This document shows positions 1-32,115 of a stretch of DNA of 32,115 bases, piece after piece. Source of the stretch: Candidatus Poseidoniales archaeon. Lineage in GTDB: Archaea; Thermoplasmatota; Poseidoniia; Poseidoniales; Poseidoniaceae. How positions within the stretch are numbered: position 1 is the first letter of the stretch; every line of letters begins with the position of its first letter. The notes under the pieces were generated by a model. That model did no database searches and had not been told where the DNA came from. It was given only the letters and a program-made list of their open reading frames with translations. The position numbers and the translations under genes were made by a program. The stretch is taken from NCBI GenBank assembly GCA_003602475.1, contig QQSC01000006.1:1-32115 (forward strand), given 5' to 3'.

Positions 1-25
1 AGTTCGATTCTCTCCGAGCCCACCA
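1..25 (+). tRNA. 3' end of a tRNA gene (partial, cut by window edge)
   Basis: The first bases read as a T-arm and acceptor strand: a G followed by the loop TTCGATT and a C, then a 3' acceptor strand CGAGCCC, discriminator A and a template-encoded CCA. The 5' half lies outside the window, so the anticodon and identity cannot be read. The implied 5' acceptor strand would be GGGCTCG. A G3:C70 pair is implied, which argues against a canonical tRNA-Ala (G3:U70). Confidence 0.75.
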
Positions 26-64
26 CTAACATTCCTTGTATGAGTCGCAGTTAACAGTCGTTGG

Positions 65-84
65 AAAGACAATTAAAACAAACA
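65..84 (-). terminator. T-rich tract downstream of the EF-hand/zinc-ribbon operon
   Basis: Read on the minus strand just past the stop codon at 98, the sequence is rich in T (TGTTTTAATTGTCTTT). Archaeal transcription usually ends at such U-rich runs without needing a hairpin. The call is inferred from composition and position only. On the plus strand the same stretch lies downstream of the tRNA and is A-rich, so it would not end that transcript. Confidence 0.3.
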
Positions 85-97
85 TCACCAGATATAC

Positions 98-481
98 TCA
101 AGATACATCTTCATTGGAGGCGACCGTCTCGGCTTCGGGGATCATCATTGATTGCTTGAGTGGACGGTCATCCTCGTCCTCATCGAACGAAAAATCTGTA
201 CTTCCCCCAGTCCATTGGGTTAAGGCATCTGATTCTTCAAAAGATTCATCCGGTGCAGTCGAGGAAGGGCCAAGTGAATACATGCTGGGTTCAATGGCTC
301 GTTGAGCTGCTGCTTCTCGTTCTTCAGGAGACGGTGGTGTGCGTTCTTCCAATACATGACCAGCATGAAATGTACCGCATTCGGGACATCTTAATGCGCC
401 TTTGAGTGAAAGGCAACCGCACACCGGGCAACTCGCCATCCCGTGGAAGGCGTTGAGAGGATCGGGTACGTCTTCTGTCAT
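98..481 (-). CDS. Small zinc-ribbon protein with acidic disordered tail
   Basis: A 127-residue protein of unknown function. Near the N-terminus two Cys pairs, CPVC (about residues 18-21) and CPEC (about 33-36), form a short zinc ribbon. The remainder is low complexity and acidic, including a run of Asp/Glu around residues 98-108, with no predicted membrane segment. Its start lies one base after the stop of the upstream EF-hand gene, so the two are almost certainly cotranscribed. The ribbon spacing resembles the two ribbons at the N-terminus of that neighbour, which suggests a shared partner or a duplication. Met15, directly before the first Cys pair, is an alternative start. The function is not recognised. 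Confidence 0.75.
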   Translation of the reverse strand: MTEDVPDPLNAFHGMASCPVCGCLSLKGALRCPECGTFHAGHVLEERTPPSPEEREAAAQRAIEPSMYSLGPSSTAPDESFEESDALTQWTGGSTDFSFDEDEDDRPLKQSMMIPEAETVASNEDVS

Positions 482-482
482 T

Positions 483-2237
483 TCACTCTACGAACATATC
501 GTCCTGATACCCAGTGATGATGTCACCGGAATCATCTTCCTCTATGGTGACCGTTCCCTCTTCATCATCAAATTCAACAATAACGCCGAACACTTCCTCG
601 CCATCAAATTCCAATCCTATGTGGGATCCAATGTCAATTTCTCCGTCGTCAGACTCTTCCGCGTCATCGTCTTCTTGGGTATCGTCTTCTGCACCTTCGT
701 CATCAGGATCGATGTCTTCCAAAACATCCTCTTCATCATCAGTCGTTGAATCTTCAATTTCTACGAGTTCCTTTTCATCCGAACCATCTGCATCAGAAGA
801 TGCAGCATCAGCTTTGTCTGTGTCGAAATCCTTCATGGCTCTGGCCCGAGCTCTCCAAGCCGGTACGCGTACGAAGTGCATGAACAACGACCAACCTAAG
901 CCAACCATGCTGAACACCATGAAAAGAATACCATCAAGGTAGAATCCTTTTGGCATTGAGGATGAATCTCCTGAGAACGGGGTGAGGGAGTTGGAACATC
1001 CACCGTTTTGGTAACTCTCGTCGCAAGCATAAATCTCGCCAGCTTCTACACCGGCCTTTATCAGACCGTTATCCATTGGCTCGTAGGCCACCATTCCACC
1101 TGTTCCATCAACTGGGCCAACCAGAGCATTGACCAGCAAGAGAATGAAAAACAGGACAAAACCAGTGTGGAGAATGGGCCAGACCGCATCGTTCCATTGT
1201 TTTGACATCATGCGTTTTTGCATCGGTGTTGGGAAATAATCAATTTCCTCATCTTCCTCAGCCTCGCCATCATCAATGGACTCAATGGATTCGTAAAATT
1301 CTGCAATGTCAATGCTTCCGTCTCCGTCATCATCAAAATTCGACATCAGTGCTTCAATGGCGACCATGTCAAGGTCTTCACCGTAATCACTTTCCAGCAA
1401 AGCGGTCAACTCATTCAAGGTGATCGAACCATCGCCGTCTTTGTCAAGGTCGTTAAACACACGTTGAGGAGAGACTCCTGAATCATCCATCATATCCACC
1501 AGATTGCGCAAAATATCCGAAGGACTCAGTGTCTCCTCGGTTTCCATTTCATCGTGGTCGTGATCTTCATCATCAAGTGATTCATGTGTAAATTCATGCT
1601 CATCTGAATTCGATTCTGCGTCGAATTCTTCCTCATGGGCTTCGTCGTTTTCGACCACTGCCTCATCGTCAATCGCAGATTCTGGTTCCGAATCTTCCTC
1701 AGTTGATTCATCCACTGATTGTTCATTCGCAGCATCACTGTCATCGTCTGAATGTTCCGGAGAGTGATGGTCATGTCCTTCATTCTCAGCGGTCAAAATT
1801 TGAATAAATTCATCCAGGTCAATAACCCCGTTGTCGTCTTCGTCAATTTCCATTACCAGCCGATCAACTTGTGCTGGAGGAAGGTCGGCGAGGTTTAAAC
1901 TCAACAATCCTGCTCGTAATTCCGAAGAGTCAATCATTCCATCGCCGTTTTCATCAAACTTGTCAAACAATTTTCTCAAATCAATACCTGTGTTGGAAAT
2001 CCATTGCCGCAAAACATCAACGACATCGTCAGCAACAAACAGCACCCCACAATCAGGACATCGGCTGGAATCCAGCGGGACGAGAGATTTGCATGCGCCA
2101 CACTCGCCCAACGCTTCATCCGAAACGCCTTGGAATGATGTATCACATTCTGGGCAAGTGGTCGAATCGATAGGAATCACGGCACGGCAGGAACCACATT
2201 CTGCCATTCCGACTTTGTTATCTTCATCCTTCGTCAT
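483..2237 (-). CDS. Membrane protein with two zinc ribbons and four EF-hand calcium-binding loops
   Basis: About 584 residues from the chosen start. Two CxxC...CPxC zinc ribbons come first (about 14-31 and 46-63). EF-hands follow in pairs: loops at about 95-106 and 132-143, then, after a long Asp/Glu/His-rich linker, at about 265-276 (DKDGDGSITLNE) and 302-313 (DDDGDGSIDIAE). All four loops keep Asp at position 1 and Glu at position 12. Two membrane segments (about 353-373 and 433-455) flank a loop with two Cys (C405, C414), possibly a disulfide. The C-terminus is highly acidic and ends in a short beta-rich stretch. The longer ORF (start 2360) would overlap the divergent gene. The ATG at 2237 sits about 9 bases past the TSS expected from a TATA-like box, which favours it. 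A calcium-sensing or calcium-buffering role is inferred; the family is not recognised. Confidence 0.85.
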   Translation of the reverse strand: MTKDEDNKVGMAECGSCRAVIPIDSTTCPECDTSFQGVSDEALGECGACKSLVPLDSSRCPDCGVLFVADDVVDVLRQWISNTGIDLRKLFDKFDENGDGMIDSSELRAGLLSLNLADLPPAQVDRLVMEIDEDDNGVIDLDEFIQILTAENEGHDHHSPEHSDDDSDAANEQSVDESTEEDSEPESAIDDEAVVENDEAHEEEFDAESNSDEHEFTHESLDDEDHDHDEMETEETLSPSDILRNLVDMMDDSGVSPQRVFNDLDKDGDGSITLNELTALLESDYGEDLDMVAIEALMSNFDDDGDGSIDIAEFYESIESIDDGEAEEDEEIDYFPTPMQKRMMSKQWNDAVWPILHTGFVLFFILLLVNALVGPVDGTGGMVAYEPMDNGLIKAGVEAGEIYACDESYQNGGCSNSLTPFSGDSSSMPKGFYLDGILFMVFSMVGLGWSLFMHFVRVPAWRARARAMKDFDTDKADAASSDADGSDEKELVEIEDSTTDDEEDVLEDIDPDDEGAEDDTQEDDDAEESDDGEIDIGSHIGLEFDGEEVFGVIVEFDDEEGTVTIEEDDSGDIITGYQDDMFVE

Positions 2238-2265
2238 GGTACCACCATGCTGGGGTAGAACACTT

Positions 2266-2280
2266 GGGATATAATAATTC
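2266..2280. promoter_or_regulatory. TATA-like box shared by divergent EF-hand and DUF835-like genes
   Basis: The sequence GGGATATAATAATTC lies in the 121-base gap between the two divergent start codons. Read on the minus strand it is AATTATTATATCCC, centred about 36 bases before the ATG at 2237. With the usual archaeal spacing of about 27 bases, that implies a leader of only some 9 bases. On the plus strand the same A/T core could serve the DUF835-like gene with a leader of about 60 bases. No clear BRE was scored. Position and composition are the only evidence. Confidence 0.5.
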
Positions 2281-2345
2281 ACGAGCCCGATTGCTGAATG
2301 GGGTATTTCTTTAGACGGCTTCATCCACAACCGCACCATGGAGGG

Positions 2346-2352
2346 GGAGGTG
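2346..2352 (+). promoter_or_regulatory. Shine-Dalgarno site that decides the start of the DUF835-like gene
   Basis: GGAGGTG lies 6 bases before the ATG at 2359 and inside the longer ORF that begins at 2338. It is a near-perfect match to the anti-SD, so it favours translation from 2359 over 2338. Confidence 0.55.
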
Positions 2353-2358
2353 GTCGAC

Positions 2359-3219
2359 ATGCATTCCCTAAGAGGTTTGGATTACTCGGAGCGCATGAAC
2401 CTCTACGAACACCTCCATCAACGAGGTGGAGGTCAGCGCCTGATCATCAGCCGATCACCATTGCGGCGGTTGTTGAGACACCTCTCCCCCGTTGATTCCA
2501 CCTTTCGTTGGCTTACTGCGGTTGATCACCCAGATGCATTGCCGATTGACATTGATTCAATTGCTGAATGTGTCACACAGTGGACCGCCAACAACGATGG
2601 TGTGATCTTTCTCGAGGGTGTGAACGCTCTTTTTGACGCACAAGGCCCTGTCGCACTGTTTTCACTGATGGCCCACTTAAGTCGACTCTCATCCGGCACC
2701 AACATCTCCGTTTTTATCGTGCTTGACCCATTGACGTTCCCACCAAACGTCTGGACCCGAATTTCGCCCCTCGCTCCAGAATGGGTCAAATCTCAAGGCG
2801 AACATGAACAATCATTGGTGGGTGGCCAAACAAATCCCGAAGAACCGAATGAAGAGAGCATGCTGAGTCACATTCAAACAAGCGTGAATGAGGTTGTTCT
2901 GGCTCAGCTGGTATCGCTTCCTGAAAACGGATTTAATTCCAATCTCCTTTCAAAACGAATGCTACAGTGGCGCCGAATGGGCTTTGATCTAGCGGATTTG
3001 GAACCTGCCCTCACGATGGACAACATGCGGGATGCGTACGAGATCTACACCCGTGTGGAAGGAACCATTCGGGAAGCAACAGATGCGATGCTTGAACTCA
3101 CTCGCCATCCTGAGCGCTTTACGGTAACTCAGCTTGAGAGGTTTACGTACAGGCTTCTAAATCTGATCGATGTCAAATCAACGTCTAATGAAGTGTTTGC
3201 AGTTTCCCTAGCGGATTAA
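2359..3219 (+). CDS. DUF835-like protein
   Basis: 286 residues from the SD-supported ATG (293 if started at 2338). The segment at about residues 45-125 has the look of a DUF835 domain: an RWLT-like strand, then VIFLEGVNALF and VFIVLDPLTFP, matching the family's pattern of a 'LEG..yL' helix and a 'l.DP.tl' strand. DUF835 domains occur mostly in archaea, often beside sensor or HTH domains, and have no established biochemical role. The C-terminal 130 residues are mostly helical and unassigned. There is no membrane segment. The gene is divergent from the EF-hand operon and converges on hutH, overlapping its 3' end by 12 bases. The DUF835 assignment is by eye from motifs and is moderately sure. 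Confidence 0.75.
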   Translation: MHSLRGLDYSERMNLYEHLHQRGGGQRLIISRSPLRRLLRHLSPVDSTFRWLTAVDHPDALPIDIDSIAECVTQWTANNDGVIFLEGVNALFDAQGPVALFSLMAHLSRLSSGTNISVFIVLDPLTFPPNVWTRISPLAPEWVKSQGEHEQSLVGGQTNPEEPNEESMLSHIQTSVNEVVLAQLVSLPENGFNSNLLSKRMLQWRRMGFDLADLEPALTMDNMRDAYEIYTRVEGTIREATDAMLELTRHPERFTVTQLERFTYRLLNLIDVKSTSNEVFAVSLAD

Positions 3220-4764
3220 TCGACCGTGTTCGGCCTCTAACCTCGCCAACCAACCACCTTCAACCATGGCGTCCGCCAGTGCCATCAGTTCTTCTGATGT
3301 GCTTCGGTCACCGGTGAGGGGTGGTGAAATGGTTCGAATCAGCCGATGCAGGCCGGCAACATGGCGAACGGGTTGATGGGTGGCGTGTTCGAGTGCTTCT
3401 GCAGCGATCAGTGCCTCGCACGCCAACACTTCTGAAAGCCTTCTTGTTGCGCTCAAAAGGTTGTATGTGGCGGTTGCCCCCATGCTCACATGATCTTCTT
3501 GTCCTGCGGAAGTGGATGTGGAGAAGGCGGACCGCGGGGAAGCATGCCCACGCAATTCTGCCAGTGAAGCACCAGCCACGTACTGGACAATCATCAACCC
3601 CGATTCAAGACCAGAGTTGGTGGCCAAGAATGCAGGTAAACCGCTACGGGAACGGTCAAGCATCTGGTCCATCCTTCGTTCACTTATGGAGGCCAACTCA
3701 AAAAGAGCCAGTGCCATTTGGTCGGCTCTTATGGCCAAGATTTCACCGTGAAAATTCCCCTGACTCATGACTTCATGGGGTCCTGGTTGGTCGGGAGTGG
3801 GGAAGATGAGTGGGTTGTCGGTTGCACTGTTGATTTCGGTTCCAATGGTGCGTTGGAGATCCAAGAGCGATTCGTAAACGGCCCCGTGAACTTGAGGTGC
3901 ACAACGAAATGAATAAGGATCCTGGACACGATCACAATCGGCATGACCGGAAAGAATCGGTGAACCTTCCAACATGGTTCTGATGCGTTGAGCAACACGA
4001 AGTTGCCCGGTGTGAGGGCGCGCTTCGTGAACCTCGGGCCTGTAGGGTGTCAAACTGCATTGACGCGCCTCAATGGACATGGCCAAAACCACATCAGCTA
4101 GAATGAACAATTCATTCAAACGTGACACCGATAATGCTGTGTAGGCGGCCATTTGAGAAGTGCCGTTGATCAAGGAAAGTCCGTCTTTTGCTGTCAATTC
4201 TAGCGGGAGAATACCCCGCTCAAACAGGGTGTCCTTCGTGGGTATTTTTTCGCCTTCGTGATTCTGCAAGTAACCTTCTCCCATCAGCGCCATGGCAAGA
4301 TGGGACAGCGGCGCAAGGTCTCCGCTTGCCCCCAAACTGCCGATTCGGGGCACGTACGGATGAATGTCTTCGTTGAGGAAGGTGACCAATTGGTCAATGG
4401 CATGAGGATGGACCCCGGAATGACCTTTGCAAAGAGAATTGAGCCGAATCAGCATCATTGCTCGTACTTCGGGGGTTGACATTGCGGGTCCAACCGCAGT
4501 AGCGTGGGAACGAACGAGATTAACTTGGAGTTGATTCAAGTCCTCTTGCGAGATTCGTTCGTGGACAAGGGCCCCAAATCCTGTGTTGATCCCATAAACG
4601 GTCTCGTTGTTTCGAACGATTCTGTCAACCACACCCCTCGCAGCATGTATGTTGGGCCAAGCATCTTCTGACACCTTGACCTTGGCATGGTGATGCGACA
4701 CAAGAACAACTTCGGTGACGGACAATGTCGCACCGTCGACTTCTACGATGTTCTTATCGGTCAT
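3208..4764 (-). CDS. hutH: Histidine ammonia-lyase
   Basis: Deaminates L-histidine to trans-urocanate and ammonia, the first step of histidine degradation, in the cytosol. About 518 residues, the normal length. The MIO-cofactor triad Ala-Ser-Gly lies at about 146-148 within GSLGASGDLAPLSH. The YGINTGFG segment near 57-64 carries the catalytic Tyr, and S-H at 86-87 matches the family's active-site His. The ORF track starts at a TTG (4770). I prefer the ATG at 4764, two bases after the hutU stop, giving an N-terminus of MTDKNIVEVD. The gene is cotranscribed after hutU. Its last 12 bases overlap the end of the convergent DUF835-like gene. Confidence 0.97.
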   Translation of the reverse strand: MTDKNIVEVDGATLSVTEVVLVSHHHAKVKVSEDAWPNIHAARGVVDRIVRNNETVYGINTGFGALVHERISQEDLNQLQVNLVRSHATAVGPAMSTPEVRAMMLIRLNSLCKGHSGVHPHAIDQLVTFLNEDIHPYVPRIGSLGASGDLAPLSHLAMALMGEGYLQNHEGEKIPTKDTLFERGILPLELTAKDGLSLINGTSQMAAYTALSVSRLNELFILADVVLAMSIEARQCSLTPYRPEVHEARPHTGQLRVAQRIRTMLEGSPILSGHADCDRVQDPYSFRCAPQVHGAVYESLLDLQRTIGTEINSATDNPLIFPTPDQPGPHEVMSQGNFHGEILAIRADQMALALFELASISERRMDQMLDRSRSGLPAFLATNSGLESGLMIVQYVAGASLAELRGHASPRSAFSTSTSAGQEDHVSMGATATYNLLSATRRLSEVLACEALIAAEALEHATHQPVRHVAGLHRLIRTISPPLTGDRSTSEELMALADAMVEGGWLARLEAEHGRLIR

Positions 4765-4766
4765 TC

Positions 4767-6836
4767 TCAAACCCCTCCAAAGCGTTCATGCAAGTCTTGA
4801 TCGACATGATTTGGCAAGGTCACATGGAGCAAATCATTCGCATCCATGGCCCGTTGGATGGCGAATTCTGCTCCTTCATTCCTCGCCCATGCTCGGCGAG
4901 CAACGCCGTTGTTGACGTCCCAATGGAGCATTGAATCAAGTTTGTCTGAGGCCTCCTGTGAACCATCCAGTACCAAACCAAAACCACCGTTGATCACTTC
5001 ACCCCAGCCCACTCCTCCACCGTTGTGAATGCTGACCCATGTGGCCCCACGACAGGCATCACCAATGACATTCTGCACGGCCATGTCCGCCGTGAACATG
5101 GACCCGTCTCGTATGTTGGCCGTTTCTCGATACGGGCTGTCGGTTCCGGAAACGTCGTGATGGTCCCGGCCCAGGATGACCGGGGCTGACAATCTTCCCT
5201 CTTTGACGGCGTCGTTCATGGCGTGGGCAATCCGTCGTCGTCCTTCATCGTCAGCATAGAGAATACGGGCCTGGCTTCCCACCACCAATGCATTTGCACC
5301 AGCCTTTCGAATCCAAATCAAGTTGTCGTTGATCTGGCGACTGATTTCTGGTGGTGCATTGACCAGCATCTCCTCTAAGACGCGCTCAGCAATCCTGTCC
5401 GTTGTTTCCAAATCCTCCGGGCGGCCGCTTGAACAAATCCATCGATAGGGACCAAAACCGTAGTCAAAACACAGCGGACCCATGATGTCCTCCACATAAC
5501 TTGGGTATCTGAAGCCCCCATCTGGTGACATCACGTCTGCGCCTGCACGAGATGCCTCGAGAAGAAATGCATTACCATAATCCCAGAAGTACATGCCCCG
5601 CTCTGCCATGATGTTGATGGCGTCTGCATGGCGCCGCAAGGTTTTCCTGACACCTTCTGCAAATCGCTCGGGTTCACTGGACATCATCTCTGTAGCGGCC
5701 TCAAATGAGCAGTCTGCGGGAAAGTAACCACCCTGGTAGGGGTTGTGCAAACTCGTTTGGTCACTGCCAAGGTCCACCCGAATCCGGCGTTCAACAATCC
5801 GTTCCCACAAGTTCACGATGTTGCCAATGAATCCAACAGAAATTGATGCGCCTTCATTTGCAGCTCCAACCATCAAATCAATGGCAGAGTCTGCTGATTC
5901 GGTGACATGTGTTAACCAACCTTGCTCATGGCGCTTACGTGCTGCGTGAGCGTTCGCTTCTGCGATGATGCATGCGGCCCCAGAAATTGTAGCGGCTTTG
6001 GCCTGAGCCCCGGACATGCCACCCAGGCCGCTGGTCACGAAGGTTAAACCAGCCAAATTGGCGTCATCGTCCAAGCCCAAGTGCATTCGAGCTGCATTTA
6101 GAAGAGTAATTGTGGTCCCGTGAACAATGCCCTGTGGCCCGATGTACATGTATGAGCCAGCGGTCATTTGTCCGTACTGAGAAACACCTAGTGCATTCAT
6201 GCGTTCGTATTCGTCTTGCTGAGAATAATTTGGTATCACCATTCCGTTGGTCACCACAACACGCGGCGCCTCTGGACTTGAAGGGAACAAGCCCATCGGA
6301 TGGCCCGAATACATAACGAGTGTTTGGGCGTTCGACATTTGGGTCAAGTACTTCATGGCAAGACGGTATTGGGCCCAATTCTGAAAGACCGAGCCGTTGC
6401 CGCCGTAGGTGATCAATTCATGAGGGAATTGGGCGACAGCAGGATCCAGATTGTTTTGAATCATCAGCATTACCGCCGCTGCATGCATCGATTTGGCGGG
6501 GTATGCTTCAATGGGGTGGGCTTTCATTTCGTACTCGGTTGGCCGGTAGCGTCGCATCAAGATTCGGCCAAAGGAGTGCAATTCATCAAGAAATTCAGGG
6601 TACAACACCTCATGAAGCTTCGCAGGAAAATATCGCAAGGCGTTGGAAACCGCTAAGCGCTTTTCCTCGGCGGTCAGAATTTGCTTCCTGGCCGGTGCAT
6701 GGTCCACCAACGGGTCAATGGGTTGGGCGGGGGGAAGTTCATCCGGAATCCCTTCAAGAAGACAGGCTCGAAATATCGACCAGTCTTCACTCATGTTGGT
6801 TTGTCGTCCACGGTTGTCTTTGAGGCTTGTTGCCAT
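4767..6836 (-). CDS. hutU: Urocanate hydratase (urocanase), long form
   Basis: Converts urocanate and water to 4-imidazolone-5-propionate using tightly bound NAD+. Recognisable blocks are GGNGSVFQNWAQYRLAMKYL, the glycine-rich NAD-binding FVTSGLGGMSGAQAKA, the YRWICSSGRPEDL block with the conserved Cys, and HNGGGVGWGEVINGGFG near the C-terminus. At 689 residues it is longer than typical bacterial HutU (about 555) and close to the long form of eukaryotes and some bacteria. The extra length includes the N-terminal region and a middle insertion. Met15 is a possible alternative start. It is first in the hutU-hutH pair. A weak A/T-rich element about 30 bases upstream would give a nearly leaderless mRNA. 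No imidazolonepropionase gene is present in the window. Confidence 0.96.
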   Translation of the reverse strand: MATSLKDNRGRQTNMSEDWSIFRACLLEGIPDELPPAQPIDPLVDHAPARKQILTAEEKRLAVSNALRYFPAKLHEVLYPEFLDELHSFGRILMRRYRPTEYEMKAHPIEAYPAKSMHAAAVMLMIQNNLDPAVAQFPHELITYGGNGSVFQNWAQYRLAMKYLTQMSNAQTLVMYSGHPMGLFPSSPEAPRVVVTNGMVIPNYSQQDEYERMNALGVSQYGQMTAGSYMYIGPQGIVHGTTITLLNAARMHLGLDDDANLAGLTFVTSGLGGMSGAQAKAATISGAACIIAEANAHAARKRHEQGWLTHVTESADSAIDLMVGAANEGASISVGFIGNIVNLWERIVERRIRVDLGSDQTSLHNPYQGGYFPADCSFEAATEMMSSEPERFAEGVRKTLRRHADAINIMAERGMYFWDYGNAFLLEASRAGADVMSPDGGFRYPSYVEDIMGPLCFDYGFGPYRWICSSGRPEDLETTDRIAERVLEEMLVNAPPEISRQINDNLIWIRKAGANALVVGSQARILYADDEGRRRIAHAMNDAVKEGRLSAPVILGRDHHDVSGTDSPYRETANIRDGSMFTADMAVQNVIGDACRGATWVSIHNGGGVGWGEVINGGFGLVLDGSQEASDKLDSMLHWDVNNGVARRAWARNEGAEFAIQRAMDANDLLHVTLPNHVDQDLHERFGGV

Positions 6837-6926
6837 ATTGAATGGGACGGGGCATGCACAACATCAAAAATCTCCTCCTGCAGGGTTGGTCAAGGTGATT
6901 GCGTGGACGACGGGAATGCTCTTGAA

Positions 6927-8780
6927 ATGCCGGTAAATTCCACGCGCCAATTCAACACCGTCCTAGGAGCCACCATCGCCGTAGCCATCGTCTTCTTGTT
7001 TGTGTCAGCGGTCCTTACCAACGCCGTTCTTGACATCATCAGTGAAGAGGATCAGAACGTCGGGGTTCGTGTTCCAGTGTGGGAGCGTTCCACCCAAGCC
7101 TACGAAACATCAGGTGAATTTGGGATGGTTCTTGAAACCGGACAATACGACATTCTCCCAACGGCAAACGAGTGGAACTCAACCCACACGTTTGTGGAAT
7201 ACCTCTTGCCGTTGGAGGAGGGTGGCGCTGCTCCAAACGGCATGATCAGTTTGGCTGTCTGGAGGCCAGATGTACCCGAAGGCGTCACCGTACCCATCAT
7301 TGCAGAAATCGGGCCCTATTTCCAGGAAGCAAGTGTACAAACTCCAACCATTGAGGTCCCGGGATCGTGGCTTGGAGAAATGATCATCGACCAAATTTTG
7401 CCTCATGGCTTCGCATTTGCACAGATTTCCGTTTCGGGTACCGGTCGCTCAAATCATTGCATGGACCTCATGGGGACGGCCGAACAATTGGGCAACGATG
7501 CTGCCGTGCGATGGCTGGGTGAACAAGAATGGTCCAACGGTGCGGTTGCTTTGATTGGAAAATCATACGATGGCAGCACGCCGTGGCAAGCAGCAATGTT
7601 TGGTTCTGAGCATGATTATTTGAAAACAATCGTACCCATTTCGGGATTGATTGGTGTGAAAGAACTCATGTGGAGAAACGGCTCAGCGGAGGCACGTGCT
7701 CCAATTATGCACAACGGCGTATACGGTAGTTACGGTATCGATGGAGACGAGGAAGATTACCAGAACATTTGTCCCGATTATTTAATCGGCCCAGGCACAG
7801 GTATGTCGGCCTACATTTTTGGCTCGGAAGTCGCGGGAAGTTATTGGGAAGAGCGTCATTTCCTCGATAGAGTACTCGAGCACTACACCGGGAGCGTCTA
7901 CCTCATCCAGGGGATGCATGACTGGAATGTTGACCCGCACATGGCTGTACCGACGATGAACGCCCTCATCGACGCTGGCATTGAGGCCAAAGGGTTGTTC
8001 GGGCAATGGGACCACGATTACCCCGACAGGCCAGTGCAACTGGACGAACGCTCCGACCTTGGCGGTAGGGGTGGTGAAGCATTCCCTGAGATGGTCCGGT
8101 TTGATTGGATGCAAGATTTGTTGGAATGGTTTGACTATTATCTCCGTGACATCGGTGAACAACCTGGCCAATGGATTGAAATTCAGTCGAATCAAGGTTC
8201 CTGGCGGCTTGAAGAACGATATCCTCCCGCTGATATGGAAGTGTTGGAGCTCGATTTGGGTGGTGCCATGACGCTTGTTGACGGAAGTTTGACCGTTTTA
8301 CCCGATGCATCCTCTGGCCCGATTTGGATGTCCCAACCCCTGAATGAAACGATCTACCTTGCAGGCGTTCCAAGAGTCCATGTGGACGTGACCACCACCA
8401 CGGTAGGCGGACAATTGTATGCTCTGCTTGAAGATTGCAATCCTGAGAACTCTTGCATCCATGTTGGCCATGCCATCATGGACCTGCGCTACCATGCAGG
8501 GGGTGACGAAATTCAGACCTGGTTGCCTTTGCTGGACACGATCAGTGCCAAGATGGAATTTATGCCCCTCGATGCTGAAATCCAGGAAGGCCACACACTC
8601 CGGCTAAGTTTGGCGTCAATTGGGGAGGATTACCTTCCAGCGTCCACCTCCTCGGTGGTCAACATCATTGAGGGGTCTTCGTCAACATTGCAATTGGATG
8701 TCTTTGAACCATCAGAACGTCGGTATTTCACACCACCGAAGTGCACACAATCGAATTGTCTCCAAGCTTCATCCGAGTGA
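6927..8780 (+). CDS. Membrane-anchored CocE/NonD-family hydrolase (X-Pro dipeptidyl-peptidase-like, S15)
   Basis: 617 residues from the ATG at 6927. The ORF track extends to 6681, but that part overlaps hutU antisense and has no family signal. An N-terminal hydrophobic helix (about residues 10-34) looks like a signal anchor, placing the enzyme outside the membrane. The alpha/beta-hydrolase core has a nucleophile elbow GKSYDG (Ser about 213). Likely Asp and His regions are QGMHDWNVDPH and GQWDHDYP. The last ~170 residues resemble the C-terminal jelly-roll of the X-Pro/CocE group. Family members cleave X-Pro dipeptides from peptides, or esters and amides; the substrate here cannot be read. A role in extracellular peptide breakdown is inferred. 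The gene diverges from hutU and its 3' end overlaps the convergent MFS gene by 12 bases. Confidence 0.85.
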   Translation: MPVNSTRQFNTVLGATIAVAIVFLFVSAVLTNAVLDIISEEDQNVGVRVPVWERSTQAYETSGEFGMVLETGQYDILPTANEWNSTHTFVEYLLPLEEGGAAPNGMISLAVWRPDVPEGVTVPIIAEIGPYFQEASVQTPTIEVPGSWLGEMIIDQILPHGFAFAQISVSGTGRSNHCMDLMGTAEQLGNDAAVRWLGEQEWSNGAVALIGKSYDGSTPWQAAMFGSEHDYLKTIVPISGLIGVKELMWRNGSAEARAPIMHNGVYGSYGIDGDEEDYQNICPDYLIGPGTGMSAYIFGSEVAGSYWEERHFLDRVLEHYTGSVYLIQGMHDWNVDPHMAVPTMNALIDAGIEAKGLFGQWDHDYPDRPVQLDERSDLGGRGGEAFPEMVRFDWMQDLLEWFDYYLRDIGEQPGQWIEIQSNQGSWRLEERYPPADMEVLELDLGGAMTLVDGSLTVLPDASSGPIWMSQPLNETIYLAGVPRVHVDVTTTTVGGQLYALLEDCNPENSCIHVGHAIMDLRYHAGGDEIQTWLPLLDTISAKMEFMPLDAEIQEGHTLRLSLASIGEDYLPASTSSVVNIIEGSSSTLQLDVFEPSERRYFTPPKCTQSNCLQASSE

Positions 8781-10025
8781 CGGACTGGCATGTCTTTGAT
8801 CTGGCCTCCAAAGTGTGAACACCACGCCGGAGAAAACCATGACCAATGCATACACCATGATACCCGTTTGAATGTTCAGCCAATCGCGCTCCATAATCAA
8901 CCCGGCGAGGCTTGAAGAAATTGAAAACGCCACAGACAACACAAGCATGTCCGCTGAAAAGACACGCCCACGAAGTTCGTCTTCGACCCACTGTTGGACC
9001 ATGATGGTTGACAGCACCCAATTGGCGCCGCTTGCAGCATGAGCCATCATCACCAACACAATGGTCACCCACAAGGCACCACCCACCGACCACCCCACAA
9101 GGAAGTAGATGACACCGGATAACACAATCAGTTGACCGATCAATGCCGGCCATTTGGACTCATCAGTAAACAAATTGCGAGCGATGATCGGTCCAATTCC
9201 AGTGCCGATTCCTCTCGCGAAAAAGAACAATCCAAAGCCGAATGCGGCACCGAAACCGTTCACGTCGTTGCCCATGAGCACCAAATAGACGCCGGCCAAG
9301 CCACCTCCGGCAATGTTCCAAGAGGCTTTGGCAAAAACAATTCTGAAAAGGCGGGGCTCAGATTTGATTCTGCGGAAACCTTTCCTGATGTTGCGGAGCG
9401 CAGGGACGAACCAACCCGATTCCTCGGTTTCTTCAATTGATTGTGGAATTTTTAGTCGAATCAAAAAGAGAGTGCCAAGTAAAAAAGTCAGTGAATCAAT
9501 GATGAAAGCGGCCTCTACACCCCAAATTGATACAACCACTCCCCCCAACATCGCACCTATGCACAAAGCGGTCGACCATGATGCAGCATCCAGAGCGTTT
9601 GCGGTAGACAAATCTTCTGCTGACACAACATTGGGAATGGAGGCGCGTTCAGCCGTCATGTAAACACCGTGCAAAATCATCATGACACCTGAGAGACCAA
9701 TCATCCATGCAATGTCTTCCGGTCCGTTCACAAACAAGAAGCACAGGGCAAATCCTGCCTGTGCGATGTTTGACCAAATCATGAGGGATTTTCGAGAATA
9801 CCGATCCGCCATCATGCCGATAAACGGTTGCAGAAGTGCGAAGCCAGCCATACGAACAGTGAACAGAATCCCGAGGAGGAATTCACTGTCCGTGTACTTC
9901 AAGATCAGTAAAAAGAGAGCAATGGTGTTGAACCATTCTCCCAGCATTGAGATGACGGCAGCCAGCCATAACCACCGGAATGTGCTGTTTTCCCTCACGA
10001 GGGAAACATACGACCTTCGGGTCAT
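8769..10025 (-). CDS. MFS transporter (MFS_3 / EntS-like exporter type)
   Basis: 418 residues with about 12 hydrophobic segments. The loop between TM2 and TM3 has the MFS signature (GMMADRYSRKSLM, about residues 70-82), and the GVYMTAERASIPN stretch is typical of the MFS_3 group that includes enterobactin exporters and macrolide efflux pumps. The substrate cannot be assigned. Its ATG overlaps the stop of the YdeP-like gene in an ATGA, so it is the last gene of the aMBF1-tsr3-fdhD-ydeP run. That linkage hints at, but does not prove, a substrate tied to the oxidoreductase. Confidence 0.88.
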   Translation of the reverse strand: MTRRSYVSLVRENSTFRWLWLAAVISMLGEWFNTIALFLLILKYTDSEFLLGILFTVRMAGFALLQPFIGMMADRYSRKSLMIWSNIAQAGFALCFLFVNGPEDIAWMIGLSGVMMILHGVYMTAERASIPNVVSAEDLSTANALDAASWSTALCIGAMLGGVVVSIWGVEAAFIIDSLTFLLGTLFLIRLKIPQSIEETEESGWFVPALRNIRKGFRRIKSEPRLFRIVFAKASWNIAGGGLAGVYLVLMGNDVNGFGAAFGFGLFFFARGIGTGIGPIIARNLFTDESKWPALIGQLIVLSGVIYFLVGWSVGGALWVTIVLVMMAHAASGANWVLSTIMVQQWVEDELRGRVFSADMLVLSVAFSISSSLAGLIMERDWLNIQTGIMVYALVMVFSGVVFTLWRPDQRHASPSLG

Positions 10026-12316
10026 TCTTCTTCCTCAGTTAACGATTCACCATGACCGTTCACAGTGACGACAATCCACTTCGAGGTGGGTGTGTTGGAT
10101 TGATCTGCGGTTGAATTCAACGGCACGAGTGAATTCGCCTCCGGGAAATAGGCAGCAAGATTGCCACGTGGTATCTCGTACGGCACCACCAACCAATCAC
10201 GAGCAGTGCGTTGTTCACCCTCAAAATGACTTGTGATGTCGACCTTTGTTCGGCTTTTCCATCCACGCTCCACCATATCATCGGCGTTCATCATGAGGAC
10301 CCTTCGGTTCCCGTGGATGCCTCGATAGCGATCGTGCAGGCCGTAAATTGTGGTGTTGTATTGGTCATGACTGCGCAGGGTCATGAGGACAAATTGGTCT
10401 TCTTCGACATCGATGTCCGGCAGGGGGTGACTTGTGAAATGCGCCTTGTTATCCGATGTTGCAAAGCGACGTTCATCCCGTGGCAAGTTTGGCAGAGAAA
10501 ACCCGTTGGGCTGGCGGACGCGAGAATTGTAATCATCGAATCCACTCAAGGAACCTTCCATAAGGTCACGTACGCGGTCATAGTCTTCAACCAAATGCCT
10601 CCATTGGAGGTGCTGATCACCAACCGTTGAATGCGCCAATTCTGCTACGATCCAAGGTTCGCTGCGGATGTCCTTTGAAGCCGGCTTCAACTTACCTTCC
10701 GAACGATGAACAACACCCATTGAATTTTCCACCGTAACAAATTGATGTCCTGACGGTTGAGAATCTACTTCAGTTCGTCCCAAGCATGGTAAGATCAAGG
10801 CCTCCTTACCGGTCACCAGGTGGGATCTGTTGAGTTTCGTAGAAACTTGAACGGTGAGGGGGACGTTTCTCATGGCGTCTGCCGTTGTGGTGGTGTCTGG
10901 TGCAGCAGAAATGAAATTGCCTCCCATGCAGAAAAAGACGTCAACAAGCCCATCTTTCATCGCTTGAATGGAACGAACAACATCGTGGCCGTGATGACGT
11001 GGCATCGGGAATCCCAATCCCAGTTCAAGGCCATCGAGAAAAGCATCGGTGGGGGCTTCCCAAATACCAACCGTTCGGTCACCTTGAACGTTTGAGTGTC
11101 CACGTACCGGGCAAAACCCAGCCCCGGGTCGGCCAACATGCCCACCCATGAGCAACAAATTCACAACTTCTTGGATGACTGCAACACCGTTTCGATGCTG
11201 TGTCAACCCCATGGCCCAGCATGCAATGGTGGCTGTTGAGTTGGCAAGCATGTTGCCTGCTCGCTCAATGTGTTCCCTCTCCAGACCTGAATCTCTGATG
11301 ATGTCATCCCAATCCGTTTGGGCAAGATTACCCTTGAGTTGATCAAAGCCTGTGGTCTGCTCGTCAATGAACGAACGGTCAAGACGACCGTTGCGGAGAA
11401 CGACCTTCATCAGTCCTTTGAGCAGAGCGGCGTCTCCGCCAATTCGAACAGGCAAGTGCAAATCTGCCAAACTGGTGCTTCGGAAATTTGCTTTCATGTA
11501 GTCCTGGGGATGCTTAAATGCCATCAGTCCTGCCTCTGGGAGTGGGTTCACATGAATGATTGACGCACCGTTGTGCTTCGCATCCCTCAGAGCCGTGAGC
11601 ATCCTTGGGTGATTCGTACCGGGGTTTTGACCAATGACGACGATGACATCTGACCGGTTGAAATCCTCGAGAGTTACCGTGCCTTTTCCAATCCCGATGG
11701 TTTGACCCAGTCCTTTTCCACTCGACTCATGGCACATGTTTGAGCAGTCAGGGAGGTTGTTGGTACCGGTTGATCTTACAAAGGCCTGGTAGAGAAACGC
11801 CGCCTCGTTGCTGGTTCTCCCCGAGGTGTAGAACACGCCCCTATCCGGCGATGACATTCCGTTTAATCGGTCACTGACCAATGTGATGGCGTCAGACCAT
11901 GAGATTGGAGAATAGTGATTCGAGCCTTCTGCCAAATGCATGGGTTCTGCCAAACGACCGGCTCTGTTTAGTTTGTAATCAGGCCATGCGGACAGTTCTG
12001 ATATGGAATGCTGTTCAAAAAACGCTGCATTAACCCTCGCAGGCATGGCTTCGTCGGCGACAGCTTTTGCTCCATTTTCACAGAATTCAAACGTTGTACG
12101 ATGTTCTGGGTCGGGCCATGCACAACCAGGGCAATCAAAGCCATCTTTTTGATTGACCATCAGCAGGGTTTTGATGGTTTTTGTTGGCCCCATCTTGGTC
12201 AAACCATGGACCATGGAGGATGTGGCTGCTGCAACACCTGCAGCTTTTTTCTTGGGTTTTGACAGCCGAAGTCGGTTCAAATCGGGTGGTGTCGTGGAAC
12301 GAACGGTCTCTCTCAT
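10022..12316 (-). CDS. FdhF/YdeP-family molybdopterin oxidoreductase
   Basis: 764 residues from the ATG at 12316; the track's start at 12355 is a TTG. A GGGTGA stretch 4 bases before that ATG supports the choice. The family block DCPGCAWPDP (Cys about 62 and 65) and FCENGAKA (Cys about 79) marks the YdeP branch of formate-dehydrogenase-like enzymes. The segment LPDCSNMCHESSG (Cys about 191 and 195) aligns with the Cys/Sec molybdenum-ligand region of formate dehydrogenase H, with Cys in the Sec position. A molydopterin-dinucleotide-binding domain follows at the C-terminus. The family binds Mo-bis-MGD; natural substrates are poorly known, and formate oxidation should not be assumed. There is no Tat signal, so it is cytosolic. 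It is downstream of fdhD, whose product activates such enzymes. Confidence 0.9.
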   Translation of the reverse strand: MRETVRSTTPPDLNRLRLSKPKKKAAGVAAATSSMVHGLTKMGPTKTIKTLLMVNQKDGFDCPGCAWPDPEHRTTFEFCENGAKAVADEAMPARVNAAFFEQHSISELSAWPDYKLNRAGRLAEPMHLAEGSNHYSPISWSDAITLVSDRLNGMSSPDRGVFYTSGRTSNEAAFLYQAFVRSTGTNNLPDCSNMCHESSGKGLGQTIGIGKGTVTLEDFNRSDVIVVIGQNPGTNHPRMLTALRDAKHNGASIIHVNPLPEAGLMAFKHPQDYMKANFRSTSLADLHLPVRIGGDAALLKGLMKVVLRNGRLDRSFIDEQTTGFDQLKGNLAQTDWDDIIRDSGLEREHIERAGNMLANSTATIACWAMGLTQHRNGVAVIQEVVNLLLMGGHVGRPGAGFCPVRGHSNVQGDRTVGIWEAPTDAFLDGLELGLGFPMPRHHGHDVVRSIQAMKDGLVDVFFCMGGNFISAAPDTTTTADAMRNVPLTVQVSTKLNRSHLVTGKEALILPCLGRTEVDSQPSGHQFVTVENSMGVVHRSEGKLKPASKDIRSEPWIVAELAHSTVGDQHLQWRHLVEDYDRVRDLMEGSLSGFDDYNSRVRQPNGFSLPNLPRDERRFATSDNKAHFTSHPLPDIDVEEDQFVLMTLRSHDQYNTTIYGLHDRYRGIHGNRRVLMMNADDMVERGWKSRTKVDITSHFEGEQRTARDWLVVPYEIPRGNLAAYFPEANSLVPLNSTADQSNTPTSKWIVVTVNGHGESLTEEEE

Positions 12317-12351
12317 TGATTCACCCGTTTGAATCGGAGCGGTCCCCGTTC

Positions 12352-13140
12352 TCAATTGTTTGTGTCGTTAAGGCCTTCAAGACGTCCAATCACAACCGAG
12401 GAGTGAGGCTTCCAGAACGACACCAAGGTGATGTTATGGCTTCGTGCAGTATCGGCGGCCATGGTTGATGCAGCCCCCACACTTGCGATTGTATGCACTC
12501 CCATACGTGCTGCTTTCGCCACCACATCCCAGCCGACACGGCCAGACAAGAGGAGCGCCCGAGGCCTTCGGTCGCGATGCTCTGAGCGCCATGAGCCCCA
12601 GGCTTTGTCCACTGCATTGTGTCTGCCAATGTCCTCGCAGATGATGTGATTGTCACCTTGGTCCAAAAGAAGGGCTGCGTGCATGCCCCCCGTAGCTTCA
12701 AAGCCTGGTTGACGGGATCGCATCACCTGAAATCCTTTGGTCAACTGTTCCATTGAAACCGTGTCACTTGAAGGAGGACCAGCCCGATCAACTTCCAACC
12801 GGTTGTGAAGGTGCGGATGATCGCAAGCACCGCAGGACGAGGTGACAATCGATGGACGCTCGTACAGTGGAGTTGTACCTTCCAGGCCGTTGACGAGGAC
12901 CGATACGGTGCCGTTGTCCAAATGCTTCAGAACAAGTCGTTCCGGAGTGATGTCCAAATCGTGTTCAAGGAAGAGATGACCGACCGTTAAATGTTCAATG
13001 TCGTGTGGAGTTGCCAACAAACGCGTCAGGATTCGTTCCGTGGTCTTCAGTTCAACCAACACTTCCAATGCCAATCGGTCCGCCTCAATCGCAAACGAAG
13101 AATCGGAGAATCGGTGAATCGAACGGTCGTCGTGGAGCAT
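12352..13140 (-). CDS. fdhD: Sulfur carrier protein FdhD
   Basis: FdhD transfers sulfur from a cysteine desulfurase to the molybdenum cofactor of formate-dehydrogenase-family enzymes and is needed for their activity. The 262-residue protein has the conserved CxxC at about C103 and C106 (SSCGACDHPH), followed by the typical GGMHAALL, CEDIGRHNAVDKA and LLLSGRVGWDVVAKAARMG blocks. It sits 4 bases after tsr3 and directly before the YdeP-like oxidoreductase, which is its likely client. That pairing is seen here; the client relation is known in the family and inferred in this case. Confidence 0.95.
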   Translation of the reverse strand: MLHDDRSIHRFSDSSFAIEADRLALEVLVELKTTERILTRLLATPHDIEHLTVGHLFLEHDLDITPERLVLKHLDNGTVSVLVNGLEGTTPLYERPSIVTSSCGACDHPHLHNRLEVDRAGPPSSDTVSMEQLTKGFQVMRSRQPGFEATGGMHAALLLDQGDNHIICEDIGRHNAVDKAWGSWRSEHRDRRPRALLLSGRVGWDVVAKAARMGVHTIASVGAASTMAADTARSHNITLVSFWKPHSSVVIGRLEGLNDTNN

Positions 13141-13144
13141 GGCA

Positions 13145-13702
13145 TCAGCCTTCTATGAAATCCCGATCGATGTCGAAAAATTCGAATTGCAATTCAACAA
13201 GTTCCGCGCTGGATTTCGCTGCAGCATACTCTTCCAATGGTTCGTGGTTGAGTTCAAAGAATCTTGAACCCCAACGGAACGCTCCAAGCACTTGCTCGGC
13301 CTGTTCCTTGCGCCCCATCATGTACAGACAGGCCGATAGGGCCTCAGCGGTTGTTAACCTCCCGGGTTTACCCCAGTTAACTGGGTTGGCAGCAAGGAGC
13401 AAGGGGAGCATGCGTGGTTGCAATCGTGTGCGTTTCATCACCGTTTCCACACTGCTTTCTATGTGAGCCCAACTGCAGTCCAAACCGACCAGAGCACCAC
13501 CTTGTTCCATCAAAAGTTGATGATCCTCAGGCCCAAACACCTTGCCGCATAAAGGCTCGAGGATGATGCCTCTGCGCGGAAGTTCTCGAAAACTCTTGTG
13601 AAGTTTCAAGTCACCGCGTTTTGAGGCCAAAACAGCCGTGTTTTTTTTCGGGTCGTCTTGAGCCAACCAAAGGGCATGGATGTTGACGTCCATTGAGTTC
13701 AT
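13145..13702 (-). CDS. tsr3: Small-subunit rRNA aminocarboxypropyltransferase Tsr3 (DUF367)
   Basis: Transfers the aminocarboxypropyl group of SAM to a (pseudo)uridine of small-subunit rRNA in eukaryotes and archaea, a late step of ribosome maturation. The 185-residue protein matches the family through GLDCSWAH (about 72-79), R-x-LPLLLAANPVNWGKPGRLT, TTAEALSACLYMMG and FRWGSRFFELNHEPLEEY. The typical archaeal length is 170-200 residues. Its start overlaps the aMBF1 stop in an ATGA, and fdhD follows after 4 bases. Met4 is a possible alternative start. Grouping with a transcription factor and a molybdoenzyme maturation gene probably reflects packing, not shared function. Confidence 0.93.
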   Translation of the reverse strand: MNSMDVNIHALWLAQDDPKKNTAVLASKRGDLKLHKSFRELPRRGIILEPLCGKVFGPEDHQLLMEQGGALVGLDCSWAHIESSVETVMKRTRLQPRMLPLLLAANPVNWGKPGRLTTAEALSACLYMMGRKEQAEQVLGAFRWGSRFFELNHEPLEEYAAAKSSAELVELQFEFFDIDRDFIEG

Positions 13703-14187
13703 CCCATGTTGTTGAAATAATCTCCAAAGGTCATGCCTCGACCCGAACCCGGCGCGACATGGCGTGTTTCTTCTGCCGTCCGTGCAACCATGAGTTCGAT
13801 TGACAAGATGCGCTCAAACTTACGAACGACTGGATCGGTGGGGTGTTTACCCGATTCTGCAGATTTAATCACGTTAACGGTCTCAGCCATTTTCTTTGCC
13901 AGTTGTTGCTGGGACAAGTTGAGTGCCTTACGGGCTTTTGAAATTCGCTTGCTGAAATCATGGGCCAACTCTTTGGGGCCGGTGGCCATGAGCGCCGGTT
14001 TTGTGTTCTTTTGGGGTGCCTGGCGCATGTTCCGAGCCCGCGTCAAACCGGGGGCTTCCTGCTTGGGGACCAAATTCAGTTTATCGGAGCAACGAGAACA
14101 CGCCGTCACCGTTGTTTTCCCCATTGGGAGTTGACGAACGGCCACCTTGACCGCCCCGCAGAGTTCACATTCGCCCATGGTGTTCAT
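13699..14187 (-). CDS. aMBF1-type transcription factor (multiprotein bridging factor homologue)
   Basis: 162 residues. An N-terminal zinc ribbon has CELC (about 7-10) and CSRC (about 31-34). A basic linker leads to a Cro/C1-type helix-turn-helix (about 75-130) with RISKARKALNLSQQQLAKKM and KSAESGKHPTDPVVRKFER. This order, ribbon then HTH, is that of archaeal MBF1, a homologue of the eukaryotic coactivator that bridges activators to TBP. It is first in a five-gene minus-strand run and divergent from the proteasomal ATPase gene. A dyad lies just upstream of its start. Met4 is an alternative start. Confidence 0.9.
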   Translation of the reverse strand: MNTMGECELCGAVKVAVRQLPMGKTTVTACSRCSDKLNLVPKQEAPGLTRARNMRQAPQKNTKPALMATGPKELAHDFSKRISKARKALNLSQQQLAKKMAETVNVIKSAESGKHPTDPVVRKFERILSIELMVARTAEETRHVAPGSGRGMTFGDYFNNMG

Positions 14188-14198
14188 TGTTTGACGAC

Positions 14199-14212
14199 AG
14201 GATTTGAATCCT
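14199..14212. promoter_or_regulatory. Inverted repeat between aMBF1 and PAN genes, possible operator
   Basis: AGGATT-TG-AATCCT is a dyad with 6-base arms and a 2-base centre, 12 bases before the aMBF1 ATG. It is flanked by two direct copies of TTTGAC (14190-14195 and 14212-14217). The position near the expected transcription start would suit a repressor site. No binding protein can be named, and a 12-base dyad could occur by chance. Confidence 0.3.
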
Positions 14213-14276
14213 TTGACCCATCGTTACGAGGGGCTACGTCCCAATTGTTCATGTATCGTGGCCGTATAGCAACATC

Positions 14277-15497
14277 ATGGGTACGGAGGTCGAACGAACC
14301 GATGGAAGCGTAAAGCCCCAACCCGAGGATGAATTCAAGGTCCTGGAAAGCGCTCTCCTTGAACTGAGGGAAGAGTCTCAAAATCTCATCACGGAACGGA
14401 ATGCCCTCGAGACGAACATTCGTTCACTTCGTAAGAAAGTCGATCGGCTGGAAGAAAACGTGAACATCATGAAGATGCCACCGCTGATCATTGGCCATTT
14501 ACAGGATGTTCTTGACCACGAACGGGCCATCGTTCGTTCATCAAACGGCACCGTGTTTCAGGTTTCTTTGAATCAACGTTTGGATCCTGAAAAACTCAAG
14601 CCGGGCACACGCGTTGCCCTCAACCAAGACAGTCTTTCTGTCATTGAGGTTCTTCACGATGCTTGGGACCCCATGGTGAGTGGTGCTGAAATGATTGGAA
14701 AGCCCGCCATCACATACAACGACATCGCAGGGCTTGATGAAGAGGTTGAGTTGGTCCGAGAGGCGATTGAGCTTCCACTGGTTCAACCTGAATTGTTTGA
14801 AAAGGTTGGAATCACACCACCAAAGGGTGTGCTTCTTGTTGGCCCACCAGGGTGCGGAAAGACCCTTCTCGCCAAAGCCGTGGCAAACCAAACCGATGCC
14901 ACCTTCATTCGGATGGTGGGAAGCGAACTGGCCCAGAAGTACATCGGCGAGGGTGGTCGAATGGTTCGGGAATTGTTTTCATTGGCCAAAGAGAAATCGC
15001 CCAGCATCATTTTCTTGGATGAAATCGATGCCATAGGGGCAAAAAGGCTCGATGGCTCAACAAGTGGAGATCGCGAAGTCCAACGGACCTTGATGCAGTT
15101 GTTGGCTGAATTGGACGGCTTTGATGCCCTTCATGATGTCAAGATCATTGCCGCCACCAACCGCCCAGACATCTTGGACGACGCACTTCTTCGACCGGGT
15201 CGTTTCGACCGTGTCATTGAGATTCCACTTCCAGAGGATGCTTCGAGGAAATCAATCCTCGGCGTCCATCTAACCGGCATGAACACCAAGAAACTCAACC
15301 TCCAAAGAATCGTGGAAAAGACAAACGGGTATTCAGGTGCTGAATTGAGAGCAATTTGTGTTGAAGCGGGGATGGTGGCCATTCGTGATGGTCGGTCGTC
15401 GGTGACTCAGGCCGACATGATTTCTGCCGTAACGACGCTTGAAAAGAAGCGCTCACAAACAACAACCCACGGCTCACCTGAACGCCTTTACATGTGA
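14277..15497 (+). CDS. pan: Proteasome-activating nucleotidase (PAN), AAA+ ATPase
   Basis: The hexameric ATPase that unfolds proteins and feeds them into the archaeal 20S proteasome. 406 residues, the usual length. An N-terminal coiled coil (about 20-62) is followed by an OB-fold region (to about 130) and the AAA+ domain. This has Walker A GPPGCGKT (about 188-195), Walker B IIFLDEID and the second region of homology AATNRPDILDDALLRPGRFDR. The C-terminus ends in LYM, a hydrophobic-Tyr-X (HbYX) motif that docks into the 20S alpha ring and opens the gate, so this is a proteasomal ATPase and not a general CDC48/VAT. ftcD follows on the same strand after about 43 bases. Confidence 0.96.
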   Translation: MGTEVERTDGSVKPQPEDEFKVLESALLELREESQNLITERNALETNIRSLRKKVDRLEENVNIMKMPPLIIGHLQDVLDHERAIVRSSNGTVFQVSLNQRLDPEKLKPGTRVALNQDSLSVIEVLHDAWDPMVSGAEMIGKPAITYNDIAGLDEEVELVREAIELPLVQPELFEKVGITPPKGVLLVGPPGCGKTLLAKAVANQTDATFIRMVGSELAQKYIGEGGRMVRELFSLAKEKSPSIIFLDEIDAIGAKRLDGSTSGDREVQRTLMQLLAELDGFDALHDVKIIAATNRPDILDDALLRPGRFDRVIEIPLPEDASRKSILGVHLTGMNTKKLNLQRIVEKTNGYSGAELRAICVEAGMVAIRDGRSSVTQADMISAVTTLEKKRSQTTTHGSPERLYM

Positions 15498-15540
15498 ATG
15501 GATGAACAATGTTCATTGACTCCATGGCTTGGACCGGACC

Positions 15541-16584
15541 ATGAGTTCTGCACTGGTTGAATGCGTGCCCAATATTTCAGAAGGCCGAGACCTCAACAAA
15601 ATCAATCAAATCGTCAATGCAGCACGGTCAATTGATGGATGTCATGTGTTGGGTGTTGAGCCTGATCACGATTATCATCGGACCGTCATTACACTCGCTG
15701 GGGAACCCCTAGCGGTTCGTTCTGGTGCGGTGGCTCTCATCCGAGAGGCCGTGAAAATCTTGGACATGCGTAACCACAGTGGAGAACATCCGCGGATGGG
15801 TGTGGTTGATGTTTGTCCGTTTGTACCTCTACGGAACATGACCATGGAGGATTGTGCTGAATTGGCCAGACACGTCGTGGCTGATTTGGCATCAACAGAA
15901 AAAGTACCATTGTTTCTTTACGGCGCTGCTGCAACACACCCTGACAGGATGCTCCTCTCCAATTTGCGAAAAGGAGAATATGAGGAACTTGAATCAAGGT
16001 TTACGGGAGCAAACGAGCGCCACAGCCCAACCACGATGAAACCGGACGATGGGGCGACGGAATGGAGTGAGAATGTTGCACGTTCGGGTGGCATCACGAT
16101 AGGTGCACGGCCAATTTTGGTTGCCTACAACGTGAATCTTGCCGAAAAAGGTGCACATGTTGCCAAGAAAGTAGGATCGCTTGTGCGTTCAAGTGGACGC
16201 CTTATCAAATCGCCAACAGGTGTGCGAATGCGCACGGGTGGACTTCTACAAAAGGTGCAGGGAATGGGCGTTGACCTCGAAGAATTGGGCATATCCCAAG
16301 TTTCGATGAACCTTATTGACGTGGAATTGTGTCCAATTCATCAAGCCTATGAGACGGTTCGGAGTGTGGCTGCAGATCATGCCGTTGATGCAGACGGCAG
16401 CGAACTTGTTGGACTGGTTCCTTTGAGTGCCATGCTTGAGGCGGGTTCGTTTTACAACCCTGACACACAGGATGAACAAACCCTTGTTCATGCTGCAATA
16501 GAAGGACTGGGTTTGGACCGGCATCATCGTTTTGATCCAGAGGAAAGCATCATTGAGTGGGCCCTAGAGAAGGTGAGCCAATGA
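15541..16584 (+). CDS. ftcD: Glutamate formiminotransferase
   Basis: Transfers the formimino group of N-formimino-L-glutamate to tetrahydrofolate, giving glutamate and 5-formimino-THF, near the end of histidine breakdown. The 347-residue protein has LVECVPNISEGRD at the N-terminus and HSGEHPRMGVVDVCPFVPL near 80-98, matching the FtcD formiminotransferase domain and its catalytic His region. The ORF track begins at a TTG (15529); the ATG at 15541 places the family's N-terminal strand correctly. The start of the cyclodeaminase gene overlaps its stop as ATGA, so the two activities fused in mammalian FTCD are separate but translationally coupled here. Confidence 0.95.
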   Translation: MSSALVECVPNISEGRDLNKINQIVNAARSIDGCHVLGVEPDHDYHRTVITLAGEPLAVRSGAVALIREAVKILDMRNHSGEHPRMGVVDVCPFVPLRNMTMEDCAELARHVVADLASTEKVPLFLYGAAATHPDRMLLSNLRKGEYEELESRFTGANERHSPTTMKPDDGATEWSENVARSGGITIGARPILVAYNVNLAEKGAHVAKKVGSLVRSSGRLIKSPTGVRMRTGGLLQKVQGMGVDLEELGISQVSMNLIDVELCPIHQAYETVRSVAADHAVDADGSELVGLVPLSAMLEAGSFYNPDTQDEQTLVHAAIEGLGLDRHHRFDPEESIIEWALEKVSQ

Positions 16585-17207
16585 ATTGGATGGACATGAC
16601 GCAACGCGAATTTTTAGCCGCCTTGGCTTCCTCATCTCCTACACCTGGTGGCGGAACCGCAGCGGCGATTTCACTGGGACAGGCAGCAGCGCTCAGCATC
16701 ATGGTGTGCGATTTGACATTGGGGAAGGATAAGTGGGCCGATGGTTGGGCTGTTGCTGAAGAGGTCCAACGGTGCTCTATTCCACTTATGTCACGGTCAG
16801 GTGACTTGGCTCAACACGACAGTGACGCATTTGATGGGGTTATGACGGCGTTTTCCATGAAGAAGGACAGCGAAGATGAACGTCTGACCCGACGAAGTGC
16901 CATTCGAGCGGCCACGGTAAAGGCAGCTGAAGTCCCATTGGATACAGCAAGAGCCGCATCCACCCTCTTGGCCATGTTGCCAGACTTGGCAAGTTTTGGC
17001 AATGGGAACGCCGTCTCAGACGTTGGGGTTGCTGGGCTGCTGGCAAGTGCTTCTGCAAAAGGTGCGTTGTTTAACGTTGAAATCAATCTGAACAGTTTAC
17101 CAGAGGATCTCGCATCGCCATACTGGCCTGAAGTTCAATCGTTGCAAGAAAAGATCCGCATCGATGCTCGTAAGGTTATGGACGCTGTTCGAGCTCGCTT
17201 GGACTAA
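16581..17207 (+). CDS. fchA: Formimidoyltetrahydrofolate cyclodeaminase
   Basis: Releases ammonia from 5-formimino-THF to give 5,10-methenyl-THF, coupling histidine degradation to one-carbon metabolism. 208 residues from the ATG at 16581, which overlaps the ftcD stop and has GGTGA 6 bases before it; the track's earlier start (16557) lies inside ftcD. The conserved SSPTPGGGTAAA block (about 18-29) is the cyclodeaminase signature, and the rest is the expected helical domain. The length fits stand-alone FchA enzymes. It converges on metG with a 70-base gap. Confidence 0.93.
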   Translation: MNWMDMTQREFLAALASSSPTPGGGTAAAISLGQAAALSIMVCDLTLGKDKWADGWAVAEEVQRCSIPLMSRSGDLAQHDSDAFDGVMTAFSMKKDSEDERLTRRSAIRAATVKAAEVPLDTARAASTLLAMLPDLASFGNGNAVSDVGVAGLLASASAKGALFNVEINLNSLPEDLASPYWPEVQSLQEKIRIDARKVMDAVRARLD

Positions 17208-17277
17208 ATCCATTGAAAGGGTCCAAAACACCGAATGTACAACTCAATGGTTCGTTGCGCTGTTCTCGTATGGAACG

Positions 17278-19530
17278 TCAGCGAACTTCGGAACCCGATG
17301 AAATATCACCGTCCACGGTGATTAGACGCACCTTGCCTGAACCGTCATCTGCAGCTAGCATCATGCCCTCGGACATCACACCTCGTAGTTTTCGTGGTGC
17401 CAAATTCGCAACAAACACCACGGACTTGCCATGAAGGTCTTCCGTCGTGTAATGCTCCTTTAGGCCTGCACAAATTGTACGGCCCTCTGATGAGCCGTCA
17501 TCGAGATTCACGACGTAGAGTTTGTCAGCGTTTGGATGATCTTCAACCGATTTGATTTTGCCAACCTTGAGTTCAACTTTCATGAAATCTTCAAACTTCA
17601 AATGTACAACGCCTTCTTCAATCTCTTTCATCTTCTTTCCTCCAGACTTTTTGCCACCCTTTACGCCAAGGACGGGCGACGATGTGCTACTTGATTCATC
17701 TACCAATCCCGTTTCGACCTTAAGAATCTCCTCCAAGTCCAACCGTTGGAACAACGGTTGAGGGGGTTGGGTTGACCATGTTAAGTCGGCTGACCAATCA
17801 CAAACCCCTTCCCATGGCTGATGTTGAACTTGGTCAGTGTTGCCAAGCATTTCCCACAAGCGTTGGGAACTTGTTGGAAGAAACGGTTGGAAGGCAATCG
17901 CCAGTCCTCTTGAAATTCTCCAACAAAACGCAAGGGTGGCAAGACTCTCTTGGTGCCCTTCATTGCGTTCCTTGAGATGCTTCCACGGGGCGGCATTTTG
18001 CAGAATTTGATTTCCGTATTGGGCGATGTTCATGAGATGACGCAGGGATTCTTTGTATCGGTGCGACTTTAGAGATTGAGTGGCATGTTCAAACAGAGAT
18101 TCAACATGAGTTCGATGGTGATTCAGCGTTGGATGATGATCAAATTCCAAAAACGGTGACTCTCCTTCTGCGGCAGGTAAACGAGCTCCTAACGTCAACA
18201 CCCTGTGAACAAAATTACCGTAAGCAGCAATCAATTCAGCGTTGACACGCTCAACAAAATCAGACCAGTTGAAATCCGTGTCATGGTTTTCTGGCATGTT
18301 GATGCTCAGGTAGTAACGCAGCGTGTCAGGGTCGTAGCGTTCCAAAAACGACGGCAGCCATACGGCATGTTTTCTCGATTTTGAGAATTGCCCTCCTGCG
18401 AGCATCAAGTATTCCATCGCAGGAACATTGTGCTCAAGAGCCAATTCGCCCGGTCCTGGGCGCACGATAGGACTGTCAACCTGCTGCCCTTTGTTCACAG
18501 CATTCAAGCCGAGAATGAGCGCAGGCCAAATCACCGTGTGGAAGGGGATGTTGTCCTTTCCGAGGAAATACAGATGTCGAGGGACGGTGCCGTCTTCAGC
18601 GACACACCACCAGCGCTTCCAACCTTCTACGCCATCTGGATGGTCTGCTGCATGGCGTTCCGACCAGATTTTAGCACACGTGAGGTACCCTTGAACCGCT
18701 TCGAACCACACGTAAATGCATTTGCCATCCCAATCTGATTCGTTCATTGGAACCTCAATACCCCAGTTGAGGTCGCGGGTGACGGCCCGAGGACGAAGAC
18801 CCATGTCCAGCCATTGCTTTGTCATTGCACGAACATTGGATTTCCAAGTACCGTGCTGATCTGCGGCGTGCTCTTCCAACAGTTTCTGAAAGACATCCAA
18901 TCGGTAAAACAAGTGTTCCGTCTTTTTGATGGTCACCTTGAACGACGGGTTCATTTTTGATACAGGCGAATGCAATTCAACCGATTCGTACGTGGCTCCA
19001 CAAGAATCGCACTGGTCGCCGCGTGCACCTTCGGTGTTGCACGCTGGGCAGGTGCCCTCCACGTACCGATCTGGCAGGAAACGTCCACCTCCATCGGGGT
19101 GGTGCTCGTAGTATTGCTCCATCTCGCGCTGTTCGAAAAATCCCCCTTTATGCAAGGCGGTGAAATGGTCTTGGACCATTTCTTTGTGACGACGATCACT
19201 GGTCCGATTGAACAACGCCCCACCGTGTTCAACCCCTCTGGAATCAACTGTAGACGACCATGCGCAGCCAAGATCAATGAGCGCTTTTTTATTGATTTCG
19301 TGGTATTTATCAACGACATCTTGTGGCGTGATGCCGTTTTGTTCAGCTGTAACCGTGATGGGTGTTCCATGTTCGTCCGAGCCCGAAACCATCAACACCC
19401 GATTTCCAAGGGCGCGTTCAAAGCGGTACTGGATATCCGGGGGCAAATAACATCCAGCAACGTGACCGAGATGAAGTGGGCCATTGGCGTAAGGCCACGC
19501 CACACAAATCAGCACGTGTTCCGATGACAT
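17278..19530 (-). CDS. metG: Methionyl-tRNA synthetase with C-terminal tRNA-binding OB domain
   Basis: Charges tRNA-Met. 750 residues. The Rossmann catalytic core has the HIGH-class signature HLGH (about 20-23) and the KMSKS-class loop FSKSR (about 355). A Cys knuckle (CPACNTEGARGDQCDSCG) lies in the zinc-binding insertion. An anticodon-binding helical domain follows. The last ~110 residues, after a Lys/Gly-rich linker, form an EMAPII/Trbp111-like OB fold (VELKVGKIKSVEDHPNADKL) that helps bind tRNA. In some archaea this domain is a separate protein; here it is fused. GAGGG lies about 3 bases before the ATG. The gene is divergent from the CNNM gene across a 151-base gap in which I see no convincing TATA box. 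Confidence 0.96.
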   Translation of the reverse strand: MSSEHVLICVAWPYANGPLHLGHVAGCYLPPDIQYRFERALGNRVLMVSGSDEHGTPITVTAEQNGITPQDVVDKYHEINKKALIDLGCAWSSTVDSRGVEHGGALFNRTSDRRHKEMVQDHFTALHKGGFFEQREMEQYYEHHPDGGGRFLPDRYVEGTCPACNTEGARGDQCDSCGATYESVELHSPVSKMNPSFKVTIKKTEHLFYRLDVFQKLLEEHAADQHGTWKSNVRAMTKQWLDMGLRPRAVTRDLNWGIEVPMNESDWDGKCIYVWFEAVQGYLTCAKIWSERHAADHPDGVEGWKRWWCVAEDGTVPRHLYFLGKDNIPFHTVIWPALILGLNAVNKGQQVDSPIVRPGPGELALEHNVPAMEYLMLAGGQFSKSRKHAVWLPSFLERYDPDTLRYYLSINMPENHDTDFNWSDFVERVNAELIAAYGNFVHRVLTLGARLPAAEGESPFLEFDHHPTLNHHRTHVESLFEHATQSLKSHRYKESLRHLMNIAQYGNQILQNAAPWKHLKERNEGHQESLATLAFCWRISRGLAIAFQPFLPTSSQRLWEMLGNTDQVQHQPWEGVCDWSADLTWSTQPPQPLFQRLDLEEILKVETGLVDESSSTSSPVLGVKGGKKSGGKKMKEIEEGVVHLKFEDFMKVELKVGKIKSVEDHPNADKLYVVNLDDGSSEGRTICAGLKEHYTTEDLHGKSVVFVANLAPRKLRGVMSEGMMLAADDGSGKVRLITVDGDISSGSEVR

Positions 19531-19681
19531 CTTCCCTCAACCTTCCCAAAAGAACACCCTTCTTGAGGTTCACCCCACCTGAGCGTGCCCCATTTGCAAT
19601 GACGATGTTGAAGCGTCATTTTGAAGAACCCCAAACGGCTCCGTCTAACTGGTCCAATCGGACAGGGGTCACTTTCACTTC

Positions 19682-20770
19682 ATGCTCAACCAAGCATATG
19701 CAGCCGTCGTACCCGTTGGAGAGAGCACCGGAAACGGTGACCTGTCCCTTCTCATTTTTTACCTCACGCTGGCTCTCGGGGTGTCGTTTGTTTGTTCCAT
19801 TCTGGAAGCTATCGTTCTTTCAATGCCACAGACCTATGTTTCTATGCTCGAAGCGGATGGCAAAAAAACAGCCGGATTATGGGCCTACCTGAAGGACGAC
19901 GATTCAGTACGGCCGCTCACAGCCATCTTGACGCTCAACACCATTGCCCACACAATGGGGGCTGCTGGTGTGGGCAGTGAAGTGCAAAACATATGGGGAT
20001 CTGAGGTGTTGACACTTGCCTCGTTTTTGCTCACGATTGCCGTCCTGTTTCTTTCCGAAATCATCCCGAAAACCCTGGGAACAGCCTATTGGAAACGATT
20101 GGCAACCCCAGCAGGGTACACCTTGTCGTTCATGACCAGAACCTTGTTTTGGCTCGTTGGACCCATCCAATATCTCAAATCAATTCTTCCCAAAGGCGAC
20201 GTTGCCATGGTGACGCGGGACGATGTTGCCGCCATGGCCGACCTCGGTGAAATCGAAGGGGCCCTGGAAGAATCCGAAGAAACGGTGATTCACAACCTCC
20301 TCAAATTAAGAGAGATCAAAGTGAACGAAGTGATGACGCCCCGGGTGGTGGTTAGTGCTTTTGACATGAATGCGACCATCAAGGAAATTTTAGACGAGCA
20401 CACCATTCTTCGATTTTCTCGCATCCCCGTTTACAACGAGCACATCGACAACATCGAAGGGTTGGTCATCCGCTCAGAAATCTTGATGGCAGCCAGCCGC
20501 GACGAATGGGACACCAAACTCAGCAGCATGATGAAACCAATCCTCAGCATCGACTTAGGAACCACTGTCGAGCGGGCCCTTGACGTGTTCCTCGTCAACA
20601 AACAACAATTTGCACTCATCAACGATGAATTCGGAGGGACCTCTGGAATCTTAACCATGGAGGACGTCATGGAGACGCTGCTTGGAAAAGAAATTGTGGA
20701 TGAACTTGACGAAGTTGAGGACATGCGTGAGTTGGCAAAGAAACAAGCCAAGGTAAAAAGCACAGAATAA
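19682..20770 (+). CDS. CNNM/DUF21-CBS membrane protein (hemolysin C/CorC family, Mg2+ transport-related)
   Basis: 362 residues. Hydrophobic segments at about 22-45, 78-98, 106-128 and 138-160 form the CNNM (DUF21) transmembrane domain, with the family block SEIIPKTLG at about 122-130. A short acidic helix (GEIEGALEESEETVIHNLL) leads into two CBS motifs starting at VMTPRVVVSAFD and MMKPILSIDLGTTV, the second ending in FGGTSGILTMEDVMETLLG. The C-terminal CorC_HlyC domain common in bacteria is absent. CNNM/CorC proteins are implicated in Mg2+ (and Na+) transport, with the CBS pair sensing Mg-ATP. The exact ion here is inferred from the family. Confidence 0.9.
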   Translation: MLNQAYAAVVPVGESTGNGDLSLLIFYLTLALGVSFVCSILEAIVLSMPQTYVSMLEADGKKTAGLWAYLKDDDSVRPLTAILTLNTIAHTMGAAGVGSEVQNIWGSEVLTLASFLLTIAVLFLSEIIPKTLGTAYWKRLATPAGYTLSFMTRTLFWLVGPIQYLKSILPKGDVAMVTRDDVAAMADLGEIEGALEESEETVIHNLLKLREIKVNEVMTPRVVVSAFDMNATIKEILDEHTILRFSRIPVYNEHIDNIEGLVIRSEILMAASRDEWDTKLSSMMKPILSIDLGTTVERALDVFLVNKQQFALINDEFGGTSGILTMEDVMETLLGKEIVDELDEVEDMRELAKKQAKVKSTE

Positions 20771-20834
20771 TGTTGTTTTGCCCCCATTTCACACCTACGG
20801 ACTGGAGAGGCTGGGTTCGCAAGAGAGCACTGAT

Positions 20835-21818
20835 TCAACGTTCATTGTGTTGAATGTCATCCAACCATTCACCAACGATTTTATTTCTGAGGGGATGATT
20901 GTGCGAACCAGTGTGATGTAAACTTGGAAGCATGCGAGTGGTGAGTAGGCCCTTGTTTTGCAGCTCCATTTGGTGAATAAGGCGTTCGTAATGGGTTGCT
21001 CCGAGCCGTTCGTCTGGGTCGGCCTGAACCAAGAGACAGGGTTCGTGAAGGATGCCCCAAGCGGGTATGTCGGCGTCCGAGAGTGTATTGATGTCCGTTG
21101 CGGCTGGATTGAGGCGTTTGAACCGATTCATGACTCGATGTTGCAGGGATGGTTTGAAGATCTTCGGGAGTTTTAGCATTCGGCAAGTTTCCTCAAAAAT
21201 TTCGCTGTAGCCAGTCATGGGTGATTCCATGACCCATCCGCTTAATTCCAATCGGTGATGGAGTTCATCCCGCCTTTTACTGATTCGAAACCCGACAAAG
21301 CCTCCCATGCTGTGTCCATAGTACATGACGGGAACGGTTGTGGAAAACCCAAACTCCTCGATCAGAACGTTGACTGCCTGCATGATCACAGAGACCGACT
21401 GTTCAGCGGACCAAAACGACAATGATGAGGATGAACCATGACTCGGCAAGTCGATAAGCACCGCATTAAATCCTCGATCCAAAAACGGCTGTACTCGATC
21501 TGTCATTCGAATGGAACCGGAACTCCATCCGTGACACGCAAGAACAAGAGGAGCATTGCGATTAATTGATGAATGGTAAAGTTGGAGTGGGCCAATATCG
21601 GTTTGAACCCTAACGGAAACCCAGTGTTCGGTGATGGGCTCTTTCCTCGATGAAGGTGAACGGAAGGACCATCTGGTCATGGTGTTGATGTAAAGCCACC
21701 ATGTTCCACCTACCGCGAAAGGAATCCATGGAGCAAGATTATTCCAAATGGAGATGCCCAGGAGACTCGTCACCAGAAAACATTCAACCCATACCGGGTT
21801 AACCGGTCGTTTAACCAT
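20835..21818 (-). CDS. Alpha/beta hydrolase with N-terminal membrane segment
   Basis: About 327 residues from the ATG at 21818. A GTG at 21827 would overlap the upstream stop as GTGA and is equally possible. One or two hydrophobic helices lie at about 8-45. The alpha/beta-hydrolase fold shows an oxyanion-type HGW (about 96-98), a DLPSHGSS strand and the nucleophile elbow GHSMGG (Ser about 160). The acid is probably the Asp in QADPDERLG and the base a His in SLHHTGSHNHP near the C-terminus. The substrate is unknown. It is the last gene of the priS-led minus run. The fold and triad are secure; a lipase, esterase or thioesterase role cannot be separated by sequence reading. Confidence 0.85.
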   Translation of the reverse strand: MVKRPVNPVWVECFLVTSLLGISIWNNLAPWIPFAVGGTWWLYINTMTRWSFRSPSSRKEPITEHWVSVRVQTDIGPLQLYHSSINRNAPLVLACHGWSSGSIRMTDRVQPFLDRGFNAVLIDLPSHGSSSSLSFWSAEQSVSVIMQAVNVLIEEFGFSTTVPVMYYGHSMGGFVGFRISKRRDELHHRLELSGWVMESPMTGYSEIFEETCRMLKLPKIFKPSLQHRVMNRFKRLNPAATDINTLSDADIPAWGILHEPCLLVQADPDERLGATHYERLIHQMELQNKGLLTTRMLPSLHHTGSHNHPLRNKIVGEWLDDIQHNER

Positions 21819-21823
21819 GGATG

Positions 21824-22729
21824 TCACTCGGTTTTGGAGTCGGATGATTCATCGCTGGAATCGTCTTTGTTTTCCTGGTCTTCTGCCGATGCGGCCCCTT
21901 TTGCAGCAATCTTTGCTTGGCGCTTTTCTTGTCGCTCCAAAAGTTGGTCCCCAAAGTTGCCCATGTTCTCAAGGCGAGCCCAGATTCCCGTTGCCTTTTC
22001 TTCCTCGGATGGAGTGTACTTGACGAGGTAAGCACCGAACAACAGGTCATACACGCCCTGGCTCATTTCACTTCCGTTCCTGAGGTATCTGTCAATGAAC
22101 CAAAGGATCATGAACACAGCACCCAATGAAAACATCACAATAGCCCCAGTGTTGCCATCTTCCGACAAATTTTGGAACTGGGTTCCTACCATAATCAATC
22201 CAATCAAAGCGGCCAGTCCGGCTGAATTGACCAAGATACCGTGGAGGAACACCGGGTCTCGGCCATCCCCTCGTACATATTTTGTTCTCGAAACAAATTG
22301 TCCAATGTTTCTGCTGAATTTCATTGGGATAAAAATCACGTTGATCACAATGATTCCACCGCTCACAGCAAAGAGGATGGTGGTCACGACACCGGTGTCC
22401 GAGGTTGCAATGAAAATAGCAGCAAACAAGACACCAAAGTTCACGATAAAATTCACCAACCAAGAAATTCGTCGGTTCATCCCGCTTGCGAGCTCGTAAT
22501 CCCCTGAGAGGCCTGCTGGACGCGCTCTTGGCACCTTGGCTTTAGCGGCTTTAGCGGGTTTTGCCTTGGCGGCTGGCTTAGCCTTAGCGACCGCTTTCGC
22601 TGCTGGTTTTGCTTTGGCCACCGCTTTCGCAACGGGTTTAGCCTTGGCAATGGCTTTAGGAGCCGCTTTGGCTTTTTTGTCTTCGGTATCGTTTCCGCCT
22701 GCTGCTGCAGCCTTGTCGAGCAATCCCAT
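21824..22729 (-). CDS. Four-helix membrane protein with histone-H1-like Lys/Ala/Pro N-terminal tail
   Basis: About 301 residues from the ATG at 22729. A GTG at 22738 overlapping the upstream stop is the alternative. Residues 18-71 are a strongly basic low-complexity tail built from AKAKPAAKAV-type repeats, like histone H1 or bacterial HctA/AlgP tails. Four hydrophobic segments follow (about 88-108, 113-135, 161-182, 195-213). The C-terminus is a charged helix (LLERQEKRQAKIAAKG) ending in an Asp/Ser/Glu-rich stretch. No known family was recognised. The positive-inside rule puts the basic tail in the cytosol, where it could bind nucleic acid or another polyanion; that is inference. It lies five bases after the proline-rich gene. 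Confidence 0.8.
   Translation of the reverse strand: MGLLDKAAAAGGNDTEDKKAKAAPKAIAKAKPVAKAVAKAKPAAKAVAKAKPAAKAKPAKAAKAKVPRARPAGLSGDYELASGMNRRISWLVNFIVNFGVLFAAIFIATSDTGVVTTILFAVSGGIIVINVIFIPMKFSRNIGQFVSRTKYVRGDGRDPVFLHGILVNSAGLAALIGLIMVGTQFQNLSEDGNTGAIVMFSLGAVFMILWFIDRYLRNGSEMSQGVYDLLFGAYLVKYTPSEEEKATGIWARLENMGNFGDQLLERQEKRQAKIAAKGAASAEDQENKDDSSDESSDSKTE
22517..22678 (-). repeat. Degenerate tandem repeat encoding Lys/Ala/Pro tail
   Basis: The coding strand repeats a GCC-AAA-GCA-AAA-CCA-GCA-type unit, for example two near-copies of a 30-base segment encoding KAVAKAKPAA. Codon variation between copies suggests the protein repeat, and not recent DNA slippage, is conserved. Confidence 0.7.
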
Positions 22730-22734
22730 GTTCT

Positions 22735-23703
22735 TCACGCACCCTTGTATTCTTCGCCAATGCGACTGTAAATTTCGAACTCAGGCGAAGAGACAAACGC
22801 ATTGATGGAATCGTCAGGCATGTTGCCCAACAGGTCGTCGACCATCAAATAAAATTCCCGACGAGTTTCATCGCTTGTGGTGGTTGGCGATGCATGCACC
22901 TCTTTTAGCAAATCAAAACCAGAGCTGTTCATGAATTCTGTAACAATATTCTCTGGCAAGTGGTCACCAAGAAGGTCGTTCGCCAAGACGACAAACGATT
23001 CGAACAGTTCATCGATTTCACTGGTTTCAACCGGGGCAGCTACAGGTGTTTCTTGAGCTGAAGCAGGCACATCGGATTTGAGTGCTTTTCGACGAGCCAT
23101 CAACTCTGTCAACACCGGTTTAAGTTCCGCTAGTGAGGCCGTGTCACCCGTGGCTTTTGCTTCCTGATACAACGGTTTGAGTTGGCGAAGTTCCGATTCC
23201 ACCGTCTTCAATTCTTCCGCTGGCGTCAGCTCGGTTGGTTCGTCCTGGCCGATGAGTTCGACGGTCGGTGCATCACGAAGTTCTGCCTTCTTTTCTTCAA
23301 GCGATGCTTTTCGCATGACGATGATCTCACGGTCAAGGGAGTGGCCAAACCTGTCTGCGTACCTGTCTAAAAGTGAGCCAGCCTCTTTGTTGCTGATTCG
23401 GTCGATGTGACCGTAGATCTGTTGGAGGGGCTTTTCGGACCTCTTTGCCCATAGAGAACCGTATTCTGAGGAATCGACTCGTTCTGAAAGGCTCGTAGGT
23501 TGTGTGGGCTCAACGGCAGGTTGAGTTGCTTGTGGTGCGACGGGGAGAGGCTCAGTAGGGAGCGGCAGGGGTGCCAATGGAAGGTCGCCAGGAAGAGGAA
23601 GTGGTGGCAGTTCTCCGGGCATTGGAAGGGGTGCTGGGAGAGGGGCGTCAGAGGACGTGGCCTTCTTCGATTTCTTACCACGACGTAGTCCCAATGACCT
23701 CAC
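22735..23703 (-). CDS. Proline-rich protein with duplicated C-terminal module, function unknown
   Basis: 322 residues from a GTG start (codes MRSLGLRRGKKSKK, basic). Residues 20-70 are a Pro/Leu repeat (PLPLPGDLPLAPLPLP). A helical domain at 80-131 is followed by a charged, probably coiled-coil segment (130-210). The C-terminus holds two copies of one module, at about 227-259 and 284-315. Both contain a DLLG core, then P, then an I-x-x-F / S-x-x-F pattern (DLLGDHLPENIVTEF versus DLLGNMPDDSINAF). No membrane segment or catalytic motif is visible. It lies 77 bases after priS and is closely followed by the Lys/Ala/Pro-tailed membrane protein, so the two may act together. A scaffold role is plausible but unproven. 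Confidence 0.78.
   Translation of the reverse strand: MRSLGLRRGKKSKKATSSDAPLPAPLPMPGELPPLPLPGDLPLAPLPLPTEPLPVAPQATQPAVEPTQPTSLSERVDSSEYGSLWAKRSEKPLQQIYGHIDRISNKEAGSLLDRYADRFGHSLDREIIVMRKASLEEKKAELRDAPTVELIGQDEPTELTPAEELKTVESELRQLKPLYQEAKATGDTASLAELKPVLTELMARRKALKSDVPASAQETPVAAPVETSEIDELFESFVVLANDLLGDHLPENIVTEFMNSSGFDLLKEVHASPTTTSDETRREFYLMVDDLLGNMPDDSINAFVSSPEFEIYSRIGEEYKGA
23494..23646 (-). repeat. Proline-leucine repeat tract inside the proline-rich gene
   Basis: Imperfect PLPxPGxLP repeats encoded by CCA/CTT/CCT/GGC-type codons. It is a protein-level low-complexity region, probably an extended polyproline spacer between the basic N-terminus and the helical domain. Confidence 0.6.
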
Positions 23704-23780
23704 CTGTATTGCAGGGTGGGCAATCCACCCTTGAACCTTCCCTCAGCCCACTTCACAAACTGGGCATTGAGAAGTGAAGT

Positions 23781-24983
23781 TCAACCGACGATACGTGCCC
23801 ATCCTTTGAGGACAAGGAACGTGGCACCGGATTCGTGGATACGGATTCGTTCTCCAGCTTTAGTTTCGAATCGACGTTCACCAAATTGAGCAACAGCACC
23901 ATCCAGTGTGAATTCAACCTCAATCGTCTCGTCCATTCCCAGTACGAGGGTTTCTTGAAGCGGATTAAATGTGTTTGAACCATCGGGATCAAGGCGATTG
24001 AGTGGGAATTCTGTAACACGCATTCCCGTTTTCCCGTGTAGTGACGTCGGCCAACGAATTTGTCGTCGTACGTCGATGGTCACCACCTCGTCTGTCTCAC
24101 CGGCAGAACCCAACACCACCGATGCATCGGACTTGAGAAGGTTGAGGAACAACCCTTGGTAGTTCGATAGCAGGTCAAACCGTCCTTCCATCAGTCTTTT
24201 GGACCGCTCGGGGTGGTCAATGAGTGAGGATAGTTTGCGGATGGCATCTGCAGTTACCTGAGAGGTTTTACCCTCCCGACGTTGGAGTGAACGCAATTCC
24301 GCCTCCAGTCGTTTGAGTTCTTCAGCTGAACCTTCCACTTGCCGATTGATGTTGGTGAGGGTCGCCATCATGTCCCCCATACCCGCACGAAGGCGCCGAG
24401 TCCATCCCTTTGCATCACCTTCTCTGAAGCGTGCAAGCCCGCCTTGAACGTCCACGCCCTCTCCTCGAATGTGAGAAACAAGTTCTCTTCGAGCTTCTGA
24501 ATCCAAATGAAAGAACTTCGGGTCGCGGTAGTGCAAATGGAAACCTCTGTGACCAGAGAATGTGACTTGGAGGAATCGCTCATCAAATCCAAATTCAGGT
24601 TCCAAAAAATCGTTCCACAGAGACCAGGCTTGTTCTTGAATGACCTCCAGCATCGCCGGAAAATCTTTGTCGGTTACACCAGGCAAGTGGTCGCCATCCA
24701 AATCAAAGATCAGATCTGCCCCTTGCCACCCTTTATCGTCCATTTTAAGCTCGTATGGTCGCTTCCAGTAAGCGGTTGAGTAGAAACAAGAATGCATGGC
24801 TCGTTCGGACAGGAATTGCCTCACGTCGGCGGTCGTGGAGAACGCCTTATGACGAAGAGGAGGCGCTCCGCCGAACGGAATAAACATCCATTCCCTTGTC
24901 CTGAACCTCGGGGGTGACCACAAAGGTGCGGTGTGGTAGTATTGGCTGAAGCGATGTGCGAATCGAGCCCAACCATCCGCCAT
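23781..24983 (-). CDS. priS: DNA primase small (catalytic) subunit PriS
   Basis: Synthesises the primers for DNA replication together with PriL. 400 residues, near the usual archaeal length. The catalytic metal-binding block LIFDLDGDHLPG (Asp about 94, 96, 98) and the nucleotide-binding SGHRGFH (about 143-149) are clear. The conserved C-terminal block IDVRRQIRWPTSLHGKTG carries the third acidic residue and the family's SLHGKTG signature. A long charged, partly coiled segment of about 100 residues lies between the two halves. The large subunit PriL is not in the window. The gene is followed on the same strand by the proline-rich gene. Confidence 0.95.
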   Translation of the reverse strand: MADGWARFAHRFSQYYHTAPLWSPPRFRTREWMFIPFGGAPPLRHKAFSTTADVRQFLSERAMHSCFYSTAYWKRPYELKMDDKGWQGADLIFDLDGDHLPGVTDKDFPAMLEVIQEQAWSLWNDFLEPEFGFDERFLQVTFSGHRGFHLHYRDPKFFHLDSEARRELVSHIRGEGVDVQGGLARFREGDAKGWTRRLRAGMGDMMATLTNINRQVEGSAEELKRLEAELRSLQRREGKTSQVTADAIRKLSSLIDHPERSKRLMEGRFDLLSNYQGLFLNLLKSDASVVLGSAGETDEVVTIDVRRQIRWPTSLHGKTGMRVTEFPLNRLDPDGSNTFNPLQETLVLGMDETIEVEFTLDGAVAQFGERRFETKAGERIRIHESGATFLVLKGWARIVG

Positions 24984-25032
24984 GCTCTTGCCCCGCTTGT
25001 TTCAGAGCGCTGAGGCTACATGAACCGTGCGC

Positions 25033-25242
25033 TTATTCATTGCTCATCCAGAATCGTTGATCGGCTGATGCAACCTGAGTCACGGTATCTGCGCCTGTCG
25101 CTTCCACATAATGATCCCAGCACATGTAGAACTTGTCAACAACCATGGCATTACCAAACGTCAATCGGACGCCGCAGGAGTGGCATCGAGGACCAAGTTC
25201 ACCGTTGGGTGCTTGAGCGAGTTGGACATGTTCGTGTGGCAT
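25033..25242 (-). CDS. Small Cys/His-rich protein, possible zinc binder
   Basis: 69 residues, not recognised. It has CHSC (C20, C23) and, 18 residues on, CWDH (C41, H44), a spacing that would allow a single zinc site. No membrane segment is visible. A strong Shine-Dalgarno (GGAAGGAGA) ends 4 bases before the ATG, which is good evidence that the ORF is translated. It sits between the half-DOHH gene (60 bases upstream) and priS (49 bases downstream) on the same strand. It could be a small adaptor, but nothing ties it to a partner beyond position. Confidence 0.68.
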   Translation of the reverse strand: MPHEHVQLAQAPNGELGPRCHSCGVRLTFGNAMVVDKFYMCWDHYVEATGADTVTQVASADQRFWMSNE

Positions 25243-25245
25243 GAG

Positions 25246-25254
25246 TCTCCTTCC
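25246..25254 (-). promoter_or_regulatory. Strong Shine-Dalgarno of the small Cys/His-rich gene
   Basis: GGAAGGAGA on the minus strand, with the AGGAG core 4 bases from the ATG at 25242. It is among the better SD matches seen in a window where many genes instead start by overlap or lack an obvious SD. Confidence 0.6.
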
Positions 25255-25302
25255 TTGTTTGGCCCTGAGGTCTGAAGTCTTTGAAGTTGAGGGATGGAAA
25301 CC

Positions 25303-25788
25303 TCACCAGTCAGCATTTTCAAATTCCGCACTTGCCACCCATTTGAGAAGGTCGAGAGCCACTTCACACGATTCGGACACTTCAGGTTGAGGGTCGAGGG
25401 CATGCTTACGAAGAGTGGGGACCACCGATACATCTCCAATGGCGCCCATGGCCTCTGCGGCCTCGTGTCGCACCATGACATGTTCGTCGTTGTCTTCCAA
25501 ACGCTCGGTCAACGTGGGCAATGCAACATTGTTTTGCATTTGCCCGAGGACGTAAGCAATCTCGTGGCGAAGAAGAGCGCTTTTCGCATCAAAGCCATCA
25601 CAAAGAGCAAGACATGCCTCGTCTGAGCGGTGATTGCGTAAGGAAAAGACCGCCCGCATTCGATGAAACAAGGGGATTGTTTCATCCAGAAGTGTTGTAC
25701 GCCATGCGTCAACGTTTCCCAGCGGCTCGGGTGGCGCAGGGTCAACAGACCCGTACTGGCTCACCTGCGGGATGGGCTGGGGTTCCAT
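25303..25788 (-). CDS. HEAT-repeat protein resembling the C-terminal half of deoxyhypusine hydroxylase
   Basis: 161 residues. From residue 13 (GSVDPAPP) to about 145 (SCEVALD) it follows the linker and C-terminal half of eukaryotic DOHH in order: LLDETIPLFHRMRAVFSLRN, SALLRHEIAYVLGQM, MVRHEAAEAMGAIGD, then SESCEVALDLL. In DOHH four His-Glu pairs, two per half, hold the diiron centre that hydroxylates deoxyhypusine on eIF5A. Here only two pairs exist, H75-E76 and H108-E109. DOHH is about 300 residues, so one half is missing, and no N-terminal half lies nearby. A homodimer could rebuild a four-pair site; alternatively this is another HEAT/PBS-lyase-like protein. It starts 9 bases after mqnD and is cotranscribed with the menaquinone genes. 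The comparison is from memory, without an alignment. Confidence 0.85.
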   Translation of the reverse strand: MEPQPIPQVSQYGSVDPAPPEPLGNVDAWRTTLLDETIPLFHRMRAVFSLRNHRSDEACLALCDGFDAKSALLRHEIAYVLGQMQNNVALPTLTERLEDNDEHVMVRHEAAEAMGAIGDVSVVPTLRKHALDPQPEVSESCEVALDLLKWVASAEFENADW

Positions 25789-25797
25789 ATTGATGCC

Positions 25798-26676
25798 TCA
25801 AGCGCCAATAAAATCAATGGTGTCAACGTCAAAGTCCGAACGAATTAGGCCAAGGGATTGGCCATCGTTGATGAATTTGCGAATGGATGCTCGGCCCTCA
25901 TCGCGGTAGTCAATGGTTCGGTCGTTGACATACATGGAAACGAAGGCTTTGTTGGTGTCGTCGTCAATGCCACGCCCCCACGCTTTGGCGAATTCCAATG
26001 CTTCGTCTGGTGAACGAATGGCGTGTTCAATGGACATTTTGGTGTACAGGGTGATGTCTTCCATCACCTGTTGACCAAGGTCCCGACGGACCACGTTTCC
26101 ACCGAGTGGCATGGGCCAGTTGTCCGTTGAGGAGTTCCACCATTTGCCCAGGTCAATGAGAACGTCAAGGTCATGTTCCACGTAGGTCAGTTGACCCTCG
26201 TGAATGATCAAACCGCTGAGGAATGTGCCGTCAAGGATTCGGGGGATGATTTCATCGAACGGGACCACTTCAACTTGGCAGTCGCCCCAGGCCAAACGCA
26301 ATCCAAGGTATGCACTGGTTTTGAGTCCAGGAACTGCGATGGTGTTGGCACGAACTTCTTCTTCTGAAACGCCATTTTTGCAGACCACCATCGGCCCATA
26401 GCCCTCCCCCATCGACGCTCCGCAATTCATCAGGGCGTAATGTTCGGATATCTCGGGGTAAGCGTGGATGGAGACAGCCGAAACTTCGAGTTCCTGCTTC
26501 ATGGCTCGGTGGTTCAAGGTTTCAATGTCTTGCAACTCATGAACGAAGTTGTAGCCAGGCGTGGGGAAAGCCCCAGTTGTCATGGCATGGAACATGAAGG
26601 CATCGTCCGGGTCTGGACTGTGCCCAATTCTTACGATTTTGTTTCCGTCTTCGTCAAGAGGCAATTCTGCGACCAT
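25798..26676 (-). CDS. mqnD: 1,4-dihydroxy-6-naphthoate synthase MqnD
   Basis: Converts cyclic dehypoxanthinyl futalosine to 1,4-dihydroxy-6-naphthoate in the futalosine route to menaquinone. 292 residues with the family features: an N-terminal IGHSPDPDDAFMFHAM block, SVHAY-like SAVSIHAYPEI, MGEGYGPMVV, and the IPRILDGTFLSGLIIHEGQLTY segment typical of MqnD. The fold is that of periplasmic binding proteins, but there is no signal peptide. It lies 41 bases after mqnA and 9 bases before the half-DOHH gene. Confidence 0.95.
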   Translation of the reverse strand: MVAELPLDEDGNKIVRIGHSPDPDDAFMFHAMTTGAFPTPGYNFVHELQDIETLNHRAMKQELEVSAVSIHAYPEISEHYALMNCGASMGEGYGPMVVCKNGVSEEEVRANTIAVPGLKTSAYLGLRLAWGDCQVEVVPFDEIIPRILDGTFLSGLIIHEGQLTYVEHDLDVLIDLGKWWNSSTDNWPMPLGGNVVRRDLGQQVMEDITLYTKMSIEHAIRSPDEALEFAKAWGRGIDDDTNKAFVSMYVNDRTIDYRDEGRASIRKFINDGQSLGLIRSDFDVDTIDFIGA

Positions 26677-26717
26677 GGTTCTTCCACCTTACCGACCTTC
26701 ATGAACCAACCGTCTTG

Positions 26718-27509
26718 TTACCACGCAAACTCGGGTTCACCGTCAAGTTCACAAGCCTCGATGAGAAACGCTCTGAGGCCCTCAACATGTCGTTCATTGA
26801 GTCGATTGAACACCTCGCCGTAATACTGGTCCAGCCGTTCATAGGTCAGGTCAGATCGTTCCATGGACCAACGAATAACGGCATCTCGTTTGGGGCCATC
26901 CCTTTCAAAATCCTCTAGATTTCCAAGCAAGGCTCGATGAGCTGCATGCACTTGTTCAAGTGGCGTGTCCCGTCTCGCCACAAAAACGCCAAAAATCATC
27001 GGGAGTTGGTGTCGTTCGGTCCATGCTTGTCCCAGGTCGAGGCGGACCATGTCTGGGAAGGCTTTTGCCACCTCAAGAGCGCGGTCACCTATGAGCAGAG
27101 CACCGTCGGCTCTGCCCATCATCAATTCATAATCTGGGCCCGTGGTGATGTAGTTCATTGGCAAACCCTTTACTCGCAGCAAATACTTCAACAACGCCAC
27201 AGATGAGGCCGAATCGGATGGCAAAGCAATTGTTTTCATCTCATCTATGGGTTTGGCGCCGAAAAGCAACACGCTTCCTACTTCACCCTCGGAGCCAATG
27301 CCAATGTCGGGGATGAGGACGAGTTTGTCATGGTTCGAGGCGTAGTCAGCTGCTGGGATTGGTGCGATAATACAGTCTCGACGAAGAACGTGCCCGGTCA
27401 ACCAAGATGGAGGAGCAGCGAGAACGTTCCATTGTTCGCTCAGGTTGTGAAACAGCGGGTCACAATTGATGAAGGCGACTCGCCCAATGGTGTTGTTCCA
27501 CGTGTTCAT
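26718..27509 (-). CDS. mqnA: Chorismate dehydratase MqnA
   Basis: Dehydrates chorismate to 3-[(1-carboxyvinyl)oxy]benzoate, the committed step of the futalosine pathway. 263 residues from the ATG at 27509; the track's TTG at 27515 adds two residues. The N-terminal GRVAFINCDPLFHNL matches the family's 'V.y.Na.Pl' opening. The centre has the SDSASSVALLKYLL and ADGALLIGDRALEVA blocks characteristic of MqnA, followed by DLGQAWTERHQLPMIFGVFVAR. It lies 11 bases after mqnE, within one transcription unit. Confidence 0.94.
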   Translation of the reverse strand: MNTWNNTIGRVAFINCDPLFHNLSEQWNVLAAPPSWLTGHVLRRDCIIAPIPAADYASNHDKLVLIPDIGIGSEGEVGSVLLFGAKPIDEMKTIALPSDSASSVALLKYLLRVKGLPMNYITTGPDYELMMGRADGALLIGDRALEVAKAFPDMVRLDLGQAWTERHQLPMIFGVFVARRDTPLEQVHAAHRALLGNLEDFERDGPKRDAVIRWSMERSDLTYERLDQYYGEVFNRLNERHVEGLRAFLIEACELDGEPEFAW

Positions 27510-27520
27510 TCTCAACGCTC

Positions 27521-28717
27521 CTAAGATGCCATGGGCAAGCTCGTCCGCTTTGGAACCTGAACGGGTGTGTACGGCGTGAAATGTGTGTATGTGGTGTTGC
27601 GTTGAACCGGCTCTCCCCCTGCATCTTCGATGAGTCGAGCAAGTTTGTTTCGATCGTGGTCCAATGGGGCTGTGGACCCAGCGAGGTGCATGATCGATTC
27701 CTTCTGCACGGTGCCGTCGATGTCATCAGCGCCGTATTGCAAAGCCAATTCTGCAACGTGATCGCCAATGTTCATTCTGTACGCCTTAATGTGGGGAATG
27801 TTGTTCAACATCAATCGTGATACCGCGATGGTTCTCACCACTTCTGCTGCAGTGGCCAGTTGTGCCTCAGGTAGTCTCGACGCATCTGGAAGATAGGGGT
27901 AGGGCACGAAGCATTGGAACCCGAGGGTTGAGGCCTGGAGAGTGCGAAGAGAAACCATGTGTTCCAGGCGCTGCTTGAGTGTCTCTACGGTTCCAAACAA
28001 CATGGTGCAATTCGATGGCAATCCAACCTCGTGTGCCTCCTTGTGAATTCGGAGGTACTCCTCGGAACTTTCTTTCCCGTTGCAAATGTTGGCCCGCACG
28101 TCATCATCAAGAATTTCTGCGCCCCCTCCCGGAAGGGAGGTTAAGCCGGCTTCCTTGAGGCGTTGAAGGACTGCTTTGGTTGTGATGTTGGAAAGCTGTC
28201 CCAAGTGCTTGATTTCCACTGCCGTGAGTGCTTTGATGCTCAATGAGGGGTGGTTCGCACGAACCCCTTCAAACATGGAAACATAATGCTCAACATCCCA
28301 ATCGGGATGCAAGCCACCGACTGAGTGGACCTCATCAACATGCGCTGCGTACTTGCCAACATCTTCGATGTAGGCTTCAATGGACATGGCGTATGCATCT
28401 TTGGATTTCGGCCCTCTTCGGAACGCACAAAATTTGCACGCCAGCACACAAACATTGGTTTGATTGACATGGACGTTGGCATTGAAGAAGGTCCTGCGAC
28501 CAAACCGAGCGAGCCGCACTTCATTCGCAAGACGGCCCACATCGTGCAAACTGGGATGCTGATAGAGAGCAAGGCCGTCCTCGACAGACAGGGGTGTGCC
28601 GTCCGCCAATTTGGAAGCGATGGATTTCAGGGGTCCGGGCCATGGTTGAGACTCCAATCCGTCCTTGAGGATGACTTGCCATTTCGGATTGGATCCTGCC
28701 AAGCCATCGTGGTGCAT
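27521..28717 (-). CDS. mqnE: Aminodeoxyfutalosine synthase MqnE (radical SAM)
   Basis: Joins the MqnA product to the adenosyl group of SAM to make 6-amino-6-deoxyfutalosine. 398 residues from the ATG at 28717; the track begins at a TTG (28738). The radical-SAM cluster motif CxxxCxxC is CVLACKFC (C90, C94, C97). The family is shared with MqnC and CofH, but EVHSVGGLHPDW, SLPGGGAEILDDDVR, FQCFVPYPYLP, RLMLNNIPHIKAY and GADDIDGTVQKESIMHLAG are the MqnE versions. It opens the mqnE-mqnA-mqnD run. MqnB and MqnC, needed to finish DHNA synthesis, are not in the window. Confidence 0.93.
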   Translation of the reverse strand: MHHDGLAGSNPKWQVILKDGLESQPWPGPLKSIASKLADGTPLSVEDGLALYQHPSLHDVGRLANEVRLARFGRRTFFNANVHVNQTNVCVLACKFCAFRRGPKSKDAYAMSIEAYIEDVGKYAAHVDEVHSVGGLHPDWDVEHYVSMFEGVRANHPSLSIKALTAVEIKHLGQLSNITTKAVLQRLKEAGLTSLPGGGAEILDDDVRANICNGKESSEEYLRIHKEAHEVGLPSNCTMLFGTVETLKQRLEHMVSLRTLQASTLGFQCFVPYPYLPDASRLPEAQLATAAEVVRTIAVSRLMLNNIPHIKAYRMNIGDHVAELALQYGADDIDGTVQKESIMHLAGSTAPLDHDRNKLARLIEDAGGEPVQRNTTYTHFTPYTPVQVPKRTSLPMAS

Positions 28718-28765
28718 GCTTACCGCTCTGGCCTTCAATTCAAGAAGGTGTGCTTTTGTCTATGG

Positions 28766-31648
28766 TCAACGAACCGAGAACACTTTTGATTTTACGATGA
28801 GCTTTCTGAATTCTTCGATGATGAAAACGCCGGACGCCACAAGAACCACAATCGCCCAGTCCGAAGCCGATATGCTGGTGGTCGACAACAAGGAACCCAC
28901 TTCGATACCAATGAGTGGCAAGTCATAGGTTGCCAAGTGGACAAAGAACACCAACAAACCACCTGAAATCAACAAGGCGTAATTGATGGCTTTGTTTGAA
29001 AACAGGCCCAATTCAAAGGCACTCTGCGTGTTTGATCGGCAATTGATGACATTGAACAATTGGAACACGATGAAGACAGCAAACGCCATGGTCTGAGCGT
29101 GCTCAAAATGTCCATCGGCGTACACTTCCCAATCCGAGATGGCAGCGGCGTCACCGTCCTCGCAAGCAGCAACGTTGAATGCGCTTGATGAAGAGTCGGA
29201 GGGGAGGACTTCACACTGCGCAAGGCCACCTCCAGCCAGATAGAACACAGCGAGGGTGCCGACCACCATCACCGTCCCAAGGTAGAACATCAATGAAATG
29301 TCCTTACCGTTGGGAAGACTTTCGTCCACCGGCCTCGGTGGCCGTTCCATCACGTTGCCGTGTTTCTTTTCAACACCCAATGCAACGGCTGGTGGGCCGT
29401 CCATAAGGATGTTAATAACAAGAATTTGTGTTGCTGTGAGAGGCAGTGGCCATTGAAAGACAAAGGTAGAAACAATGATCAACGCAACGGCCGCAACGTT
29501 GGTGGAAACTTGATAGCGAACGAAGTTACGAATGTTTTGGTAAATTTTCCGTCCCTCTTCAACCGCGTGAACGATGTTAGCGAAGTTGTCGTCTTGCAGG
29601 ACCATGTCTGAAGCATCTTTGGCAACATCTGTTCCTGCAATGCCCATGGCGATTCCGATGTTGGCACGAGAAAGAGCCGGTGCATCGTTGACACCGTCTC
29701 CGGTCATGGCCACAATTTCTCCTTTGGCTTGTAGAGCAGATACAATGTTCATTTTCTGATCGGGTGTGACACGAGAATAAATGGCCACGTCTTGGACAGA
29801 TTCTTCAAGTTCCGAAGCGTCCATGTTGGCCAAAGCATTTCCGTCAAGGGCAGGGGCGTTCCCAACATTGATGTTCAATTCCTTGCCAATGGCTGTGGCG
29901 GTCATCGCTTGGTCACCCGTGATCATTTTCACCTTGATCCCAGCTCGCTGACAAATTTCAATGGCATCGCGTACTTCTGGCCTTGGTGGGTCCATGATAC
30001 CTACCAAACCGAGGAAGGTGAGATCGTTTTCAACAACAGAAATGTCGGTGAAGTCAGCGTCCCCATCGAGTTTACGAGCAAACAAAGCAATGACTCGCAT
30101 GGCTTGTCCACCAAGTTCGTTGTTCATGGAGCGGATTTCGTCCATTTCGCCCTCCTCGATGGGAGCAACAACATTCCCCACTATTTTCTTGGTGCACAGT
30201 TCGGCATAGCCTCCCAAACTCCCTTTGGAGAAGATCCAACGTTCCCCTTCGTACTCGTGAACAACCGTCATTCTTTTTCTGTTTGAATCAAAGAAGAATT
30301 CGTGAAGTCGAGGATGACGGTGGGAGAATTTCTTGACGTCACCGTTGATTTTCCATCCAGCCACGGCGCAAGCAGAATCGGTCGGGTCGCCTATTGCTTG
30401 CCATTGTCCTTCCATTTTGGCGATGGTGGAGTTGTGACACAGAGCCAAGCAAGCACCAATAAGGCGATGTTTCAGATTTTGTTGTTGACCTTTGAGCACA
30501 TCATCGCTCAAAGGTTCTCCATTGACGGTCAACTCTCCATCCGGCTTGAATCCTTCACCAGTGAACCCAAACCGTTCTTCAAGGGTGACCAACGAACGCA
30601 CCGTCATTTGATTTTTCGTGAGGGTCCCGGTTTTATCCGAGCAAATGACGGTGGTTGAACCAAGGGTCTCAACAGCTTTCATCCTTCGAATAATGGCACG
30701 GTGTCGTGCCATGTTTCTCATTCCAAGCGAGAGAGTGATGACAAGAATGATGGGGAGGCCCTCGGGTACAATTGCGACAAAAATAGCAATGGCGATGATG
30801 AATTGTTCGATGGCCACTTCTTTCAAATCGGCATCTGTTCCATACGCAGATACCAATTTCAAGGAGACCAATAAAACGGCGACCACTAAGGCGATGAAAC
30901 CAAGGAAGCGACCAAGGCTTTCCAACTTCAGTTCTAACGGTGTTTTCGGCGTTTCTGCTTCTGCAATGTCCTTGGCGATTCGGCCAAGTTCGGTTTCCAT
31001 ACCTGTTCCGATGACCAATCCGAGCCCACGGCCGGAGGAGACAGTGGTCCCCATGAAGCCCATGTTCGTTCGGTCTGCGAGGAGGGTTTCCCTAGGACAC
31101 ACATCGTTCGATTTACGAACGGTTAACGATTCACCAGTAAGTGCCGATTCGTCAATTTTTAATTGCTGTGATTTGAGTATCCTCACGTCTGCAGGAATGT
31201 TTAATCCTGTTTCAAGACGGACAACATCTCCAGGAACCAATTCAACAGTTGGTATTTCGTTCTCAAAATCACCACGAATAACCACACAATTTGAAATCGA
31301 CATTTGCTTCAATGAATCCATCGCTTGTTCGGCTTGCCCCTCTTGCCAAAATCCGAAAAATGCATTGGCGGTCAGCACGAGGAAGATGAAGATGGCGTCA
31401 CCGGGGTGGTCAGGGTTCACGGCGAGGGCGATCAGGGCCGCCCCGATCAGCAAGTAATTCAGCGGATCGTTGTATTGGGACAAGAAACGCAACCATGCGG
31501 GGGTTTTTTCGGCTTCATCGAGTTTATTCTCACCATACTTTGTTCGGCGGACCTCGATTTCTGATGGGTTTAGGCCAACAACAGTGGAATTTTGTGAGGT
31601 GTAACATTCGTCCACCGTCATGCTGTGCCAATGTTGTTCCAAATCCAC
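28766..31648 (-). CDS. P2-type cation-transporting ATPase, PMCA-like (probable Ca2+ pump)
   Basis: 960 residues from a GTG start. An ATG at 31621 is possible, but HWHSMT before it matches the family N-terminus. Visible parts are the cation-ATPase N domain, TGES (171-174), PEGLP in M4 (295-299), the phosphorylation motif DKTGTLTKNQ (Asp338), the hinge TGDGVNDAPAL and about ten membrane segments. Compared with SERCA, the site-II ligands are kept: Glu in PEGLP, and Asn and Asp in NILMDG of M6. The M5 Glu of site I is Ala (TNVAAV versus SNVGEV), as in plasma-membrane Ca2+ pumps with one site. Calcium export is therefore likely; Mn2+ or Na+ cannot be excluded. It precedes mqnE on the same strand and is divergent from an OPT transporter gene. 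Confidence 0.93.
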   Translation of the reverse strand: MDLEQHWHSMTVDECYTSQNSTVVGLNPSEIEVRRTKYGENKLDEAEKTPAWLRFLSQYNDPLNYLLIGAALIALAVNPDHPGDAIFIFLVLTANAFFGFWQEGQAEQAMDSLKQMSISNCVVIRGDFENEIPTVELVPGDVVRLETGLNIPADVRILKSQQLKIDESALTGESLTVRKSNDVCPRETLLADRTNMGFMGTTVSSGRGLGLVIGTGMETELGRIAKDIAEAETPKTPLELKLESLGRFLGFIALVVAVLLVSLKLVSAYGTDADLKEVAIEQFIIAIAIFVAIVPEGLPIILVITLSLGMRNMARHRAIIRRMKAVETLGSTTVICSDKTGTLTKNQMTVRSLVTLEERFGFTGEGFKPDGELTVNGEPLSDDVLKGQQQNLKHRLIGACLALCHNSTIAKMEGQWQAIGDPTDSACAVAGWKINGDVKKFSHRHPRLHEFFFDSNRKRMTVVHEYEGERWIFSKGSLGGYAELCTKKIVGNVVAPIEEGEMDEIRSMNNELGGQAMRVIALFARKLDGDADFTDISVVENDLTFLGLVGIMDPPRPEVRDAIEICQRAGIKVKMITGDQAMTATAIGKELNINVGNAPALDGNALANMDASELEESVQDVAIYSRVTPDQKMNIVSALQAKGEIVAMTGDGVNDAPALSRANIGIAMGIAGTDVAKDASDMVLQDDNFANIVHAVEEGRKIYQNIRNFVRYQVSTNVAAVALIIVSTFVFQWPLPLTATQILVINILMDGPPAVALGVEKKHGNVMERPPRPVDESLPNGKDISLMFYLGTVMVVGTLAVFYLAGGGLAQCEVLPSDSSSSAFNVAACEDGDAAAISDWEVYADGHFEHAQTMAFAVFIVFQLFNVINCRSNTQSAFELGLFSNKAINYALLISGGLLVFFVHLATYDLPLIGIEVGSLLSTTSISASDWAIVVLVASGVFIIEEFRKLIVKSKVFSVR

Positions 31649-31693
31649 ACACCCTTAGAAATGCTGGGCATCTCCGGCCTGATGCGGATTCCG

Positions 31694-31712
31694 AATAGTT
31701 ATTATTTTGATG
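31694..31712. promoter_or_regulatory. A/T-rich TATA-like element between the ATPase and OPT genes
   Basis: AATAGTTATTATTTTGATG lies in the 140-base gap between the two divergent starts. Its centre is about 54 bases before the ATPase GTG, implying a leader of about 27 bases, and about 85 bases before the OPT ATG. It is the most A/T-rich part of the gap. No BRE was scored, and the call rests on composition and distance. Confidence 0.4.
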
Positions 31713-31788
31713 GATAAAACCCCAACCATAATTTGGAACGAACACCGTTCAGCGGTGGCTATACCTACTTGGACCATTTCGGAGGGAT

Positions 31789-32115
31789 ATGGAAGGCCAG
31801 CCTTACATTTCCTCGGATCAATCTCCGAAGGAATTGACCCTCCGCGTGGTGGTCGTAGGCGTCATCTTGGGGGTGTTGATGACAGCAGCGAATGCATACC
31901 TTGGATTGTATGCGGGAATGACCGTTTCTGCAAGCATTCCTGCCGCAGTGATGTCCATGATTGTCCTGCGAACCCTCTTCAATGATGTGTCAATCCTTGA
32001 GAACAACGCAGTACAAACCATGGCATCTGCGGGTGAATCGTTGGCTGCCGGTGTAATTTTCACAGTCCCTGCACTTCTTGTCATGGGTATTTGGGCGGAG
32101 ATCCAGTGGTTGGAG
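31789..32115 (+). CDS. OPT-family oligopeptide transporter, N-terminal part (cut by window edge)
   Basis: 109 codons are present, without a stop, so the ORF track does not list it. The translation starts MEGQPYISSDQSPKEL and continues into a first membrane helix, then NAYLGLYAGMTVSASIPAAV and ENNAVQTMASAGESLAAG, which are the conserved OPT/YSL opening blocks. These transporters import oligopeptides or metal chelates with protons across the cytoplasmic membrane; full members are usually 600-700 residues. GGAGGG lies 2 bases before the ATG, an unusually short spacing. It fits a peptide-using lifestyle together with the anchored S15-like hydrolase. Confidence 0.88.
   Translation, partial: MEGQPYISSDQSPKELTLRVVVVGVILGVLMTAANAYLGLYAGMTVSASIPAAVMSMIVLRTLFNDVSILENNAVQTMASAGESLAAGVIFTVPALLVMGIWAEIQWLE

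Follow-up and report, generated by a model that had tools for sequence, protein, structure and literature searches.

Does an archaeon signal via cytoplasmic calcium? EF-hand calcium signalling is regarded as chiefly a eukaryotic trait, bacteria providing a few scattered examples, and the Poseidoniales are among the most abundant surface-ocean archaea. An entry point to this question is offered by a co-inherited cassette around a membrane-anchored EF-hand protein (hereafter the EF protein), whose gene lies at 483..2237 (-) of the window, by which we mean the whole stretch of 32,115 nucleotides that was analysed (contig C50:1-32115 of a 1.95-Mb draft genome in 53 contigs). The host is a Poseidoniales (Marine Group II) archaeon, and named relatives of the gene come from Poseidonia and Ca. 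Poseidoniales MAGs. No tRNA or Rfam matches were found in the window. An initial annotation had placed this open reading frame of 584 aa correctly, along with the order of the domains that it named. The full order is zinc ribbon 1, zinc ribbon 2, EF pair 1, acidic spacer 1 and EF pair 2, followed by TM1, an external loop, TM2, RVPAWRARARAMK, acidic spacer 2 and a beta domain. The start at 2237 is supported by the homologues and by a conserved TATA box: a TATA-like element (ATTATA; 2270..2275, -) situated 33-38 nt 5' of this ATG is invariant across 14 aligned upstream regions, and a GGTGGA-like element just 5' of the ATG is common to them. A longer reading frame starting at 2360 was rejected; its upstream extension is not conserved and holds the TATA element.

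The component parts of the EF protein are of known kinds; neither their combination nor the cassette was found in the libraries and papers that we searched. The architecture fits no full-length model of Pfam or NCBIfam, in keeping with the doubt voiced earlier that it belongs to a named family, and literature searches on archaeal EF-hand and zinc-ribbon membrane proteins turned up no description of it. AlphaFold2 modelling of the EF protein at low coverage (three sequences, mean pLDDT 48) returned both EF pairs as helix-loop-helix units with short inter-loop strands, beta hairpins at both ribbons, and two long helices; we take this model as supportive only of the domain assignments.

EF-hand pair 1 (1788..2024, -) contains the loops DENGDGMIDSSE (aa 95) and DEDDNGVIDLDE (aa 132), and EF-hand pair 2 (1272..1523, -) contains DKDGDGSITLNE (aa 265) and DDDGDGSIDIAE (aa 302). 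All four loops fit the PROSITE-type EF-hand pattern with a 37-residue spacing within each pair, and Pfam EF-hand_7 (PF13499) matches the protein in two stretches (E = 1.3e-22, 80 bits). Since EF-like loops could arise by chance in an acidic protein, we conducted a sequence-shuffle test: 20,000 composition-preserving shuffles yielded a mean of 0.04 PROSITE-type matches, and 0 of 20,000 contained either four matches or a 37-residue pair. The protein displays the features of the canonical EF-hand superfamily, namely paired helix-loop-helix units with ligands at loop positions 1, 3, 5, 9 and 12. A loop-by-loop check of the homologues revealed that each loop of a present EF-hand has D at position 1, D/N/S at both 3 and 5, and E at 12; essentially all present EF-hands retain the first-position Asp and the position-12 Glu across homologues that are 28-64% identical overall. 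The initial annotation had described four canonical EF-hands that keep their calcium-ligand positions, had asked that the D and E positions be compared in relatives, and had named homologues losing the loop acids as one finding that would speak against it. Its description holds, and the objection fails because every present EF loop keeps its ligands. With near-total conservation of positions 1, 3, 5 and 12 wherever a loop exists, predicted calcium binding is well supported, and it is very likely that these EF-hands bind calcium.

Whole EF pairs, however, are dispensable. Orthologues of genus g5 (L052, L053) have no EF-hands; among g10 members, L042/L051 are missing EF pair 1, and in L050 and L049 EF pair 2 is entirely missing or at most one of its loops is left. 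The reading frames of these EF-depleted orthologues are open and situated at the same conserved locus. Since EF pairs are lost as whole units, the EF-hands are best seen as an accessory, the core being made up of the ribbons, the TM hairpin and the C-terminal domain, and the condition of g5 together with the single-pair losses in g10 indicates that the core job does not need calcium. The calcium sensing or buffering proposed at the outset is therefore upheld in part: ligand conservation supports predicted binding, but with EF pairs missing in orthologues of some genera this cannot be the sole function. In the g5 orthologues, we also observed a DVDGDG-type stretch after ribbon 2, DVDGDGELDLVS, which has no position-12 Glu and is possibly the relic of an EF loop.

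As judged from sequence conservation, the core shared across the order comprises the TM hairpin, the C-terminal domain and eight zinc cysteines. Columns without any variation in an alignment of 30 members are those of the eight zinc Cys, of a few residues in the ribbons, of one Asp in an EF-hand, of two residues in the TM helices and of Gly/Ile/Phe in the C-terminal domain. A single-sequence query matched the EF protein in 70 of 115 related genomes at 1e-8, some of the weakest matches being other EF-hand proteins, and a contig scan for the gene locus, which reaches close relatives only, returned two loci only, both from Poseidoniales. The two zinc ribbons recognised initially are present: their CxxC motifs start at aa 14, 28, 46 and 60, and all eight cysteines of ribbon 1 (C14, C17, C28, C31; 2145..2198, -; modelled as a beta hairpin) and ribbon 2 (C46, C49, C60, C63; 2049..2102, -) are invariant in 30 homologues. 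The double zinc ribbon model PF12773 is covered throughout (1-45 of 45; E = 2e-5) at 25.0 bits, below its curated cut-off of 27.3, and we therefore call these zinc ribbons and do not file the protein as a PF12773 member.

What had been described as an acidic tail is indeed present as acidic spacer 2 (aa 471-532, 53% D/E; 642..827, -), but it is followed by a conserved beta domain (aa 533-584; 486..641, -) that had been overlooked. This domain (~52 aa) is among the most conserved parts of the EF protein. Of the 293 genomes from the class, 128 have it, and the matches listed all fall in the two Poseidoniales families. Pfam matches are weak and mostly to SH3-barrel models (RimP-C SH3 for 16 of the 20 members, with E = 3e-4 at best; Myosin_N, LSM and Tudor for a few), and the isolated domain was modelled as all-beta with pLDDT 50. 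A PDB sequence search gave no significant match, nor did a Foldseek search of the PDB with this low-confidence model as the query (best E = 1.3). From the weak Pfam matches and the low-confidence all-beta model, the fold is probably SH3-like. A relative of the domain forms the N-terminus of a DUF3592 two-TM protein in several same-genus genomes (L094:3675-4739, L095:2968-3834), where the gene adjoins dUTPase and LipB-like genes; this protein was not found in the draft genome of the EF gene itself.

The EF pairs are separated by acidic spacer 1 (aa 151-238; 1524..1787, -), a segment of low pLDDT composed of 47% D/E with no K/R. Hydropathy and the AlphaFold2 helices place transmembrane helix 1 at aa 351-372 (1122..1187, -) and transmembrane helix 2 at aa 433-456 (870..941, -), the latter followed by the basic stretch already mentioned, and between them lies an acidic extracytoplasmic loop (942..1121, -) with Cys405 and Cys414, present in 28 and 25 of 30 homologues, respectively. 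The N-terminus is short and hydrophilic with no apparent signal peptide. Averaged over 30 homologues, there are ~3 K/R just before TM1 and ~5 just after TM2, and the 59-aa loop has few K/R and many D/E. Based on these positive-inside charges, the N-terminal Cys ribbons and the conserved loop Cys pair, the topology is likely N-in/C-in. The inner membrane face proposed initially as the site of action fits this predicted topology, with no signal peptide, positive flanks on the N- and C-terminal side and an external Cys pair.

The EF gene has two conserved neighbours. ZR127, a 127-aa zinc-ribbon protein with the conserved tail motif YSL..W.GGSTDF, is encoded at 98..481 (-), starting 1 nt after the EF gene stop, and is adjacent wherever the contig reaches. 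In the divergent direction lies a gene for a 293-aa protein (2338..3219, +) that matches PF05763 significantly, with E = 4.5e-5 and 23.7 bits, though under the cut-off of 33.1, and is therefore treated as DUF835-like. The gene order hutU-hutH / DUF835 <- -> EF gene -> ZR127 was seen at loci with enough flank in both Poseidoniales families of the genome collection (f1 and f2, which we infer to be Poseidoniaceae (MGIIa) and Thalassarchaeaceae (MGIIb), respectively), with identities of the neighbour proteins down to 23-40%. In the second family (47 genomes), the EF gene and full-length DUF835 were found together in 8 genomes, neither of them occurring in any other (naive Fisher p = 3e-9, phylogeny-uncorrected); ZR127 was found in 5 of these 8, and the contigs of the other 3 end in or at the EF gene. 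In PMC5847659, DUF835 appears among the output domains of response regulators in archaea, as an inactivated KaiC (iKaiC), making a signalling role the natural guess for the cassette. A link between cassette and motility was considered and rejected: in genus g17, G076 carries the cassette but gives no archaellin match, and g14 and g21 have archaellin-type matches without the cassette. The archaellum D/E family had zero matches in any of these genomes and hence no bearing on that link.

The EF protein appears to belong to an uncharacterised signalling unit that responds to calcium. We propose that the EF protein, the co-oriented ZR127 and the divergent DUF835 protein may act as one signalling cassette, in which the EF protein would serve as a membrane scaffold or sensor specific to Poseidoniales, its calmodulin-like lobes being an accessory that responds to calcium; this is the best reading, and we regard it as evenly balanced between right and wrong. 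Its cytoplasmic N- and C-termini would be linked by the TM hairpin with its Cys-paired external loop, and the two zinc ribbons and the probably SH3-like C-terminal domain would provide constant interaction surfaces. Upon a rise in cytoplasmic Ca2+, calcium would be bound by the two EF pairs on their flexible acidic spacers, and the loaded pairs would change the choice of partners docking at the membrane; such Ca2+-dependent switching and partner binding are plausible. The same window encodes a P-type ATPase (28766-31648, -) whose best NCBIfam scores are to PMR1- and SERCA-type calcium pumps, below the equivalog cut-offs; we take it to be a P2A-type Ca2+-ATPase, which makes low cytoplasmic Ca2+ plausible.

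A protein with four EF-hands and Asp/Glu spacers could instead serve as a calcium store or buffer on the inner side of the membrane, with no partner being switched, and the 47-53% D/E of the spacers, along with their retention in orthologues without EF-hands, would suit such a role. A buffer, however, needs no zinc ribbons, TM hairpin or C-terminal domain, yet those are more constant than the EF-hands, and signalling-type neighbours in a fixed cassette also argue against this idea, which we consider quite unlikely. Alternatively, the loops might hold Ca2+ or Mg2+ at all times and do no more than rigidify a constitutive membrane adaptor that works via its zinc ribbons and C-terminal domain, as would agree with the ability of whole EF pairs to go while the rest of the protein stays. 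Against such structural EF-hands, which we judge unlikely, stand the full canonical calmodulin-type ligand sets. The EF pair and zinc ribbon 2 also turn up together in an unrelated beta-propeller membrane protein, at the end predicted to be cytoplasmic, which suggests a portable regulatory module.

There is very little chance, in our estimate, that the EF gene regulates the histidine-utilisation genes beside it. At those examined loci whose flank is long enough, hutH and hutU do lie next to the EF gene, but the DUF835-like gene intervenes in opposite orientation, forming a convergent pair with hutH and a divergent one with the EF gene. Moreover, urocanase was found in 38 of the 47 second-family genomes versus 8 for the cassette, with no significant association (p = 0.16, phylogeny-uncorrected counts), indicating no tie between the cassette and histidine use. 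DUF835, the EF gene and ZR127 are gained or lost together, independently of these neighbours.

The preferred reading, a calcium-responsive membrane scaffold or sensor, has to be seen in a lineage rich in EF-hands. The statement that EF-hands in such number are unusual in archaea is right for the phylum, where only 4 genomes outside the class had an EF-hand pair match (sample of 390), but EF-hands are common in Poseidoniales, with typically 7-9 pairs per genome in the first family and 1-12 in the second; the unusual part is therefore the architecture of the EF protein and its cassette. Other carriers of EF pairs in the same genome are an amino-acid permease, NuoL, a 660-aa polytopic protein, a ZnuA-like binding protein, a zinc-ribbon protein and a small stand-alone protein. 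The permease belongs to the APC family and has its EF-hand pair at the C-terminus (G000:C48, L066:4338-6029, -), and the ZnuA-like metal-binding protein combines a pair with long His/Asp-rich inserts (G000:C16, L070:3078-5750, +). In NuoL of complex I (G000:C3, L067:3553-6120, +) the pair is inserted in a loop at about aa 465-530; this insert is spanned in most same-genus genomes at 70-89% identity and in one second-family g19 genome at 51%, and in the other genera sampled the flanking segments match without it, being directly adjacent in, e.g., G039. A broader picture, which we find doubtful, would be a home-grown cytoplasmic calcium signalling of Poseidoniales, with EF pairs grafted onto many membrane proteins (the EF scaffold, the propeller-type receptor, the amino-acid permease and the complex I subunit NuoL) and the DUF835 / zinc-ribbon-EF / ZR127 cassette as a membrane hub.

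Subgroup-specific protein families with calcium-binding domains have been reported in the two Poseidoniales families, with signalling suggested (PMC9258230); the accessible part of that paper differs from the present case in that it names no architecture and mentions neither zinc ribbons nor a TM hairpin nor a cassette of genes. The DUF3592 membrane protein (L094-L096) resembles the EF protein in having a ~50-aa beta domain on a two-TM protein (E = 5e-10 to 4e-8), but its beta domain is N-terminal and it has no zinc ribbon or EF-hand. STIM, to whose EF model the EF protein has a weak match, offers an analogy only, that of membrane-anchored EF-hand sensing: STIM senses lumenal calcium by an EF-SAM unit, whereas the EF pairs here are predicted to be cytoplasmic, and no SAM domain match was found in the EF protein. 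Another similarity is to a Poseidoniales beta-propeller-type membrane protein (L061-L065; G051, G105, G083, G037), an exported protein with one TM segment whose predicted cytoplasmic ribbon and EF tail resembles aa 45-144 of the EF protein. Ribbon 2 and EF pair 1 align with this tail as a unit (45-46% identity over ~100 aa) and find their nearest counterpart in it, but there the module is a C-terminal tail after the exported propeller-type region and TM segment, without the first ribbon, the second EF pair and the C-terminal domain. With calmodulin and other EF-hand pair proteins (PF13499), the EF protein shares two canonical pairs, 12-residue D1/E12 loops and short strands between the paired loops, and its identity to the human calmodulin N-lobe is about 34-36%. 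Calmodulins are soluble, with two EF pairs, a short linker and no other domains, and the EF protein falls outside that group: its pairs are an 88-aa acidic spacer apart, and the same chain also carries the zinc ribbons, the TM hairpin and the C-terminal beta domain.

Follow-up and report, generated by a model that had tools for sequence, protein, structure and literature searches.

The locus and the layout of its genes

The window, i.e., the whole stretch of 32,115 nucleotides from a Candidatus Poseidoniales archaeon that was analysed here, encodes a protein of 319 amino acids that ends in two copies of a small domain, the DLLG module; the features of the window described below all lie on the minus strand. 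In an earlier note, the gene had been taken as an open reading frame of 322 codons (22,735-23,703) with a GTG start at position 23,703. In all 73 homologous open reading frames, however, this first codon is a GTG within a GAGGTGA-like Shine-Dalgarno sequence and codon 4 is ATG, TTG or GTG, so codon 4 is regarded as the true start. The gene thus runs from a TTG at 23,694 to 22,735, its product begins with MGLRRGKKSK, three codons downstream of the original start, and the stretch GTGAGGTCA (23,695-23,703) more plausibly belongs to the Shine-Dalgarno sequence.

Orthologs are found in 40 public contigs, and those carrying an order-level name belong to the Poseidoniales; in a class-level search, 168 of 195 genomes were matched, the matches in a third family (f3) being weak. 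Aligned from the N- to the C-terminus, the orthologs display a proline-rich region that varies, a core that is nearly invariant, predicted helices and finally the two modules. The proline-rich spacer (residues 18-70 in the numbering of the earlier note; 23,494-23,652) had been recognised before and does exist, but it is variable among orthologs. Conservation is highest, above that of the spacer and the modules, in the core around residues 80-150, on which the note was silent; its near-invariant part (residues 78-151; 23,251-23,472) includes LWAKRSEKPLQQIYGHIDRI, GSLLDRYADRFGHSLDREIIV and RDAPTVELI. AF2 models the core without a confident fold and predicts long helices for residues 160-211 (23,071-23,226).

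The gene next to that of the module protein encodes a membrane protein of 301 amino acids with four hydrophobic segments, which starts with an ATG at 22,729 (21,824-22,729). Its annotated GTG start at 22,738 (open reading frame 21,824-22,738) is probably a Shine-Dalgarno sequence, and the ATG at 22,729 is the conserved start. The N-terminus of this protein carries the sequence MGLLDKA (22,709-22,729), the putative plug motif discussed below, followed by a basic stretch rich in alanine, lysine and proline (22,520-22,681). In Poseidoniales, the genes are arranged in the fixed order zinc ribbon–PriS–module protein–membrane protein; genes for MetRS and a DUF21/CBS protein are close by, and the order is nearly fixed in both Poseidoniales families. 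PriS (23,781-24,983) is encoded upstream and lies outside the proposed pair of module and motif. It has 400 residues, over which the primase Pfam match (profile positions 1-161) is spread from residue 93 to 326, and weak coiled-coil-type matches around residues 196-274 suggest a coiled-coil insertion. Judged by the presence of a T2SSE ATPase, T2SSF and pilins, the window locus is not of the archaeal type IV pilus or archaellum type.

The DLLG module

Module 1 (residues ~227-272; 22,876-23,013) and module 2 (residues ~275-320; 22,738-22,875) are both around 46 residues long and contain DLLG, followed by a proline and then by I/V-x-x-F and S-x-x-F. The duplication that the earlier note had described is borne out by a local BLOSUM62 alignment score of 59 between the two copies, as compared with 20.6±4.2 (maximum 44) for 5,000 shuffles, and hhalign relates the two ortholog-derived module alignments with a probability of 99.2%. 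A profile built from 17 modules of non-Poseidoniales proteins matches both copies of the window protein (i-E 5e-7 and 2e-14) and none of 2,000 shuffled proteins. The window protein fits the profile of the DLLG module family, which was defined in this analysis and comprises around 47 positions of the pattern LLG-x-LP-x(2-3)-I-x2-F-x2-S-x2-F-x-L/I-Y. Each module is predicted by AF2 to form three short helices (pLDDT ~85-92), in line with the compact helical domain that had been proposed.

The note had assigned no name to the module, and it matches nothing in Pfam, NCBIfam or the PDB: the window protein has no hit above the curated cut-offs of Pfam or NCBIfam, sequence searches of the PDB found no match, and Foldseek searches of the PDB with the model, whose first version is of low confidence outside the modules, gave best E-values of 0.58-0.65 and none at or below 0.001. 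A Pfam match to Peptidase_M3_N, obtained for 8 of 45 isolated modules (best E 0.0098), is below significance and was rejected. Literature searches found no published description of the module or the motif.

Spread of the module and of the core

A profile search for other module proteins, as suggested in the earlier note, was productive: module profiles, run on cellular genomes of the Thermoplasmatota, match many families of this phylum beyond the Poseidoniales, and the idea of a lineage-specific complex can therefore not be upheld. Outside the Poseidoniales, the module is mostly single and C-terminal and is found on coiled-coil, zinc-ribbon and KaiC-like proteins; in the genome of the window it occurs in this protein only, and no relatives were found in phage, plasmid and viral collections. 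One membrane protein (L123:8289-10607) carries two DLLG modules near its N-terminus together with TSP3 repeats and a CBM96 domain, and no GLLxKA gene is located downstream. At two loci (L131:6651-8096 and L132), a protein with a terminal module is encoded directly 3' of a KaiC-family ATPase gene; the gene following it is ribosomal S6e-like and lacks a GL(L/R) motif. Open frames of 600-700 amino acids, which were suspected to be fusions, turned out to reflect long proline-rich N-termini or frames that continue into the gene that follows.

The core is found without the modules. Homologs in the f3 genomes, which are probably MGIII, keep the N-terminal layout and the core (E 5e-8 to 7e-6 with a core-only profile, for which no shuffled control was scored), lack DLLG modules and are not encoded near priS. 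These MGIII-like homologs carry a SAP domain at their C-terminus (E 2e-12 to 4e-14), for which Pfam gives no match in the window protein; in L086, L089 and L096, the core is joined to glycine-rich repeats and the SAP domain, which take the place of the DLLG modules. Some f2 members possess an EF-hand between core and modules. Such EF-hand-like segments are seen in L062:4490-5575 and L068:4599-5552, of which L068 passes the EF-hand_1 cut-off, and the N-terminal extension of L059 contains a related one. The core is thus the ancestral element and the modules are one of several attachments. In genome G203, the gene of a basic protein with two modules at its C-terminus and a weakly matched core (E 0.001) precedes that of an RDD membrane protein with a basic tail and an MGLLDKA start; this pair is likely orthologous to that of the window.

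The priS linkage that the earlier note had mentioned holds across the Poseidoniales, but fails elsewhere: priS was not found near the homologs of the MGIII-like genomes and of G203 or at the other module loci examined. Since it is confined to the Poseidoniales, the link is weak evidence of function.

A motif at the start of the next gene

The gene downstream of a module gene starts with MGL(L/R)(D/E)K in 109 of the 117 distinct module genes for which the downstream sequence is long enough, compared with 5 of 1,568 control open reading frames; about two in three of these pairs represent one orthologous Poseidoniales pair, and the independence of the observation comes from roughly ten other families. 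A looser re-listing yielded eight control cases; seven are shadows that module genes cast in another frame, and the remaining one (L206) lies in a locus that was fetched by the motif itself. In an unbiased scan, 194 whole genomes yielded 67 listed matches to the pattern at start codons, as opposed to two for the reversed pattern. Among the matches listed, 56 are strict MGLL(D/E)KA starts. A module gene ends 3-40 nt (median 11) upstream of 54 of them (0.005 expected by chance), and two lie away from module genes, of which one is a copy at a contig edge. Variants with Phe or Gln, 11 in number, never adjoin a module gene. Counted by genome, a strict match is present in 54 of 79 module-positive and in 1 of 115 module-negative genomes (Fisher p 3e-27). 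Of three matches to a second pattern, for MGLR starts, one adjoins a module gene. The same layout is seen in high-GC genomes that escaped the first pattern, where Lys is replaced by Arg or a different start codon is used, for instance MGLLERA in L209 and GLLDKA in L210. No downstream motif follows the module genes of the KaiC-like loci L131/L132 and of L123, L211 and L213. In three f11 genomes, genes starting with MGLFDKA (G202:C278, G238:C221 and G244:C43) adjoin no detected DLLG module; they are possibly divergent pairs.

Apart from the motif, the neighbours are unrelated to one another: they comprise the multi-pass membrane protein of the window, the RDD protein, ATPases, coiled-coil proteins of 850-1,660 residues and an AAA protein with a DUF835 domain and zinc ribbons. 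The partner T2SSE ATPases score best with models of the archaellum FlaI/PilB3 type; a T2SSF gene comes after such an ATPase gene, Pilin_N is found upstream and TadC-like proteins are encoded nearby, and locus L135 holds the T2SSE ATPase, T2SSF and pilins that mark a pilus or archaellum locus. Several of the pilus-type ATPases possess one or two further internal GLLxKAxx(K/R) copies, with three copies in L184, which argues for a linear motif rather than an artefact of start sites. As the N-terminal residues are common to otherwise unrelated protein bodies and recur internally, selection seems to act on the linear motif itself. The earlier suggestion that the module might be a protein-interaction unit is strengthened by this striking tie to a motif in the next gene.

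Does the module dock the motif?

We propose, with a probability of roughly 60%, that the GLLxKA helix docks into the DLLG module as into a socket, by which in the window a cytoplasmic scaffold would be tied to its membrane partner. The small helical DLLG domain would serve as the socket and a short helical motif, GL(L/R)x(K/R)A, as the ligand or plug, usually located right at the N-terminus (MGLL(D/E)KA) of the product of the gene that follows. The window protein would then be a soluble scaffold composed of a basic N-terminus, the proline-rich spacer, the invariant core, a helical stalk and two sockets, which may bind the MGLLDKA helix of the multi-pass membrane protein encoded next to it, thereby keeping the invariant core near the membrane. 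A complex with this basic-tailed neighbour, as the earlier note had supposed, is also the interpretation that we favour; a candidate ligand peptide for the module pair (residues 222-322) is MGLLDKAAAAGGND. At other loci, the socket may pair with pilus- or archaellum-like ATPases, giant coiled coils or AAA proteins. When the module pair of L032 was modelled by AF2 as an in-frame read-through into the start of its natural partner, the motif was predicted to be helical, with a mean block pLDDT of ~69 for the motif, ~51 for the linker and ~41 for the tail; this moderate pLDDT value at the motif is compatible with docking, but is suggestive only and no proof.

The motif could also be understood without any contact to the module, as an amphipathic helix that targets proteins to the membrane or the cell pole, module and motif being separate parts of the same membrane-associated complexes. 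It is short, N-terminal and amphipathic, and its carriers include several proteins of the membrane and ATPases associated with it; however, such a helix would be superfluous for partners that already have transmembrane segments, and a general signal should also occur away from module genes, where only 2 of the 56 strict matches are found. We therefore consider a pure targeting function unlikely. Adjacency alone would also be expected from a vertically inherited operon whose second gene had its body exchanged but retained the initial codons, without functional coupling, and the very regular gene order and spacing (median 11 nt) would fit such a relic. Its probability is nevertheless very low, since the persistence of seven residues in unrelated proteins whose codons for them vary, together with the internal copies in the ATPases, requires selection at the level of the peptide.

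A further explanation starts from the other neighbour and regards the module protein as a replication factor acting with PriS, for instance as a positional equivalent of GINS, with the membrane protein being incidental. PriS adjacency is fixed across the Poseidoniales, the SAP domain of the MGIII-like homologs is of a DNA-binding type and the Ala/Lys-rich tail of the partner could bind nucleic acids. The Sld5/GINS model (PF05916) has no match over the cut-off in the genome of the window, a result to be read with the fact that it passes in only 1 of 14 control archaeal genomes. However, the homologs of the MGIII-like genomes and of G203 lack priS nearby, module genes elsewhere adjoin genes for pilus ATPases and coiled-coil proteins, and no likeness to replication proteins is seen in Pfam or the PDB, which makes a replication factor improbable, even more so than a targeting helix. 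The SAP domain and the basic tail could also be combined with the docking model, in which case a link between nucleoid and membrane is possible.

A wider claim, to which we assign even odds, is that DLLG sockets on cytoplasmic scaffold proteins form a general code of the Thermoplasmatota by which the GLLxKA plugs of unrelated machines (pilus motors, membrane proteins, coiled coils and AAA proteins) are docked, with a membrane-anchored scaffold encoded together with the primase gene as the Poseidoniales version. For conserved unknown genes of the most abundant surface-ocean archaea, and of the wider phylum, this provides a name, a partner and a mechanism that can be tested. Should the motif bind the module, interaction partners could be predicted straight from genomes by a signature of seven residues, and the predicted partners would include the cytoplasmic side of pilus- or archaellum-like motors.

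Comparison with known systems

Pairs in which a domain docks a peptide are well known, such as the MIT domain with MIM helices and FliS with the flagellin terminus. The system proposed here resembles them in combining a small helical domain with a short, putatively helical partner motif that is sometimes repeated, but differs in that no match in sequence or fold was obtained; the FliS chain 1orj is the top hit of one of the Foldseek searches, with an E-value of 0.58 and a probability of 0.08. The RDD family (PF06271) is represented by the G203 partner with its MGLLDKA start and basic tail, whereas the partner of the window has no RDD match and no significant similarity to it beyond the tail (E 0.12).

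At type IV pilus loci of archaea, the genes next to that of the pilus ATPase include those of cytoplasmic coiled-coil accessory proteins, for example arCOG07564 (PMC4858521). In contrast to these proteins, the module protein of the window is encoded outside a pilus locus, and the available part of that paper describes no such module or motif. A similar arrangement is seen in L124, L125, L135, L137 and L138, in which the module gene is located directly upstream of an ATPase-type gene, with T2SSE being confirmed downstream of the module gene in L135 and L137.
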